Positions 1 to 64,000 of a stretch of DNA of 64,000 nucleotides are shown one piece after another. This stretch comes from Aquimarina amphilecti (GTDB lineage: Bacteria; Bacteroidota; Bacteroidia; Flavobacteriales; Flavobacteriaceae), in contig NZ_FOAB01000008.1 in NCBI RefSeq assembly GCF_900109375.1, forward strand, positions 96,520 to 160,519. Direction: 5' to 3'. The notes beneath the pieces are model-generated. The model was not told the DNA's origin. It did not search any database and was given only the letters and a program-made list of their open reading frames with translations. Position 1 is the stretch's first letter. Each line of letters starts with the position of its first letter. A program made the position numbers and the translations under genes.

Positions 1-653
1 CTGTAAAATGTCATACATTTATTACGGAATGCACTTTTGGGTTACCCGCATTTAAATGGACACCTCAAAACGAAGTTTTTAGAGATATTAACCAATGGTG
101 GGCAGAAAATAAATCAGAAGGCAAAACTTCTATACTCTTGGGATATTCTCTTGGAAAAGCACAACGTCTTTTGAAATATTTAAATCCTGAAATTGGAAGG
201 ATTTATACACATGGAGCCATAGAAAACATGACCAATGTTATTAGATCAATGATCGACTTCCCTAAGACTACTTTGGTAACGAGAGAAACTAAAAAAGAAG
301 ATTTTATCGGGAATATTGTAGTAGCACCGCCTAGTGCTCATGGTAGTACTTGGATACGGAAAATGGTGCCGTATGTAACAGCCTCGGCTAGTGGATGGAT
401 GACATTTAGAGGAGCTCGAAGACGAAGAGCAATTGACAAAGGGTTTGTACTCTCTGATCATTGTGATTGGGATGGTTTATTAACGGCCGTTAAAGAAACT
501 GGAGCTACTAAAGTTATAAGTACCCACGGATATACGGAAATATTCTCGCGATATCTTAGGGAACTTGGGTATGATGCTCGTACAGAAAAAACACAATATG
601 AAGGTGAACTTGCAGAAATAGAAACTAAAAAAGAAAGTGAGGTTATAGAATGA
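1..653 (+). CDS. Ligase-associated MBL-fold DNA exonuclease (5' truncated by window edge)
   Basis: The frame with codons beginning at position 3 is open from the window edge to the TGA at 651-653, so only the C-terminal part is present. The TTG at 138 is internal, because conserved sequence (CHTFITECTFGLP) precedes it. Visible family marks are GYSLGKAQR, the basic stretch ARRRRAIDKGF followed by LSDHCDWDGL, and ISTHGYTE near the end, as in the metallo-beta-lactamase-fold exonucleases encoded with bacterial ATP-dependent ligases. The ATGA overlap with the ligase gene (650-653) and the helicase and PdeM genes behind it make the four-gene repair cassette certain in outline. The true start and the HxHxDH metal site lie outside the window. 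Confidence 0.88.
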   Translation, partial: VKCHTFITECTFGLPAFKWTPQNEVFRDINQWWAENKSEGKTSILLGYSLGKAQRLLKYLNPEIGRIYTHGAIENMTNVIRSMIDFPKTTLVTRETKKEDFIGNIVVAPPSAHGSTWIRKMVPYVTASASGWMTFRGARRRRAIDKGFVLSDHCDWDGLLTAVKETGATKVISTHGYTEIFSRYLRELGYDARTEKTQYEGELAEIETKKESEVIE

Positions 654-2278
654 AACAGTTTGCAAACCTCATCAAAACTTTAGATAGCACCAATAAAACC
701 AATGTAAAAGTAAGCGCATTGGCTTCTTATTTTAAAAATGCCCCAGAAAATGATAAAGTATGGACTATTGCTATACTCTCTCATCGAAGACCACCAAGAC
801 CTGTAAACACGACGTTACTTAGATCTTGGGCTTCAGAATTAGCGAACATTCCGCTTTGGTTATTTGAAGAATCATATCATATTGTTGGAGATTTAGCAGA
901 AACCATAGCGCTTGTAGTCCCTACTTCAAAAGAAAGTTCCACAAAAACCCTAACGGAATATCTACAAGAAATGATCGCTCTTAAAAAGCAATCCGAAGAA
1001 CATAAACGTGCATATCTTCAAAAAAATTGGGGAGTATTAAACTACTACGAACGTTTTGTGTTTACAAAACTGATCACTGGAGGTTTCCGAATTGGAGTAA
1101 GTCAAAAATTAATGACACGCTCTTTATCCAAAGCTACTGAAATAGATGAAGATATATTAGCATATAAATTGATGGGGAACTGGGATCCCAATACTATTTC
1201 ATTCCAAGATTTAGTATTAGAGGAAAAAGAATCTGATTTTCTTTCAAAACCCTATCCTTTCTACCTAGCATATGCAGTAGAAAATGAAGTTTCGGATCTA
1301 GGAAATATAACAAATTGGTATGCCGAGCATAAATGGGACGGAATCAGAGCTCAAGTTATTATTAGAAACAACGAAATTTTTGTCTGGAGTCGTGGAGAAG
1401 AATTGGTAACGGATAAATATCCAGAATTTCAAGAACTCTTAAAAATCATACCCAACGGAACCGTTTTAGACGGTGAAATTCTACCATTCCCAAATGGAAA
1501 AATAGGAACTTTTAATGATCTACAAACCAGAATAGGGAGAAAAACAGTTTCTAAAAACTTATTACAAAAAACTCCTGTTATTCTAAGAGCATATGATATG
1601 CTAGAGTGGAAAGGAAATGACATCAGAAACTATCCATTTTCTGAACGTCGTGAATTATTGGAAAAACTATTTCTTAACGTCCGTCATTCTGAACTCAACC
1701 CAGAATCTGGAACACCTTTGCATCTATCAGAAAAAATGACTTTTAACTCTTGGGAAGAAGTAGCCAATGAACGCGAACGATCTCGAGATGTTAAGTCAGA
1801 AGGTTTGATGTTAAAAAAGAAAGATTCACCTTATTTAGTCGGTCGCAAAAAAGGAGATTGGTGGAAATGGAAAGTAGATCCACTAACTATCGATGCGGTT
1901 TTAACATATGCTATGCGAGGACATGGGCGTAGGTCTAATTTATTTACAGATTATACTTTTGGACTTTGGAACGAGGATAAAACTGAATTAGTCACTTTTG
2001 CAAAGGCATATTCTGGTCTTACCGACGCAGAGTTTAAGGAAGTTGATAAATTTATAAAGGCAAATACCTTAGAACGTTTTGGCCCAGTAAGAAGTGTAAC
2101 TCCTCAGCTGGTTTTTGAAATAGCTTTTGAGGGAATTGCTTTATCCAAAAGACACAAAAGTGGTGTGGCAACTCGATTTCCTCGCATCTTAAGATGGCGA
2201 CAGGATAAAAAAATTCAAGAAGCAAATACATTAGAGGATTTAAAAACATTGATCCCCAGTCTAACGAAGGAATCATGA
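650..2278 (+). CDS. ATP-dependent DNA ligase of the Lhr/ligase-associated cassette
   Basis: A 542-residue ATP-dependent nick-sealing ligase. The nucleotidyltransferase motif I is AEHKWDGIRAQ, with K228 as the expected AMP-accepting lysine. Downstream motifs include VLDGEILPF (motif III region), SEGLMLKKKDSPY (motif IV region) and DWWKWKVD (motif V), then an OB-fold C-terminus ending in the conserved block around RFPRILRWRQDK. The N-terminal ~200 residues form the helical DNA-binding domain of this clade. It starts at an ATG overlapping the exonuclease stop (ATGA) and overlaps the helicase start the same way (2275-2278), implying translational coupling. Family knowledge: this clade works with an exonuclease, a helicase and a phosphoesterase in DNA repair and is distinct from NHEJ LigD and from the NAD-dependent LigA. 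Confidence 0.93.
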   Translation: MKQFANLIKTLDSTNKTNVKVSALASYFKNAPENDKVWTIAILSHRRPPRPVNTTLLRSWASELANIPLWLFEESYHIVGDLAETIALVVPTSKESSTKTLTEYLQEMIALKKQSEEHKRAYLQKNWGVLNYYERFVFTKLITGGFRIGVSQKLMTRSLSKATEIDEDILAYKLMGNWDPNTISFQDLVLEEKESDFLSKPYPFYLAYAVENEVSDLGNITNWYAEHKWDGIRAQVIIRNNEIFVWSRGEELVTDKYPEFQELLKIIPNGTVLDGEILPFPNGKIGTFNDLQTRIGRKTVSKNLLQKTPVILRAYDMLEWKGNDIRNYPFSERRELLEKLFLNVRHSELNPESGTPLHLSEKMTFNSWEEVANERERSRDVKSEGLMLKKKDSPYLVGRKKGDWWKWKVDPLTIDAVLTYAMRGHGRRSNLFTDYTFGLWNEDKTELVTFAKAYSGLTDAEFKEVDKFIKANTLERFGPVRSVTPQLVFEIAFEGIALSKRHKSGVATRFPRILRWRQDKKIQEANTLEDLKTLIPSLTKES

Positions 2279-4743
2279 CCCAGAAAGAACTTTTTACCAT
2301 AGCAGAATCTTGGTTCCAACAACAACAATGGAAATCTTTCCCTTTTCAAAAACAAAGTTGGAAAGCATTCTTACAGGGTAAAAATGGATTACTAAATGCC
2401 CCAACAGGAAGTGGAAAAACGTATTCTTTATGGGTTCCGATTGTTCTGAACTATATAAAAGATAATCCTGACTATCAAACCAAACATAAAAAAGGATTGA
2501 AAGCAATATGGATCACACCGCTACGAGCACTTTCGCAAGAAATTAAACAAGCGACAGAAAGATTTGCTGAGGACTTAAACACACAATTAACCATCGGTAT
2601 AAGAACTGGTGACACTTCTCAAAAGGAAAGAGCTGCTCAAAAAAGATCCATGCCGGATTTACTAATTACCACACCCGAAAGTTTACAATTACTACTTGCT
2701 TCTAAAAGGTACGATAAAACTTTTAAAGACTGCACTGCGATTATTATTGATGAATGGCATGAATTGTTAGGAACAAAGAGAGGAGTTCAAATTGAATTAG
2801 CACTATCTCGATTAAAAACAGTTTCTTCTAAACTTAGAATTTGGGGAATATCAGCTACCATCGGAAACTTGGAGCAGGCACGTGAAGTTTTATTAGGACA
2901 TCAATCAGATGCTTTACAAAACTCGGTATTAATCAAAGCTAACATTAAAAAGAAGATTAAGGTAAAAAGTATTATTCCCAAAGAAATGGAAACCTTTCCT
3001 TGGCGGGGTCACTTGGGAATTCATTTATTAGATGAGGTTGTACCTATTATCAAAAGAAGTAAAACAACATTGCTTTTCACTAATACTCGTAGCCAATGTG
3101 AAATCTGGTTTCAGAAAATACTACAAAAATATCCTGAATTCGCAGGAGAAATGGCTATGCATCACGGTAGTATTAATAAAGAAACAAGGCTTTGGGTAGA
3201 ACAAGCAATACGGAATGAATCTTTAAAAGCAGTAGTCTGTACTTCTAGTCTTGATCTAGGTGTTGATTTTGCTCCAGTAGAAACTATTATTCAGATTGGA
3301 GGGCCAAAAGGAGTGGCACGATTCTTACAGCGAGCAGGTCGTAGCGGACATCAACCTGGAAAAACAAGTGTAATCTATTTTTTACCAACACATGCTATAG
3401 AATTAATTGAAGCATCTGCTTTACAGCAAGCTGTAAAACATAATACAGTAGAAGATCGAATTCCGTACCTAAACAGTTATGATGTCCTGATTCAATATCT
3501 TACCACACTAGCGGTTTCTGATGGATTCTATCCAAAAGAGATTTATCACGAAATTAAAAGCACTTTTTGTTACCAAGCTATTTCTGAAGATGATTGGAGA
3601 TGGATCCTAAATTTTATAACTATTGGTAGTCAAAGTTTACAAAGTTATGATGAATATAAAAAAGTAGAAATTCTACAAGATGGATTATTCAAAGTAAATA
3701 ATCGAGGTATTGCTATGCGTCACCGCCTACAGATAGGCACCATTGTTAGTGATGCTGTGTTAACGGTCAAATACCTTAAAGGTGGATATATTGGAAGCAT
3801 TGAAGAATGGTTTATTTCAAAATTGAAACCTGGAGATGTTTTTACTTTTGCAGGACGAAACCTGGAACTTGTTAGGATAAAAGAAATGAAAGTTTTGGTA
3901 AGAAAATCTTCAAAAAAAACATCCAAGGTTCCTAGTTGGATGGGCGGTCGATTGACACTTACATCCCAAATGTCTGAATTACTTCGGAAGGAATTATATA
4001 AAGCTTCATCCAAAACTGACGAAAAAAAATCTTTGGAATTAAAAGCACTATCACACATATTTCAGAAACAACAAGAAGAAAGTATCGTTCCAGGGTCCGA
4101 TGAATTCTTAATAGAAACCTTTAAAACTAGAGAAGGATATCACGCGATTTTTTATCCTTTTGAAGGTAGATTTGTCCACGAAGCTTTAGGAAGCTTGTTG
4201 GCCTATAGAATTAGTCTTTTATTTCCTATCTCTTTTTCCTTAGCATTTAATGATTATGGTTTTGAACTGTTATCAGACCAAGAAATTGATATGCAACAGG
4301 TAATTGACAACAATCTTTTTGCTACAGATCATATGCACAATGATCTTCAAAAAAGTCTGAACGCTACAGAAATGGCTAGACGAAAATTTAGAGATATAGC
4401 TGTAATATCAGGAATGGTGTTTACCGGATACCCCGATAAAATGCTAAAAAGCAAACATTTACAATCCAGCTCACAATTATTATTCAATGTGTTTAGAGAT
4501 TTTGAGTCTAAAAACCTCTTATATCAACAATCTTTTATTGAAACATTTGAACATCAATTAGAAGAAGGAAGATTACAAAAGGCCTTGGAAAGAATAGAAA
4601 ATCAATCTATTGTTTGGAAATCCTGTAAAAAAGCGACTCCTTTTTCATTTCCTATTATAACAGATCGATTACGAGAAAAATTATCCAGCGAAAAACTTGA
4701 AGATCGTATTAAAAAGATGGTAGCTTTGTTGTCTAAAAAATAA
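2275..4743 (+). CDS. Ligase-associated DExH-box helicase (Lhr-like)
   Basis: An 822-residue superfamily 2 helicase. Walker A APTGSGKT is at residues 42-49, motif II DEWH at 159-162, motif III SAT at 193-195 and motif VI QRAGRSGH at 352-359. DEWH in place of DEAD/DEAH is typical of the Lhr group. The C-terminal half, after residue 400, holds the winged-helix and beta-barrel region of Lhr-type proteins. Family knowledge: these are ATP-driven 3'-5' DNA helicases encoded beside an ATP-dependent ligase. Translation is coupled to the ligase by the 4-bp ATGA overlap, and the PdeM-like gene follows 7 bp after the stop. Confidence 0.93.
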   Translation: MTQKELFTIAESWFQQQQWKSFPFQKQSWKAFLQGKNGLLNAPTGSGKTYSLWVPIVLNYIKDNPDYQTKHKKGLKAIWITPLRALSQEIKQATERFAEDLNTQLTIGIRTGDTSQKERAAQKRSMPDLLITTPESLQLLLASKRYDKTFKDCTAIIIDEWHELLGTKRGVQIELALSRLKTVSSKLRIWGISATIGNLEQAREVLLGHQSDALQNSVLIKANIKKKIKVKSIIPKEMETFPWRGHLGIHLLDEVVPIIKRSKTTLLFTNTRSQCEIWFQKILQKYPEFAGEMAMHHGSINKETRLWVEQAIRNESLKAVVCTSSLDLGVDFAPVETIIQIGGPKGVARFLQRAGRSGHQPGKTSVIYFLPTHAIELIEASALQQAVKHNTVEDRIPYLNSYDVLIQYLTTLAVSDGFYPKEIYHEIKSTFCYQAISEDDWRWILNFITIGSQSLQSYDEYKKVEILQDGLFKVNNRGIAMRHRLQIGTIVSDAVLTVKYLKGGYIGSIEEWFISKLKPGDVFTFAGRNLELVRIKEMKVLVRKSSKKTSKVPSWMGGRLTLTSQMSELLRKELYKASSKTDEKKSLELKALSHIFQKQQEESIVPGSDEFLIETFKTREGYHAIFYPFEGRFVHEALGSLLAYRISLLFPISFSLAFNDYGFELLSDQEIDMQQVIDNNLFATDHMHNDLQKSLNATEMARRKFRDIAVISGMVFTGYPDKMLKSKHLQSSSQLLFNVFRDFESKNLLYQQSFIETFEHQLEEGRLQKALERIENQSIVWKSCKKATPFSFPIITDRLREKLSSEKLEDRIKKMVALLSKK

Positions 4744-4750
4744 TGAATCT

Positions 4751-5389
4751 TTGAAATTCCAAACCATACAAATACAAAATCAAACTTTTCTTCTGCATCC
4801 TACAGGCGCAATGTTTTGGAAAGAAAAAAACATCCTTTTGATAGCGGATTTACATCTAGGAAAAATATCCCATTTTAGAAAACACGGTAGCGCGGTACCT
4901 CAAGAAGCAATTCTCAAAAATTTTGAACGATTAGACGCAGTTCTCGAAACCTTTACCCCATCTAAAGTTTGTTTTTTGGGAGATCTTTTTCATAGTTTCA
5001 TTAATAATGAATGGATATTGTTTTCAGAATGGGTATCTAGAACTAAAGTAGAGCTTCTTTTAATCGTAGGAAATCATGATATCATCTCTCCTCTTAAATA
5101 TGAAGAAATAGGCATAAAACTAGGTTTAGAATTAATTTTAGATAATTTTTTACTTAGTCATCATCCTGAAGAAAGAGAAGGTCTATTTAATTTTTGTGGA
5201 CATATTCATCCAGGCGTACTTTTAGAAGGTTTAGGCAAACAACGTTTACGCTTGCCTTGTTTTTACCAAAAAGAAAATCAACTTATCCTCCCCGCTTTTG
5301 GAGAGTTTACTGGTAATCATATCCTGGAATCTACAAAAAAAGTTAAAATATATGCTATCACAAAAAAGGAAGTTATTTTAATAAATTAA
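4751..5389 (+). CDS. pdeM: Ligase-associated metallophosphoesterase/DNA-damage-response endonuclease PdeM
   Basis: A 212-residue calcineurin-like phosphoesterase. Metal-binding motifs are in order: ADLHLGK (D33, H35), GDLFHS, GNHD (107-110), SHHPE and GHIHPG. The start is TTG at 4751. The ATG at 4743 runs into a stop after three codons, and the alignment-like opening KFQTIQIQNQTFLLHPTGA fits a start at 4751. Family knowledge: PdeM proteins accompany the Lhr-ligase-exonuclease set and are proposed to process DNA ends. It is the last gene of the cassette; a convergent gene begins 69 bp further on. Confidence 0.9.
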   Translation: MKFQTIQIQNQTFLLHPTGAMFWKEKNILLIADLHLGKISHFRKHGSAVPQEAILKNFERLDAVLETFTPSKVCFLGDLFHSFINNEWILFSEWVSRTKVELLLIVGNHDIISPLKYEEIGIKLGLELILDNFLLSHHPEEREGLFNFCGHIHPGVLLEGLGKQRLRLPCFYQKENQLILPAFGEFTGNHILESTKKVKIYAITKKEVILIN

Positions 5390-5458
5390 TTACTTAAATA
5401 ACAAGAATCAAAGCCCATCGATCCTAAATCTTTTCTCTAAAAAATTGAGCCTCATTAG

Positions 5459-7834
5459 TTATTTGATCTTAAAACTTATATTAAATTTAATTGCTAAATT
5501 ATCTTCAAAATCTTCATTTGAATAAAAACCATATCTATAAAACCCGCCTAAACCAAATCCTAAATAACCTAAATTGAGGTAATTCACTTTAAATAAACTC
5601 TTTAACTCTAAACCACTTTCTAAAAACACCTCATCCATTGTGTTAAAAGGAACAAGAGCGTTATTGTTATTAATAAGATTACCCCAACCTATATTTTGAT
5701 GCATTACGATATCAGGTTGAAATTTTCCAATTTTAAACAACAATCCCTCGAAATTGTGAGCAATAAAAAGGTTAGCGTATCTATCAGACACGAATTCGTA
5801 TGGAGTCATTGTCTGAAAAAGATTTTTACTAAAAAAAGGGTAGTCAGTATCGTAATTACCTTTTCCTGTAAACGACAATCCATAAGGAACTGCATTATCT
5901 ATATAGCCACCCTCCATCCTATAACTAGTCTTTCCAAAGCTTTTAGTGTAAAAAGAATGATCTAGAGATACTTCTATTTTATTATAATCTATATCTCCAT
6001 CAAGAATATCATCAAATCCTTTAGAAAACGAAAAACCAATAACCGGGTAATCTGTTCCCGATGTGAATCTTTGATTAAACGAATTAATCATTTTTTCCTT
6101 GTATGCATATCTAAGATTAAGAGATAAACTGCTATTGATATATTCTCTAAAGTTTGTTGTTTCACGAATGAATTCATATTCGTACTTAGGATTAACTGAA
6201 GTATGATTAAAGGATAAATCAGCTGTTAAATATTTTAAACTTCTGAAATGAACATTTACCGAATGCTCTCTTATCTTATCAAAGTTAAATCCTAAATAAC
6301 TTCTGAAATTTAAAAACTCTAAATCTTGTTGTTGTCTATTGTAATTACCAACTTCTCTTAAGTTTACCTGATACTGATATCCTATGGATACTTCATTCTT
6401 TTTTGACACTAAGTAATTTACTTCTCCACCATATTTCCAATCGTTATCATCAAATCCATATCCCACAAAACCACCTAAACTTAATCGATCATCAAACTTA
6501 TCATTTGTATACAAGCCTGTTCCTAATCGAAAACCTTCAAATTGATTCATGATTATGGTTTTATTTATATCAATATCTACCATACCAACTGGAATTTTAC
6601 CTCTAAAAAGACTCTCTGATAAGGTTAAAAATTTATCTAAATCCACCTTTTCTCCAATACTATCTAAAACTCTATACGTAATCTTTTCTTTTGGATTTAA
6701 ACCTGTATTTCGATTTAGGTTCCAGAATACACTATCCTTTTTAGTAGCACCTTCTGCAATACTAACAACTTCTATTGGAAAATCTCTTTTTTGTAACAAG
6801 GTATCTAAAGAAATATTGGTAATATAACTTTTACCATTCATCACTAAATTATTTTCTTTACTTGGATACTCTGGCATTGACAATTTATAATTCAATTGTT
6901 CAGGAAACCATATAGAATCTCTTAACAACGTGTACTTTTGTTGAATTTTTAAATCAATTTTTCCTTTTTGATATGGAGAAGCTGTAACATTCTGTATTGC
7001 AAATTTATTAGTGTTTATATGGATTATTCCCTTTAACCCTTCAAAGTTTTTATTTGCCTTTGGCTGAAAAGAAATCACATGTATTGTATCTTTTTTTACT
7101 GGTATACTCTCTTCAAGAAAAAATTTATACTTTTTTAAGCTTCCTTTAGATATCGGGTTTAAGTAATTAACCTCGAACAAATTTATCATATCAGTATAAA
7201 AAGAAAAAGGTTGAATATCTGTAGCTAGTGATGCAAATTGAGGATTTCTAAAACCTGAAACTTTAGTTCCGATAACTATTTCATTACTTAAATCCGGTTC
7301 TAAAAATTTTCTTTTAGTAATACTCTCCATGATCATCATATGCCCACCTTTAAGTCTTTTTACCAACGACACCGAATCTTTATTTTTTTTTGAGCGGACA
7401 TCAAAAATGATTTTATTATAAGAGTTATATGTAAAAGACTGCAACTTCTCTGGATCATTTATTTCCCTATTTTTAATCGCGTTTCTTATAATTCTATTTG
7501 CTGGATTCTCGGCTGATGAAATAACAACTTGATCTAGTTGATTTTCTTTCGGTATTAATTCAATAACTATATAAGTAGTATCTATTACATCTATATTTTT
7601 TTTATCGTACCCCAAATAACTACATACCAAACTATTAACATCTATCTCAGAATTAAAAACAAAATTTCCGTCAATATCGGTAATAGTGCCTAATGTTTTG
7701 TTGTTATTAAAAACGATAGTAGAAAACGCTAGTGGCTCTTTTGTATTAAAATCAAGCACTTTTCCTTTTAAAGATTTTTGAGAAAAAATAGAACTCCCAA
7801 CTAATAAAAAGCACCAAATTACTATTCTATACAT
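5459..7834 (-). CDS. DUF5686 family outer-membrane protein with carboxypeptidase-like regulatory domain
   Basis: A 791-residue secreted or outer-membrane protein. Residues 1-18 are a signal peptide (hydrophobic, ending IFSQ). Residues ~20-105 form a CarboxypepD_reg-like beta-sandwich (LKGKVLDFNTKEPLAFSTI, TDIDGNF, SYLGYDKK), the domain that also begins SusC/TonB receptors. The rest matches the DUF5686 layout: a soluble region followed by a beta-barrel-like C-terminus with alternating aromatic strands (GLGGFYRYGFYSNEDF), ending in an outer-membrane-like IKFNISFKIK. Not a TonB receptor: no plug motif is seen, and it is shorter. The role is unknown beyond outer-membrane location. It appears monocistronic and is transcribed toward the repair cassette. 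Confidence 0.85.
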   Translation of the reverse strand: MYRIVIWCFLLVGSSIFSQKSLKGKVLDFNTKEPLAFSTIVFNNNKTLGTITDIDGNFVFNSEIDVNSLVCSYLGYDKKNIDVIDTTYIVIELIPKENQLDQVVISSAENPANRIIRNAIKNREINDPEKLQSFTYNSYNKIIFDVRSKKNKDSVSLVKRLKGGHMMIMESITKRKFLEPDLSNEIVIGTKVSGFRNPQFASLATDIQPFSFYTDMINLFEVNYLNPISKGSLKKYKFFLEESIPVKKDTIHVISFQPKANKNFEGLKGIIHINTNKFAIQNVTASPYQKGKIDLKIQQKYTLLRDSIWFPEQLNYKLSMPEYPSKENNLVMNGKSYITNISLDTLLQKRDFPIEVVSIAEGATKKDSVFWNLNRNTGLNPKEKITYRVLDSIGEKVDLDKFLTLSESLFRGKIPVGMVDIDINKTIIMNQFEGFRLGTGLYTNDKFDDRLSLGGFVGYGFDDNDWKYGGEVNYLVSKKNEVSIGYQYQVNLREVGNYNRQQQDLEFLNFRSYLGFNFDKIREHSVNVHFRSLKYLTADLSFNHTSVNPKYEYEFIRETTNFREYINSSLSLNLRYAYKEKMINSFNQRFTSGTDYPVIGFSFSKGFDDILDGDIDYNKIEVSLDHSFYTKSFGKTSYRMEGGYIDNAVPYGLSFTGKGNYDTDYPFFSKNLFQTMTPYEFVSDRYANLFIAHNFEGLLFKIGKFQPDIVMHQNIGWGNLINNNNALVPFNTMDEVFLESGLELKSLFKVNYLNLGYLGFGLGGFYRYGFYSNEDFEDNLAIKFNISFKIK

Positions 7835-7991
7835 ATATTATGTTTTTAGTATTTGACTCTACATATTAAATTTTGTTACAAACATTTATTTCTTATAAAA
7901 GTTAAAGAATTCTTAGTAGCTGAGTATGACTCAATTTAATATTCTAATTTGCCTAAACCTAACGCGAACCAAAAGTATAAATCACTTAATC

Positions 7992-9134
7992 ATGCAAAAC
8001 CAAAAACACCTTTTTGATCTATCTCCAGAGATAACATATTTAAACGGAGCTTATATGGCTCCACAATTAAAATCAGTTACCAAAATAGGTGTACAATCTT
8101 TACAAAAGAAATCACATCCCAATGAAATCTTACCTGAAGATTTTTTTAATGATAAAGAAATTTTAAAACAGCGTTTTGCAACATTAATTGATGCTCCAGA
8201 TTATAGAAATACTGCTATTATCCCTTCCGTTTCATATGGTATTGCCAATGCTGCAAATAATATTCCTTTACAAAGTGGTGATGAAATCATCTTAGTTGAT
8301 GAACAATTTCCCAGTAACGTATATATCTGGCAAGAAGTAGCTAAAATAAATAATGCCATTATCAAAGTTGTATACCCCCCAAAAGATTTTAAAGATCGTG
8401 GTAAGTTGTGGAACCAACATATTTTAGATGCTATATCACCAAATACTGCGGTTATTGCTTTGCCGCATATACATTGGGCAGATGGAACTTTGTTTGATCT
8501 AAAAGCTATCCGTGAAAAAACTAATGTGGTAAAAGCTATGTTAGTCATAGATGGTACACAAAGTGTTGGCGCATTGCCATTTTCTGTTCAGAATATTAAA
8601 CCCGATGCTTTAGTTTGTGGAGGTTATAAATGGTTATTAGGTCCCTACTCTATCGGAATGGCTTATTACAGTGATGCTTTTAACAATGGAAAACCTATTG
8701 AACATAATTGGATGAATAGACACAATAGTGAGGATTTTTCTGGACTTACTAATTATGAAGATCGTTACAAAGAAAAAGCAGCTAGATATTCTGTAGGAGA
8801 ATCTAGCAATTTCATATTGACGCCCATGTTGATAAACGCTATAGAGCAATTGATTGCATGGCAACCAAAAAACATTCAGGAATATGGAAAAAATATTTCT
8901 AAAGACACCGTACAAAAGCTTAGAGAATTAGGTTGTTTTATTGAAGATGACTCTTTCAGAGCACACCACCTCTTTGGCATCTACCTTCCTAATCAGATCA
9001 ATTTAGAAGAACTAAAGCTTCGACTAAAAAAAGAACAAATTTTTGTTTCATTTAGAGGGAATGCTATTAGAGTTTCTTGTAATGTCTATAACTCTGAAAA
9101 AGATTTTGAAAAATTACTACTTCAATTCTCTTAA
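7992..9134 (+). CDS. Class V aminotransferase-fold PLP enzyme
   Basis: A 380-residue PLP-dependent enzyme of the aminotransferase class V/cysteine desulfurase fold. The PLP-lysine motif is CGGYKWLLGPYSIG, preceded by the cofactor aspartate/histidine block (VIDGTQSVGALPF) and ALPHIHWADGT. The start was set at the ATG at 7992 (MQNQKHLFDLSPEITYLNGAYM). The reading frame is open from 7926, but the extra 22 residues look like untranslated leader. The substrate cannot be read from the sequence. The context (downstream mfd has its own promoter) gives no pathway. Kynureninase-like or isopenicillin epimerase-like activity is possible but unsupported. Confidence 0.87.
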   Translation: MQNQKHLFDLSPEITYLNGAYMAPQLKSVTKIGVQSLQKKSHPNEILPEDFFNDKEILKQRFATLIDAPDYRNTAIIPSVSYGIANAANNIPLQSGDEIILVDEQFPSNVYIWQEVAKINNAIIKVVYPPKDFKDRGKLWNQHILDAISPNTAVIALPHIHWADGTLFDLKAIREKTNVVKAMLVIDGTQSVGALPFSVQNIKPDALVCGGYKWLLGPYSIGMAYYSDAFNNGKPIEHNWMNRHNSEDFSGLTNYEDRYKEKAARYSVGESSNFILTPMLINAIEQLIAWQPKNIQEYGKNISKDTVQKLRELGCFIEDDSFRAHHLFGIYLPNQINLEELKLRLKKEQIFVSFRGNAIRVSCNVYNSEKDFEKLLLQFS

Positions 9135-9153
9135 TAAATCAGACGTTCTTTTT

Positions 9154-9184
9154 TTGGATACATTTAGATAGCTGTTATATTTGC
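9154..9184 (+). promoter_or_regulatory. Bacteroidota-type promoter of mfd
   Basis: TTG at 9154-9156 is followed 19 bp later by TATATTTGC (9176-9184), an exact match to the Bacteroidota sigma-ABfr -33/-7 consensus TTG-N19..21-TAnnTTTG. A start of transcription about 7 bp further on leaves a short leader of roughly 10 bp before the GTG at 9202. Confidence 0.72.
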
Positions 9185-9201
9185 TATAAAATCTTCGTTA
9201 C

Positions 9202-12200
9202 GTGAGTCAAACCTTAATCACGCAAACTTTTGCACAGTCTCAGCAATTGCAGAAACTGAGAAACGCTATTGCCCAGTCCGAAAGTAAAATCCATTTGCAC
9301 GGTCTTATTGGATCTTCATTATCATTTGTTATCGAAAATGCTTTTCGACAAGCGGAAAAACCTTTTTTATGTGTTTTTAACGATAAGGAAGAAGCAGCCT
9401 ATTACCTAAATGATTTAGAACAATTATTGGGTGATAAAAATGTACTTTTTTATCCTGGTAGTTACCGAAGACCCTATCAAATTGAAGAAACTGACAATGC
9501 CAATGTTCTTTTAAGAGCAGAAGTATTGAATAGAATTAACTCTCGTAAAAAACCAGCACTGATCGTTACGTATCCTGATGCGTTATTCGAAAAAGTAGTG
9601 ACTCGAAAAGAATTAGAAAAAAACACCTTAAAGATATCTATTGGTGACACTTTATCTTTAGATTTTGTAAATGAAGTACTATTTGAGTATCAGTTTCAGA
9701 GAGTAGATTTTGTGACTGAACCTGGTGAGTTTTCAGTACGTGGTGGAATAGTAGATGTATTCTCTTTCAGTAATGACGAGCCTTATCGTATAGAGTTTTT
9801 TGGTGATGAAGTAGATAGTATTCGGACCTTTGATGTAGAAACTCAATTATCCACGGATCAGATAAAAAAGATTACTATCATTCCTAATGTAGAGAATAAA
9901 GCTATGCAGGAAACTCGAGAAAGTTTCCTAAAATATATCGCTTCTAAAACGGTGGTTTTTGCAAAAGATATTGATCTATTGTCAACAAGAATTGATAAAA
10001 ATTTTGAAAAAGCTAAAGAAGCCTTCAAAACACTTTCTGAAGACATTAAACATGGTACACCTGATGAACTATTTGCTTCTTCGGAATTAATCAAAAAACA
10101 ATTATTAAATTTTACATTGGTAGAAATAGGCAATAGACCTCTTACTAAAGCTGATTATGCCATAAAATTTAACACAAAACCTCAACCCTCATTTAACAAA
10201 CAGTTTGATTTACTGATTAAAAACCTTAATGAAAACCACGAAAAAGAATATAAAAACTACATCTTCTGTGTAAGCGAACAGCAAGCTAAACGATTCCACG
10301 ATATTTTTGATGATGCGGACCTTGATGTTAAGCAATATGAAACAATTGTATTCTCTGTTTTTCAAGGATTTATAGACCACGATCGTAAAATAGCTTGTTA
10401 CACAGACCATCAGATTTTCGAACGTTACCACAAGTTTAGTCTAAAAAGTGGATACGCCAAAAAACAAGCTATTACATTAAAAGAGCTTACTAATTTAGAA
10501 GTTGGTGATTATGTAACTCATATTGATCATGGAATAGGAAAATTCGGCGGACTCCAAAAAATAGATGTAGAAGGCAAAAAGCAGGAAGCTATCAAATTGA
10601 TTTATGGAGAACGTGATGTATTATATCTAAGCATCCATTCTCTTCATAAAATTTCTAAATTCAATGGTAAAGATGGTAAACCGCCACAAATATATAAACT
10701 AGGTTCTAAGGCTTGGAAAACGTTAAAACAAAAAACAAAGGCAAGAGTAAAACATATTGCTTTCAATTTAATTCAGTTATACGCAAAAAGAAAACTTCAA
10801 AAGGGATTTCAGTACAATCCTGACAGTTATTTACAACATGAATTAGAAGCATCTTTTATATATGAAGATACACCTGATCAAAGTACTGCAACAGAAGCTG
10901 TAAAAGCTGATATGGAAAGTGAAAGACCAATGGACCGCTTAATTTGTGGTGATGTTGGTTTTGGTAAAACTGAAGTTGCCATAAGAGCTGCATTTAAAGC
11001 CGTAGATAATGGTAAACAAGTAGCCATATTAGTTCCAACTACTATTCTTGCTTTTCAGCATGCTAAAACATTTAGAGAACGACTAAAAGATTTTCCGGTA
11101 GTAGTAGATTATGTAAATCGTTTCCGTACTGCCAAACAGAAAAGAGAAACACTAGAAGATTTAGCTTCTGGAAAAGTTGATATTATTATAGGAACTCATC
11201 AATTAGTAAATAAGAATGTAAAATTTAAAGATCTTGGATTATTAGTAATCGATGAAGAACAAAAATTTGGCGTATCTGTAAAAGACAAATTGAAAACAAT
11301 CAAAGAAAACGTTGATACGCTTACATTGACCGCTACACCTATCCCAAGAACATTACAATTTAGTTTAATGGCTGCAAGGGATTTATCTACGATCACTACA
11401 CCTCCACCAAATCGATATCCGATTGAAACTAATGTGATTAGATTTACTGAAGAAACGATTAGAGATGCCGTGAGTTATGAAATTCAACGTGGTGGACAGG
11501 TATATTTTATTCACAACAGAATAGAAAATATTAAAGAAGTAGCTGGGATGATACAACGTCTAGTTCCTGATGCTAAAGTAGGTATTGGGCATGGACAAAT
11601 GGATGGTAAAAAGCTAGAAAACTTGATGCTATCTTTTATGAATGGAGAATTTGATGTACTTGTTTCTACTACTATCGTAGAAAGTGGGTTAGATGTACCA
11701 AATGCTAATACGATTTTTATCAATAATGCTAACAATTTTGGACTTTCGGATCTACATCAGATGCGTGGCCGTGTTGGTAGAAGTAATAAAAAAGCATTTT
11801 GTTATTTTATTACTCCTCCATATTCTGCAATGACCGATGATGCAAGAAAAAGAATCACAGCATTAGAACTTAATTCGGAATTGGGTAGCGGATTTAATAT
11901 CGCTATGAAAGACCTAGAAATTAGAGGTGCTGGAGATTTATTAGGAGGCGAACAAAGTGGATTTATTAATGAAATAGGTTTCGATACATACCAAAAAATA
12001 CTGAATGAAGCTATAGAAGAGCTAAAGGAAAACGAGTTTGCGGAATTATACGAAGATGATAAAAAAGAAAAAGTATATCTAAAAGATACGCAGATCGATA
12101 CCGATTTTGAGTTATTATTCCCTGATCATTATATCAATAATATTACAGAACGACTTAATCTCTATACTGAGCTAAATGCTATTAAAGATGAAAATGAATT

Positions 12201-12567
12201 ACAAGCATATGAAAAACGTTTAATTGATCGATTTGGGGAATTACCTGAACAAGCAATTGATCTTTTAAACTCTGTTCGGATCAAATGGATTGCTACATCC
12301 ATTGGTATCGAAAAAATCATCTTGAAACAAAACAAACTAATTGGATATTTCATAAGTGATCAGCAATCTAGTTTTTATCAAAGTCCCTCATTTACCAAAG
12401 TATTACAATTTGTGCAGAAAAATCCTGGTAAGGTTAAAATGAAGGAAAAAAATACAAGGAACGGATTAAGATTGTTACTTACTTTTGAAAATATTGATTC
12501 GGTCAATACTGGACTTAAGATTTTGCAACCTTTAAATTTTAAAACAGATGAATCAAAGGATTCTTAA
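9202..12567 (+). CDS. mfd: Transcription-repair coupling factor Mfd
   Basis: A 1121-residue full-length Mfd, the ATPase that removes stalled RNA polymerase and recruits UvrA. In order: UvrB-homology region with YPGSYRRPYQ and EPGEFSVRGGIVDVFSF; RNA-polymerase-interacting domain starting near LEVGDYVTHIDHGIGKFGG; Walker A GDVGFGKTE at about residue 582; DEEQ box at about 683 (VIDEEQKFGV); motif III TATPIPRT; RecG-like motif VI HQMRGRVGRS; and a C-terminal TRCF domain. The start is GTG at 9202 just behind an exact promoter. The unrelated small gene at 12749 lies 181 bp downstream. Confidence 0.97.
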   Translation: MSQTLITQTFAQSQQLQKLRNAIAQSESKIHLHGLIGSSLSFVIENAFRQAEKPFLCVFNDKEEAAYYLNDLEQLLGDKNVLFYPGSYRRPYQIEETDNANVLLRAEVLNRINSRKKPALIVTYPDALFEKVVTRKELEKNTLKISIGDTLSLDFVNEVLFEYQFQRVDFVTEPGEFSVRGGIVDVFSFSNDEPYRIEFFGDEVDSIRTFDVETQLSTDQIKKITIIPNVENKAMQETRESFLKYIASKTVVFAKDIDLLSTRIDKNFEKAKEAFKTLSEDIKHGTPDELFASSELIKKQLLNFTLVEIGNRPLTKADYAIKFNTKPQPSFNKQFDLLIKNLNENHEKEYKNYIFCVSEQQAKRFHDIFDDADLDVKQYETIVFSVFQGFIDHDRKIACYTDHQIFERYHKFSLKSGYAKKQAITLKELTNLEVGDYVTHIDHGIGKFGGLQKIDVEGKKQEAIKLIYGERDVLYLSIHSLHKISKFNGKDGKPPQIYKLGSKAWKTLKQKTKARVKHIAFNLIQLYAKRKLQKGFQYNPDSYLQHELEASFIYEDTPDQSTATEAVKADMESERPMDRLICGDVGFGKTEVAIRAAFKAVDNGKQVAILVPTTILAFQHAKTFRERLKDFPVVVDYVNRFRTAKQKRETLEDLASGKVDIIIGTHQLVNKNVKFKDLGLLVIDEEQKFGVSVKDKLKTIKENVDTLTLTATPIPRTLQFSLMAARDLSTITTPPPNRYPIETNVIRFTEETIRDAVSYEIQRGGQVYFIHNRIENIKEVAGMIQRLVPDAKVGIGHGQMDGKKLENLMLSFMNGEFDVLVSTTIVESGLDVPNANTIFINNANNFGLSDLHQMRGRVGRSNKKAFCYFITPPYSAMTDDARKRITALELNSELGSGFNIAMKDLEIRGAGDLLGGEQSGFINEIGFDTYQKILNEAIEELKENEFAELYEDDKKEKVYLKDTQIDTDFELLFPDHYINNITERLNLYTELNAIKDENELQAYEKRLIDRFGELPEQAIDLLNSVRIKWIATSIGIEKIILKQNKLIGYFISDQQSSFYQSPSFTKVLQFVQKNPGKVKMKEKNTRNGLRLLLTFENIDSVNTGLKILQPLNFKTDESKDS

Positions 12568-12629
12568 TTACTTCTAAAATGTAATTGTTGAAATCTGAGC
12601 TAATTCATCACAAAAGCAAAATTACCATT

Positions 12630-12658
12630 CATCGATATAAAAGAGTATTTCGTCGATG
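12630..12658. repeat. Inverted repeat CATCGA...TCGATG between mfd and 12749 gene
   Basis: A 6-bp perfect arm pair CATCGA (12630-12635) / TCGATG (12653-12658) is separated by a 17-bp AT-rich spacer. It sits about 90 bp upstream of the orphan gene at 12749. There is no T-tract directly after it, so an operator is as likely as a terminator. Confidence 0.35.
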
Positions 12659-12748
12659 TTTTATTTGTGTTTGACTGTCAAAACTAATAAAAAGCCTTTT
12701 TTATTTTTAATTTCATTTCAAATTATAAGTACAAAACCAACTTAAATT

Positions 12749-13060
12749 ATGAGACGAAAAGAGGAATTTAGTTTTTTGAAAAAGTCTTTATCAAAAGAAA
12801 TAAGCATAAAAGATAAGCCGTGTATTCATAGTAGCAATGATTATAAGCTTTATGCAATTAACTATTCCAATGTAGAAATGAGGTTCGCTGAGGAATTAGA
12901 AAATTATAAAAATTATCCAGAACTCATAGACATAGACGAATTTTCTATGAATTATTCCTTTGGTTATCATTCTTATAATAACATTGATGATTTACAAAGC
13001 AAAGAAGCAATGTTTATAGAAGTTAAAAGTTATTTAAAAAACCTAAGAATGTGTGCGTAA
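12749..13060 (+). CDS. Hypothetical protein, 103 aa
   Basis: I do not recognise this protein. It is 103 residues, without signal peptide, membrane segment or Cys cluster. It is rich in Lys, Glu, Tyr and Asn, with a mixed-charge N-terminus (RRKEEFSFLKKSLSKE) and an aromatic middle (NYSFGYHSYNN). Codon use resembles its neighbours and it has an ATG with an A-rich leader, so it is probably real. It stands alone between mfd and a membrane XRE regulator, with an inverted repeat upstream and a stem-loop (13107-13131) downstream. No function is proposed. Confidence 0.6.
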   Translation: MRRKEEFSFLKKSLSKEISIKDKPCIHSSNDYKLYAINYSNVEMRFAEELENYKNYPELIDIDEFSMNYSFGYHSYNNIDDLQSKEAMFIEVKSYLKNLRMCA

Positions 13061-13394
13061 AAAAGATTAAACCTTAAAATCTAAACGTTCTACTGATTAC
13101 AAAAAGATAATTGTTTCATTGGAACAATTATTCACACCGAGAATATATCTTATTCCCAAAAAAATAGGTTTTAGCATTAGAATAATTCCTATATTTCCTA
13201 TCTAAAGGAGTTTACTAAAATCCTTCGAAATCCCTATTACACTTGAAATGTCAGGTTAATGACGGGTCAAAGTCAAGTCTAAAAATTTGAGATTTTATCT
13301 CTTACAACTAATATTGCTGTATCAAATGAAAACAAGTTCTAGTAATTCTACTGCAGAGAATACTACTTCAAAAGAAACTAAAAACTTAAAAATC
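13061..13394. other. 334-bp intergenic region with one stem-loop
   Basis: The region between the 103-aa gene and the XRE regulator holds an inverted repeat ATAATTGTT/AACAATTAT (13107-13131, 7-bp loop) that may end the upstream transcript. If the regulator started at the ATG at 13326 instead of 13395, the gap would be shorter. No RNA gene or further ORF was seen. Confidence 0.4.
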
Positions 13395-14237
13395 ATGGAA
13401 CAGCCAGCACTAGGTATTAAAATATCTGAATTAAGAAAATCTAAAGGACTTACCCAGGAGGAACTCGTTGAACAATGCAATATTAGTGTTAGAACTATAC
13501 AACGTATTGAAGCCGGTGAAGTAACCCCAAGAAGCTATACAATAAAAACAATTCTATCTGCTCTTGACTATGACTTAGAAAAAATACAGACAGAAAATTC
13601 TAAAGTAGCCAAAGAATTTAAAAAATTATTTCTTCTTGATATCGACGATAGTAAAGAAGCTAGTTTTTTAACTCGACAATTGACTATATCTTGGATAAGT
13701 GGTATTATATATTTCATACTTGGATTTGGAGAATTTGCATTAGATTATGCAAGGTATTTTAACGATGAGATGATAGTCTCAACCACACTTTACAGTATTT
13801 TAAAATTGGTAATTCTTGCTGCAATTATTCTTTTTATGAGAGGTTTTATTCTTTCTGGTAAAATCTTTAAAAACTACTTATTAAGAATTACCGCCTTTAT
13901 ATTTATTTGTATGACAATTATTTTCTATACCTATGATATAATTTCTTTATATATCGGAGAACTTGATTTCACATATATTCTTGGTACCCAAGGTGTCACT
14001 TTTGGAGTTATCGGTATTCTATTAGGAATATCTATAATTAGACTTCAAAATGCTTTAGGAATGTTAGCAAAAACCACGGGTATTTTTGAAATAATCGCAT
14101 ATGGATGCATGGCTACGATCGTATTAGGTTTTCTTGGATATTTCTTACTCACACCTACTATCATTTTAGAAATAATTCTAGTATATAGAATTTCTGAAAT
14201 GTTAAAAGCAAAACAACAAGAAACCGACCTGGAATAA
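13395..14237 (+). CDS. Membrane-anchored XRE-type (HTH_3) transcriptional regulator
   Basis: A regulator of 280 residues counted from the ATG at 13395. The N-terminus is a Cro/C1-type helix-turn-helix: KISELRKSKGLTQEELVEQC, then ISVRTIQRIEAGEVTPRSYT. After a linker come about five hydrophobic segments (starting near TISWISGIIYFILGFGEF), so the DNA-binding domain is tethered to the inner membrane. The frame is open upstream to 13287, with an ATG also at 13326. I prefer 13395 because the domain begins right behind it (MEQPALGIKIS) and it has an A-rich leader. The serine hydrolase gene follows 86 bp downstream on the same strand and may be a target or operon partner (inference). Confidence 0.8.
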   Translation: MEQPALGIKISELRKSKGLTQEELVEQCNISVRTIQRIEAGEVTPRSYTIKTILSALDYDLEKIQTENSKVAKEFKKLFLLDIDDSKEASFLTRQLTISWISGIIYFILGFGEFALDYARYFNDEMIVSTTLYSILKLVILAAIILFMRGFILSGKIFKNYLLRITAFIFICMTIIFYTYDIISLYIGELDFTYILGTQGVTFGVIGILLGISIIRLQNALGMLAKTTGIFEIIAYGCMATIVLGFLGYFLLTPTIILEIILVYRISEMLKAKQQETDLE

Positions 14238-14267
14238 TATCTTTTTTATTTTAAATAGCCATTAACA

Positions 14268-14287
14268 TCATTGAAATGATTTTCAAT
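14268..14287. repeat. Inverted repeat upstream of serine hydrolase
   Basis: CATTGAAA (14268-14275) and TTTCAATG (14280-14287) form a perfect 8-bp palindrome with a 4-bp centre. It lies 37 bp before the start codon of the serine hydrolase. It could be an operator for the membrane XRE protein just upstream, or a weak terminator. Confidence 0.4.
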
Positions 14288-14323
14288 GACAAGATATTCT
14301 ACATCTAATTCTAATCAAAAAAC

Positions 14324-15523
14324 ATGAAAAAACGTATAACAATTTGCTCAATTACTTTACTCGGGTTCGTTTTAGCATTTTATCTTTTTGAACCCATTTT
14401 TACATATATGATAGGTTGGAATAAAAGGCCCAATACTTCCAATATTATACCTATACAAACTCATAATGATCTTATACTAAACAAGGCCGATAGTCTTCTT
14501 AAAACAATCTACATAAAACTAGATGCCCCAGCCGTATCAATTGCGGTTGGTCACAATAATAAGGTCATTTGGTCTAATGCTATGGGATATCAAGATATTG
14601 AAAATAAAACCTTAGCGGATCTAACTACTAAATTTAGAATAGGAAGTACCTCAAAAGCAATTACTTCATTAGGAATAGGTGTTTTACTTCAAAAAAACAA
14701 GCTTCATTTAGATGATAAAATAAGACAATTTGTACCGTATGCAAGTGATATTCTTAAAGAATTAACTCTAAAACAATTAGCCTCCCACACGTCTGGGATT
14801 AGAAATTACGGTACTTGTTTTTGTTTTCCGATTTGGGAATATTACAACAATGATCCATACGCTAGTGTAGAAGAAAGTGTTGCTATATTTAATAATGATG
14901 AGTTATTATTTCTTCCTGGCGACAATTTTAGCTATAGCAGTTATAATTATACACTTCTTAGCGCAGTGATAGAAGAAGCTTCAGGAAAACCTTTTCCTAA
15001 ATTCATGAGGGAGTCTGTTTTCGAACCATTAAATGCTACATTTATTGTAGAAGAAACTTCGGAAACTTTACAAAGTGCTGCAAAATTTTACGAAATAAAT
15101 GATAATGAATACAAAAAGGTATACCCAGTAAACAACAGCAACAAATGGGCCGGAGGAGGATTTTTGGCATCTCCAACTGATCTTATTAAACTTGGGAACG
15201 CTTTTCTAAATAATAAATTATTCGATAAAAATACTACCGATCTACTAACTACACCTGTATTGGTTAACAATTCTGAAATTAACGAACAGAATTATGCTAT
15301 TGGTTGGAGAAATAATACTATAGATATATTTGAAAACGGAACTGAAATAAGGGTTTGGCATCATGCAGGTATTGCTAATGGATCTATCTCCTTATTAGCA
15401 TTATTTCCTGAGCATAACTTATCTATATCCATGCTAGCAAATAAAAATGGTTCATCTTCGGATTTGTTCGAAAATGTATATGCAATTGCAAAAATATTTA
15501 TACCAAAAAAAATAACGAAATGA
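14324..15523 (+). CDS. Serine hydrolase, beta-lactamase/LACTB-like (class C fold)
   Basis: A 399-residue penicillin-binding-protein-like serine hydrolase anchored by one N-terminal membrane segment (residues ~5-22). The nucleophile motif is SxxK in RIGSTSKAITS. The second motif, usually YxN, reads YSS in FSYSSYNYTLLSAVIEE, as in LACTB-type proteases rather than true AmpC enzymes. The third element is HHAGIANGS. The active site would face the periplasm. Likely a peptidase or esterase acting on peptides or cell-wall substrates, not an antibiotic-resistance enzyme; this is inference from the motif set. It is preceded by a membrane XRE regulator and followed by a bidirectional terminator. Confidence 0.85.
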   Translation: MKKRITICSITLLGFVLAFYLFEPIFTYMIGWNKRPNTSNIIPIQTHNDLILNKADSLLKTIYIKLDAPAVSIAVGHNNKVIWSNAMGYQDIENKTLADLTTKFRIGSTSKAITSLGIGVLLQKNKLHLDDKIRQFVPYASDILKELTLKQLASHTSGIRNYGTCFCFPIWEYYNNDPYASVEESVAIFNNDELLFLPGDNFSYSSYNYTLLSAVIEEASGKPFPKFMRESVFEPLNATFIVEETSETLQSAAKFYEINDNEYKKVYPVNNSNKWAGGGFLASPTDLIKLGNAFLNNKLFDKNTTDLLTTPVLVNNSEINEQNYAIGWRNNTIDIFENGTEIRVWHHAGIANGSISLLALFPEHNLSISMLANKNGSSSDLFENVYAIAKIFIPKKITK

Positions 15524-15625
15524 AAAACATAAAATTATAATTTTCTAAAACGACACCTTTCCTACTATTATTTTTTAATTCCTATTTCTATTCTGCCTGA
15601 TACAATTGTTAATCTTATATATATT

Positions 15626-15657
15626 AAAAGGTCAGAATCTTAAGATTCTGACCTTTT
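15626..15657. terminator. Bidirectional terminator between serine hydrolase and GG-leader peptide
   Basis: A perfect hairpin AAAAGGTCAGAATC/GATTCTGACCTTTT with T-runs on both sides. It serves the serine hydrolase (+) and the small peptide gene on the minus strand (stop at 15696). Confidence 0.8.
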
Positions 15658-15695
15658 AATATTTGAATTAGCCTTAATTTAATACCTACTGCGGA

Positions 15696-15866
15696 CTAAA
15701 ATGGTCCTCCAACAGGTCTACATAAGCATCCAGCGCAGATTAACGGATAATCACACTCGCTATCAGAATGACATTCAGAGTTTAATCCTCCTCCTCCGTT
15801 GATTGTTTGTTGTTGTTCTTTGTTTAATTGTTTTACTCCTTGCTGAGTCAAAATCGATTTTAACAT
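15696..15866 (-). CDS. GG-leader Cys-rich small peptide (bacteriocin/natural-product precursor-like), 56 aa
   Basis: A 56-residue ORF read on the minus strand, ATG at 15866 and TAG at 15696. The leader is MLKSILTQQGVKQLNKEQQQ followed by TINGG at 21-25, the double-glycine leader form cut by C39-type peptidase exporters. The core starts at Gly26 and has five cysteines at 32, 38, 44, 47 and 49 (C-x5-C-x5-C-x2-C-x-C) around SDSECDYPLICAGCLC, and ends VGGPF. The second peptide at 44978 has the same leader pattern and the same C-x5-C-x5-C opening. The convergent terminator at 15626-15657 supports it being transcribed. No maturation enzyme or exporter is nearby. Function unknown: toxin, signal or secreted disulfide peptide. 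Confidence 0.78.
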   Translation of the reverse strand: MLKSILTQQGVKQLNKEQQQTINGGGGLNSECHSDSECDYPLICAGCLCRPVGGPF

Positions 15867-15958
15867 GATGAATTTATTTTAAGATTAATTTGTATTGTGG
15901 GTATAAGTTACAAAATAAAAAAGAGAAAATTTCCCTGTTTCTATTTAATAATTCTAAA

Positions 15959-16879
15959 TTAATGTTCAATACCACTTTCGATAATTCTCAAATTTTTGGT
16001 TCCAGCATCAGAAATATATAATATTTTCTGATTCTTACTAGCTAATATTCCGTTAGGGAAATTAAATGTAGCTTCAGAAACATCTCCATCCTCATTACCC
16101 AATACACTTCCTGCAAACACTTCAAAATCATTTTCTTTGTTAGGATTGATCTTATATATCTTATGTTCTCCTAATTGAGTAGCAAAAAGAAAACCTCTGG
16201 CATACGTCAAAAACCCTAAAAAATTAGCATTGGGTGCTTCTGCAGGTAACTCGGCAATAAAAGAGAGTGTACCATCTTTAAATTTGTAAATTTTTCTATC
16301 ATTGAAGTTTCCAATATATGTCTCACCTCTGTTATCGAATGCAATTCCGGCTGGCCCGTTAATTGGTGATCCTTCATATAACTTAGTGATCGTATTATCT
16401 TCTGATAACAAATTGATTGTATTGGTATTATACTCTACGAACAACATATCATTGGTTCCTGGTATTCTTTTTATACCTGCCGGAGAGATTGCTGGAATAC
16501 TATCTAATTGTACACCTTCTTCTGAGTATTTATAAATAGTATTCCCAAAATGATCGCAAACATAAACTTCATCATTTTTATTAATATCAATCCCATTTGG
16601 AGAAACCAAACCATCTACAAAAACGGTTACTTCTCTAGAAGGTGTCATTTTATAAACCGTATTTCCAACAAAATCGGATCCATATAAATTTCCCTTACGA
16701 TCTATAGCCAATCCATCATGGAAAGAACCATCTGTCACTGTTTCTACCGTGGTTACTATATTAGGAACTTCGCCTGGCCTACAAGAAATAACCAATAGCG
16801 ATAAAACAAAAAAAGAAAGAGTTACAGATGAGCATATCGCTTTCTTTACTACTGAAAAAAAATTAACTGTTCGTTTCAT
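15959..16879 (-). CDS. NHL-repeat/SMP-30-like lipoprotein
   Basis: A 306-residue lipoprotein counted from the ATG at 16879. The frame is open nine codons further up, but the KRT-rich start fits a signal peptide. The lipobox is LVISC with Cys33. The body is a beta-propeller of NHL/SMP-30-type repeats with a recurring pattern: DGLAIDRKGNLYGSDFVGNT, PNGIDINKNDEVYVCDHFGNT, PAGIAFDNRGETYIGNFNDR and FPNGILASKNQKILYISDAG. Catalytic gluconolactonase activity cannot be claimed; ligand binding is as likely. It follows the membrane AraC regulator gene (16959-18077) in the same direction, and a palindrome lies between them. Confidence 0.82.
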   Translation of the reverse strand: MKRTVNFFSVVKKAICSSVTLSFFVLSLLVISCRPGEVPNIVTTVETVTDGSFHDGLAIDRKGNLYGSDFVGNTVYKMTPSREVTVFVDGLVSPNGIDINKNDEVYVCDHFGNTIYKYSEEGVQLDSIPAISPAGIKRIPGTNDMLFVEYNTNTINLLSEDNTITKLYEGSPINGPAGIAFDNRGETYIGNFNDRKIYKFKDGTLSFIAELPAEAPNANFLGFLTYARGFLFATQLGEHKIYKINPNKENDFEVFAGSVLGNEDGDVSEATFNFPNGILASKNQKILYISDAGTKNLRIIESGIEH

Positions 16880-16900
16880 TTGATATAATTTTAAAGTTAT

Positions 16901-16914
16901 ACTCAAAACTGAGT
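16901..16914. repeat. Palindrome ACTCA-N4-TGAGT upstream of NHL lipoprotein
   Basis: A perfect 5-bp inverted repeat (ACTCAAAACTGAGT) lies 21 bp upstream of the chosen lipoprotein start and just behind the stop of the AraC-type regulator gene. Candidate operator. Confidence 0.35.
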
Positions 16915-16958
16915 CAAAAAACTTTAAAAATCGACCGAATGTATACGCTAAAACTTCT

Positions 16959-18077
16959 TTAAGAAGTTTGTAATGTTTTTATATAATTACTAGGCGTGTC
17001 ATTCTTAATCATTTTAAAAGCCTTATTAAAAGTTGATTTCGAATTAAAACCTGAATCTAAAGACAATGCTAAAATAGTATGATTAAAATGCTCTCCTTTT
17101 TGGATTTTGGAGATAAATTCTTGAACTCTATATGTATTTACATAATCATAAAAACTACATTGATGTATATTATTAAGTAACCAAGATATATTGTTAGTAG
17201 AAGTATTAAGTTCTTTAGAAAGATCCTTTAAAGTAAGTTCATTATTTAGATATATCTTTTTATTAACCATAAGATCCTCTAAATTCTTTTTTAGTATTTC
17301 TAATTCTTCTCCATTCAACCTTTCTTTTGAAACAGTTTTTTTCTTACTAAGTGGAACCCTAAATATTTCAGGTTGCTTTAAACTAAAAAATCCAACAATA
17401 TAAATAAATACGGGAATTGACATCCAAATTAGATGATAACTTATAAAATGCAACTCCTTAAATCTCATAAAATAATTAGCATAACTTATGATCCATAAAA
17501 TCATAAAAACTGAAATTCCAAATAAAAAAAAACTTAGGAAGATTTGTACTTTCTGCGAATAAGAAAGGTTCGCTTTTTCTGCAGTTTTATAGATACTGAG
17601 CAAATGATATGATTTAGCAAGATATACTACATTACTTATTAAACCTACAGTCTCTACAATAAAATAAACAAAATTGAAGCCACCTTCACTTATTATAATT
17701 TGTAATTCTTCTCTAGTATAAAATAACGTCCAACTAAAAAATACTACATGAAGAAAAGCAGGAATAAAATGATACCAAGGAGTTTTATAACTCGGAGATT
17801 CATTAAAAGTCAATCTTCTTATGTATGTATATAGCAAAGGTCCAAAAATAAAAATCAATGTATCCACAAACCCTGCTATTCGGAAAAATAAAACTCCAGA
17901 AAATCTCGGATAAAATACTCTGCCTACAAGCATCAAACAGGCTATTAATAGTATAAAGGATAGGATCCTATTGGCTGGTTTATTTTTATTATGAAGTAAT
18001 GAAAGAGTAATCGCAAGAAAAACTCCTTGACTAATTCCTAAGAATAATAATAAATCAACAATTCCGAATGAATCCAT
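16959..18077 (-). CDS. AraC-family regulator with N-terminal 7-TM-like membrane domain
   Basis: A 372-residue protein. The N-terminal ~235 residues hold about seven hydrophobic helices (VDLLLFLGISQGVFLAITLS, ILSFILLIACLMLVGRVFYP and others). The C-terminal ~100 residues form an AraC-type double helix-turn-helix: LTLKDLSKELNTSTNNISWL, FYDYVNTYRVQEF, and LALSLDSGFNSKSTFNKAFK with the second-HTH signature. Same architecture as the gene at 49870, so the two are paralogues. A membrane sensor directly joined to a DNA-binding domain. The likely target is the lipoprotein gene directly downstream (inference). Confidence 0.86.
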   Translation of the reverse strand: MDSFGIVDLLLFLGISQGVFLAITLSLLHNKNKPANRILSFILLIACLMLVGRVFYPRFSGVLFFRIAGFVDTLIFIFGPLLYTYIRRLTFNESPSYKTPWYHFIPAFLHVVFFSWTLFYTREELQIIISEGGFNFVYFIVETVGLISNVVYLAKSYHLLSIYKTAEKANLSYSQKVQIFLSFFLFGISVFMILWIISYANYFMRFKELHFISYHLIWMSIPVFIYIVGFFSLKQPEIFRVPLSKKKTVSKERLNGEELEILKKNLEDLMVNKKIYLNNELTLKDLSKELNTSTNNISWLLNNIHQCSFYDYVNTYRVQEFISKIQKGEHFNHTILALSLDSGFNSKSTFNKAFKMIKNDTPSNYIKTLQTS

Positions 18078-18166
18078 ATAGAAGTCTAAATATTCCTTTT
18101 TTCAAATCTAATCAAATTTAAAAATTAGAAAGACCGTTTGGGTACACTCGTACTTTTTATATCAAT

Positions 18167-19063
18167 CTATCTATGATTTTTATAAAATAATGGCTCAATA
18201 ATGTTTTGAAGATAGTTAAGTTCTTCATCTGACAACTGCTCTATTTCTATAGCTTTTATACATTCTTGTAACTGATCTTTAGTTCTAAAACCAACAACAG
18301 AAGAAGTAATAGATTTATGATTTAAAACGAACTGAATTGCTATCTGTCCTATAGTCCTATCTTCTTTGGGTATTTTTCTTAATTTTTCAATAACTATTTC
18401 TAGATCAGAAGAAGTATAGCTTAAATAATTCTTTAATTGTTTCCCAGCTAATAATCCTTTTGCTAATGTACCTCTAGTCACAACACTAATCTTATTCTCT
18501 TGTAATAATTGTAAACAGGATTCTTCTGGTCTTCTATCCAAAAGACTGTACTGCATCATTACACTAGAAATTTTAGAACGCTTTACATATTCTCTTATCA
18601 CGTTGGGTCTAATAGATGAAATACCATAATACCTTATTTTACCTGCTGCTTTTAACGTTTCAAAAGCATCTATCGTTTCATCAATAGGATCATCAATAGT
18701 TCCTCCGTGCAATTGATAAAGATCTATATAATCAGTTTTTAGACGAGTTAAACTCTTTTCTACAGAATTTACAATATATTTTTTACTTGGATTCCAATCC
18801 CAACCTTCTCCATTTTCTCTAGGTTGATTCCCTACTTTTGTACCGATAACAATCTTATCTCTAAAACTTTTAATTGCCTCGCCTAACATTTTTTCGTTAT
18901 TACCATTTTGATATAAATCAGCAGTATCAAAATAATTGATCCCTTTATCGAAAGCCAAATGAATTAGTTCTTTTGTTTTTTCAAAATCTTCTTCAAGAGA
19001 CATACAACCAAAAGATACTTCACTAATCTCTATATCTGAATTACCTAATTTTCGATACTTCAT
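18167..19063 (-). CDS. Aldo/keto reductase
   Basis: A 298-residue NAD(P)H-dependent oxidoreductase with an (alpha/beta)8 barrel. The catalytic tetrad is visible: Asp and Tyr in FDTADLYQNGNNE, Lys in IVIGTKVG, and His in DLYQLHGG. The C-terminal cofactor-binding part is SSVVGFRTKDQLQE. Close to the general AKR clade with yeast-type perakine reductase or YghZ-like members; the substrate is unknown. It is last in a minus-strand operon with LD-carboxypeptidase and yraN (27 bp behind yraN). Confidence 0.9.
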   Translation of the reverse strand: MKYRKLGNSDIEISEVSFGCMSLEEDFEKTKELIHLAFDKGINYFDTADLYQNGNNEKMLGEAIKSFRDKIVIGTKVGNQPRENGEGWDWNPSKKYIVNSVEKSLTRLKTDYIDLYQLHGGTIDDPIDETIDAFETLKAAGKIRYYGISSIRPNVIREYVKRSKISSVMMQYSLLDRRPEESCLQLLQENKISVVTRGTLAKGLLAGKQLKNYLSYTSSDLEIVIEKLRKIPKEDRTIGQIAIQFVLNHKSITSSVVGFRTKDQLQECIKAIEIEQLSDEELNYLQNIIEPLFYKNHR

Positions 19064-19090
19064 TTATTATTTATCTTATACCTGATTTTA

Positions 19091-19450
19091 TTAAAAGTGA
19101 TAAAAAGCATCTTCTAGGTGCTCAATTTTAATCCCTAATTTATTTTTTATTATTGCTACAATATCAAAACGCACCTCTTCGTTTAAATCATTTTCCTCGA
19201 CGTAGTGATTAATCGCTTTTACCAATAATTGTATTTGTTTTGGTTTTACAAAATCCTGCGGATTGCCAAACTCTAGTGTGCTTCTGGTTTTCACTTCGAT
19301 AACTACTATTGTATCATTTTTCTTCGCTATGATGTCAATTTCAGCCTTTAAATATCTATAATTTTGTTCTAGAATTTTATATCCATTTTTTTCTAAAAAC
19401 TCAACAGCTAATTTTTCTCCTTCCTTACCAAGTAAATTATGTTCTGCCAT
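19091..19450 (-). CDS. YraN family (UPF0102) nuclease-fold protein
   Basis: A 119-residue protein, typical length. It has the restriction-endonuclease-like core: GEKLAVEFLEKNGYKIL, the Asp in AEIDIIAKK and the E-x-K in VIEVKTRS, followed by NPQDFVKPKQIQLL. Family knowledge: YraN is related to Holliday-junction-resolvase folds but its substrate is not settled. It lies 5 bp downstream of the LD-carboxypeptidase gene and 27 bp upstream of the aldo/keto reductase, so the three are one operon. Confidence 0.93.
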   Translation of the reverse strand: MAEHNLLGKEGEKLAVEFLEKNGYKILEQNYRYLKAEIDIIAKKNDTIVVIEVKTRSTLEFGNPQDFVKPKQIQLLVKAINHYVEENDLNEEVRFDIVAIIKNKLGIKIEHLEDAFYHF

Positions 19451-19455
19451 CCTAC

Positions 19456-20352
19456 CTACATATACTTTAAGGTTACAGATTCCTTTTTTACTTCCAAAGA
19501 AATTTCTGCTCCCATAATTAATGCTCTATTATCTTCAATGTGCCCCATAGGAAAATCAAATACTACCGGAAAACTATATTCTTGAACAATATCTAAAATA
19601 ATTTCTTTAGCATTTTTCCCAAAAGAAATATTATTATCATGCATTTTTGTCATCCCTCCAACTATCAAACCAGATAACTCATCAAAATATCCATTCCGTT
19701 TTAAATTCTGCAACATTCGATCTATATGATACAAATACTCATCTAAATCCTCTATGCAAAGTATCTTCCCATTACAATCAATAGAAGATTTAGAACCACA
19801 CATAGAATATAAAATTGATAAATTACCCCCGATAACCTTTCCTTTACAATTTCCTCTCTTGTTTTTTTCAAAAGAAGGAATCTTATACTCAATATCTTTA
19901 CCAAATAAAGAATCATGTAAAGATTGTCTTGATTCATCAGTCCCTTTATGAATATCAACTGGCATTGCCGCATGAATTGTAGAAATTCCTAAATTATGAA
20001 TATGAGCATGTAGTACCGTGATATCAGAATATCCAATAATCCACTTAGGCTTCTTTTTAAAATTAGAAAGATCCAACAAATCTATAATTCTTATAGTTCC
20101 GTAACCACCACGAGCACACCATATTGCCTTTATTTCATTATCATCTAGCATTTTCTGAAGATCCTTCCTCCTGTCTTCATCCGTTCCAGCAAACTGGTTA
20201 TGTTCCAAACCAACAGTTGAGCCTATAACGGGAATCAAATTCCAGTTTTTAATAATATCTATAGCCTCTTTAATCTCTTTTTTGCTAATCTTTCTAGCGG
20301 TAGAAACGATAGCTATTTTATCTCCTTTTTTAACAAAATCAGGCTTCAACAT
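19456..20352 (-). CDS. ldcA: LD-carboxypeptidase (S66 family, muramoyltetrapeptide carboxypeptidase)
   Basis: A 298-residue serine peptidase of family S66 that trims the terminal D-Ala from tetrapeptides in peptidoglycan recycling. The nucleophile elbow is IGYSDITVLH, the catalytic Glu lies in CIEDLDEYLYHIDRML, and His in FDFPMGHIEDN. The opening LKPDFVKKGDKIAIVSTAR and the block WCARGGYGTIRIID are typical. No signal peptide is seen, consistent with a cytoplasmic recycling enzyme. First gene of the operon with yraN and an aldo/keto reductase, divergent from the DUF1800 gene. Confidence 0.92.
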   Translation of the reverse strand: MLKPDFVKKGDKIAIVSTARKISKKEIKEAIDIIKNWNLIPVIGSTVGLEHNQFAGTDEDRRKDLQKMLDDNEIKAIWCARGGYGTIRIIDLLDLSNFKKKPKWIIGYSDITVLHAHIHNLGISTIHAAMPVDIHKGTDESRQSLHDSLFGKDIEYKIPSFEKNKRGNCKGKVIGGNLSILYSMCGSKSSIDCNGKILCIEDLDEYLYHIDRMLQNLKRNGYFDELSGLIVGGMTKMHDNNISFGKNAKEIILDIVQEYSFPVVFDFPMGHIEDNRALIMGAEISLEVKKESVTLKYM

Positions 20353-20456
20353 TTCTTAAATTTTTCATTTTACGATACTAATTAACAAATGTTTTCGTTC
20401 TAAACTATTATATTACACTGAAAATCGTCCCTTAACACTAATTAAACCTATTGCCT

Positions 20457-22001
20457 ATGATCTCTGATACTTCTTGTAACTTAGCATCGTTAGACCCCTA
20501 TGTACCATCGGCGGAAAATCCTTGGAACGTAAGTAAAATAAATCACTTATACCGTAGAGTCGCTTTCGGAGCTACCAAAACACAGGTTATTGATGCCTTA
20601 AATCAAAACAATCCTTCAGCATTAGTAGATTTCTTAATTGACGAAGCAATTGCTTTAGTTCCAGGTGCCGCCCCAGAATGGGCTTTTTGGAATAGAGATC
20701 AGTTCGAAGCTGCTGAAATGGCTAATGAGGATAACGATATTAATTTTTATCAAGATGAAGGTAAAAGACAAATGATCTATGATTTCCTGCAAAATGGATT
20801 AAGAGATCGTTTAACACTATTTTGGAGCAATCATTTTGTTACAGAAGATCAATCATATAGAAGTCCCGCCTACCAATATCAATATTATAACCTTCTTCAA
20901 TTTCACGCTTTAGGTGATTTCCGACAGTTTGTATATGATATAGGTATTTCTTCCGCTATGCTAGTATATCTAAATGGAGATGAAAATACCAGAGATAGAC
21001 CCAATGAAAACTACGCTCGAGAATTATATGAATTATTTACTTTAGGTGTAGATAATGGATATAATGAAAATGATATTATCGAAACTGCAAAAGCCATTAC
21101 TGGTTGGGTAGAAACTAATGATATCCCTTGGGGTCCTATTACATTTAATCCTGGCCAGTTTAGTAATGACACAAAAGATATTTTTGGTCAAACTGCTAAT
21201 TTTGGGTATTATGGACTTGGTAGTCCTGACGATGTAATTGCACATTTATTTACTCAACGAGAAACATTGGTTGCTAATTATATTTGTGGCAAACTTTATA
21301 CTTATTTCGTAAGTCCAACCTGTAATGAAGGGATTGTAGCCGAAATGGCTCAAACATTCATTACTAATAATTTTCAAATTGCCCCTGTATTAAGACAACT
21401 TTTTAAAAGTGAGCACTTTTTTGATCAAGAGGCCATTGGTGCGATTATCAAAAGTCCCATAGATTTATTTGCTACTCATTTTAAACAATTAAACTTTGAA
21501 TCACCTCCTACACTTGCTTCTTTAAATTCTTTATTAGGAAGAACAACAACAATTGGCCAAGAAGTATTAAATCCAATTGATGTAGAAGGCTGGCAAGGTG
21601 ATGAAGATTGGATAAGCCCTGATTATTTAATTGGTAGATGGGAAGGTGTTCAAAATATTATAAATACTTTTTATGCTCAGAATCAGACACAATTCGGGGA
21701 TTTCTTAAACGGACTTCCTATTGGAACTTTAGCAGATGGGTTTGTTAATAACACATTGCAAGGAGAACAGGTTAACATCGTTGTAAAAGCGATTCTAGAT
21801 TATTTTCTTCCAAGAGGATTAGAAGACCAAACTTTGTTTGATGAAGCATTAGCTATTTTCAAGGAATTCTATCCAGAGAATTATTATGAACCAGATGCAG
21901 TAGCCCCTATTCTTTGGACCTTAGATTTATCAGGAGTTCCTGATCAATTTTATGCGCTACTTAGTCATATTGATGAATTGCCTGAATTCCAACTTAAATA
22001 A
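20457..22001 (+). CDS. DUF1800 family protein (copy 1)
   Basis: A 514-residue protein of the DUF1800 family. Start at the ATG at 20457 (MISDTSCNLASLDPYV), because the copy-2 protein opens the same way (NTSCNVASLN). The frame could also start at the TTG at 20451. Family marks: HLYRRVAFGAT near the N-terminus, LRDRLTLFWSNHFVT, NENYARELYELFTLGVDNGY, AKAITGW, SEHFFDQ and VEGWQGDEDWI. No signal peptide is seen. The DUF1501 gene follows after 7 bp. Family knowledge: DUF1800 and DUF1501 are paired widely, function unknown. Export may depend on its Tat-signal partner (inference). Confidence 0.9.
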   Translation: MISDTSCNLASLDPYVPSAENPWNVSKINHLYRRVAFGATKTQVIDALNQNNPSALVDFLIDEAIALVPGAAPEWAFWNRDQFEAAEMANEDNDINFYQDEGKRQMIYDFLQNGLRDRLTLFWSNHFVTEDQSYRSPAYQYQYYNLLQFHALGDFRQFVYDIGISSAMLVYLNGDENTRDRPNENYARELYELFTLGVDNGYNENDIIETAKAITGWVETNDIPWGPITFNPGQFSNDTKDIFGQTANFGYYGLGSPDDVIAHLFTQRETLVANYICGKLYTYFVSPTCNEGIVAEMAQTFITNNFQIAPVLRQLFKSEHFFDQEAIGAIIKSPIDLFATHFKQLNFESPPTLASLNSLLGRTTTIGQEVLNPIDVEGWQGDEDWISPDYLIGRWEGVQNIINTFYAQNQTQFGDFLNGLPIGTLADGFVNNTLQGEQVNIVVKAILDYFLPRGLEDQTLFDEALAIFKEFYPENYYEPDAVAPILWTLDLSGVPDQFYALLSHIDELPEFQLK

Positions 22002-22008
22002 TAAACCT

Positions 22009-23634
22009 ATGTGTGATACGCATCAGCCCAAAAATATAAAATCAACCTCCAAGGAAGGAGCTTGTAATCCAGACGAACATAAAAAATGGAATCGTAGATC
22101 TTTCTTACAAGCCCTTGGGCTAGTAGGTGGAGGATCTATGATGCTTGCCAATACTAATCTTACAGTTTCTAGACCTTCTCCATTATCAATGGCATTAAGT
22201 CAAGCGGAAACTGACAACATATTAATCATATGCAGATTAGGTGGAGGAAATGATGGTTATAATACCATTATCCCAGTAAACCAATATGATATTTATGCAA
22301 ATGCTCGACCATTAATAAAAATTCCTCCAAGTGAATTTATTAATCTGGAAGAAAACGAATATGCAATGCCTAAACCCATGAATAAATTGGAAAATTTATG
22401 GGGTGATGGACAAATGAAGGTAGCGCATGGAGTTGGTTACGAAGATCAAACATTATCTCATTTTAGAGGAACAGATATTTGGGCAAATACCAATTTAACT
22501 GAAGAAGAACGATCAGGGTTTATGGGTAGATATTTTCAAAGATTACATCCTAGTTATATTACAGATCCACCACCAAGTCCTCCTTCTATCCAAATAGGTA
22601 GTATCGGAAATCTAATTTTTAGAGGTCCGGAAAATGATTTCTCTTTTGCTATTTCAGACCCAAGAAGATTAGAAGCTTATATTGAAAATCAAGGTTATAG
22701 TTTGGACCCTGCTCCTGATTGTACATATGGTGATCGATTAAATTTTATCAGAGAAAGTACTAACGTTACTTATACATATGCCGAGGCAATTTCTGAAGCT
22801 TTTAACAGATCTACAGATTTTGGTGGATATTTAGAAGATGATAGTTTCGCTAGACAAATGCGTATTGTTGCTCGTCTAATAAAAGGGAATCTAGGTACTA
22901 AAGTATATATGGTTACACTTGGTGGGTTTGATACTCATAACAATCAAATACAAAGACACCAGCAGTTACTAAATTCTTTTTCTGAAGGTATCAGTAATTT
23001 TTATGCAGATTTACAAGCCTCTGGATGGGATGATAAGGTATTAACCATGACTATCTCAGAGTTTGGAAGAAGATTGGTTGAGAATGGTTCTTTAGGAACT
23101 GATCACGGCACTGTTGCTCCAATGATGTTTTTTGGGACAGGACTTAACGGAAACGGTTTTATTGGAGAACATCCAGACTTACCGGATAGCCCTACAGTTG
23201 GGTTCAATGCAGAAAGCACTAATGATTTCAGGCAAATCTATTCTACTGTAATGAAAGAATGGTTATGCATAGATCCAAGTACAGTGAGTGATGCATTACT
23301 TGGAGAAGAGTTTGAATCACTAGATTTAGGCTTTACTTGTGGTGGAGTTAGTCCTAATATTCCAGGTGATGGAGAAACACTTTCTCACATTGTAACCTAT
23401 GATGGAGGACAAACTTTTATAAACATAAATAATCCGGAGACCACGCATGTAGATATTACATTGTTTAATATTATTGGACAAAAAGTAGCTACTCTAAGAA
23501 ATGAAATGCTTCTAGAAGGCGAACACGTGATTGATGTAAAAGAATCTTCAGGAACAAGATTAAGTACGGGTCAATATGTATACAGAATTGAAACTGGTGC
23601 AGGTGAGTTTAGTAAATCACTATTGATTTCTTAA
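22009..23634 (+). CDS. DUF1501 family protein with Tat signal and T9SS sorting domain (copy 1)
   Basis: A 541-residue protein counted from the ATG at 22009 (MCDTHQPK), supported by copy 2 (MCDTHYKN). Residues 26-45 form a twin-arginine signal: KKWNRRSFLQALGLVGGG, with RR at 29-30. The sulfatase-like DUF1501 body carries GGNDGYNTIIP, LGGFDTHNNQ, ISEFGRRLVENGS and GTDHGTVAPMM. The last ~80 residues (from GETLSHIVTYDGGQTF) are a type A T9SS C-terminal sorting domain with DITLFNIIGQKVATLRNE and a closing GEFSKSLLIS. It would thus fold in the cytoplasm, cross by Tat and leave by T9SS. The partner DUF1800 gene lies 7 bp upstream. Confidence 0.9.
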   Translation: MCDTHQPKNIKSTSKEGACNPDEHKKWNRRSFLQALGLVGGGSMMLANTNLTVSRPSPLSMALSQAETDNILIICRLGGGNDGYNTIIPVNQYDIYANARPLIKIPPSEFINLEENEYAMPKPMNKLENLWGDGQMKVAHGVGYEDQTLSHFRGTDIWANTNLTEEERSGFMGRYFQRLHPSYITDPPPSPPSIQIGSIGNLIFRGPENDFSFAISDPRRLEAYIENQGYSLDPAPDCTYGDRLNFIRESTNVTYTYAEAISEAFNRSTDFGGYLEDDSFARQMRIVARLIKGNLGTKVYMVTLGGFDTHNNQIQRHQQLLNSFSEGISNFYADLQASGWDDKVLTMTISEFGRRLVENGSLGTDHGTVAPMMFFGTGLNGNGFIGEHPDLPDSPTVGFNAESTNDFRQIYSTVMKEWLCIDPSTVSDALLGEEFESLDLGFTCGGVSPNIPGDGETLSHIVTYDGGQTFININNPETTHVDITLFNIIGQKVATLRNEMLLEGEHVIDVKESSGTRLSTGQYVYRIETGAGEFSKSLLIS

Positions 23635-23662
23635 TATAGTAAAGTTATCACTTAAATATAAT

Positions 23663-23700
23663 AAAACTCCTAAGAGGTTATATAACCTCTTAGGAGTTTT
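23663..23700 (+). terminator. Rho-independent terminator after DUF1501 copy 1
   Basis: A near-perfect palindrome AAAACTCCTAAGAGGTT/AACCTCTTAGGAGTTTT begins 28 bp after the stop and is followed by ATTTTGTT. It separates the two duplicated operons. Confidence 0.85.
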
Positions 23701-23969
23701 ATTTTGTTCTACTATCAACTTTATATACGAAGCACTTAGCGATACAGACAAATACTAGTTAGTTAGAGACGAATACTAAAAGAGCGGGGGCAAATCTGTT
23801 TTAAATATTTAGTTTAAAATCATTTTTGTTGAAAAAAGTAATATTAATAAACAATATCAAAAATTATCATAATAATGACTAAATATTTCTTAACAAGAAA
23901 CTAACTATCAGATAATTACGTTTCGATAAAAATAAATTAACGTAAATTCTTAACTAACTCAATCTATTT
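23701..23969. other. Upstream region of DUF1800/DUF1501 copy 2, with direct repeats
   Basis: Between the terminator and the copy-2 start. It contains two 12-mers differing at one base, AGACAAATACTA (23746-23757) and AGACGAATACTA (23767-23778), 21 bp start to start, and a possible -7 element TACGTTTCG at 23917-23925. No ORF of note. The copy-1 operon lacks the repeats, so the copies may be regulated differently. Confidence 0.5.
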
Positions 23970-25430
23970 ATGCTAACAACAAATACTTCGTGTAATGTTG
24001 CTTCATTAAACATCTATTCCCCAACTAACTCAAATCCCTGGAATAGACAAAAAGTTAATCATTTGTACAGAAGACTTGGTTTTGGTGCTACTCCAGCAAT
24101 GGTAAATAGTGCACTTAATCAAAATCCTTCTGACCTAATTGATAGTCTTATTGATGAAGCTTTGAACCTAAACCCAACACCCGCGCCTGCTTGGGGTTAT
24201 TGGATAAAAGATGACTTTGACGCTAGACCAGAAAACCCTTTTGAATACAGAAGAGATTGGAAAAATCAAATGGTAGCGGATATGTTTCAAAATAATCTTA
24301 GAGATCGTCTTACCCTATTTTGGAGTAATCACTTTGTAACAGAAGATAACACATATCAAAGCCCAGCATATATGTTTCAGTATTACAACTTACTACAACT
24401 CCATTCTTTAGGAAATTTTAAAGATTTCACAAGTGATATGGGGCTCTCTTCCGCTATGCTAATTTATCTAAATGGATATGAGAATACAAAAAACAGACCC
24501 AATGAAAATTACGGAAGAGAATTGTATGAACTCTTTGCACTAGGCGTAGATAATGGATATACCCAAAATGATATTGTTGAAACAGCTAGAGCATTGACTG
24601 GTTGGAACGAAAGAGAAGAGCGTTGGGGTCCAATTACCTTTGATAACAACAAATTTGACAATGATGATAAAACCATTTTTGGTCAAACGGGAAATTGGGA
24701 TTATTATGATGTAATCAGAATCTTATTTGAACAAAGACCTCAACAGATAGCAGAATTTATATGTGGTAAATTCTATCGTTATTTTATTAGTCCTGCTACT
24801 AATGAAAATATTGTTAGTCAACTTGCTCAAACTCTTTTGGACAATAATTTTGAAATGGCTCCAGTATTAAGACAATTATTCAAAAGTGAACACTTTTTTG
24901 ATCAAAAAAGCTTAGGTGTTCATATTAAAAGTCCAGTAGATGTACAAATCAACTTTTTTAAAGATTTAGACTTTGAATTACCTGCAGATTTTGAATTTAA
25001 CAACAAAATACGCGGAGGATGTCAAGAATTAGGACAAGAATTATTAAAACCAGTTGATGTTGCTGGTTGGCAAGGAGATAAAGACTGGATAGACTCCAGC
25101 ACAATCACCACACGATGGGATAGAATTGGTTGGTATGTATGGAGAGCTTGGAGACATAATGAAGAGCAATTCAGAGTAATCGGTAAGGCTATAACTGATG
25201 AAAACTCTAATGATGTTGAGTTAGTATCTCGACAGATTATGGATAATTTTTTATCCAAAGAGCTCATTAGTGCTACAGAATATAGTCAAGGTTTAGAAAT
25301 TTTTAAAGATCAAGTTCCTGAAAATTATTTTGAAGATGGCACTTGGAATCTTGATTGGGAAACCGCTCCCAAACAAGTTTATAGCCTTTTACAATTTCTA
25401 ATAACAATCCCTGAATTCCAACTTAAATAA
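23970..25430 (+). CDS. DUF1800 family protein (copy 2)
   Basis: A 486-residue paralogue of the protein at 20457, shorter by about 28 residues. Shared blocks: VNHLYRRLGFGATP, LRDRLTLFWSNHFVTED, NENYGRELYELFALGVDNGY, ARALTGWN, RQLFKSEHFFDQ, VDVAGWQGDKDWI, and the identical end IPEFQLK/LPEFQLK with the same nucleotide run before the stop. It has an ATG start with no signal peptide. The DUF1501 partner follows at 7 bp, exactly as in copy 1. The gene pair was duplicated as a unit and has diverged substantially. Confidence 0.9.
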   Translation: MLTTNTSCNVASLNIYSPTNSNPWNRQKVNHLYRRLGFGATPAMVNSALNQNPSDLIDSLIDEALNLNPTPAPAWGYWIKDDFDARPENPFEYRRDWKNQMVADMFQNNLRDRLTLFWSNHFVTEDNTYQSPAYMFQYYNLLQLHSLGNFKDFTSDMGLSSAMLIYLNGYENTKNRPNENYGRELYELFALGVDNGYTQNDIVETARALTGWNEREERWGPITFDNNKFDNDDKTIFGQTGNWDYYDVIRILFEQRPQQIAEFICGKFYRYFISPATNENIVSQLAQTLLDNNFEMAPVLRQLFKSEHFFDQKSLGVHIKSPVDVQINFFKDLDFELPADFEFNNKIRGGCQELGQELLKPVDVAGWQGDKDWIDSSTITTRWDRIGWYVWRAWRHNEEQFRVIGKAITDENSNDVELVSRQIMDNFLSKELISATEYSQGLEIFKDQVPENYFEDGTWNLDWETAPKQVYSLLQFLITIPEFQLK

Positions 25431-25437
25431 TAACATC

Positions 25438-27054
25438 ATGTGCGATACTCATTATAAAAATTTCACACCAAAACCTGGTAGCTGCAATAATAAAGAACAT
25501 AAAAAATGGAATCGACGTTCATTTCTACAAGCTTTAGGAATCGTTGGTGGAGGTACAATGGCATTTGCTAATACAGCTCTATCAGTATCAAAACCTTCAC
25601 CCCTATCTGCTGCTTTAAACGAATCAGAAAGTGACAGAGTTCTGGTAATCGTAAGACTTAAAGGTGGAAATGACGGATTGAATACTGTAATCCCAATAAA
25701 TCAATATGATACATATGCCAATGCGCGTCCTAACATAAAAATTCCTGAAAACCAGTTATTTAATCTTAATGACGATTTCGGGATGCCAAATTACGCTAAT
25801 AAATTCGAGAAATTATGGGGAGATGGCCAGATGAAAATAGTTCATGGAGTTGGATATGAACAAAGTGCATTATCTCACTTTACAGGTTCCGATATTTGGG
25901 CGACTTCAGATGTAACTGATCAAGAAAGCACTGGTTGGATGGGAAGATACTTTGAAAAATTATATCCAGATTATTTATTAAGTCCGCCAGAACGTCCTGC
26001 AGCAATACAAATAGGTAGTAGTGGTAACCTTATTTTTAATGGAGACCAAAACAATTTTGCTTTTTCTGTTGCTGATCCTAGAAAACTTTATGAAATAGCT
26101 CAAAATGGATCTCTTTATGACCTAAGCAATCTTCCTGACTGCACCCACGGAGAAAAAGTAGGATACTTAAAAGGAGTAGCAAACACAACATTTACCTATG
26201 CTGGTGTAATTAACGATGCATATGAAAGTACTTCTGATTTCGGAAACTATCCTGACAATAGATTATCACAACAATTAAGTGTTGTTTCTCGCTTAATCAA
26301 AGGAAATTTAGGAACCAAAGTCTATTTTGTAACTCTTGGTGGTTTTGACACACATAATGACCAATTAAATAGACAGGAAGAATTAATGACCCAACTGTCT
26401 GAAACCATGTCATATTTCTATGACGATCTTAAAGATGCAGGATGGGATGACAAAGTAGTTTCTATGACAATCTCAGAGTTCGGAAGAAGAGTTAAAGAGA
26501 ATGGATCTCGTGGAACTGATCACGGTACTGCAGCCCCTATGATGCTTTTTGGAACTGGATTGGATGGAAACGGTTTCATTGGAGATCATCCAGATTTATC
26601 AAATCTGAATAACAATGGAAACCTCTACAATACAAATGATTTTAGACAAGTTTATGCGTCAATTATGAAGCAATGGCTTTGTGTAGATAGTGATATTGTT
26701 GACCAAACTCTTCTAGGTCAACAATACAATTCACTAGATCTTGGTTTTAGTTGTGATACTTTAGGAACAGATGAAGATATTCCTCCTACTTTCGAAAATT
26801 TCAATCATACAGTTACGTACACTGACAACCAATCATTTCTTCATATTACTAATGCCCAAGCTGGGCATGTAAATGTAGATTTATATAGTATGAGTGGTCA
26901 AAAAATAGCGAACTTAAAAAATGAAATGCTATTAGAAGGAGAACATATCATTAATGTAAAAGAAGCAGCTCAAACCACATTATCCGAAGGATTTTATGCC
27001 TATAGAATAACTAAAGGTAAAAAACGATATAGTAAACCTGTTATGATTTTATAA
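25438..27054 (+). CDS. DUF1501 family protein with Tat signal and T9SS sorting domain (copy 2)
   Basis: A 538-residue paralogue of the 22009 protein. Twin-arginine signal KKWNRRSFLQALGIVGGG (RR at 26-27), then the DUF1501 body: GGNDGLNTVIP, LGGFDTHNDQ, ISEFGRRVKENGS and GTDHGTAAPMM. The C-terminal T9SS type A domain starts near NFNHTVTYTDNQSF and includes DLYSMSGQKIANLKNEMLLE. The signal, spacing to DUF1800 and sorting domain are all conserved from copy 1, which argues that all three are functionally needed. Predicted cell-surface or secreted protein. Confidence 0.9.
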   Translation: MCDTHYKNFTPKPGSCNNKEHKKWNRRSFLQALGIVGGGTMAFANTALSVSKPSPLSAALNESESDRVLVIVRLKGGNDGLNTVIPINQYDTYANARPNIKIPENQLFNLNDDFGMPNYANKFEKLWGDGQMKIVHGVGYEQSALSHFTGSDIWATSDVTDQESTGWMGRYFEKLYPDYLLSPPERPAAIQIGSSGNLIFNGDQNNFAFSVADPRKLYEIAQNGSLYDLSNLPDCTHGEKVGYLKGVANTTFTYAGVINDAYESTSDFGNYPDNRLSQQLSVVSRLIKGNLGTKVYFVTLGGFDTHNDQLNRQEELMTQLSETMSYFYDDLKDAGWDDKVVSMTISEFGRRVKENGSRGTDHGTAAPMMLFGTGLDGNGFIGDHPDLSNLNNNGNLYNTNDFRQVYASIMKQWLCVDSDIVDQTLLGQQYNSLDLGFSCDTLGTDEDIPPTFENFNHTVTYTDNQSFLHITNAQAGHVNVDLYSMSGQKIANLKNEMLLEGEHIINVKEAAQTTLSEGFYAYRITKGKKRYSKPVMIL

Positions 27055-27080
27055 TAGTGTTCATACAATATATTACGTTA

Positions 27081-27115
27081 AACAGTATCAGGGAATAAAC
27101 CTGATACTGTTTTTA
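27081..27115 (+). terminator. Rho-independent terminator after DUF1501 copy 2
   Basis: AACAGTATCAGG/CCTGATACTGTT, a 12-bp perfect stem with a 7-nt loop, followed by a T-run (TTTTTATTTTA). Confidence 0.85.
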
Positions 27116-27238
27116 TTTTAAAAAGAATAGTATTAGTTCATTTACGAATTAAACATTTTCAAAGACTTAGATAAAAAATGCATAAAATAAGATTCGTATT
27201 AATTAGATAAAGCCTTCTTATTTTATATAAGTGTTTAT

Positions 27239-27246
27239 TACCTTTG
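27239..27246 (+). promoter_or_regulatory. -7 element of metG promoter
   Basis: TACCTTTG matches TAnnTTTG exactly; TTC sits at the -33 position instead of TTG (27215-27217). It lies 22 bp upstream of the ATG at 27268 and covers the alternative upstream start at 27244, which argues for the downstream start. Confidence 0.6.
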
Positions 27247-27267
27247 TGCCTCATTTTTACAAGCATT

Positions 27268-29334
27268 ATGAGCGCACCGAAGAGATATACAATTACATCA
27301 GCTTTACCATATACAAATGGACCAATTCATATAGGACACCTAGCTGGGGTTTATGTTCCTGCAGATATATATTCTAGATATCTAAGAATTACAGGGAATG
27401 ACGTAGCCTTTATTTGTGGTAGTGATGAACACGGTGCCGCCATACCAATGCGTGCTAAAAAAGAAGGGGTTTCTCCTCAAGTAATTATTGATAAATACCA
27501 CACAATCATTAAAAAATCTTTTGAAGATTTCGGAATCACCTTTGATAATTACTCTAGAACATCTGCTCCTATTCATCACGAAACCGCTTCTGAATTTTTC
27601 AGAAAGTTATATGAAGACGGAAAATTTATTGAGGAAACTTCAGAGCAATTATATGACGCGGAAGCAGATCAATTTCTCGCCGATAGATTTGTAACTGGTA
27701 CTTGTCCAAAATGTGGTCACGAAGAGGCATATGGCGATCAGTGTGAAAACTGCGGCAGTTCACTGAATGCTACAGACCTTATCAACCCAAAATCTACAAT
27801 TTCTGGAGCAAAACCCACATTAAAACAAACGAAACATTGGTTTTTGCCATTAGATCAGTATGAAGATTTCTTAAGAGAATGGGTGTTAGTCGGTCATAAA
27901 AAAGATTGGAAAACTAACGTTTATGGTCAAATTAAATCTTGGGTAGATGATGGGCTAAGACCTAGAGCTGTTACCCGTGATTTAGATTGGGGAATCCCTG
28001 TTCCTGTAGAAGGTGCAGAAGGAAAAGTACTTTACGTGTGGTTTGATGCTCCAATTGGATATATATCATCTACTAAAGAATGGGCTGCTAGAGAAGGAAA
28101 AGATTGGGAACCATATTGGAAAGATAAAGATACAAAACTAGTACATTTCATAGGTAAAGATAATATTGTATTTCATTGTATTATCTTCCCGAGTATGCTA
28201 AAGGCAGAAGGAAGTTATATCCTACCAGAAAATGTACCTGCCAATGAGTTTTTGAACCTAGAAGGGAACAAACTTTCTACTTCTAAGAATTGGGCTGTTT
28301 GGTTACACGAATATTTAGAAGATTTCCCTGGCAAACAAGATGTGTTGAGATATGCACTAACGGCAAATGCCCCGGAAACAAAAGATAATGACTTTACTTG
28401 GAAAGATTTTCAAGATAGAAATAACAACGAACTAGTAGGTAATTTTGGAAACTTCATCAATCGTATTGTTGTATTAACCAATAAATATTATGATGGTATC
28501 GTTCCAGCTCCAAATGAATTTTCTGAGGTAGACCTGCAAACATTAACTGAATTAAGAGCATATCCAAATGTTATTAGCAGTTCTATCGAACGTTACCGCT
28601 TTAGAGAAGGTTCTCAAGAATTATTAAACGTCTCTAGGCTAGGGAATAAATATCTTGCCGACGAAGAACCATGGAAACTTATTAAAACAGATCCAGAGCG
28701 TGTTAAAACAATTATGTATGTTGGTTTACAAATTGCCGCTGCTCTAGCTGCATTATCAGAACCGTTTTTACCATTTACCTCTGAGAAATTAAAGAACATT
28801 CTTGCTATTAATTCTGATGAATTAAAAACAAACTGGAATGATATTTCTACAAAAGAAGTACTTCTTCCTGCAAATCATAAAATTGAAAAAGGAGAACTAT
28901 TATTCTCTAAAATCGAAGACGCTGATATCCAAAAACAACTAGATAAATTAGAAGCTACTAAAAAAGCGAACGAAGCAGAAAACAAAACAATAGAACCGCA
29001 AAAAGATACAGCTACCTTCGAAGATTTTACTAAAATGGATTTGCGTGTCGGAACCATTATGTCAGCTGAAAAAATGCCAAAAGCCAAAAAGTTATTAGTA
29101 TTGAAAGTAGATACTGGGATTAATACTAGAACGATCGTTTCAGGAATTGCAGAACATTTTAAACCTGAGGACTTAATTGGCAAAAAAGTGACTGTATTGG
29201 TAAATCTAGCTCCAAGAAAACTAAGAGGGGTAGAAAGCGAAGGAATGATTCTTATGACAGAAACTCCTACTGGGAAACTTGTATTTTTAAATCCAGATGA
29301 AGATGATGTGAATCCTGGTGCTATGATTAATTAA
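27268..29334 (+). CDS. metG: Methionyl-tRNA synthetase
   Basis: A 688-residue class I synthetase charging tRNA-Met. The HIGH motif is at residues 21-24 ([10 protein letters not shown]). The knuckle zinc ligands are [18 protein letters not shown]. The KMSKS equivalent is the variant KLSTSKNW. The anticodon-binding domain follows. The last ~100 residues ([20 protein letters not shown] onward) form an appended EMAP-II/Trbp111-type tRNA-binding domain used for dimerisation. The start is the ATG at 27268 ([18 protein letters not shown]); the promoter -7 box overlaps the earlier in-frame start. Monocistronic. Confidence 0.97.
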
Positions 29335-29358
29335 TATTCAAATAACACATGAGCTACT

Positions 29359-30612
29359 TCAATTTTCTTCTATATCTTTTCTAAGATCTAATTTCCTAAA
29401 GGCTGGAGAAATAATAGATGTAAAAACAACTGTAAGTAATGTCATACTTCCGCCAAATACAACGGCAGTTACAGTGCCCATGTATTTGGCGGTAATACCA
29501 CTTTCGAAAGCTCCTAATTCGTTTGATGACCCCACAAACATTGAATTTACAGAAGAAACCCTTCCTCGCATATGATCAGGGGTTTTAAGTTGTAATATAG
29601 TTTGTCTTATCACCATTGAAATTCCATCAGTAATTCCACTAAAAAATAATGCAATTACAGAAATCCAAAAAATAGAAGAAACACCAAAAATTATAATACT
29701 AACTCCAAACCCAAAAACAGCTAATAACAACTTTATACCTGCTTTTTTGTTAATAGGAAAATAAGCAGTGGTAAACATAATTATAAAAGCTCCTACTGCT
29801 GGAGCAGCTCTTAAAATACCAAAACCTTGTGGACCAACTTTAAGGATATCTTGAGCAAAAACTGGTAATAATGCAATAGCACCTCCAAAAAGAACAGCCA
29901 CCATATCTAAGGTAAGAGCTCCTAAAACTGCTTTCGTCTTAAAAACAAACCTTAATCCTTCTTTTAAACTTTCAAATATAGGCTCACCAATATTAGGATT
30001 CATTATTGGTTTTCTAGGAATCTTAAATAAACAAATAAAAGCTAGTAAAGCCCAACCAACGATTATTAACATAGACCAATGCACATCAATCAAACCAATC
30101 ATAAACCCTGCAAGTGCTGGTCCAGCAACTGCGCCTATTTGCCAAGTAGAACTACTCCACGTTGCAGCGTTCGGATAGATCTTTTTGGGAACTAACAATG
30201 CTAAAAGAGAAAATATAGTAGGACCTAAAAAAGCTCTAACAATACCTCCTAAAAAAACCAGGGAATAAATTCCATACAAAATAGTAGATTCAGCCAAAGA
30301 ATGGGTAATGCTAGGCCAAGTTAATAACAACAACCCTAGACTAATTCCTAAAAAACCTAAAATGCATATAAATAATAAATTCCTTTTCTCTTTTTGATCA
30401 ACAATATGACCTGCAAACAAAGCCAAAGAAACGGCTGGAACTACTTCCATTAACCCAATAATACCCAAAGAAAGAGGATCTTTTGTAATACTATAAACTT
30501 GCCATTCGATAACTATAAACTGCATAGTCCATGCCATAACAAGTGACACCCGTATTAATAAAAAAATAGTAAACTCTTTATATCGTAACGCTGAGTAAGG
30601 ATCATTTTTCAT
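29359..30612 (-). CDS. MFS transporter (enterobactin-exporter-like clade)
   Basis: A 417-residue inner-membrane protein with about 12 hydrophobic helices. The loop between helices 2 and 3 carries the MFS motif in degenerate form (GHIVDQKEKRNLL). The second half begins at EGLRFVFKTKAVLGALTLDM, a feature of the MFS_3/EntS-like clade that also includes many orphan multidrug-type exporters. The region QTILQLKTPDHMRGRVSSVN is conserved in that clade. The substrate cannot be read. Divergent from the HDAC-like gene, with 74 bp between them. Confidence 0.88.
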   Translation of the reverse strand: MKNDPYSALRYKEFTIFLLIRVSLVMAWTMQFIVIEWQVYSITKDPLSLGIIGLMEVVPAVSLALFAGHIVDQKEKRNLLFICILGFLGISLGLLLLTWPSITHSLAESTILYGIYSLVFLGGIVRAFLGPTIFSLLALLVPKKIYPNAATWSSSTWQIGAVAGPALAGFMIGLIDVHWSMLIIVGWALLAFICLFKIPRKPIMNPNIGEPIFESLKEGLRFVFKTKAVLGALTLDMVAVLFGGAIALLPVFAQDILKVGPQGFGILRAAPAVGAFIIMFTTAYFPINKKAGIKLLLAVFGFGVSIIIFGVSSIFWISVIALFFSGITDGISMVIRQTILQLKTPDHMRGRVSSVNSMFVGSSNELGAFESGITAKYMGTVTAVVFGGSMTLLTVVFTSIISPAFRKLDLRKDIEEN

Positions 30613-30634
30613 TAAAAAGGTAATTAGTTGTTTA

Positions 30635-30643
30635 GCAAAGATA
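30635..30643 (-). promoter_or_regulatory. -7 element for the MFS gene
   Basis: Read on the minus strand, TATCTTTGC matches TAnnTTTGC exactly, 23 bp before the ATG at 30612. No clear TTG at -33. Confidence 0.5.
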
Positions 30644-30686
30644 GTATCTTCGTGTTCATAATATAAATGATTCTTGGCTTATCTAA

Positions 30687-31589
30687 ATGCTAAAAATAGC
30701 ATATCACTCTATATATAAACATCCATTACCAGAAGGACATCGTTTTCCGATGATCAAGTATGAATTATTACCCCAACAATTGTTACATGAAGGCACCTGT
30801 AACCAAGAACACTTCTTTACACCAGAAATACTTAATTCTACCCCTATTTTAGCTGTTCACACCAAAGAATACTATAAAGAGCTTACAGAACTCACATTAG
30901 ATCGAAAAGCAGTACGTAAAATTGGTTTCCCTTTATCGCAAGAACTCGTCGATCGAGAAGTAATCATTGCAGATGGTACTAGGAAAGCTTCAGAATATGC
31001 AATAAAAAATGGTATCGCAATGAACATAGCTGGAGGTACTCATCACGCCTATAGTAATCGCGGTGAAGCCTTTTGTTTATTAAATGATCAAGCTATTGGT
31101 GCTAGATATCTACTACAAAAACAATTCGCACAAAAGATATTAATTGTAGATCTGGATGTACATCAAGGAAATGGCACAGCGGAAATATTTGAGAATGATA
31201 CGGATGTATTTACATTCTCGATGCACGGAGCAAGTAATTATCCTTTTAAAAAAGAAAAATCTGATCTCGACATACCGCTTATCAATGGAACAAAAGATCA
31301 AGATTATCTAAAAATCCTAAAAGAAACACTCCCAAAACTTATTGAAACACAAAAACCTGATTTCATATATTATTTATGCGGAGTAGATATTTTGGCCTCC
31401 GATAAATTAGGCAAACTGGGATGTACAATTGAAGGCTGTAAAGAAAGAGATCGATTTGTATTACAAACTTGTAAAGATTATTCAATTCCTATAATGTGTT
31501 CCATGGGTGGTGGATATTCTCCTGATATCAAAACTATTATTGAAGCACACGCTAATACCTTTCGATTAGCTCAGGAAATTTATTTCTAA
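30687..31589 (+). CDS. Histone-deacetylase-superfamily hydrolase (acetylpolyamine/AcuC-like)
   Basis: A 300-residue zinc amidohydrolase of the arginase/HDAC fold. The general-base histidine pair is GGTHHAY (H119, H120). Zinc ligands are D157 and H159 in DLDVHQGNGT and D234 in CGVDILASDKLG. The catalytic tyrosine lies in MGGGYSPD. Bacteria lack histones, so the family acts on acetylated proteins, acetylpolyamines or other amides; this member's substrate is not evident. Divergent from the MFS transporter and 159 bp upstream of the zinc-ribbon/GIDE pair. Confidence 0.9.
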   Translation: MLKIAYHSIYKHPLPEGHRFPMIKYELLPQQLLHEGTCNQEHFFTPEILNSTPILAVHTKEYYKELTELTLDRKAVRKIGFPLSQELVDREVIIADGTRKASEYAIKNGIAMNIAGGTHHAYSNRGEAFCLLNDQAIGARYLLQKQFAQKILIVDLDVHQGNGTAEIFENDTDVFTFSMHGASNYPFKKEKSDLDIPLINGTKDQDYLKILKETLPKLIETQKPDFIYYLCGVDILASDKLGKLGCTIEGCKERDRFVLQTCKDYSIPIMCSMGGGYSPDIKTIIEAHANTFRLAQEIYF

Positions 31590-31748
31590 TACAACTAAAA
31601 CTTTTTAAATTATAGTTTTATACTGCATACCTCCTATTGTATTTACAAATAAAAAATCTCATTTAACAAATCTCCCAAAAAAATCTATATACAGCCATTT
31701 ACAAACGATTAAATCAGATTATTGTATATTGCTAATAAATACACCTTT

Positions 31749-32099
31749 ATGCAAAAAGATTGTCCTGAATGTGGTGAAAAGATTATTGGTCGTGCAGACA
31801 AAAAGTTCTGTAGTGATTATTGTCGCAACGCCTTTAATAACAAACTAAATAAGGATAGCAAAAACTTAGTAAGAAATATCAACAACCGTCTTAGAAAAAA
31901 TTATAGAATTCTAGAAGAACTCAATCCAAATGAAAAGACAAAAACTACTAAATCAAAATTAATCGCAAAGGGATTTGATTTTCAGTTTTTCACAAGTATT
32001 TACACTACAAAAGTTGGGACGGTATATTATTTCATTTACGATCAAGGATACCTCCCTTTAGAAAATGAATACTACGCTTTAGTAAAAAGAAATAGTTGA
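31749..32099 (+). CDS. Small zinc-ribbon protein
   Basis: A 116-residue protein counted from the ATG at 31749. The frame is open from the TTG at 31722, but the ATG precedes the domain. The N-terminus is a four-cysteine zinc ribbon, CPECGEKIIG then FCSDYCRNAFNNK, a pattern seen in DUF2116/YacG-like ribbons. The rest is basic and helical, then ends in a beta-rich tail (GTVYYFIYDQGYLPLENEYY). Likely binds nucleic acid or protein; function unknown. It lies 1 bp upstream of the GIDE-domain gene, so the two are translated together. Confidence 0.8.
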   Translation: MQKDCPECGEKIIGRADKKFCSDYCRNAFNNKLNKDSKNLVRNINNRLRKNYRILEELNPNEKTKTTKSKLIAKGFDFQFFTSIYTTKVGTVYYFIYDQGYLPLENEYYALVKRNS

Positions 32100-32100
32100 T

Positions 32101-32811
32101 ATGCACTTTTTAAAACTTCAGCTAGTAGCTATAGGAGATAGTGGATTCTTTTTTATTTTTCTATTTGGAATTATCATTTTTCTTATTCTTTCTCAAGTTT
32201 ATAATAAGAAAAACAAGATGTTGCGAAAATTAAAAGAACATTCTTTTAAAAAAATTCCACTTTGTAAAGAAAATGAATATATCAAAATTAAAGGTAAAGC
32301 TTTGTCTATTGCTAAGCCCTTAATCTCTCCAATTGGGAAAAGAGAATGTTTGTATTATAAAATCCAAATAGAGGAAAAGAGAAGTAATGGAAAAAGTAGT
32401 TCTTGGAGAACAATTATTAACGAAGAAAAGTTTCAAGATTTCATTCTTGAAAGTGAAGGAAACAAAGCAATTATCAATACAGAAATTTCAAAAAAAAATA
32501 AAATTACGTATCTTAACCAAGACATTGAGTATACTTCTGGAACTTGGAAGGATGCACCGGTTTTTTTAGAAAAACTTCTACAATCGCACGGAAGAGAAAG
32601 TACAGGGTTTTTAGGTTTTAACAAAAGTATTCGATATAAGGAGGGCGCAATAGAAATTGGAGAGAAGATAACAATATTAGGCATAGGAAAATGGAAAGAA
32701 TCCGATCATAATTTTGATCGATATTCTTCCAAAACTTTATATGTGTCAGGAGATAGTGAGCGTAAACTTATCATAACTGATCTTTCTAAAATAACTGAAT
32801 CAAAAAGATAA
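32101..32811 (+). CDS. Membrane protein with GIDE (E3 ubiquitin ligase-like) domain
   Basis: A 236-residue protein with one membrane helix (residues ~13-33, GFFFIFLFGIIIFLILSQVY). After it comes a GIDE-type domain: IKIKGKALSIAKPLISPIGK, ECLYYKIQIEEKR, the aromatic SSSWRTI, and the GEKITILGIGKW strand. The domain is named from eukaryotic mitochondrial E3 ligases (MUL1), but here no RING is present, so no ubiquitin role can be claimed; in bacteria it is a membrane-associated domain of unknown function. Coupled to the zinc-ribbon gene upstream and convergent with a CBS protein. Confidence 0.72.
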   Translation: MHFLKLQLVAIGDSGFFFIFLFGIIIFLILSQVYNKKNKMLRKLKEHSFKKIPLCKENEYIKIKGKALSIAKPLISPIGKRECLYYKIQIEEKRSNGKSSSWRTIINEEKFQDFILESEGNKAIINTEISKKNKITYLNQDIEYTSGTWKDAPVFLEKLLQSHGRESTGFLGFNKSIRYKEGAIEIGEKITILGIGKWKESDHNFDRYSSKTLYVSGDSERKLIITDLSKITESKR

Positions 32812-32812
32812 C

Positions 32813-33283
32813 TTAAACATCTCTCCAGTTTTGACCTTTCATCTCTAACGCAGCTTTCATGACATCTTTTTGACTTATTTGCCCTACCAATTTACCATTT
32901 TCTAAAATTGGAAAACGCCTTCTTTTACTTTCTAAGAATTTATTAGCAGCATCAAAAATACTAACATTACCGTCTATGGTATCTACATCTTTCGCCATAA
33001 ACCTTTCCACATTAGCATCATCAATTGGCATATTATAATAACGACTTTCATTTAGTTGCTTAATACAATCTCCTTCAGAAATAACACCTAATAATTCATT
33101 TCGTTCATTAACTACTGGACCTCCAGAAATCTTATTTTTAATTAAGGTTTCCATCACCTCCATTACGGATTGTTTTGGAGAAAAAGTGATTAAGTTTCTA
33201 GTCATGTAATCCGAAACTTTAATTGGAGTATTATCCTGCTTTTTTACCTTGGTTCTAGCGCCTTGAAAACTTATAATTCCCAT
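32813..33283 (-). CDS. CBS-domain pair protein
   Basis: A 156-residue stand-alone tandem CBS protein (Bateman module). CBS1 runs from VSDYMTRNLITFSPKQSVME to NELLGVISEGDCI, and CBS2 from ERFMAKDVDTIDGNVSIFDA to GKLVGQISQKDVM. Such modules bind adenosine nucleotides. No enzyme domain is attached. It ends 1 bp from the convergent GIDE gene and has its own promoter-like site upstream. Confidence 0.92.
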   Translation of the reverse strand: MGIISFQGARTKVKKQDNTPIKVSDYMTRNLITFSPKQSVMEVMETLIKNKISGGPVVNERNELLGVISEGDCIKQLNESRYYNMPIDDANVERFMAKDVDTIDGNVSIFDAANKFLESKRRRFPILENGKLVGQISQKDVMKAALEMKGQNWRDV

Positions 33284-33595
33284 AATAATAGTGATTTAGT
33301 GAATCTTAAATATAGTAATTTTGAATTACTTATTCAATAGCATTTTAACATTTATGATGATAAAATCTGATTTTATTACCTTTATCAAAATTACTTAATC
33401 CACCAAAATTTAGATATTTCCTAAAAAAATATCATTCACGTAGACTATCTTAAAAGATATTAAACAAATGAGGAAAATAAGAATCAATTTGACAAAAGTG
33501 AGTTCACTCCTATTACTTTTTCAAAATACCTCTTCCTCCATTGACATCATAGACTATATATTTTCGATTAGACTAACAAAACAAACTAAACACTG
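33284..33595. other. 312-bp divergent intergenic region (CBS / M28 peptidase)
   Basis: It holds a promoter-like site for the CBS gene at its left edge and, on the plus strand, only weak AT-rich candidates before the peptidase start. No small ORF or RNA gene was recognised. Confidence 0.4.
33307..33337 (-). promoter_or_regulatory. Promoter-like site of the CBS gene
   Basis: On the minus strand, TTG (33335-33337) is followed after 20 bp by TATATTTA (33314 down to 33307), one mismatch from TAnnTTTG, 23 bp upstream of the ATG. Confidence 0.45.
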
Positions 33596-35995
33596 ATGAA
33601 AAAAATTCTTTCAGTACTCACATTTATATGTATTCTTTTCTCTGTATGGTATACCTTTTACAGTAGTATGCCTCAACAAATATCTGGTCTTGATACACCG
33701 GAGCAAGAGTTCTCTACATTAAGAGCATTAGAGCACGTTAAAAAAATCTCTGAAAAACCTCATTATTTAGGAAGTTCGGCACACGAAGAATCTAAAAATT
33801 ACATTTTAGAAGAACTTAAAAAACTAGGCTTATCCGCAGAAGTTCAGGAAGGATTCTCTATTGGAGATAAAGGAACAATGAGTAAACCTCAAAATATAGT
33901 AGCTAAAATAAAAGGTACTAAATCAGGAAAAGCGTTACTCTTATTATCACATTATGACAGCAGTCAACATTCTTCTTATGGTGCTAGTGATGCTGCTAGT
34001 GGTGTTGCAACGATTTTAGAAAGCGTAAGAGCTTATTTAAGTCAAAATAAAACCCCAACTAATGATATTATCATTTGTATTACAGATGGAGAAGAATTAG
34101 GGTTAAATGGAGCAGATTTATTTGTATCTGAACATCAATGGGCAAAAGATGTAGGGCTTGTTCTTAATTTTGAAGCCAGAGGAAGTGGTGGGAATTCTTT
34201 TATGTTGATGGAGACTAATGGTAAAAATGGTAAATTGATAGAAGAATTCATTAAAGCTGATCCCGAATTTCCGGTCACAAATTCTCTAGCTTATAGTATT
34301 TACAAACTTCTCCCCAATGATACAGATTTAACCGTTTTTAGAAAACACGGAGATATTGAAGGGTATAATTTTGCTTTTATAGATGACCATTTCGACTATC
34401 ATACAGAAAATGATATCTGGCAAAATCTTGACTTAAACACCTTACAACACCAAGGTAGCTACTTAATGCCACTACTAACCTATTTTTCTGATGCTGATAT
34501 TACTAACCTAAAATCTGAACAAGACTTTTTATACTTTAATATTCCCATATTTAAAATCATAAAATATCCATTCCAATGGATTTATCCTTTACTAGGGATA
34601 GCAATATTTCTTTTTATTGGACTTATTATATATGGAAAAGCGAGATATAGAATTAATTTTAGTGAAGTTGGAAGTGGGTTTTTAGCATTTATTATTTCTA
34701 CAGGATTAGCAGGAGTACTTGGTTTTGGACTTTGGAAGCTAGTACTGATAATATATCCTGAATATCACGATATACTACACGGTTTTCCTTACAATGGATA
34801 TTATTATATAGCTGGAGCTGTATTGCTTTCGGTTGCAACATTCTTTAAAGTATATAGTATTTTTAATAATGTAGAAGAACTTCCAAGTATATTAGTAGCG
34901 CCATTGTTTTTTTGGATACTAATCTGTGGAGCTGCTGCCGTATATCTAAAAGGTGCAAGTTATTTTATCATTCCTGTACTACTCTGTCTTTTATGTCAAT
35001 TTATATTGATTAATCAGAAAAGACCTTTCCCTTTTTTGATGCTTATTTTATGTTTACCATCCATTTTTATGATGGCTCCTTTTATTGCAACTTTTCCAGT
35101 CGCTTTAGGGTTAAAAATAACTTTTGCTTCCTCTGTTCTTACGGTTCTATTATGTACCCTATTATTACCAATATTTGGTTTTTATACTAAAAAAAGTATG
35201 ATAGGTACTGTCGCCTTTATAATTGCTGTAGTATCTATTGGCGCTTCTCATTATAAATCAAGTTTTACCGAAGAAAGACAAAAACCAAACAGTTTGGTTT
35301 ATATATTAAACGAAGACAAGAACAAAGCATACTGGGCGTCTTATGATCATACTTTAGATTCCTGGACTAAAAACTATATCGACCGTCTTAAAAATATTGC
35401 AAAAGATTGGAATCAAAATACCATCGAAAGTAAGTATAGCAACGCTTTTAACTATGTAAATGAAGCTCCTTTAAAAGACATTAAATCTTCTAGAATAGAA
35501 ACTTCTTTTGATAGTATTAATGGAAATATGAGAATATTAGATCTATGTATCCGTCCTCAAAGAGATATTAATAGAATGGATTTATTTATCCGTAAATCTT
35601 TTAAATTTGAAAGCTTATCAGCTAATGGCGTTTCCACAAAAGATATTACTGGTAAAGATGGCTTTGTCAAAAATTCTTTTACCGAACGCACTGGTAATCG
35701 ATTATTAACATATCACGTAAGAAATAACGAATCTCTAGAATTAAGAATGGAGTTCCATAAAGATTCTCTTCCTGAAATCGTTCTATATGAATCTTCTTAT
35801 GATTTATTAGAAAGTGACTTATTTTCTATTCCAAAACGTTCTGAAACGATGATTCCAAAACCCTTTATTCTTAATGATGCCATAACTATTAAGAAAACAT
35901 TGACATTGGAATATGTAGAAAAAACTATAGATTCTGCATCTTTGCAAACAAACCAATCTTCAAACTTATCAGAAGATAATGAGCAAACAAATTAG
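33596..35995 (+). CDS. Membrane-bound M28 family metallopeptidase
   Basis: A 799-residue membrane peptidase. An N-terminal membrane anchor (residues ~5-22) is followed by an M28 catalytic domain: LLSHYDSSQ (zinc ligand), ASDAASGVATILE (bridging Asp), ITDGEELGLNGADLF (catalytic Glu pair), NFEARGSGG, and DHFDYHTENDIW with the last histidine. From about residue 325 to 570 there are some eight to nine hydrophobic helices, and then a ~200-residue soluble C-terminal domain. The layout matches bacterial relatives of the ER peptidase Fxna/ERMP1 group. It overlaps the next gene by 17 bp. Confidence 0.88.
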   Translation: MKKILSVLTFICILFSVWYTFYSSMPQQISGLDTPEQEFSTLRALEHVKKISEKPHYLGSSAHEESKNYILEELKKLGLSAEVQEGFSIGDKGTMSKPQNIVAKIKGTKSGKALLLLSHYDSSQHSSYGASDAASGVATILESVRAYLSQNKTPTNDIIICITDGEELGLNGADLFVSEHQWAKDVGLVLNFEARGSGGNSFMLMETNGKNGKLIEEFIKADPEFPVTNSLAYSIYKLLPNDTDLTVFRKHGDIEGYNFAFIDDHFDYHTENDIWQNLDLNTLQHQGSYLMPLLTYFSDADITNLKSEQDFLYFNIPIFKIIKYPFQWIYPLLGIAIFLFIGLIIYGKARYRINFSEVGSGFLAFIISTGLAGVLGFGLWKLVLIIYPEYHDILHGFPYNGYYYIAGAVLLSVATFFKVYSIFNNVEELPSILVAPLFFWILICGAAAVYLKGASYFIIPVLLCLLCQFILINQKRPFPFLMLILCLPSIFMMAPFIATFPVALGLKITFASSVLTVLLCTLLLPIFGFYTKKSMIGTVAFIIAVVSIGASHYKSSFTEERQKPNSLVYILNEDKNKAYWASYDHTLDSWTKNYIDRLKNIAKDWNQNTIESKYSNAFNYVNEAPLKDIKSSRIETSFDSINGNMRILDLCIRPQRDINRMDLFIRKSFKFESLSANGVSTKDITGKDGFVKNSFTERTGNRLLTYHVRNNESLELRMEFHKDSLPEIVLYESSYDLLESDLFSIPKRSETMIPKPFILNDAITIKKTLTLEYVEKTIDSASLQTNQSSNLSEDNEQTN

Positions 35996-36800
35996 TGTAT
36001 TAGGAACGGGATGGTTAGGATTACCTCTAGCAAAAGCTCTTTTAAAAGAAGAGTACATAGTAAAAGGGGCTTCTACAACAGAAAGTAAATTAGACAATCT
36101 GAAAACTGAAGGAATTGACCCATACCTCCTAGAAATTAAAGAAGATGGCCCTAAAGGAGATATTCGTTCATTCTTAGAAAAAAGTCAAATATTAATAATT
36201 AATATTCCACCTGGATTGCGCAGAAATCCGGAAAGCAATTTTGTTGCAAAAATAAATAGTTTAATTCCATCTATTGAGAATTCGACAATTGAGAAAGTCA
36301 TTTTCATTAGCTCTACTTCTATTTTTGCCGATGAAGAACAATTTCCCTTAATTACTTCAGAAACCACCCCTAACGCTTCTACAAATGCTGGCAAACAATT
36401 AATAGAGGCAGAACAACTATTGCAAGAAAATCAAAAGCTTAATACTATTATTCTCCGTTTTGCAGGTTTGTTCGATAGCAGAAGACATCCTGCCACCATG
36501 CTGTCCAAAAGAAAAAATATTAAAAATCCATTAGCTCCGGTAAATCTTGTTCATCGAGAAGATTGTATTGGAATTATCAAAAAAATTATCAAAGCTAACA
36601 AGTGGAACAAAACCTTTAACGCATCTTATCCAGACCATCCTTCAAAATCAGAATATTATAGTATGATCTGCAAACAAATGGAATTACCAACTCCTGATTA
36701 TAATTTTGAGACAACTTCTAAAGGAAAAATTATTGATTCCAAAAAGTTACAAAACGACTTGAAATATAGCTTTAAAAGAAATCTGTATTTATTCAGTTAA
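35979..36800 (+). CDS. NAD(P)-dependent epimerase/SDR (YeeZ-like)
   Basis: A 273-residue extended short-chain dehydrogenase-like protein. The dinucleotide motif is at the very start, SVLGTGWLGLPLAKAL, the W-L-G variant seen in YeeZ-type proteins. Other blocks are INIPPGLRRNP, VIFISSTSIF, LRFAGLFDSRRHPATML and VNLVHREDCIGII. Substrate unknown. It starts within the last codons of the M28 gene (17-bp overlap, different frame) and ends in a 12-bp convergent overlap with the next lipoprotein gene. Confidence 0.87.
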   Translation: MSKQISVLGTGWLGLPLAKALLKEEYIVKGASTTESKLDNLKTEGIDPYLLEIKEDGPKGDIRSFLEKSQILIINIPPGLRRNPESNFVAKINSLIPSIENSTIEKVIFISSTSIFADEEQFPLITSETTPNASTNAGKQLIEAEQLLQENQKLNTIILRFAGLFDSRRHPATMLSKRKNIKNPLAPVNLVHREDCIGIIKKIIKANKWNKTFNASYPDHPSKSEYYSMICKQMELPTPDYNFETTSKGKIIDSKKLQNDLKYSFKRNLYLFS

Positions 36801-37355
36801 CTCCGACAAGTCTAATCGTTTGATCAAGGAATCAATTAATTGTTCTTGTCTGTATGGATTGGGGAGCGTAAATCGATTACCATATTTAAGTTTATGAAAC
36901 CTCTCCAAATAGAACGAAAAACTACCAGGCTTAAGGTCTTCATTTATATAAGCCTTATACAAATAGGCAAAGTTTCTTTGCCTAGACTCAATGCTTCCTG
37001 AATGATGAATAACAATCCAAGGAGTTCCAGCTGCTAGTTCTCCTAATGTATCTTTAGATGGGTGTCCATATTCTTGCAAATACAGTTCAATTTTTTGAAG
37101 ATTAGCTCGATCATTTTTAATCATCTGCTGTATCGCTTTCTCTTTTTCATTACTATCATACCCGAACTCTAACTCTACTTCGTTAAGAGCCTTTCGCACT
37201 TTTTGATCTTGTCTATGTATTTTTTCTAAAAAAGCTATCTTTTGGTCATTCGTAACCAAAGATTTAACCTCAAGAATAATTTCTTCACTTATTTTGTCCT
37301 CCTTATTACAAGCAACTATCAATACAAAAAGTAAATAACATATAATCTTATTCAT
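36789..37355 (-). CDS. Lipoprotein of unknown function, DUF6624-like (copy A)
   Basis: A 188-residue lipoprotein (lipobox LIVAC, Cys16) with a charged helical middle and a conserved block QKIELYLQEYGHPSKDTLGE, then TPWIVIHHSGS and FYLERFHKL. The GHP...GELAA...IHHS layout recalls the DUF6624 family, but this is from memory. Paralogue of the next gene upstream (37393-37896), from which it is separated by 37 bp; they form an operon. The 3' end overlaps the SDR gene by 12 bp. Function unknown; periplasmic or outer-membrane lipid-anchored. Confidence 0.78.
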   Translation of the reverse strand: MNKIICYLLFVLIVACNKEDKISEEIILEVKSLVTNDQKIAFLEKIHRQDQKVRKALNEVELEFGYDSNEKEKAIQQMIKNDRANLQKIELYLQEYGHPSKDTLGELAAGTPWIVIHHSGSIESRQRNFAYLYKAYINEDLKPGSFSFYLERFHKLKYGNRFTLPNPYRQEQLIDSLIKRLDLSELTE

Positions 37356-37392
37356 GATTTTTTAATCCTAAATATTATAGCCCTGTAAAGAG

Positions 37393-37896
37393 TTAAGGCA
37401 AATTATACTGATTATCAAATTTCGAATTATAGTATTTATTTAAAAAAATAGAAAAATTACTTGGACCTAAATCCCCGTGTTTATATGCTTTGTAAAGGTG
37501 TTCAAAATTTCGTTCTTTAGATGCTAAGTTTCCTGAATGATGAATTACTATATAAGGAGTTTTTGCTGCCAAATCTCCATGCACTGCAGCAGATGGATGG
37601 CCATACTTTCTTAAATATAATTCAATTTTTTGTAGATTAATTTTATTGGTTTGTAGCATCAATTGAAAAGCTTCTTTTCTTTCTTTACTATCATAACCAT
37701 ATACCATTTCAATATCATTAATCTGTTTACGCATCTTCCAATTCACTTGCTGTATTTCTTCTAAGAAAAATCTTCTTTCATCATTGGTAACCAGACCTTC
37801 TATTTCTCGCATAATATCCTGACTTACTGCATCCTTTTCCGTACAACTAGCTGATAGGATAAATAAGACAATTAAGTAAAATATAATTTTATACAT
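37393..37896 (-). CDS. Lipoprotein of unknown function, DUF6624-like (copy B)
   Basis: A 167-residue paralogue of the 36789-37355 protein. The lipobox is LSASC (Cys18). Shared sequence: LVTNDERRFFLEEIQ, GYDSKERKEAFQLM, LQKIELYLRKYGHPSA, HGDLAAKTPYIVIHHSGN and ERNFEHLYKAYKHGDL. It stops about 20 residues earlier than copy A at the C-terminus. First gene of the two-gene operon. A transcription terminator of the upstream gene lies before it. Function unknown. Confidence 0.78.
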   Translation of the reverse strand: MYKIIFYLIVLFILSASCTEKDAVSQDIMREIEGLVTNDERRFFLEEIQQVNWKMRKQINDIEMVYGYDSKERKEAFQLMLQTNKINLQKIELYLRKYGHPSAAVHGDLAAKTPYIVIHHSGNLASKERNFEHLYKAYKHGDLGPSNFSIFLNKYYNSKFDNQYNLP

Positions 37897-37914
37897 TGCA
37901 TTCGGGGATTATCT

Positions 37915-37946
37915 AAAAACTCCAAATATTAAGCTATTTGGAGTTT
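37915..37946 (-). terminator. Terminator after the secreted-protein gene 37970-38692
   Basis: Palindrome AAAACTCCAAATA/TATTTGGAGTTTT with a 6-nt loop, lying just downstream of the 37970 stop on the minus strand. Confidence 0.75.
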
Positions 37947-37969
37947 TAGCGTTTAACAAAATAATTTAC

Positions 37970-38692
37970 CTATAGAGTATCATAATATGCTACCAATCTA
38001 ACCAAATCCACTTCCTTCTTAAAGCTTAATTTTTCCTTATTTATATAACTTTTTAACTCACTTTGTTTACCAGGAAAAGACTTTACGATTTTTCTTTTAT
38101 TCATTTTAAGATATACCATCTTTCCATCAATCTCCATATAATATTTTTCATGATCCATAAACTTAGCTGGCTCATTTTTATGATAAGAAGTTTGTGCAAC
38201 TTTTGGATGTACAAATGTCTTCGTAAGTTCTTTGTACACATTGATTTTTGAATTACACCTAAGTTTTATTAGATACCCTTTTTTAGGTTTATTATTAGCA
38301 TCATTATATTCCTTATAATGATACTCTTGGCTTCCAATTCGGGCAAAAACCTTATCAGCCTTTATCATAGCACTAACATTCTTACTCTCAGGATGTTTTA
38401 CTAGTTCTACTTCATTAGTATAAACATTATACCTAACGAACATTCCTATTACTTTTTTCTCAAAACTTAGGTCTACTAATTCTCCTTGTCTAAATACTTT
38501 GTCTTCATAAGGTGATCCTATCGCTCCTTCAAGACTTACATTTTCAATTTCTCCAGGAGAATCTCTTTCTTTATAATCCAATGGCCTAAAAAGCTGATCA
38601 ACCGGTGTTAGTCTGCTTCTATCGATTCGATTCTGCGCTTGAATATTTGAACATAGTACTGCTACTACAATAAATAAAATAGTTCTTTTCAT
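37970..38692 (-). CDS. Secreted protein of unknown function, 240 aa
   Basis: I do not recognise a family. Residues 1-19 are a signal peptide (MKRTILFIVVAVLCSNIQAQ, cut after AQ). The mature part is basic with many Lys/Tyr and no Cys pair: a middle block KVFARIGSQEYHYKEYNDAN and a C-terminal block MDHEKYYMEIDGKMVYLKMN. It looks like a periplasmic or surface beta-rich protein common in Flavobacteriaceae. Monocistronic, with a terminator 24 bp beyond the stop. Confidence 0.7.
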   Translation of the reverse strand: MKRTILFIVVAVLCSNIQAQNRIDRSRLTPVDQLFRPLDYKERDSPGEIENVSLEGAIGSPYEDKVFRQGELVDLSFEKKVIGMFVRYNVYTNEVELVKHPESKNVSAMIKADKVFARIGSQEYHYKEYNDANNKPKKGYLIKLRCNSKINVYKELTKTFVHPKVAQTSYHKNEPAKFMDHEKYYMEIDGKMVYLKMNKRKIVKSFPGKQSELKSYINKEKLSFKKEVDLVRLVAYYDTL

Positions 38693-38849
38693 TTTTTACG
38701 ATTTTGATATTCCTTAATAAAAATAGCCAATAAAAAGTTTCTGTAATAGTCTTTTAACTTAATCAGACAAAATGCAAACTTCCTATCTTCTATTAATTAA
38801 TGTCTTTCATTCGAAAAATGTTACCACAAAAAATATTCCTTTTCAAAAA

Positions 38850-38879
38850 AAAACTCCAAATCAATTGATTTGGAGTTTT
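38850..38879 (-). terminator. Terminator of sdhCAB operon
   Basis: A perfect palindrome AAAACTCCAAATC/GATTTGGAGTTTT sits 30 bp beyond the sdhB stop. The stem resembles the terminator at 37915-37946. Confidence 0.8.
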
Positions 38880-38908
38880 ACTAATGCTTATTATGTTTAA
38901 TAAATAAA

Positions 38909-39655
38909 CTATCCTTTCATACTTGCTTTAAGGTACTCACGATTCATACGTGCTATATTTTCTAAGGAAATCCCTTTAGGACATTCTATTTCACATGCAC
39001 CTGTGTTTGTACAATTACCAAACCCTTCTTCATCCATTTGATTTACCATTGCCATTACACGATCAGTAGCTTCTACTTGACCTTGAGGTAACAATGCATA
39101 TTGAGATACTTTTGCCGATGTAAACAACATCGCAGAAGCATTTTTACAAGCAGCTACACAAGCTCCACAACCAATACAAGTTGCCGCGGCAAAAGCATCA
39201 TCTGCATTTTCTTTATTTACCGGAATTGCATTCGCATCTATTGTGTTTCCAGAAGTATTTACAGAAATATATCCTCCAGCATGCTGGATTCTATCAAATG
39301 CACTTCTATCTACCATTAAATCTTTTACTACAGGAAAAGCTTTTGCTCTAAAAGGTTCTATAAAAATTGTATCCCCATCATTGAACTTTCGCATATGTAA
39401 TTGACAGGTAGTAACTAATCTATCTGGTCCATGAGGTTCTCCATTAATCTGTAAAGAACAAGCTCCACAAATACCTTCTCTACAATCGTGATCAAAAACC
39501 ACTGGCTCTTCACCTTTAGTAATCAATTCTTCATTTAACACATCTAGCATTTCTAAAAAAGACATGTCTCCTTCAATTCCAGATATTGGATACTCTACTA
39601 TCTTTCCTTTAGATTGAGCGTCTTTTTGACGCCATATTTTTAATGTAAGATTCAT
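38909..39655 (-). CDS. sdhB: Succinate dehydrogenase/fumarate reductase iron-sulfur subunit
   Basis: A 248-residue iron-sulfur subunit carrying electrons from SdhA to the haem subunit. The [2Fe-2S] site is [17 protein letters not shown]; the first [4Fe-4S] is [15 protein letters not shown]; the last cluster is [15 protein letters not shown] near residue 220. The opening [20 protein letters not shown] fits the family. It lies 5 bp downstream of sdhA and ends the operon at a terminator. Confidence 0.96.
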
Positions 39656-39660
39656 AGCTT

Positions 39661-41676
39661 TTATTTATAAGAACGTGTTTTTAATTCAATGTTTTTAAAT
39701 ACTAAATCTTCTTTATGAAGTACAGCATCTTTAGGTTCTCCTTTGTATTCCCAAGCAGAAACATACTTAAAGTTTTCATCATCTCTCAATGCTTCACCCT
39801 TTTGTTCTCCTGATTGTTCTACAGATTCTTCTCTAAAATGTCCTCCACAAGATTCATTTCGATCCAAAGCATCTTTTGCAAATAATTCTCCTAATTCTAA
39901 GAAATCTGCAACTCTTCCTGCTTTTTCTAGCTCAGGATTCATACTATTAGCATTTCCAGGAACTTTTACGTTTTTCCAAAAATCCTCTCGTAAAGCTGCG
40001 ATTTCATCAATCGCTTCTTTTAACCCTTGCTCATTACGTGACATCCCACATTTATTCCACATAATCTTACCCAGTTTCTTATGGTAATAATCTACAGAAT
40101 GTTCTCCGGATCCAGCCATTAACTTCTCAATGCGATCTTTTACATCTTTCTCTGCCTTATCAAACTCCGGAGTATCAGTAGGAATTTTTCCAGTTCTAAT
40201 ATCGTGTGATAAATAATCACCTATTGTATATGGTAACACGAAATATCCATCAGCCAACCCTTGCATTAAAGCAGAAGCTCCTAACCTATTTGCTCCGTGA
40301 TCAGAGAAATTAGCTTCCCCAGCTGCATAACATCCAGGAACAGTAGTTTGTAAATTATAATCTACCCAAAGACCTCCCATTGTGTAATGCACTGCAGGAT
40401 AAATCATCATTGGTGTTTTATATGGGTTCTCATCTACAATCTTTTCATACATCTGGAATAAGTTACCATACTTATCTTCAATAACTTTTTCACCTAATTC
40501 TAGAATTTGGTCAGAAGTTGGATTATGAATTCCAGAGGTAAGCGCTTTTTCTTTTCCATATCGTTGAATTGCCGATGCAAAATCAAGATATACAGCCTCA
40601 CCTGTTTTATTTACTCCAAAACCTTCATCACAACGTTCCTTAGCAGCTCTTGATGCTACATCACGAGGAACTAAATTACCAAACGCTGGATATCTTCTTT
40701 CCAAATAATAATCTCTTTCTTCCTCCGCTAATTGAGTTGGTTTTAATTTACCCGTACGAATTGCTTCTGCATCTTCTTTTCTTTTCGGAACCCAAATTCT
40801 TCCATCATTACGCAAGGATTCTGACATAAGTGTCAGTTTTGATTGGTGATCTCCAGATACCGGAATACAGGTTGGATGAATTTGTGTATAACAAGGGTTT
40901 GCAAAAAAAGCTCCTCTTCTATGAGCTCTCCAAGCTGCCATCACATTACTTCCCATAGCATTAGTACTTAAGAAAAATACATTTCCGTATCCTCCAGTTG
41001 CAAGTACTACCGCATGTGCAGAATGACGTTCAATCTCCCCAGTAACTAAGTTTCTTGCTACTATACCTCGAGCTTTACCATCTATTTTTACAAGATCTAA
41101 CATCTCATGACGGTTGAAAGCTTGAATCTTTCCTCTATTAATCTGGCGGTTCATCGCAGAATATGCTCCAAGTAATAACTGTTGTCCAGTTTGTCCTTTA
41201 GCATAAAAAGTACGTGATACCAATACTCCACCAAACGATCTATTATCTAATAATCCACCATACTCACGTGCAAAAGGCACACCTTGCGCCACACATTGAT
41301 CTATTATATTTCCAGAAACCTCAGCTAATCTATAAACGTTTGCTTCTCTAGATCTATAATCTCCTCCCTTTACAGTATCATAAAAAAGACGATAATTAGA
41401 ATCCCCATCTCCTTGATAGTTTTTTGCAGCATTGATTCCTCCTTGTGCCGCAATAGAGTGCGCACGTCTAGGAGAATCTTGATAACAAAATGTTTTAACG
41501 TTATAACCAAGTTCTGCTAAAGTAGCAGCAGCACTTCCACCTGCTAATCCAGTACCAACAACGATAACATCAATATTACGCTTGTTAGCTGGATTTACCA
41601 GGTTAATTGTATTTTTATGTTTTGTCCACTTATCAGCCAGTGGACCTTCTGGTATTTTAGAGTCTAAAATTGACAT
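39661..41676 (-). CDS. sdhA: Succinate dehydrogenase/fumarate reductase flavoprotein subunit
   Basis: A 671-residue flavoprotein counted from the ATG at 41676 ([17 protein letters not shown]). The frame is open 60 bases further up, but that stretch overlaps sdhC and has no family match. The FAD-binding fold is [20 protein letters not shown]. The covalent-FAD region is [20 protein letters not shown]. Substrate residues lie in [14 protein letters not shown] and [13 protein letters not shown]. The C-terminal block is [20 protein letters not shown]. Belongs to the long B-type (SdhABC with one five-helix anchor) enzymes of Bacteroidota. Confidence 0.96.
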
Positions 41677-41686
41677 AATAGTGGTT

Positions 41687-42352
41687 TTAGTGATTATTAT
41701 TAAAATGAAGTACCAAGGATACAACGATAAATCCAAGAGGAATTACAATTGCAAATACTTTAGCAAATTTAGTTGCTCCAACAGAAAATTTATTATTAAA
41801 ACCAACTGATTGAAAAGAAGATGCAAAACCATGCCATAAGTGCAATGCTAAGAACACAAATGAAAGCACATATATTCCTGTTCGAACCGGACTTACAAAT
41901 TTCTCTAATAGTTCGTGGTAATAACGAGTAGGGTCTTCTGGTGCGAATTCCACATATTTATGTACCATTTCAGGAATCCAGAAATCGTAAAAATGTAATC
42001 CCAAAAATGCTAAAATCACTAAACCTGAAAGAATCATGTTTCGTGACATCCACGAAGCATTAGCTCCTCCGCTATACTTTGCATATTTAACCGCTCTTGC
42101 ATTTCTATTTTTTACTTCCAAAACGAATCCCATTATAAAATGAAAAACTACTCCAAAAATTAACACGGGTTGCAATGCAAACTGAACCAAAGGATTTGTC
42201 CCCATAAAATGAGACAACTCGTTAAAAGTATCCGGGCTAAAAATAGAAGTAAAATTGATGGTAAAGTGCTGTAATAAGAAAAACACTAAGAAAAGTCCCG
42301 AAAGTGCCATCGCAACCTTTCTAGCTATTGAAGATTTTATCAATCCACTCAT
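41687..42352 (-). CDS. sdhC: Succinate dehydrogenase cytochrome b subunit (five-helix, B-type)
   Basis: A 221-residue membrane anchor with about five helices and conserved haem-ligand-like histidines: [23 protein letters not shown] and LHLWHGF. It lies 10 bp upstream of sdhA. One such subunit anchors both haems in B-type enzymes, and no sdhD follows, as expected. First gene of sdhCAB, with a near-perfect promoter. Confidence 0.95.
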
Positions 42353-42379
42353 TATTAAGAATGTTTAAAAATTTGATTA

Positions 42380-42411
42380 GCAAAAATAAGCTTCAAACTT
42401 GTTTTTAACAA
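42380..42411 (-). promoter_or_regulatory. Promoter of sdhCAB
   Basis: On the minus strand: TTG (42411-42409), 20-bp spacer, TATTTTTGC (42388-42380). This matches the Bacteroidota consensus TTG-N19..21-TAnnTTTG in full. The ATG of sdhC is 28 bp downstream, giving a leader of about 20 bp. Confidence 0.75.
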
Positions 42412-42691
42412 GATTTTGATACAGTAATACAGTATTTATAATGAATTAAAATAGAATTAAAATTTTGTTGAGGATTCATTACGAAATCGTTTGAAATATA
42501 GTACCAACTTTGAACAAAAGACAATTATCATTATACCAAAATGTTAATTTATACCTTAAACTTTAATAGAAATCTCACGTACCACTATTACATCAATAAG
42601 ATTAAATTGATATTTCAACTCTAATGCCGTAAAAAGAAGCCCTAAATCAGTTCATTATCGACTTCTATAAATATAAAAAAAGCAAAAACAT
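42412..42691. other. Intergenic region between sdh promoter and TPR-AraC gene
   Basis: AT-rich, with no ORF or RNA gene recognised. It separates two divergent promoters. Confidence 0.4.
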
Positions 42692-42699
42692 TACTTTTG
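42692..42699 (+). promoter_or_regulatory. -7 element for TPR-AraC gene
   Basis: TACTTTTG matches TAnnTTTG exactly. It covers the earliest TTG start codon of the ORF (42697), so translation more likely begins at the TTG at 42730. No convincing -33 TTG. Confidence 0.45.
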
Positions 42700-42729
42700 A
42701 ATAATACTCAAACTTTAATACATTATTTT

Positions 42730-44430
42730 TTGATTAAAAAAAACCTATTAATAACTGTTCTTCTAACATCTCTATGGTGCTTCGGGAAATCAACAACAAA
42801 AACATTCACAAATCAGTTAAATGTACCTGATAGTTTACAAAGCAAATCAGCACAGGAAATAATCAAATACATAGAAGCTTCTAATACTGAGCAAAGTATT
42901 ATATTAGAAGCTACTCTATCTAATCTTATTACGGATCTATCAATTTTGGCAGAGTATTACTATGATATTTCGGATACTTTTTATGAAAAAGAAAAAACAG
43001 GTCGTAGTAGGTATTATTTAAAAAAAGCCATCAATAATGCCAAAACTGCAGGAAATGATTCAATTTTAAGCAAATACTTTATCGGATTAGGTCACTCTTA
43101 TCTAAAAGATTGGAAAAATCAAAAATCATTAGACCACTATAACAAAGCATTAGACATTGCCAGCAAATATAAAAACATTCGGCATCAATATTCCGCTCAT
43201 TCTGGAATGGCAATAATCCTAAAGAGAATGAAAAAGCTAGATGATGCATTAGAAGTTTGTAAAGGTATACTAAAGCAAATCGAAAAATCTAAGGATAGAA
43301 ATACAATAAATCATGTGAGATTTCTCACCATTCTAAGTGAAGTATACTTGGATCAAAACAATTATGATTCTGTAATATATTATGCAGATCAAGGCTTAGC
43401 CATTAGTGAACCCTTAGATTATTCGATAGGATCTATTGATTTATATACCAAAAAGGGAATTGTTGCCCTAAATAGAAAAGAACTAGCTAAGGCGCAGCAA
43501 TATTTTCGCAAAGCCGAAGAAATCATTCTTACCAAAAACATCTCACAAAAAAAATCAATATTAAATATCAATTATTTCTTTGCTCATACTTTTATTGAGG
43601 AAAAAAAATACAATCAGGCTATTTCTTCTTTAAACAATAGTATATCTATTATTGAAGAAAAAGATACCAGAAACATTAGAGTTCTTGAAACTTACATTCT
43701 TCTAGCAGAGTGTTACACTAAAATTCAAAACACAAACGAAGCGACATACTGGTATCAAAAATCAAATAAATTACGAGACCAATTTCAAGAAGCAAAACAT
43801 CAAACTATATCAAAGATTAATAATCAAAAAATAAATAAATTAGAAAGTCAAATTGAACAACTTAAAAATGAAGAAATAAAACAAGCATATCACAAAAAAC
43901 TGATATTTTTCATTTTGATCACAGTTTGTTTGATTTTACTATTTTTTGTTTTCAAGTATTTTCAAAAACAAAAAAAGAATAACCAACAATTTAATCAATT
44001 AATAGAAAAGATAAACTCCTTAGAGTCTATAGATGTTGCTAAAAAAAAAGGTTTTGTAATTGATGATAAAAAAGTAAAGGATGTTTTAAATGGTTTAGAG
44101 AAACTAGAACAACAAAAATATTTTCTGCAAAAGGATTGCGATCTGCGATCTATAGCAAAAAAAGTAAAAACCAATACTACATATCTATCAAAGATTATTA
44201 AAACTCATAAAGCGGCTAGTTTCAATGATTACATCAATGAATTACGAATAGATTATGCTTTAAAAAGATTAAAAAATGATAAAAAATTCAGATCCTTTTC
44301 AGTTAAATCCATTGCTTTAGAGATTGGTTATAAAACGGATAATTCCTTTACCAAACATTTTAAATCCAAAACCGGATTGAACCCTTCTTATTATATAAAG
44401 AAAATAGATCATCAGAGGGAAAATTCCTAA
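42730..44430 (+). CDS. TPR-transmembrane-AraC regulator
   Basis: A 566-residue regulator if it starts at the TTG at 42730 (MIKKNLLITVLLTSLWCFGK, a signal peptide). An earlier TTG at 42697 lies inside the promoter -7 box, and no early ATG exists. Residues ~60-370 are helical TPR repeats (FIGLGHSYLKDWKNQKSLDH; YNKALDI; YFRKAEEI), then a coiled coil (KINNQKINKLESQIEQLKNE). One membrane helix follows at ~392-414 (IFFILITVCLILLFFVFKYF), and a C-terminal AraC HTH: DLRSIAKKVKTNTTYLSKII and LALEIGYKTDNSFTKHFKSK. So the TPR sensor is periplasmic and the DNA-binding part cytoplasmic. Two small GG-leader peptide genes follow at 183 and 548 bp downstream. Confidence 0.85.
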   Translation: MIKKNLLITVLLTSLWCFGKSTTKTFTNQLNVPDSLQSKSAQEIIKYIEASNTEQSIILEATLSNLITDLSILAEYYYDISDTFYEKEKTGRSRYYLKKAINNAKTAGNDSILSKYFIGLGHSYLKDWKNQKSLDHYNKALDIASKYKNIRHQYSAHSGMAIILKRMKKLDDALEVCKGILKQIEKSKDRNTINHVRFLTILSEVYLDQNNYDSVIYYADQGLAISEPLDYSIGSIDLYTKKGIVALNRKELAKAQQYFRKAEEIILTKNISQKKSILNINYFFAHTFIEEKKYNQAISSLNNSISIIEEKDTRNIRVLETYILLAECYTKIQNTNEATYWYQKSNKLRDQFQEAKHQTISKINNQKINKLESQIEQLKNEEIKQAYHKKLIFFILITVCLILLFFVFKYFQKQKKNNQQFNQLIEKINSLESIDVAKKKGFVIDDKKVKDVLNGLEKLEQQKYFLQKDCDLRSIAKKVKTNTTYLSKIIKTHKAASFNDYINELRIDYALKRLKNDKKFRSFSVKSIALEIGYKTDNSFTKHFKSKTGLNPSYYIKKIDHQRENS

Positions 44431-44550
44431 GTATTAAAAAAATAACTTCAATTTTTCTCTTTTTCATATACACCATGAAAAGAGCATTAAACTTTACCTT
44501 AATTACTTTAAAATACGGCACGAATCTTATGAATTGATCACGAATAAAAG

Positions 44551-44558
44551 TACCTTGA
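44551..44558 (+). repeat. TACCTTGA octamer, copy 1 (upstream of lanthipeptide-like gene)
   Basis: TACCTTGA 62 bp before the ATG at 44613, in the context TACCTTGATACAAGATTC. The same octamer recurs at 44870 and 45212, each upstream of the next gene. Possible regulator site or atypical -7 element. Confidence 0.35.
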
Positions 44559-44612
44559 TACAAGATTCAAATTGGAATATACTTAAAACAATTAATTTTA
44601 AAAATTAAGATT

Positions 44613-44771
44613 ATGAAAACAAAACAAGAAAACAAGATTTCGTTCAAAAAGCTTACTATTGCTAAAATTAACTTACATTCTATGACAAAAATAAAGGGCG
44701 GTGATTGTGATCCTATAAAACCAGATACTGATTCACATCATACGATGTGCGGATGTGATAATATACTTTAA
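44613..44771 (+). CDS. Class I lanthipeptide-like precursor peptide, 52 aa
   Basis: A 52-residue ORF, ATG at 44613, TAA at 44769-44771. The leader SFKKLTIAKINLHSMTKIKG has the Bacteroidota lanthipeptide/GG-leader form (KKLTxAKINxxxMxxIKGG), with GG at 29-30. The core, from D31, has cysteines at 32, 46 and 48 and Ser/Thr at 39, 41 and 44, the residues needed for thioether rings. Whether rings form is unknown: no LanB, LanC or peptidase-exporter gene is in the window. A strong terminator at 44812-44841 follows. It lies 182 bp behind the TPR-AraC regulator gene. Confidence 0.78.
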   Translation: MKTKQENKISFKKLTIAKINLHSMTKIKGGDCDPIKPDTDSHHTMCGCDNIL

Positions 44772-44811
44772 ATAGATAAAAAATTAATCTTTTTATTTAT
44801 AACTCTTTTTT

Positions 44812-44841
44812 ACATCCGTATTTTTCGAAAAATACGGATGT
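44812..44841 (+). terminator. Strong rho-independent terminator after lanthipeptide-like gene
   Basis: A 15-bp perfect palindrome (ACATCCGTATTTTTC and its complement) followed by TTTGTTTTTTT. Its presence shows that the small peptide upstream is a transcription unit. Confidence 0.88.
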
Positions 44842-44869
44842 TTTGTTTTTTTGAAGATTTATTTCGGTA

Positions 44870-44877
44870 TACCTTGA
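44870..44877 (+). repeat. TACCTTGA octamer, copy 2 (upstream of Cys-rich peptide gene)
   Basis: TACCTTGA in the context TACCTTGAGTACAGAATC, 108 bp before the ATG at 44978. The flank is also similar to copy 1 (TACA, then AGA/GAA, TC). Confidence 0.35.
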
Positions 44878-44977
44878 GTACAGAATCGTATTAGCTAATA
44901 TCTGATTTTAAAGGGGTAAACCGAAAACCCTTAACAGAGTAGGTGACAAATAGTATAACTCAAAAAAATACCAAATT

Positions 44978-45157
44978 ATGTTATCCAAAATTTTAGAACT
45001 AAAAGAAGTTAAGAAACTAAATAAAGCTGCAAAGCAATCTATCAATGGAGGTTATTATTGCAGAACCAATATTCCTTGTCAAACATCACAAGATTGTTGG
45101 GATTTTTCAGGTGATTTTTCCGATAAATGTAACCAAGGGTATTGCCACATATTTTAG
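44978..45157 (+). CDS. GG-leader Cys-rich small peptide, 59 aa
   Basis: A 59-residue ORF, ATG at 44978, TAG at 45155-45157. The leader MLSKILELKEVKKLNKAAKQ then SINGG (21-25) matches the leader of the 15696-15866 peptide position for position at M1, L2, I5, L6, V11, K12, L14, N15, K16, Q20, I22, N23, G24 and G25. The core, from Y26, has cysteines at 28, 34, 40, 51 and 56 (C-x5-C-x5-C-x10-C-x4-C). The pattern resembles small secreted disulfide peptides with a GxC end (NQGYCHIF). Terminator at 45185-45210. Export would need a C39-type transporter encoded elsewhere. Confidence 0.78.
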   Translation: MLSKILELKEVKKLNKAAKQSINGGYYCRTNIPCQTSQDCWDFSGDFSDKCNQGYCHIF

Positions 45158-45184
45158 ACACTAAACTTCACATTGCAATATTAT

Positions 45185-45210
45185 AACCCTGAAAATTTCA
45201 GGGTTTTTTT
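45185..45210 (+). terminator. Terminator after Cys-rich peptide gene
   Basis: AACCCTGAAA/TTTCAGGGTT with a T-run to 45210. It lies inside the open frame upstream of the next gene, which supports its start at 45236 rather than 45173. Confidence 0.82.
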
Positions 45211-45211
45211 A

Positions 45212-45219
45212 TACCTTGA
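45212..45219 (+). repeat. TACCTTGA octamer, copy 3 (upstream of aminotransferase gene)
   Basis: TACCTTGA, 24 bp before the ATG at 45236, just behind the terminator T-run. Confidence 0.35.
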
Positions 45220-45235
45220 CTTCTTTGTTTTATCT

Positions 45236-46381
45236 ATGAAAAATATCAACACAAAATTACCTAATGTAGCTACTACCATATTTACTGTAATGAGTAATAT
45301 GGCAAATGAATACAAAGCAATTAATCTGTCTCAAGGGTTTCCAAATTTTGAAACGGATAGTAAATTGATGAATTTGGTTACTTCAGCTATGCAAAAAGGA
45401 TATAATCAATATGCACCTATGCCTGGCTTGGCATCTCTTAGAGAAATCATCGCTGAAAAAACAAATGCTTTATATAATAGTAATTATCACCCCGATACTG
45501 AAGTAACCGTTACTTCAGGTGCAACCCAAGCGATCTTTACTATTATTTCTGCTTTTATAAACAAAGGAGATGAAGTTATTGTTTTTAAACCTGCATACGA
45601 TTCATATGAACCTTCTATAGAACTTTTTGGAGGTAACGTTATTCCTGTACAATTATCCACTCCTAACTTTACTGTTGATTGGGAAGAAGTAGCTAATAAA
45701 ATTACTTCTAAAACCAAGATGATGATTATCAACACACCTCATAATCCTACAGGAACAATTTTATCCAAAGAGGATATGCTAAAACTAGAAAACTTATTAA
45801 AAGGTACGGATATTATTTTACTTAGTGACGAGGTATATGAACATATAATTTTTGACAGTCAACCGCATCAGAGTGTTGCAAGGTTTCCGGGATTATCCGA
45901 AAGAGCATTTATCACTGCTTCTTTTGGAAAAACGTTTCATACTACCGGTTGGAAAATGGGATACTGTATAGCTCCTAAAGAGTTGATGGAAGAATTCAGA
46001 AAAGTACATCAATTTAATGTATTCTGTAGTAATCACCCTATGCAATACGCCTTAGCCGAATATTTAAAAACTCCTGATAATTATCTGTCCTTACCTAATT
46101 TTTATCAGAAAAAAAGAGACTTATTTCTTTCATTGATTAAAGATTCAAAGTTTTCCTATACTCCAGCTTCAGGAACCTATTTTCAATTGTTAGACTACAC
46201 CTCAATTACTAATGAAAGTGATGTGGCTTTCGCCGAAAGATTAACAAAAGAATACAAAATCGCTTCTATTCCAGTGTCTGTCTTTAATCTTAATAGTCAA
46301 GATGACAAAGTACTAAGGTTTTGCTTTGCAAAAACAGATGAGACTTTAAAAAAAGCGGCAGAAATACTGTGTGAAATTTAG
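45236..46381 (+). CDS. Methionine aminotransferase/kynurenine aminotransferase-like (class I)
   Basis: A 381-residue PLP aminotransferase of class I/II. Start at the ATG at 45236 (MKNINTKLPNVATTIF); an upstream terminator excludes the 45173 start. Motifs: SQGFPNFETD, VTSGATQAIFTIISAF, NTPHNPTGT, LLSDEVYEH and the PLP-lysine block SFGKTFHTTGWKMGY. These match the YbdL/KAT clade that transaminates methionine and 2-oxoglutarate-type partners. It has its own position between terminators, so it is probably monocistronic; it converges with dinB. Confidence 0.9.
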   Translation: MKNINTKLPNVATTIFTVMSNMANEYKAINLSQGFPNFETDSKLMNLVTSAMQKGYNQYAPMPGLASLREIIAEKTNALYNSNYHPDTEVTVTSGATQAIFTIISAFINKGDEVIVFKPAYDSYEPSIELFGGNVIPVQLSTPNFTVDWEEVANKITSKTKMMIINTPHNPTGTILSKEDMLKLENLLKGTDIILLSDEVYEHIIFDSQPHQSVARFPGLSERAFITASFGKTFHTTGWKMGYCIAPKELMEEFRKVHQFNVFCSNHPMQYALAEYLKTPDNYLSLPNFYQKKRDLFLSLIKDSKFSYTPASGTYFQLLDYTSITNESDVAFAERLTKEYKIASIPVSVFNLNSQDDKVLRFCFAKTDETLKKAAEILCEI

Positions 46382-46390
46382 AAAACAGTT

Positions 46391-46418
46391 GTTTGATTTA
46401 TAATCTTAAAAATCAAAC
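46391..46418. terminator. Bidirectional stem-loop between aminotransferase and dinB
   Basis: GTTTGATTT/AAATCAAAC, 9-bp perfect stem with a 10-nt loop, between the convergent genes. It reaches into the dinB stop region (46406). Confidence 0.6.
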
Positions 46419-47503
46419 CTCAATTGTATAATTTCGACTTCTTGTTTATCTGTTTTTTTTTGATCTTTCTTACCAGTATTTAGGTTGGATAATGAAATTC
46501 CTAAAAGGCGCACAGAGTTTTTCATTTCTGCCTGATATAAAAGTTCTTTCGCTGTTTCTAATAAAATATCGGCGTCATTAATAAAATACGGTAATGTCTT
46601 ACTTCTTGTTTGTAATGTAAAATCGCTGTATTTAATTTTTAGAGTAACGGTTCTTCCTGCCACCTTACTACTTTTTAAACGTTTTTGTAATTCTTCAGCA
46701 ATATTTTCTAAACGTTCTAGCATATATATCTCAGAAGAAATATTCTCATTGAAAGTTCTTTCGGCAGCTAGAGATTTTCTTTCTCTATTGGGTTTTACTT
46801 CACTTAAATGAATTCCTCTAACTATGTTATAATAATGTCCCCCAGACTTACCAAAATGTTCAGTAAGAAATTCTTCCGTTTTTGTTTTTAAATCCTTTCC
46901 TGTATAAATACCCATTTTATACATTTTAGCTTGGGTTACTTTTCCCACCCCATAGAATTTTTTAACATCTAGATCTTCCAAAAACTCTAAAACTTCTTCG
47001 GGATTTACAGTTTTCTGACCATTTGGCTTATTATAATCACTAGCTACTTTTGCAATAAATTTATTAATAGATATTCCGGCCGATGCTGTTAACCCAACTT
47101 CATCTAAAATACGTTGTCTTATTTCCTGAGCAATTAAAGATGCACTGGGGTTTCCTTTTTTATTCTCCGTAACATCTAAATATGCTTCATCTAAAGAAAG
47201 TGGTTCTACTAAATCCGTATAGTCAAAAAATATCTTACGAATCTGCTTAGAAATTTCTTGGTATCTATCGAACCTTGGCCTAACAAACAATAAATCAGGG
47301 CACAGCTTTCTTGCGGTAAACCCAGGCATTGCAGAACGTACACCAAATTTTCTTGCCTCATAGCTCGCTGCACTTACCACACCTCTTTTACCTCCACCAC
47401 CAACAGCCAATGGTTTTCCTTTAAGTTCTGGATCGTCCATTTGCTCAACAGATGCATAAAACGCATCCATGTCGACATGTATGATTTTTCTATTACTATT
47501 CAT
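46406..47503 (-). CDS. dinB: DNA polymerase IV (Y-family)
   Basis: A 365-residue translesion polymerase. The first metal motif is IIHVDMDAFYASVEQ (D11), the second SLDEAYLDVTE (D105/E106), then the HhH part FYGVGKVTQAKMYKMGIYTG and the little-finger domain. The C-terminus carries a beta-clamp-binding-like tail with QVEIIQLRFDF. Length and start (MNSNRKIIHVDMDAF) fit the family. A promoter match lies directly upstream. No LexA-box-type operator was noticed. Confidence 0.95.
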   Translation of the reverse strand: MNSNRKIIHVDMDAFYASVEQMDDPELKGKPLAVGGGGKRGVVSAASYEARKFGVRSAMPGFTARKLCPDLLFVRPRFDRYQEISKQIRKIFFDYTDLVEPLSLDEAYLDVTENKKGNPSASLIAQEIRQRILDEVGLTASAGISINKFIAKVASDYNKPNGQKTVNPEEVLEFLEDLDVKKFYGVGKVTQAKMYKMGIYTGKDLKTKTEEFLTEHFGKSGGHYYNIVRGIHLSEVKPNRERKSLAAERTFNENISSEIYMLERLENIAEELQKRLKSSKVAGRTVTLKIKYSDFTLQTRSKTLPYFINDADILLETAKELLYQAEMKNSVRLLGISLSNLNTGKKDQKKTDKQEVEIIQLRFDF

Positions 47504-47516
47504 TTTTTAAGTATCA

Positions 47517-47548
47517 CAAAAATAGTAGTTATTAATCATTTAAATCAA
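47517..47548 (-). promoter_or_regulatory. Promoter of dinB
   Basis: On the minus strand: TTG (47548-47546), 21-bp spacer, TATTTTTG (47524-47517). The -7 element matches TAnnTTTG exactly and lies 13 bp upstream of the ATG at 47503. Confidence 0.6.
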
Positions 47549-47633
47549 TCACAACATACTGGATATCAATATAAATTACACAGTTTAACAAGTAAATATT
47601 TGACTCTTAAATACTTCTAAAAAATGATATTAC

Positions 47634-47641
47634 TATATTTG
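47634..47641 (+). promoter_or_regulatory. -7 element for lipoprotein gene 47719
   Basis: TATATTTG matches TAnnTTTG exactly, 77 bp before the ATG at 47719. No clear TTG at -33. Confidence 0.4.
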
Positions 47642-47718
47642 TATAGATTTTATGAGATAAAAATAATATCTTGCTTTATTGATCCCAATCAATTTGAACT
47701 AAATTATATTTAAAAAAG

Positions 47719-48231
47719 ATGAAAAATTATATCCTACTTCTACTCTTTGCATTTATTTGTTGTAAATCCGAAAGCAAACCCGCTAATGAATTAAAGGACA
47801 CTGAAATTAATGCCACACAAATGGCTGAAGATTTAAGTCCTGAAACCGAAAGTACTAATACTATTATTGCAACTAAAACGTATGTTATTGAGCAAAACAA
47901 TGCTAACGGCAACTACTCTCAAAATTTGTCGATTTCATGGATTTCTGATAACACAGTAGAATATACACTTACTTGGAATAATAGTTCATGTAAAAAAACC
48001 ATAAAAGGAAGAGCTAATAGTATTAAACCAGAAAAAGAACCTTTTATGAGTAGCTATAAAGGAGTTTCTTTTGAAGTTACTAAATACAAAGACAGTAAAT
48101 CTGATTATAGTATCTTGCTACAGTTAGATTCTACTAGCAAAGACAAAGCGGTCGTAGAATTAACTTCAACTGCTGATGGAGATAACGAAGATTGTAGACC
48201 AGAAAGTGTAGTTATGGTCGAACAAAAATAA
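47719..48231 (+). CDS. Lipoprotein of unknown function, 170 aa
   Basis: A 170-residue lipoprotein. The signal peptide ends at FICC (Cys15 or Cys16 as lipid anchor). The linker after it is Glu/Thr-rich and disordered-looking (DTEINATQMAEDLSPETEST). The mature domain (~60-170) is beta-rich with SISWISDNTVEYTLTWN, a pair of cysteines (SSCKK; EDCRPE) that could form a disulfide, and ends ESVVMVEQK. No family recognised. Monocistronic. Confidence 0.75.
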   Translation: MKNYILLLLFAFICCKSESKPANELKDTEINATQMAEDLSPETESTNTIIATKTYVIEQNNANGNYSQNLSISWISDNTVEYTLTWNNSSCKKTIKGRANSIKPEKEPFMSSYKGVSFEVTKYKDSKSDYSILLQLDSTSKDKAVVELTSTADGDNEDCRPESVVMVEQK

Positions 48232-48366
48232 TTTTCTGTCAAATAAATACCGATACAGCGAATAAGTTAGTACAATGTTACTACTATTACCTATGAAATA
48301 TTTATTCCTTAAGGGATATTAAGCGATAACTGTAAAAGGTTCCTATTTCCGAAAAGCTAAATCAAT

Positions 48367-49038
48367 ATGCCCAAAACAGCGATCATACTTGGCGCAACAG
48401 GATTAACCGGAAGGATTCTTTTAGCATCATTGCTTAACGATAATCGCTATACTAAAATCAAACTGTTTTCCAGAAAGACAATAGGAATTACGCATTCTAA
48501 AATTGAAGAACACTTGATTAATGTACTACAACTAAAATCTATCGCCAACGATTTTAGAGGCGATGAAGTATTTTGTTGTATAGGAACCACAAATTCAAAA
48601 ACTCCAGATAAAGGTCTTTATCGTTCAATTGATTACGGAATTCCTGTTACTGCAGCAGAACTTTGCCTGCAAAATAATATTGATACTTTTATAGTAATAT
48701 CAGCTTTGGGTGCGGATTCAGAAAGTAAAATCTTCTATAACCGAACTAAGGGTGAAATGGAAGAGGCTGTCTTAGCATTAGAGATATCAAAAACACACAT
48801 CTTACAGCCTTCATTAATTAGTGGAAAAAGAAATGAAAAAAGATCAGGAGAATATTTCTTTAAACAATTCATGAAAATTTTAAATCCTTTGCTCCTAGGA
48901 CCTCTAAAAAAATACCGTTCTATACGCCCCGCAACTATCGTATCAGCAATGATTTGGTTAGCAAATAACACCTTTGAAAAGAAAAGAATAGTTTCCGATG
49001 AAATACAAACAATTCACACCAAAAACGGATATAATTAG
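48367..49038 (+). CDS. NAD(P)H-binding oxidoreductase/SDR (atypical, HTATIP2-like)
   Basis: A 223-residue Rossmann-fold protein. The dinucleotide motif is GATGLTGR (IILGATGLTGRILLASLL), then CCIGTTNSKTPDK with the YRSIDYGIPVTAAE block, and NRTKGEMEEAVLAL (the Tyr of YNRTKGE fits the catalytic Y-x-x-x-K position). This is the clade of NAD(P)H-binding proteins related to HTATIP2/TIP30. Substrate unknown. Stands alone. Confidence 0.85.
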   Translation: MPKTAIILGATGLTGRILLASLLNDNRYTKIKLFSRKTIGITHSKIEEHLINVLQLKSIANDFRGDEVFCCIGTTNSKTPDKGLYRSIDYGIPVTAAELCLQNNIDTFIVISALGADSESKIFYNRTKGEMEEAVLALEISKTHILQPSLISGKRNEKRSGEYFFKQFMKILNPLLLGPLKKYRSIRPATIVSAMIWLANNTFEKKRIVSDEIQTIHTKNGYN

Positions 49039-49100
49039 TTCATATACCGTATACGTATCTTTCTAAGCCCCTATTATTACTGAATATCTATTTCAGCTTC

Positions 49101-49108
49101 TACATTTG
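49101..49108 (+). promoter_or_regulatory. -7 element for the 49141-51826 operon
   Basis: TACATTTG matches TAnnTTTG exactly, 32 bp upstream of the ATG at 49141. Confidence 0.45.
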
Positions 49109-49140
49109 TTTTAAAATTATAAATCATTAAAAAACAAACA

Positions 49141-49839
49141 ATGAAGTTATTAAAAAATCTTGCTTTAGTCTTTTTAACTTGTGTAATGACGACAAGTCTT
49201 TTTGCTCAATCGGATATTAAATCTTACACCTTTAAAAAAGGTGAAATTTTAGATATTCTTTTATTAACTACAAAATCTGGAACTGAAAAAGACTTTAATA
49301 AATACAAAAAAACAATCTTTCCTTTTGGTATTAAAAAAACATACAAGCCATTACCCGGATTTGGCATTAAAAAAACTACACAAGGTAATATTCAACCTGC
49401 TAGTTTTATTTTAGGTAAATGGGATGATTTAAAGAATCGCGAAGAATTTTTAGCACAAATTGAAGGCGTTGTACCAGATTTTCATTTGCAACGTAGAAAT
49501 ATTTGGTCATTATTTAACCTAACATATTATGAAATGCCAAAAAACACTTCTTTCGAAATAGATAGAAACAAATACAACGTTGTCACTTCCTACTGGAAAA
49601 AGGAAACTACCTCTTTCAAAAAATTCAAAGAGCTTTGGTTACAAAAGGCTAAAGAAAATGGAGGAAAAAAAATACTTCAACTAACCAACGGAAAATCACC
49701 TCTAGGGTACTACCACAATCCTGATATACTGGTTATTACTCAATGGGATAGTAAAGAAGAATTTGACGTTTTTTATAAAGAAAACCTTAAAATGAATCAC
49801 AAAGGTGTCTTGCACATAAATCAGTTTGTTTTAAACTAG
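49141..49839 (+). CDS. Secreted protein with two ABM-like repeats, unknown function
   Basis: A 232-residue protein with a signal peptide (LALVFLTCVMTTSLFAQ). The rest looks like two copies of a small alpha/beta unit: residues ~22-130 (ILDILLLTTKSGTEKDFNKY ... PASFILGKWDD) and ~145-232 (VVTSYWKKETTSFKKFKELW ... ILVITQWDSKEEFD). The pattern WDSKEEFDVFY recalls dimeric alpha/beta-barrel (ABM/DUF1330-type) proteins, an inference. First gene of an apparent operon with a membrane AraC regulator (30 bp on) and DUF2911 (20 bp beyond that). Confidence 0.68.
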   Translation: MKLLKNLALVFLTCVMTTSLFAQSDIKSYTFKKGEILDILLLTTKSGTEKDFNKYKKTIFPFGIKKTYKPLPGFGIKKTTQGNIQPASFILGKWDDLKNREEFLAQIEGVVPDFHLQRRNIWSLFNLTYYEMPKNTSFEIDRNKYNVVTSYWKKETTSFKKFKELWLQKAKENGGKKILQLTNGKSPLGYYHNPDILVITQWDSKEEFDVFYKENLKMNHKGVLHINQFVLN

Positions 49840-49869
49840 TATATTAAACCCGCAAAAAACCTTGTTTGT

Positions 49870-50973
49870 ATGCAAACATTCCTAAATCAACTTGTCTATT
49901 TCGGATATTTCCAAAGCTTGTTTTTGCTATTTATTTATGTTTTTTCTTCGGATAAAAGAAAAAATATAAATAAATATATAGCATTCTTAGTTTTAGTACT
50001 TTCCATAGGATTAACAGGTCGTGTTCTATATATTTCAGGTTTTTTCGGAGATAATTATCGATGGGTCATTTTTTCGGAATTCTCTACTTTACTATTTGGT
50101 GCCACTATTTATCTATTTACACGATCTAGTCTATTAAAAAAGCCCTTTTCGTATAGAGAATTACTTCATTATTTGCCCGCGGTGTTATACAATATTGCTG
50201 TTACCATAGCATTTATAGCTCCATCGGATCACATACTAGAATCTAGAAAAACTAGTGGAGAGCAATTTAAAATTACATTGGTTTTTATTGCGATAGGCTT
50301 ACTATTTAATATCACTTATTGGATTATGAGTTTCAAAATCTTTTTGAAATTTAAAAAAGATATTCAAAATGAATTGAGTTATCATATCCAATCTCAGTTT
50401 TTCTTCAATTTTCTTATTGCTATTGGAGTTTGTCTGTTTTGTTGGTCTATGATGTTTCTCAATTGGCTTCTAGACTACGAATTATTTGATAGAATTAGTT
50501 GGCAAGTTATTTGGATTAGTATTGCGTTAATTATATTATTCATAACTTTTTATGGAATGAAAGAACCTGATTTATTTAAGATACCTTCATTACTAACTTC
50601 TAAGAAGTATGCACAATCTAAATTATCAAACGTAGAATTGGATAGCTTAAAATTTCAACTAGAGAATTTAATGGTAGAAAAAAAGCCTTATTTAAATAGA
50701 AAATTACTAAAATCACAATTAGCAGAAATGCTTGGAGTTAGCAATCCAGAGATCGCTCGTTTATTAAATGAACGAATAGGGATGAATTTTTTTGAATACA
50801 TAAACTACTATCGTATTAAAGAATTTATTGCATTGGCAAAAACTGATCAGGCTAAAAACATGACTTTTTATGGTCTTGCGCAAGAAGCAGGCTTTAACTC
50901 TAAAACGACATTCAATAAATCCTTTAAAGATTTAATGGGCACTACTCCAAAAGAGTATTTCTCAAATCTATAA
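49870..50973 (+). CDS. AraC-family regulator with N-terminal membrane domain
   Basis: A 367-residue protein: ~7 hydrophobic helices over residues 1-230 (FLNQLVYFGYFQSLFLLFIY, AFLVLVLSIGLTGRVLYISG) and an AraC double HTH at the C-terminus (KLLKSQLAEMLGVSNPEIAR; MNFFEYINYYRIKEF; LAQEAGFNSKTTFNKSFKDL). The same layout as the gene at 16959, so a paralogue. It follows a secreted protein by 30 bp and precedes DUF2911 by 19 bp. Likely senses a membrane or envelope signal and controls its own operon (inference). Confidence 0.87.
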   Translation: MQTFLNQLVYFGYFQSLFLLFIYVFSSDKRKNINKYIAFLVLVLSIGLTGRVLYISGFFGDNYRWVIFSEFSTLLFGATIYLFTRSSLLKKPFSYRELLHYLPAVLYNIAVTIAFIAPSDHILESRKTSGEQFKITLVFIAIGLLFNITYWIMSFKIFLKFKKDIQNELSYHIQSQFFFNFLIAIGVCLFCWSMMFLNWLLDYELFDRISWQVIWISIALIILFITFYGMKEPDLFKIPSLLTSKKYAQSKLSNVELDSLKFQLENLMVEKKPYLNRKLLKSQLAEMLGVSNPEIARLLNERIGMNFFEYINYYRIKEFIALAKTDQAKNMTFYGLAQEAGFNSKTTFNKSFKDLMGTTPKEYFSNL

Positions 50974-50992
50974 TCTTATTAAAAACAGAATC

Positions 50993-51826
50993 ATGTTTAA
51001 AATATTTTTTATCAGTATTATTACTGTAGCAACCGTACATGCACAACTGAAAGTTCCTGCATTGAGTCCATATTCAACAACAACTCAAACCGTAGGCTTG
51101 ACAGATATCACACTTGAATACTCTAGGCCTAGTAAAAGAAATAGAATAATTTTCGGAGAAAAAGGTATTATTCCATTTGGTGAACTATGGAGAACCGGTG
51201 CCAATGCAGCTACCAAAATTTCTTTTTCTAATGATCTTACAATTTTTAATACCACTATTAAAAAAGGTTCCTATGCTATCCTCACTAAACCAGGACAGTC
51301 CACTTGGGAAATACATTTCTACCCATACGAATCCGGAACTTGGAACTCTTATGTAAACAAAAAACCTATTGCAAGTTTTAATACTAAAAGTATTCAAAAA
51401 AATGACGTTTCAGAATCATTTTTAATTTACATAGACACCATCACCTTAGATAGTGCCAAGCTATTATTTACTTGGGATACAACTAAGATTATATTACCAT
51501 TAAAGCTTAAAACACACGAAAAAACAATGGCTAATATTAAGAAAATACTTTCTGGTCCATCGAATTTTGATTATTTTCAAGCGGCATTGTATTTACATGA
51601 AGCCCAACAAGATCTAGATACAGCATTAGCCTATATCCAAAAAGTTACTAATGTAGAAAACCCTCTATTTTTTCAAGTATATAGAGAGTCACTAATTCTT
51701 GCGGATCTTAATAGAAAAACTGAAGCAATTTCAGTCGCAAAAAGATCTTTAGAATTATCAAAAAAAGCAGGAAATAAAGATCTAATTAGATTAAATGAAA
51801 AAAACATTAAAAAATGGTCTAGATAA
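50993..51826 (+). CDS. DUF2911 domain protein (secreted)
   Basis: A 277-residue protein with signal peptide 1-17 (IFFISIITVATVHAQ). The DUF2911 core is clear: PALSPYSTTTQTVGLTDITL, YSRPSKRNRIIFGE, PFGELWRTGANAATKISFSN, GSYAILTKPGQSTWEIHFYP. The last ~80 residues form a helical TPR-like tail (ESLILADLNRKTEAISVAKR). Function unknown; periplasmic. Third gene of the 49141 operon, followed by a long inverted repeat that may act as terminator. Confidence 0.9.
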   Translation: MFKIFFISIITVATVHAQLKVPALSPYSTTTQTVGLTDITLEYSRPSKRNRIIFGEKGIIPFGELWRTGANAATKISFSNDLTIFNTTIKKGSYAILTKPGQSTWEIHFYPYESGTWNSYVNKKPIASFNTKSIQKNDVSESFLIYIDTITLDSAKLLFTWDTTKIILPLKLKTHEKTMANIKKILSGPSNFDYFQAALYLHEAQQDLDTALAYIQKVTNVENPLFFQVYRESLILADLNRKTEAISVAKRSLELSKKAGNKDLIRLNEKNIKKWSR

Positions 51827-51846
51827 AAATCATTTTTAAACTTCTA

Positions 51847-51895
51847 GGTGCTAGATTTGAAAACTGTAAACTTTATAGGTTTTCAAATCTACACC
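51847..51895. repeat. Long stem-loop behind DUF2911 gene
   Basis: AGATTTGAAAAC (51853-51864) pairs with GTTTTCAAATCT (51879-51890), extended by GGTG/CACC, with a 14-nt loop. There is no T-tract after it, so it may be a processing site or a weak terminator between DUF2911 and the CYTH gene. Confidence 0.5.
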
Positions 51896-51915
51896 CTTAA
51901 AAAGATATAATATCT

Positions 51916-52383
51916 ATGATTGAAATCGAACGAAAATTCTTAGTGAAATCTATATCTTTTAAAGATGTAGCTCAAACAAGTACTAAAATCTCACAAGGAT
52001 ATCTAAATTCTGATCCGGAACGTGCAGTAAGAGTTCGTATAAAAAAAGAAAAAGGTTTTTTAACTATCAAAGGGAAAAGTAATGAATCAGGTACTTCTCG
52101 TTTTGAATGGGAAAAAGAAATAGATATTAAAGAAGCAGAAGCTCTATTGCAACTATGTGAAAAAGGTGTTATCGAAAAAACTCGATATGAGATCCCAATA
52201 GGAAATCACATTTACGAAGTAGATGAATTTTTTGGGGAAAATTTAGGATTGACCATTGCAGAAATTGAACTAAACAATGAACAAGAAGCATTTCTTAAAC
52301 CTGATTGGCTAGGAAAAGAAGTGACAGGTGATCCTAAATTTTATAATTCGCAATTAAGTAAGCATCCGTTCAAAAATTGGTAA
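51916..52383 (+). CDS. CYTH-domain triphosphatase-like protein
   Basis: A 155-residue CYTH (adenylate cyclase IV/thiamine triphosphatase fold) protein. The ExExK signature is at the start (IEIERKFLVKS). Further tunnel residues are RVRIKKEKGFLTIKGK, RYEIPIGNHIYEVDEF and IAEIELNNEQEAF. Family knowledge: class CYTH enzymes of Bacteroidota typically hydrolyse inorganic triphosphate or similar polyphosphates. Stands alone, 89 bp after DUF2911. Confidence 0.93.
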   Translation: MIEIERKFLVKSISFKDVAQTSTKISQGYLNSDPERAVRVRIKKEKGFLTIKGKSNESGTSRFEWEKEIDIKEAEALLQLCEKGVIEKTRYEIPIGNHIYEVDEFFGENLGLTIAEIELNNEQEAFLKPDWLGKEVTGDPKFYNSQLSKHPFKNW

Positions 52384-52495
52384 AAAAAACGTCAAAAACT
52401 GACTATTTTTCAATTAACAAATTTGTAACATTTTGTATTGTAATTAAAGGTGAATAATCCCCGTCTAAGGAGACTTATTAACCATTTAAAATATT

Positions 52496-53401
52496 ATGTT
52501 ACACAAATCTAAAAAGTCTCTTTTAGGAGCACTAGTGGTATTATGTCTTTCTACTCCTACCACAGCACAAACAGAAGTAAGTGGATTCTATCCGCAAAAA
52601 AATGAACTTACAATAGCTCCTAGTTATTCCTATAAACAATATGATAGGTTTTATCGAGGAAATGAACTTACCGATGGAAATCCAGCAGGATTGGGCGGAA
52701 TTTCATCATATATTGTCAACTTATATGGTGAATATGGAATCAATAATTGGTTATCTGCTTCTCTTAATATACCTTATATTTTTATTGAAAGTGAAAATGG
52801 ACAGCCAGATCCTGTTCAGGGCACGTCTAGTGTAGAAGGTATACAGGACTTAAGCTTATTTGTAAAAGGGAAAATATTAGAAAAAAATCTAAAATCTATA
52901 GGAACATTGGGATTAGGAGCAGCAATCGGAGCCAGTATTCCTCTTAGTAATTATGAAGCAGAAGGTGTATTATCTTTAGGAAATAGTGCAAACAGTCTTC
53001 AGGTAAATGGATTGGTACAATTAACTACCAAAATTAATTTATTCACAGAACTCCAGTATGGATATAGTTTAAAAGATAATAGTAATTTTGACGTACCTAA
53101 TGCGCAAGTATATGGTATTAAGGTTGGATACTTTAACAACTATTTCTACACACATGTACAATTAGCTGTTCAGGATTCTATGGATGGAATTGATATTGGA
53201 ACCCCAGAATTTGTAGAAGCTGGTGGTCCAAGAGCACTTCCGCAAACTGAAGTTGATTACACTAATCTAAATGTAAACCTATATATACCTGTTTACAAAA
53301 ATGAGGTAGGTGTTTCTACTGCATACAATCATAATATAGATGGTCGTAATTTTAATAAAGAAACTTCTTTTTCTTTTGGGTTAGTTTATAAACCGTTATA
53401 A
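52496..53401 (+). CDS. Outer-membrane beta-barrel protein (transporter-like), unknown substrate
   Basis: A 301-residue protein. The signal peptide is LLGALVVLCLSTPTTAQ. The mature part shows alternating beta strands with aromatic ends (NELTIAPSYSYKQYDRFYRG, IVNLYGEYGINNWLSASLNI, TKINLFTELQYGYSLKDNS) and ends SFSFGLVYKPL, without the usual terminal Phe. It resembles meta-pathway/transporter-type outer-membrane proteins. Function unknown. Convergent with pbpC across a bidirectional terminator. Confidence 0.75.
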   Translation: MLHKSKKSLLGALVVLCLSTPTTAQTEVSGFYPQKNELTIAPSYSYKQYDRFYRGNELTDGNPAGLGGISSYIVNLYGEYGINNWLSASLNIPYIFIESENGQPDPVQGTSSVEGIQDLSLFVKGKILEKNLKSIGTLGLGAAIGASIPLSNYEAEGVLSLGNSANSLQVNGLVQLTTKINLFTELQYGYSLKDNSNFDVPNAQVYGIKVGYFNNYFYTHVQLAVQDSMDGIDIGTPEFVEAGGPRALPQTEVDYTNLNVNLYIPVYKNEVGVSTAYNHNIDGRNFNKETSFSFGLVYKPL

Positions 53402-53425
53402 TCAACTACTGGTCAAAAAAAATCA

Positions 53426-53463
53426 AAGTCTATATTCTAATCTAAAAATTAGGATATAGACTT
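53426..53463. terminator. Bidirectional terminator between barrel protein and pbpC
   Basis: AAGTCTATATTCTAAT/ATTAGGATATAGACTT stem with one mismatch and a short A-rich loop. The right arm overlaps the pbpC stop codon (53462-53464). Confidence 0.75.
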
Positions 53464-55813
53464 ATTCTTTAATTTCTATTTTCTTTTTTAATTCATTGCC
53501 CTTCTCATCCAAAACGGTTATAATATGTTCTCCAGGGCTTGGTTGTACAGGCATCTCATGAAACTGTTTGGTAACACCTATAAAACGATCGTCAATATAC
53601 CAAAACACTCTTATCTCTGATTCCGTATGCGCAATTTTCAGAACCACTTCGTTCGTCTTCCCATCAAAACCTTTGGGCAAATAAACGCTACTATTCCCTT
53701 TAGGAAAAATAAAAGCCATACTTCCTAATAATTCCGTTCTACAATCAGATCTAAAAGGCGGCAAAGATCTATAATCCGAATGTTTATTTTTAAAATAATA
53801 TGCTTGTAAAGGTGGTAATACAAACCACGGTTGATGTATTATTCTATCTACCGATTCGCAAGAAGAATTTACTCTGTATTCCTGATTAGGATCTAAATGA
53901 ATCAATTGATGATAAGGACAAGGCTTTGTTTTAGTTCCATTCAGAGGAATATACGATTCTTTAGTAGGACATTCTTTAGAAGCCAAAAAACCACTTTTAG
54001 AACAGACTTTAGCCAGAACTAAATCATCATAAGGTATTGGAAACCAATTAGAGTTAGGCAACAAATTCACTACATCAAACAACAAAGGTGCTGCAGAGTT
54101 TAACCCTGTAAGTTCAGGTCTTCCTTCTCCATCTGCATTACCAATCCATACTCCAACTACATAATTCTTACTCGCTCCTATAGCCCAAGCATCCCTATTT
54201 CCATAACTAGTTCCTGTTTTCCAAGCGATTTCTCTTGATGAATCATAAAATTCCCAAGCTTCATCTCCTTGTGGACGATTAACCTTTTTCATAGATTCAA
54301 AAGTCAACCAAATACTTCCGGCTCCGAATACCGGTTTTTGTTGTACTTTTTTACCAAAATCAACTTTTTCATTTGCGAAAATAATCGGTTCCGTAAACTC
54401 ATTTGTAAAATATTCACTTGAAGAATTTTCATAATGATTGAGTGTACCAGCAAAACCTGCATACGTTTTGCATAAATCCCAAAGATTTCCTTCTGCCCCA
54501 CCAACAATTAGTGACAAACCATAATGATCAGCGCTATACTTTAGATCTTTAATTTTAAAGGCATTTAACTCATCCCTGAAACGTTGTAATCCATATTGTT
54601 GCAAAAGTCGTACAGCGGGTATATTTAAGGATCTTGCCAAGGCTTTACTAGCAGAAACAGCACCACTAAAAGTTTCATCATAATTCATGGGAGCATATCC
54701 CGCGATTACTGTAGGTACATCCGATACTAATTGTTCTGGCAACAATTCTCCTTTATCCATCATTGCTGCATACAACAAAGGTTTTAATGTACTTCCTGTA
54801 CTTCTTGCCGCTCTAATAACATCTACATCCTTTTGATGTTCCTTATCTGTTGGTGAATTGCCAACATAACTCATTACTTCTCTTGTATTAACATCTAATA
54901 CCAAAACCGATACATTATGCACTTCATTTTGACGTAATAACGTATAATGTTGTGCTACTAATTGATTCACTCTTTTCTGCAACGAGTTATTTATAGTAGT
55001 TTGTACCCTTTGCCCAGTATTATTATGAGCAACTCGATCCAACAAATGAGGAGTTTCCTGTGGAAGGCGATATGGTTTTTGCGGCAAAGATTCACTTATA
55101 GACAATTGATAAGTTAGAGAATCAATTGTCTTCTGTTCTAATAATGTTTTAAGTAATCTATTTCTTTTATGTAACAGTCGTATTTGATTTTTTCCCGGAT
55201 AAATTAATGAAGGGGCATTGGGTAAAACTGCTAAGGTTGCGCTTTCGGACCAGGATAACTGATGAGAAGGCAATCCAAAATACCTCCAAGAAGCCATGTC
55301 TATTCCCACTACATTACCTCCAAACGGAGCATTAGAAGCGTATAATTTTAAAATTTCTTTTTTTGCAGCACTCAATTCTAGTCTAGTCGCTAAAATCAAT
55401 TCTATCAGCTTTTCAAAATATGTTCTTTTTTTTCCTTTTCGAGCCAATCGTATGACTTGTTGAGTAATAGTACTTCCACCTCGAACTATTTTACCAGCCT
55501 TTATATTTTCACTCACCGCTTCGATCATCGAAACCGGATTAAAACCAAAGTGTTTATAGAATTGTTGATCCTCAAAGGCTAGAATACAATATTCAAACTT
55601 TTTTGGTACACTATCAGTTTCTGGAAATCTCCATTGTCCGTCCTTGGCAATTTTAGCGCCTAACAATTCTCCTGTTCTAGTTTCTAAAACGGTTGCTGTT
55701 GGATCATCAAATAAAGGTTTTGGCAAAGAAAAATAATACCAAACCAGCAATATTCCAGCAAGAACAAATTTCTTCGGATGCTTCTTTATATAATTTTGCA
55801 GTCTGTTAAACAC
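53462..55813 (-). CDS. pbpC: Penicillin-binding protein 1C
   Basis: A 783-residue bifunctional class A PBP. Membrane anchor at residues ~15-30. GT51 glycosyltransferase motif EDQQFYKHFGF (E81), then GGSTITQQVIRLARKGKKRT. Transpeptidase motifs: SxxK at 341-344 (STGSTLKPLL), SxN at SLNIPAVR, and KTGTSYGNRDAW. The C-terminus is the BiPBP_C beta domain with a cluster of cysteines (KVCSKSGFLASKECPTK and KPCPYHQL). Family knowledge: pbpC usually sits beside an alpha-2-macroglobulin gene; here that gene begins 6.6 kb away at 62446, same strand. Confidence 0.95.
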   Translation of the reverse strand: MFNRLQNYIKKHPKKFVLAGILLVWYYFSLPKPLFDDPTATVLETRTGELLGAKIAKDGQWRFPETDSVPKKFEYCILAFEDQQFYKHFGFNPVSMIEAVSENIKAGKIVRGGSTITQQVIRLARKGKKRTYFEKLIELILATRLELSAAKKEILKLYASNAPFGGNVVGIDMASWRYFGLPSHQLSWSESATLAVLPNAPSLIYPGKNQIRLLHKRNRLLKTLLEQKTIDSLTYQLSISESLPQKPYRLPQETPHLLDRVAHNNTGQRVQTTINNSLQKRVNQLVAQHYTLLRQNEVHNVSVLVLDVNTREVMSYVGNSPTDKEHQKDVDVIRAARSTGSTLKPLLYAAMMDKGELLPEQLVSDVPTVIAGYAPMNYDETFSGAVSASKALARSLNIPAVRLLQQYGLQRFRDELNAFKIKDLKYSADHYGLSLIVGGAEGNLWDLCKTYAGFAGTLNHYENSSSEYFTNEFTEPIIFANEKVDFGKKVQQKPVFGAGSIWLTFESMKKVNRPQGDEAWEFYDSSREIAWKTGTSYGNRDAWAIGASKNYVVGVWIGNADGEGRPELTGLNSAAPLLFDVVNLLPNSNWFPIPYDDLVLAKVCSKSGFLASKECPTKESYIPLNGTKTKPCPYHQLIHLDPNQEYRVNSSCESVDRIIHQPWFVLPPLQAYYFKNKHSDYRSLPPFRSDCRTELLGSMAFIFPKGNSSVYLPKGFDGKTNEVVLKIAHTESEIRVFWYIDDRFIGVTKQFHEMPVQPSPGEHIITVLDEKGNELKKKIEIKE

Positions 55814-56191
55814 TTTTCTTTCTGATTAATGTAAATTAATAACAACTCTGAAATTTATGTAAATGTCCTTAGATATCCGATAAAACATTGTTTAAATAAA
55901 TTACAATAGAAACTTTATTAATAATTGCATTAAAAAATTCCTTAAAAACAAGCGTAAATTTCCCCATTTTATCAAAAACAATCAGTATTGAAGGCTTAGT
56001 TTTCTTTTAGATCATAATGAATAAACCCTATATTTTTACTAAATTATATCACTCTTAAAAACAATTAGTTATTGTTGTATTCACAGATTCATCAGAAATA
56101 CTAGGGCTTAGAATATGAAAATGAAATTATACAATGCAATGAAGTTATCACTGCATAGAGTTTAATCATTTTTAATAAAAGTTGTTTTACG
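55814..56191. other. 378-bp divergent intergenic region (pbpC / hybrid kinase)
   Basis: AT-rich, with no consensus TAnnTTTG in a good position for either gene and no small ORF worth calling. Its length and position suggest divergent promoters. It is also the left breakpoint of the block that separates pbpC from the alpha-2-macroglobulin gene. Confidence 0.4.
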
Positions 56192-58387
56192 TTGAAAAGA
56201 AATACCGTATACATATTCATTTTATTTTTTTCCCTTGCTTCTTTCTCACAAGAAAAAAAATCATTTGAAAAAATTGACACCTTAGAAGTTTTATTGAGAA
56301 CTTCAGAAAAACTAAGAGTTGCTAATGACATGTATTCCTCATTAGAATATGCTTTTAAAGCAGTTAACTACGCCCAAAATTTAGAAAATTATCACTATCT
56401 ATCACACGGATATTTATTGATGGGGACCGTTCAGTATGAAATTATTGACTATGAAAATGCTACGAAAAACTTTCTAAAATCTTTAGAATATACGGAAAAA
56501 ACAAAAGACAAAATTCTTTTACCATATATACTCCATAGCTTAGGAAACATATATTATGATGACAATAATGATTATGAAAATGCTTTAAAATACTACAAAA
56601 GAGCTGTAGAACTCGGAAAAGAAAATCCTCATATACAACAATATCAAATACCTCTACATAATCTAATTTGGACATATATGGATCTTGACAGATTCGATGA
56701 GGCATCAACATATCTTAGAGAAGCGGATAGTATTGATAGAACAATCCCAGATAGTGTGCAAATAGATAGAAGCTCTCTTTACCTCCTAAGAGCCAGAAAT
56801 TATGCCCATAATAACAATATTGAAAAAGCTGAGAAGAACTTCGAGAAGTCTTTCGACTATCTAAAAGATGAAACTTACTGGCCAAAAGGAAAAAGTTATT
56901 TCTATCAATATAGATCCGAGATGTATGAAAATATAGGTGATTACACAAAAGCAATTAATGATCTAAAAATGTTAAATGAAAATGATCGTAAAGTTTTTGA
57001 AAATGCAAGAGCCAAAACAGATAAGACCACCAAAATTAGATTTAAAGTAGATCAATATGAACAAAAACTGGCTATAGCAAAAAGAGAAAAGGCTTTATTA
57101 TTAGATATAGATAAAAACAACAAAATGATCATTTCGATTTCTTCTATGGCACTTCTATTATTAGCGGGAGTGGTATTTTTTTACTATAGAGGATATCAAT
57201 CAAAGAAAAAAATATCCGAGATCCTAGAAGTTAAAAATGCCGAACTCTCTGAAGCTAAATCTCAAGCAGAGCAATTAAGTAAAATCAAATCTCAATTCAT
57301 CTCCACAATTAGCCATGAACTGAGAACTCCTCTATATGGAGTAGTAGGTATTTCTTCTATTTTACTGGAAAATGATGCCAAATCACAGAAAGACAAAAAA
57401 CTACTTAATTCACTTAAATTCTCCGCTGATTATTTACTTGATTTAGTAAATAAAGTTCTAAAGGTTAGTAAAATTGATTCAGAAGAAAAGGAACTGATTA
57501 AAACGCCAACAGATCTATTTTCCTTATCTCAAAATATAATTCAATCTTTTGAATATCAATCACATAAAAAAAATAACGTCTTGATTTTAGATCATAATCA
57601 CAGCATCCCTAAATTGCTTTATGTAGATGCTTTGCGGATATCTGAAGTTTTAATCAACTTAATCGGAAATGCTATTAAGTTCACCGAAAAAGGAAAAATT
57701 TGGCTTCGGATTAAACTATTATCAACAAATACCAAAACTGCTCTGATTAGATTCGAAATAGAAGATACTGGCACCGGTATACCTGAAAGTCAAAAAGAAT
57801 TTATATTCGAAGAGTTTTCTCAAGTAGGTAGTGTTTATGATAATAAACAAGGAACTGGTTTAGGACTATCCATTGTTAAAAATCTAGTTCAGGTAATGGG
57901 AAGTCAAATTCATTTTGAAAGTAAAAAAGATATCGGATCTATATTCTATTTTGATTTAGAATTGGACGTTGCAGAGAGCTTAAATGACCTAAGCAGTGAT
58001 ACAGAAAATAAAGAAAATGCAACTAATATCTCCGCAAAAATTCTTGTCGCAGAGGACAATAAAATCAACCAATTAGTTACTAAAAACCTTCTAAAGAATA
58101 TTGGTTGTACCTGCACCATGGTAGAAAATGGAATAGATGCAGTACAAACTTTAAGAAAAGAATCTTTTGATTTAATCCTAATGGACATTAATATGCCAGT
58201 AATGGATGGTGTACAAGCTACATTAGAAATTAGGGTGTTTGACACTACTACTCCTATTATTGCTTTGACTGCTTCTGAACTTAGTGAAGTTTCGGATGAA
58301 TGTAAGAAAGCTGGAATGAATGATCTTATCAATAAGCCACTAAACAAAGAAGATTTAAGGAATTGTATTATTAAACATTATAAATAA
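56192..58387 (+). CDS. Hybrid sensor histidine kinase with periplasmic TPR domain
   Basis: A 731-residue hybrid kinase. TTG start at 56192 followed by a signal peptide (VYIFILFFSLASFSQ). TPR-type helices fill residues ~35-280 (LMGTVQYEIIDYENATKNFL; YYKRAVELGKEN). One membrane helix at ~312-334 (MIISISSMALLLLAGVVFFY), then HisKA with H375 (ISHELRTPLYG), HATPase_c (LIGNAIKFTE; DTGTGIP; GTGLGLSIVK) and a C-terminal receiver with D665 (LILMDINMPVMDG). No DNA-binding domain or HPt: output must pass to another protein. The next gene is a close, shorter paralogue. Confidence 0.92.
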   Translation: MKRNTVYIFILFFSLASFSQEKKSFEKIDTLEVLLRTSEKLRVANDMYSSLEYAFKAVNYAQNLENYHYLSHGYLLMGTVQYEIIDYENATKNFLKSLEYTEKTKDKILLPYILHSLGNIYYDDNNDYENALKYYKRAVELGKENPHIQQYQIPLHNLIWTYMDLDRFDEASTYLREADSIDRTIPDSVQIDRSSLYLLRARNYAHNNNIEKAEKNFEKSFDYLKDETYWPKGKSYFYQYRSEMYENIGDYTKAINDLKMLNENDRKVFENARAKTDKTTKIRFKVDQYEQKLAIAKREKALLLDIDKNNKMIISISSMALLLLAGVVFFYYRGYQSKKKISEILEVKNAELSEAKSQAEQLSKIKSQFISTISHELRTPLYGVVGISSILLENDAKSQKDKKLLNSLKFSADYLLDLVNKVLKVSKIDSEEKELIKTPTDLFSLSQNIIQSFEYQSHKKNNVLILDHNHSIPKLLYVDALRISEVLINLIGNAIKFTEKGKIWLRIKLLSTNTKTALIRFEIEDTGTGIPESQKEFIFEEFSQVGSVYDNKQGTGLGLSIVKNLVQVMGSQIHFESKKDIGSIFYFDLELDVAESLNDLSSDTENKENATNISAKILVAEDNKINQLVTKNLLKNIGCTCTMVENGIDAVQTLRKESFDLILMDINMPVMDGVQATLEIRVFDTTTPIIALTASELSEVSDECKKAGMNDLINKPLNKEDLRNCIIKHYK

Positions 58388-58424
58388 AGTGTTTTTTAGG
58401 CGAAAATTTCCCCTGAAAAACACT
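58388..58424 (+). terminator. Stem-loop between the two hybrid kinases
   Basis: GTGTTTTTTAGG pairs with CCTGAAAAACAC around a 13-nt loop, with one bulged base in the stem, directly after the first kinase stop. It is followed by a mixed C/T run. Confidence 0.55.
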
Positions 58425-58585
58425 TTCTTCCTAAATATTAGCAATAACTTTGTCAAAACTTCTAAATTGATATTTTTACAGTAAAAAAGTTAGGGGTTTA
58501 ACATAGTTAACTGTTTTAATATAAACCCCTTTATATAAGATAAAAATACCCACACAAATTACTCAATACAAAAACTCAACTCCCC

Positions 58586-60136
58586 TTGAAAAAAATTACA
58601 TTATTGTATGCAATTATTGCACTCCCCTGCATATTGTACGCACAATCCAGACAAGAATTTAAAAGCTCTAATGATTTAACCCCTTTAAACAAAGTATCTG
58701 ATAGCTCACAATTACAACAACAAGAAATAGAATTTCTTGATAACATCCAATCTAGTATTCATGAAGTCGAAGAATATAAACGTCAGCTAAAAGTTAGTCA
58801 GCGGGAAAAGGATCTTTTAGTCAGTATTGATAAAAATAACAAAACAATCATATACATAACTATTGTAGGACTTGTATTGGTATTTGGCGTATTATTCTTT
58901 TATTTTAGAGAATATCACGCAAAAAAGAAAACGAGCGATATTCTAAAATTAAAAAACATTGAACTATCTGAAGCAAAAAACCAAGCCGAAACACTAAGTA
59001 AAATAAAATCTCAATTCATTTCTACTATTAGTCATGAACTAAGAACCCCATTATACGGTGTAGCTGGGATATCATCTATGTTATTAGAAAACAAAGAAAG
59101 GTCAGAAAAAGATATTGAATTATTAAATTCTTTGAATTTCTCCGCAGATTACTTACTTAACTTAGTTAATAAGGTCCTAGATGTAAGCAAAATAGATTCA
59201 GAAAAAGTAAATTTAATACACTCTAAAATCAACCTACTTTCTCATCTAAAAAGTATTATACAAACTCTAGCATATCAGGCTTCACAAAAGAATAACGAAC
59301 TTAGATTAGAGTATGATCATAATCTTCCAGAAATTATAAATATTGATGCGGTCAGAGTTTCTGAAGTATTAATTAATTTACTAGGCAATGCCATTAAATT
59401 TACGGAGAATGGAACTATTTGGTTAAGGACAAAGCTTATAGATAAAGAAGAAGGAAACGTAACTATAAGGTTTGAGATACAGGATACCGGTATAGGAATC
59501 CCAGAAGATCAAATTGCTTATATTTTTGATGAATTTGCGCAATTAGGCAGTTTATATGAAAACAAACACGGAACAGGTTTAGGGTTACATATCGTAAAAA
59601 AAATATTAAAACTTATGGATAGTGATATTCATTGTCATAGCGCAAAAGATATTGGTTCTAATTTCTTTTTTACCATTAAGGTAGGTATACAGGAAGCTTC
59701 TTTTTCAGAAGATCACAAGGAAAATATTATAGACTCCCCTTATCCGTTTCCAGCAAAAATATTAATCGCAGAAGATAACAAGATCAATCAGATAGTTACT
59801 AAAAACCTTTTAAAAAATATTCATTGCGAAAGTATCATTGCAGAAAATGGTCAAGAGGCCTTAGAAATGTTACAAAAAGAAACTTTTGATATCGTTCTTA
59901 TGGATATCAATATGCCAGTTCTGGACGGTATGCAAGCAACCCTAAAGATTAGAGAATTTGACACATCTACCCCAATTATCGCCTTAACGGCTTCTGAACT
60001 TAGTGAAGTAGAAAAAGAGTGTATAAAAGCAGGTATGAATGATTTAGTAAATAAACCATTAAATAAAGACGACCTCAAGGATGTTATCTATCGAAATTTA
60101 ATCGTCGACAATGCAGAGGTCAATAATTATCCCTAA
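58586..60136 (+). CDS. Hybrid sensor histidine kinase, short form without TPR
   Basis: A 516-residue paralogue of the upstream kinase, TTG start and signal peptide (LYAIIALPCILYAQS). The TPR region is missing: only ~50 residues separate the signal from a coiled stretch (VEEYKRQLKVSQREKDLLVS) and the membrane helix (~87-110). The rest matches: H150 (ISHELRTPLYGV), HATPase_c (LLGNAIKFTENG; DTGIGIP; GTGLGLHIVK) and a receiver with D440 (VLMDINMPVLDG). No DNA-binding output. It may have lost the sensor or use a different partner. Confidence 0.92.
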   Translation: MKKITLLYAIIALPCILYAQSRQEFKSSNDLTPLNKVSDSSQLQQQEIEFLDNIQSSIHEVEEYKRQLKVSQREKDLLVSIDKNNKTIIYITIVGLVLVFGVLFFYFREYHAKKKTSDILKLKNIELSEAKNQAETLSKIKSQFISTISHELRTPLYGVAGISSMLLENKERSEKDIELLNSLNFSADYLLNLVNKVLDVSKIDSEKVNLIHSKINLLSHLKSIIQTLAYQASQKNNELRLEYDHNLPEIINIDAVRVSEVLINLLGNAIKFTENGTIWLRTKLIDKEEGNVTIRFEIQDTGIGIPEDQIAYIFDEFAQLGSLYENKHGTGLGLHIVKKILKLMDSDIHCHSAKDIGSNFFFTIKVGIQEASFSEDHKENIIDSPYPFPAKILIAEDNKINQIVTKNLLKNIHCESIIAENGQEALEMLQKETFDIVLMDINMPVLDGMQATLKIREFDTSTPIIALTASELSEVEKECIKAGMNDLVNKPLNKDDLKDVIYRNLIVDNAEVNNYP

Positions 60137-60261
60137 TAAATATTTGTTTGTATAGTAAGTGAATAAAAACAGATCTTCTATGTATCATTTTGTTAGATGT
60201 AAAATTTAAATTACCTTAAAATCTAGAATAAATAGCTCTAAAATTATTTGTGTTATTAATA

Positions 60262-60351
60262 ATGGCAGAGAGTAAAACGTCCATAAAAGATTTGGTTCGT
60301 AGGAGCTTTTATGAAATTTTGAAACAAATTAAGCAGGCAAAAGATGAGTAA
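60262..60351 (+). CDS. Possible 29-aa leader ORF overlapping the next gene start
   Basis: ATG at 60262, TAA at 60349-60351, reading MAESKTSIKDLVRRSFYEIL then KQIKQAKDE. It is amphipathic and charged. It overlaps the ATG of the next gene (60344) by 8 bp, a layout that favours translational coupling. It may also be chance. No homologue is recalled. Confidence 0.3.
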   Translation: MAESKTSIKDLVRRSFYEILKQIKQAKDE

Positions 60352-60862
60352 TAAAACATTATCAATATTCGCGCTCACACTTCTATTAATAATTATAAGT
60401 TGTAAAAAAATTGAAACTCCTACTCCTACCCAAACCTCAGAACAAACTGTTAATATAGAAGAGGAAAAAAAAGCTATTTTAGAAGCTCTCAACAGTGAAA
60501 CCAAAGCTGCTTTTGAAAGAGATTATGAAGGTTGGAAAGAAAAATGGTTACATGATCCAAATATTACAAAGACCTACATCAACTTTGCTGATAGTACATT
60601 TTCAGAATCAGTTGGTTGGGATAAAATAAGCTTATTTGTTAAAACGTTTATTGAGGAACATCCTGAACCTGAACCTATACCAAAGTTATTAAAAGAAATT
60701 GATCTACGTCTTTATGGCAAAGGTGCTTGGGTAACGTACGAACTAAAAGACTCTATACGAGGGCTCAAACGTGAAACAAGACTTATGGAAAAAATAAATG
60801 GGTCATGGAAAATTGCAGGTATGCAAACTACCATTTATGGATTCGAAACTGATAAAAACTAG
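60344..60862 (+). CDS. Lipoprotein with NTF2/SnoaL-like domain
   Basis: A 172-residue lipoprotein. Signal with lipobox LIIISC (Cys20), then a Thr/Pro-rich linker (KKIETPTPTQTSEQ). The mature part shows the cone-shaped NTF2-like pattern: EEKKAILEALNSETKAAFER, DYEGWKEKWLHDPNITKTYI, LYGKGAWVTYELKD and GSWKIAGMQTTIY at the end. Ligand unknown. A 29-aa ORF overlaps its start, and an AraC regulator follows at 10 bp, so the three may be one unit. Confidence 0.8.
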   Translation: MSNKTLSIFALTLLLIIISCKKIETPTPTQTSEQTVNIEEEKKAILEALNSETKAAFERDYEGWKEKWLHDPNITKTYINFADSTFSESVGWDKISLFVKTFIEEHPEPEPIPKLLKEIDLRLYGKGAWVTYELKDSIRGLKRETRLMEKINGSWKIAGMQTTIYGFETDKN

Positions 60863-60872
60863 TTAAAACTTA

Positions 60873-61712
60873 ATGAATACAATTACGCTACCTGATGAAT
60901 TAAATTTAACTCCTTCTGTATCCATTGCAGTATTTGATTATGAAAGTAATACAGAAATAGACAAACAACAAGTCCTACTAAACAAAAACACCTTTAGTTT
61001 TCTCCAGGAAGGTAGCAAAGAAGTATTTTCCAACAATTCCTCCTATGCAATTGACAACACTCAATTCTTATTGATGAAATCAGGACACTGTTTGATGACG
61101 GAGAAACTTTCTAATGATTCAAAATTTTATAGAAGTATTCTATTCTTTTTTTCTGAAGAAGATGTATTAAATTTCATACGAAAATTTGAACTTCAATCTT
61201 CAAAAACAAAAAAGTTTTACTCAACTTATTCGTTTCATTATGATGTGTTTATAAAACGATTTGTAAATAGTCTTTTAGATATTTCTAAACTCTCTAAAAC
61301 CATTCAAACTAAAATATTGAAAACCAAGTTTGAAGAAATAATGCTATATCTTATTGAACAAAAAGGAGTAGATTTTCTGTATTCTTTAATTAATAACAAT
61401 GACAATCAAACTCAAAAATTTATACAAACCATAGAGAGTAATCGATTAACAAAATTAACATTAAAAGAGCTTTCATTCTTATCTAATATGAGTATATCAA
61501 CTTTTAAGAGAGAGTTTGAAAAACAATTCCATAGTTCTCCCAGCAAATGGTTTTTAGACAAAAGACTAGAGCATTCGGCATTTTTATTAAAAAACAAATC
61601 AAAACGACCTTCCGATATATTTGAAGAAGTAGGCTATGAAAGCCTGTCAAATTTTATTCAAGCGTTTAAAACAAAATTTGGTGTAACTCCAAAACAATAC
61701 CAATCAAGTTGA
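60873..61712 (+). CDS. AraC-family transcriptional regulator (soluble)
   Basis: A 279-residue cytoplasmic regulator. The N-terminal ~170 residues form a cupin-like sensor of the type seen in ExsA-like AraC proteins (SIAVFDYESNTEIDKQQVLL; SILFFFSEEDVLNFI). The C-terminal HTH pair is LTLKELSFLSNMSISTFKRE, FEKQFHSSPSKWFLDKRLEH, and IFEEVGYESLSNFIQAFKTK with the closing FGVTPKQYQ. It starts 10 bp behind the NTF2-like lipoprotein gene. Target unknown; the PEBP gene 88 bp downstream is a candidate. Confidence 0.88.
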   Translation: MNTITLPDELNLTPSVSIAVFDYESNTEIDKQQVLLNKNTFSFLQEGSKEVFSNNSSYAIDNTQFLLMKSGHCLMTEKLSNDSKFYRSILFFFSEEDVLNFIRKFELQSSKTKKFYSTYSFHYDVFIKRFVNSLLDISKLSKTIQTKILKTKFEEIMLYLIEQKGVDFLYSLINNNDNQTQKFIQTIESNRLTKLTLKELSFLSNMSISTFKREFEKQFHSSPSKWFLDKRLEHSAFLLKNKSKRPSDIFEEVGYESLSNFIQAFKTKFGVTPKQYQSS

Positions 61713-61767
61713 ACTTTTATCAATACTTTTTGAACTAAACCAAATACCTAGTGTCATCTTCAGATCA

Positions 61768-61775
61768 TAAATTTG
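61768..61775 (+). promoter_or_regulatory. -7 element for the PEBP gene
   Basis: TAAATTTG matches TAnnTTTG exactly, 25 bp upstream of the ATG at 61801; no clear -33 TTG. Confidence 0.45.
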
Positions 61776-61800
61776 TTTTTGAAATTAAAAGACAAATATT

Positions 61801-62358
61801 ATGAAGACATCGAATTTTACTTTAGCAATTATTATAGCTTTCACAAGTTCCATTTTTGGTCAAAATACGTTTACCTTATCAAGCACAAATTTGGGTGGTG
61901 AAGCGACTATTAAAGAAGAATTTAATGGTTTTGGTTGTACAGGAAAAAATCAATCTCCACAATTATCATGGAAAAATGCTCCAAAAGAAACTAAAAGTTT
62001 TGCGATAACTATGTATGATCCAGATGCTCCTACCGGTAGTGGATGGTGGCATTGGGTAGTGTTTGACATACCTTCAAACATAAACGAATTAGTTTCTAAT
62101 GCTGGAAATACTGAATCAAAGCTAACACCTGATGGAACCATCCAAAGCATTACTGATTATGGCACGAATGGATATGGAGGGCCATGTCCTCCTGAAGGAC
62201 ATGGTTTACACCAGTACATCATTACTGTATATGCATTAAAAACAGATAGTCTCGGATTAAACGAGAATACTAATCCAGCTGTAGTTGGCTATTATTTATG
62301 GAATAATACACTTGCCAAAGCTAGTATAGTGGCGTATTATCAAAGAAATAGAAAGTAA
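61801..62358 (+). CDS. YbhB/YbcL family Raf kinase inhibitor-like protein (PEBP fold)
   Basis: A 185-residue protein with an N-terminal signal peptide (LAIIIAFTSSIFGQ). The PEBP core is GCTGKNQSPQLSWKNAP, then MYDPDAPTGSGWWHWVVFDI and YGGPCPPEGHGLHQYIITVY, with the conserved D-P-D and the G-P-x-P-x-x-G-H ligand-site residues. Family knowledge: bacterial members bind anionic ligands, function open. Exported here, unlike E. coli YbhB. Convergent with the alpha-2-macroglobulin gene across a terminator. Confidence 0.92.
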   Translation: MKTSNFTLAIIIAFTSSIFGQNTFTLSSTNLGGEATIKEEFNGFGCTGKNQSPQLSWKNAPKETKSFAITMYDPDAPTGSGWWHWVVFDIPSNINELVSNAGNTESKLTPDGTIQSITDYGTNGYGGPCPPEGHGLHQYIITVYALKTDSLGLNENTNPAVVGYYLWNNTLAKASIVAYYQRNRK

Positions 62359-62375
62359 AACTATTCAGGCTGTTT

Positions 62376-62400
62376 TGCGCAAGCCAAAAAGGCTTGCGCA
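62376..62400. terminator. Bidirectional terminator between PEBP and A2M genes
   Basis: TGCGCAAGCC/GGCTTGCGCA, 10-bp perfect GC-rich stem with a five-A loop, between the convergent genes. Confidence 0.8.
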
Positions 62401-62445
62401 TAAGTTATTTTTTATAGAAATAATCTCTCTAAAACTTCTTTATAC

Positions 62446-64000
62446 CTACTTTATCACTTCTATCCACTTTCCTCTAGTACGCACTAGATAATCATTATCA
62501 TACATTGCTTCACACTGAATTCCGGGCAAATAATATTTTCCCAAATAAGAAGCGTTTAATAATAAAGTTACAGTTTTACTTTCTCTTGGCTTTAGGTCAA
62601 AATAGAAGTTAACACGATCATCACGAATATCAGTATGTGTAACTTTATTGCTTCTAAATGAACCAAAATCCGTAAAACGTGTATTCACAACTTCCCAACC
62701 AGAAGGAAAAATCTCGGTAAGCGCAATATCCTTTACTTTACTCCCGGAGGTATTTGTTATAGTTACTTCTGCTACAAAATCAGTTCCTTGTTGTAATTGA
62801 GTTACATTAATAATCTTTCCATCTCGATTCTTATAATCTACAATTGCCTTAAAATTACTTTGTATTATTTTTTCTTGACCTACTGGTAAGATTCCACTAG
62901 TTGCTAACTGTACAAAAATGGTATTGTCTTTATTATTCTTAAGTAGTAGCTTATTATTTTTGATAATAGACAACTCTCCAGATGATAGTAATGTCTTATC
63001 CGTGTTTGCATTATTAGACTGTCCATTAAGCGTGTAATTTATATCAATTCCTTTTCCTCCAACATAAGTGGCATACTTAGCCATTGCCATCAAAGCATAC
63101 GCTGTGGTTTGTGTACTCATCCATTGCTTTGAAGACAATTCTTTAGCCAATTCTTCTGCTACCTTCTGCGCTTTTACTTTTTGATCTAACAACACTAATG
63201 TTTCTAGAGCCATTGCTCTATTCCTATTTGTAGATCCATAGGTGTAATAATTATTTTTCCTTGGTTGAAAATCGATATTAGCACTATTTAATAATTTATC
63301 TGCTGCGCTCTTTTGACCAATAAGTCCATAGGCAGCAGCTAATCTTAATTTTGCATCATCAGATAAATTAGATGTTTCTCTTAATCTATTCATTGAAGAC
63401 AAATCAGGACTTCCTGCTAATGCTAAGCTGTACAATCGATACGCTTGCGCTAAATCACTACCTCCACTTCTCCATCTTTTAGCCTGCTGTTGCTGATAAT
63501 TAATCCAATTACTTTTAAAACCAATAGGTAATACATATCCTTTTTTATTAGCTTCTAATAAAAAATGTCCTGCGTATGTTGTCCCCCAATCATTAGAATT
63601 ACTATATCCGGGCCAATAAGACATTCCTCCATTGGACTGCATAAAGCTTTTTAACCTGTAAATAGCAGCCTCCATATGACGCTGTATTTTCTTCTTTTTA
63701 TCAGAAGGTAATGTAAAGACATCACTTAAATATAATTGTGGAAACGCACCAGAAGTTGTTTGCTCTATACATCCATGCGGATATCGTATTAAATACTTTA
63801 ATCTTCCTTCAAAATTCATAGGCGGCAAAGAAGACAGTTCAATCGTTGTACTATTGCTCCCATCTACTCCAAAAGATGCAAAATCTACTTCTTGTTGACT
63901 ATTAGGTTCTAACACTATAGAAGTAATCTCAGTGGTCATAGGATTAGGATTGATAATATCAATTGGAATACTGTAAGAAGCTTTTTCTCCATTACCACTA
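62446..64000 (-). CDS. Bacterial alpha-2-macroglobulin (C-terminal part, 5' cut by window edge)
   Basis: The frame runs off the window edge; the ATG at 63939 is internal, since the same frame continues upstream (residues ending IDIINPNP). The thioester motif is CIEQ at 63771-63760 in YPHGCIEQTTSGAFPQLYL, followed by an alpha-alpha toroid (SLALAGSPDLSSMNRLRETS; AMALETLVLLDQKVKA) and the receptor-binding-like C-terminal domain (EIFPSGWEVVNTRFTDFGSF). This is the YfhM-type thioester protein that traps proteases in the periplasm. In many bacteria it is next to pbpC; here the two are 6.6 kb apart on the same strand. Confidence 0.93.
   Translation of the reverse strand, partial: SGNGEKASYSIPIDIINPNPMTTEITSIVLEPNSQQEVDFASFGVDGSNSTTIELSSLPPMNFEGRLKYLIRYPHGCIEQTTSGAFPQLYLSDVFTLPSDKKKKIQRHMEAAIYRLKSFMQSNGGMSYWPGYSNSNDWGTTYAGHFLLEANKKGYVLPIGFKSNWINYQQQQAKRWRSGGSDLAQAYRLYSLALAGSPDLSSMNRLRETSNLSDDAKLRLAAAYGLIGQKSAADKLLNSANIDFQPRKNNYYTYGSTNRNRAMALETLVLLDQKVKAQKVAEELAKELSSKQWMSTQTTAYALMAMAKYATYVGGKGIDINYTLNGQSNNANTDKTLLSSGELSIIKNNKLLLKNNKDNTIFVQLATSGILPVGQEKIIQSNFKAIVDYKNRDGKIINVTQLQQGTDFVAEVTITNTSGSKVKDIALTEIFPSGWEVVNTRFTDFGSFRSNKVTHTDIRDDRVNFYFDLKPRESKTVTLLLNASYLGKYYLPGIQCEAMYDNDYLVRTRGKWIEVIK

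Follow-up and report, generated by a model that had tools for sequence, protein, structure and literature searches.

Does a membrane-spanning transcription regulator control, and perhaps also sense, the two small peptides encoded directly beside it? The question is raised by a locus of a marine bacterium, in the window (the whole stretch of 64,000 nucleotides that was analysed, C13:96520-160519 of a 5.31 Mb genome in 16 contigs), where the genes for the regulator and for two peptides with leaders ending in GG are flanked by sdhC and an aminotransferase gene. The sdhC neighbour keeps its position in all nine orthologous loci (L058-L066). The arrangement is real and conserved, with a specific promoter code. 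We conclude that the locus is probably a self-contained switch for making, perhaps sensing, exported peptides, because relatives keep the arrangement and both promoters share one control site.

The regulator is encoded on the + strand at 42730..44430 (566 aa from ATG, or 577 aa from an alternative TTG start at 42697). The sequence-only reading of this DNA had claimed a signal peptide, TPR repeats, a coiled coil, one membrane helix and an AraC HTH, and this is borne out by Pfam, hydropathy and an AlphaFold model (mean pLDDT 89.7, alignment of 75 rows). An N-terminal helix (aa 1-21, 42730..42792, +; residues 2-21 in the model, followed by a low-confidence stretch at 23-29) resembles a signal peptide and probably directs export. 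The TPR superhelix of helix pairs that follows (aa 34-331, 42829..43722, +) is predicted to be periplasmic and matches Pfam TPR_12 in three stretches (E 5.6e-21). One continuous helix (aa 335-434, 43732..44031, +) comprises the coiled coil and the single membrane helix present besides the signal peptide, placed by hydropathy at about aa 388-410. The AraC-type DNA-binding domain (aa 447-565, 44068..44424, +) is a separate, presumably cytoplasmic helical domain matching HTH_18 of the AraC/XylS family (E 1.4e-13; 51.3 bits, above the gathering score of 33.6). Structure comparison matches the superhelix equally well to many TPR domains that bind proteins or peptides, and a sequence search of solved structures returned generic TPR proteins, with LGN ranked ahead of Rap and NprR. 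The genome carries ten long members of this regulator family, and the closest named relatives of the regulator, among the matches listed, come from Aquimarina, so that the genome is taken for that of a flavobacterium of this genus.

Two small GG-leader genes follow, as had been claimed, each with its own terminator-like hairpin. Peptide 1 (44613..44771, +; 52 aa) has a lanthipeptide-type leader ending IKGG and a 22-aa core with 3 Cys. The earlier description of it as lanthipeptide-like holds against TIGR04149 (GG precursors; 28.8 bits, above the cut-off of 25) and narrowly misses with NF038153 (class I lanthipeptide leader; 21.4 bits, just under the cut-off of 22). Among ten peptides of paralogous loci, NF038153 gives 26.0 for one, 22.0 for another and lower scores or none for the others. 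Class I precursors of Bacteroidetes are described as having a leader motif LxLxKx5L (PMC7268733), which the peptide 1 leader fits if I and F are allowed for L. Peptide 2 (44978..45157, +; 59 aa), previously described as Cys-rich, has a 25-aa leader ending INGG and a 34-aa core with 5 Cys; its matches in the profile libraries are weak. The hairpins lie 3' of peptide 1 (44812..44841, +; fold z -3.58) and 3' of peptide 2 (45185..45205, +). A third terminator-like hairpin is listed that overlaps 45185-45205.

Chance small ORFs are ruled out as an explanation of the peptides by codon-position changes, conservation and a density control. Changes are commonest at third codon positions in every peptide pair compared. 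In the density control (64 de-duplicated named loci), the first kb downstream of the regulator has 1.18 same-strand small ORFs with a GG leader per kb and the second has 0.23, compared with 0.29 in the upstream kb and 0-0.1 per kb farther away. All nine orthologous loci encode a relative of peptide 1 and then a second GG peptide. The latter is of the window's kind in seven, and solely of another kind in L059 and L062; these two thus differ from L060, L061 and the window, and L064 has both kinds, so peptide 2 has been exchanged among loci.

The pairing of regulator and peptide extends well beyond these loci. A check of adjacency across relatives, set beforehand, found it conserved: in a tree of 128 regulators, the window's regulator falls in a clade of 56 (from Aquimarina, Kordia, Dokdonia and other Flavobacteriaceae), and a GG-leader peptide lies no more than 700 nt away from 54 of them, versus 0/20 in a separate group. 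The clade has support of 100/100 in a careful 59-row tree, where 27/28 of its rows are GG-adjacent and the GG-less rows are split over more than one group. On the larger tree the pairing label requires 16 changes versus 38.8 in shuffles, and pairing was lost or gained several times; L100 keeps the regulator with no adjoining peptide. Within the genus, a close relative of the regulator is found in 24/52 genomes, and the peptide adjoins it in 28/28 loci compared (the best 28 of 60 matches outside the window's own genome). The peptide is present at 51 of the best 76 named loci, drawn from 515 regulator relatives. Outside the genus pairing is rarer, at 7/27 family loci (28 of 30 loci examined, L163 and L169 being dropped for want of a single regulator ORF; eight have the peptide, one of them in the window's own genome). 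Order-wide, the leader is detected at E<=0.001 in 17/296 genomes, and in 7 of the 16 other leader-bearing genomes the leader has a regulator match (E<=1e-55) no more than 1.5 kb away, on either strand; five of these seven belong to another family of the order. Judged from its spread over the clade, the pairing of the membrane AraC regulator with GG-leader peptides is old.

Within the genome itself, a GG-leader gene lies within 700 nt of seven of the ten family members, and for an eighth (C4:554599) two such genes are found about 2.4-2.7 kb further on. Among 27 other AraC-type loci, drawn from the 79 HTH_18 matches in the genome, none has a GG-leader gene within 700 nt. GG-leader peptides without an adjoining regulator are also present, and only three of the seven matches to TIGR04149 (E<=1, used as a genome probe) fall in regulator-peptide loci. 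Because the GG-leader rule is strict, GA-type leaders escape it, and leader counts beyond the regulator family are incomplete.

How the two genes could be controlled is suggested by their upstream regions. From upstream alignments, repeat scores and a genome pattern search, we identified a candidate 22-bp inverted-repeat operator for peptide 1, CCTTAATTACTTTAAAATACGG (44497..44518), and one for peptide 2, CCGTATTTTTCGAAAAATACGG (44816..44837), the latter nested in the peptide 1 terminator. Each is followed after 32 nt, a fixed spacing, by a -7-type box, TACCTTGA (44551..44558, + for peptide 1; 44870..44877, + for peptide 2). In other subclades as in the window's group, the repeat stands ahead of each of the two peptides, its sequence drifting from subclade to subclade. 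Repeat scores are far above shuffles and also above control intergenic stretches (a score of at least 7 at 45/55 and 26/52 sites ahead of peptides versus 11/115 controls). The two repeats of a locus are more alike than repeats from different loci (14.3 versus 13.5 of 18 positions, 0/5000 permutations, n=35; 14.2 versus 13.1 with 25 distinct pairs). Genome-wide, and tolerating one mismatch, CCNTAWTTTN4AAAWTANGG is matched at four sites, at both window peptides, at peptide 2 of the C5 paralogue and just downstream of a GG-less C13 paralogue; the reversed pattern has one.

Among repeats scoring at least 6 (49/55 for peptide 1 and 40/52 for peptide 2), TANNTT stands exactly 32 nt downstream in 47/49 peptide 1 and 35/40 peptide 2 promoters, compared with 0.59 and 0.42 per offset at other offsets; the 32-nt rule was noticed in the data before counting. 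A composite of repeat, 32 nt and TAnnTT, whose filter and spacing were set after viewing the clade, occurs 146 times in the 1533 kb compared; 110 of these occurrences lie no more than 2 kb downstream from a regulator (0.493 per kb there versus 0.0127 per kb). It is present in 55/56 clade loci (L100 included, despite its lack of an adjoining peptide), in 14/52 others and in 1/20 of the GG-less group. The exception in the clade, L112, lacks it because its repeat begins CA, outside the filter. Most of 12 GG-less loci inspected show other inverted repeats downstream, and repeat control may therefore be family-wide with a different layout. Of all regulator positions, residues 549 and 552 (577-aa numbering; 68 loci, ancestry uncorrected) are the most informative about the outer bases of the operator, and they sit in the second AraC recognition helix; the next-best columns, 541 and 537, belong to the helix preceding it. 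The regulator very probably controls both peptide genes, because the composite is found in 55 of 56 clade loci and the outer bases covary with the recognition helix. The likely start is preceded by the repeat at about 66 to 45 bp, a position that would suit an activator. This shared 22-bp operator and 32-nt promoter code at both peptides, shown by comparison, is new here.

Peptide 2 carries a further candidate control element, a DUF805b cis-regulatory RNA (RF02914; 44911..44945, +; 46.6 bits, gathering score 35.6) in its 5' leader, between promoter and start. By pattern, DUF805b occurs between regulator and peptide 1 in 0/55 clade loci and after peptide 1 in 52/55; the covariance model is positive in 8/8 loci scanned. 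The genome has ten strong copies, seven of them above the gathering score. Of the ten, five stand ahead of GG- or GA-leader peptides and four ahead of genes whose protein products have an N-terminus like that of a signal peptide or lipoprotein; the last is without a clear gene. We found no mention of DUF805b in the literature searched, where two papers do contain the term DUF805; within the limits of that search, its link to GG-leader genes is new. The locus gives a concrete gene context for this uncharacterised RNA.

The second half of the question, whether the regulator senses its peptides, was approached through covariation. Cys and Ser/Thr are present in 54/54 peptide 1 cores examined. Over 45 loci, with kinship ignored, distances among peptide 1 cores correlate with those of the TPR region at r up to 0.79 (85-residue windows), versus 0.51 with the membrane/linker region, which is about as divergent. 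Peptide 2 cores, in the same loci and again with kinship ignored, correlate weakly everywhere (0.36-0.50), slightly higher in the TPR region (0.49 with that region as a whole). The peptide 1 leader tracks the TPR region less well than the core does (0.63, partial 0.36; 45 loci, kinship ignored). The partial correlation of TPR region and peptide 1 core given the HTH is 0.56 (0/2000 permutations as high), and that of HTH and core given the TPR region is -0.04 (both 54 loci, kinship ignored). Correlation is higher for the helices that putatively line the TPR groove (0.72) than for those on the outside (0.62; kinship ignored in both). The 45-locus set is drawn from the 56 clade loci (L047, L096, L099, L102, L104, L105 and L116 left out for a non-GG second peptide or a split regulator, and four more for lacking two strict peptides); the 54-locus set leaves out L096 and L100. 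Segments with a suitable evolutionary rate can correlate through shared ancestry alone. The earlier proposal that the TPR domain senses the peptides gains indirect support from the covariation of peptide 1, and far less from that of peptide 2. Sensing of peptide 1 is the leading explanation on these comparisons, and we consider it an evenly balanced matter whether peptide 1 is the ligand.

A credible account, to which we give distinctly less weight, is that the regulator controls both peptides but senses another cue, for example envelope damage or competitors' molecules, with the peptides acting as bacteriocin-like effectors and the TPR covariation reflecting lineage. Peptide 2 cores at loci with LanB/LanC resemble modified effectors, TPR folds are generic, and a related group of 20 regulators is GG-less, with downstream inverted repeats at most of the 12 examined; the ancestral signal may therefore have been something else. 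This account fits less well with the retention of peptide 1 beside the regulator where peptide 2 is swapped, and with peptide 1 tracking the TPR domain more closely than it tracks segments of about the same divergence.

In keeping with the earlier claim that no modification enzyme or exporter lies nearby, none of the window's ORFs of at least 100 aa is a relative of the genome's own LanB, LanC or C39-ABC proteins. The conclusion previously drawn, that missing enzymes point to signals rather than modified antibiotics, is weak, since relatives and a paralogue carry LanB/LanC beside similar peptides. The genome's one LanC match and a LanB (PF04738, E 4.1e-142) adjoin the C5 paralogue; the peptide 1 leaders of this paralogue and of the window share 66% identity. 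Among clade loci with enough sequence, LanB is found in 7/25 and LanC in 10/25, and a LanB-like end lies within 1.5 kb upstream of seven family members from other genera. Five C39 matches were identified in the genome, two of them in frames of 749 and 753 aa; the 749-aa frame, beside the regulator at C5:595110, is a confirmed C39-ABC exporter and has an HlyD partner. Both modification and export could thus take place in trans, and the idea that orphan peptides cannot be modified is ruled out by the LanB/LanC genes found elsewhere in this genome and next to relatives. Aquimarina and Kordia are described as rich in RiPPs (PMC10734526). The interpretation given in the sequence-only reading is partly supported overall.

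That TPR-peptide binding serves self-protection or export control, as a periplasmic check coupling production to successful export, is improbable. Inspection by eye revealed no dedicated immunity gene among window ORFs of at least 150 aa and no exporter relative lies in the window, as this account would expect, but direct coupling to an AraC output and the conserved operators would make a purely protective role unlikely. Least probable by far is that the neighbouring regulator is inactive on the peptide genes and the inverted repeats belong to some other factor or act only as terminators: the peptide 2 upstream repeat does double as a terminator-like hairpin in the window, but the peptide 1 repeat is absent from the terminator list, the covarying outer bases argue for recognition by the regulator, and a mere terminator is ruled out for the peptide 2 repeat by its fixed spacing to the -7 box and by the separate hairpin and T-run ahead of it in other subclades.

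We return to peptide 1 sensing and propose, as an even prospect, that the locus is the regulatory cassette of a lanthipeptide-type exported-peptide locus with autoinduction by peptide 1. The membrane-spanning AraC regulator would bind the 22-bp inverted repeat at both peptide genes and, judged from the operator 32 nt upstream of the -7 box, activate both. A C39-type ABC exporter, its gene lying elsewhere, would cut peptides 1 and 2 at GG and export them. Mature peptide 1, possibly modified by LanB/LanC, would then be sensed by the periplasmic TPR superhelix, leading to autoinduction. Peptide 2, considering the covariation and its exchange between loci, may be a variable product with extra RNA control in its 5' leader. 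Type-1-exported peptides leave the cell, so re-entry into the periplasm is an assumption of the sensing model. More broadly, and tentatively, such proteins could form a Gram-negative class of one-component pheromone receptors, in which the periplasmic TPR domain binds a mature lanthipeptide-like peptide and passes the signal through a single membrane helix directly to the AraC domain, which fires its own peptide genes from the fixed promoter of inverted repeat, 32 nt and TAnnTT, with several orthogonal copies per genome possible; if so, each copy would have its own operator and its own peptide 1.

Among known systems, the locus resembles Bacteroidota class I lanthipeptide loci in its LxLxKx5L-type leader ending GG and in the LanB/LanC genes adjoining it in relatives, and differs in that the window lacks a LanB/LanC relative; the main text of the paper on those loci makes no mention of AraC (PMC7268733). 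In Bacteroidales RiPP clusters, TPR-domain genes near GG precursors have been suggested to regulate after pheromone binding (PMC10352776), and the idea of TPR sensing is therefore partly in print, although the part of that account available to us includes no membrane-AraC architecture, operator or conserved pairing. In the literature searched (titles and abstract openings), no peptide signalling circuit of such architecture is described for Bacteroidota. The putative receptor, operator and candidate ligand are all sequence-defined and occur in many diverged copies, so that receptor-ligand and regulator-operator specificity is directly testable in the regulator family, and the locus offers a handle to switch on silent lanthipeptide loci.

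Like the RRNPP sensors of Gram-positives and phages (Rap, NprR, AimR), the regulator has the TPR superhelix fold of a peptide-binding domain and an adjacent, putatively cognate peptide gene, within 700 nt in 54/56 cases. RRNPP proteins are cytoplasmic, without membrane helix or signal peptide, and read re-imported peptides; those that are transcription factors have an N-terminal HTH of another type than AraC. In contrast, our regulator has a signal-peptide-like N-terminus, a membrane helix and a C-terminal AraC HTH_18. Autoinduced lantibiotic loci (NisRK type) and GG-pheromone kinases (BlpH, ComD type) use a histidine kinase and a response regulator. They share with this locus an exported GG-leader or lanthipeptide product beside the regulator, own promoters and shared operators, whereas here a single protein spans from sensor to DNA. 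The one-component membrane regulators ToxR and CadC and the hybrid two-component AraC systems of Bacteroides likewise join a periplasmic sensor through a membrane helix to a cytoplasmic DNA-binding domain, as is predicted for our regulator, which is set apart from them by its TPR sensor, its AraC output without phosphorelay and its dedicated peptide targets.

The operator pattern that precedes both window peptides was also identified, by whole-genome pattern search, at C13:168638-168659 (locus L212), 3' of the paralogous regulator at C13:167192. The ORF behind it encodes 131 aa and is not a GG-leader peptide, and the 126-aa product from an internal ATG had no match in a Pfam scan. A neighbour of 133-144 aa is present in several members of the group of related regulators that lack a GG-leader peptide (among the best 76 of 515 relatives).

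The DUF805b RNA element, found in the 5' leader of window peptide 2, is found in four other cases a short distance ahead of a gene whose product begins with a signal- or lipoprotein-like N-terminus, at C9:192602 (L194), C3:12318 (L197), C13:187048 (L198) and C4:142573 (L201). These N-termini suggest that the role of the element is linked generally to exported products.

At loci C5:595110 and C8:300852, a prolyl oligopeptidase gene (Pfam Peptidase_S9; L053 16864-19008 and L052 2657-4807, respectively) is located immediately 3' of the GG-leader gene, and may be involved in processing or destruction of the peptide. The regulator gene is split into two ORFs at two loci of Aquimarina, uncultured members included (L076 and L096), with the peptides still present. 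Another genus of Flavobacteriaceae encodes a tandem array with 18 leader matches (L229, G486:C1:2257060-2260358), many of these GG-leader precursors being near-identical to one another.

By eye, long related ORFs at window 20451-27054 form two tandem pairs (516/560 aa and 486/538 aa), and look like a duplication. Two adjoining, similar ORFs at window 56192-60136, the first with TPR-like repeats, resemble hybrid histidine kinases, again judged only by eye.
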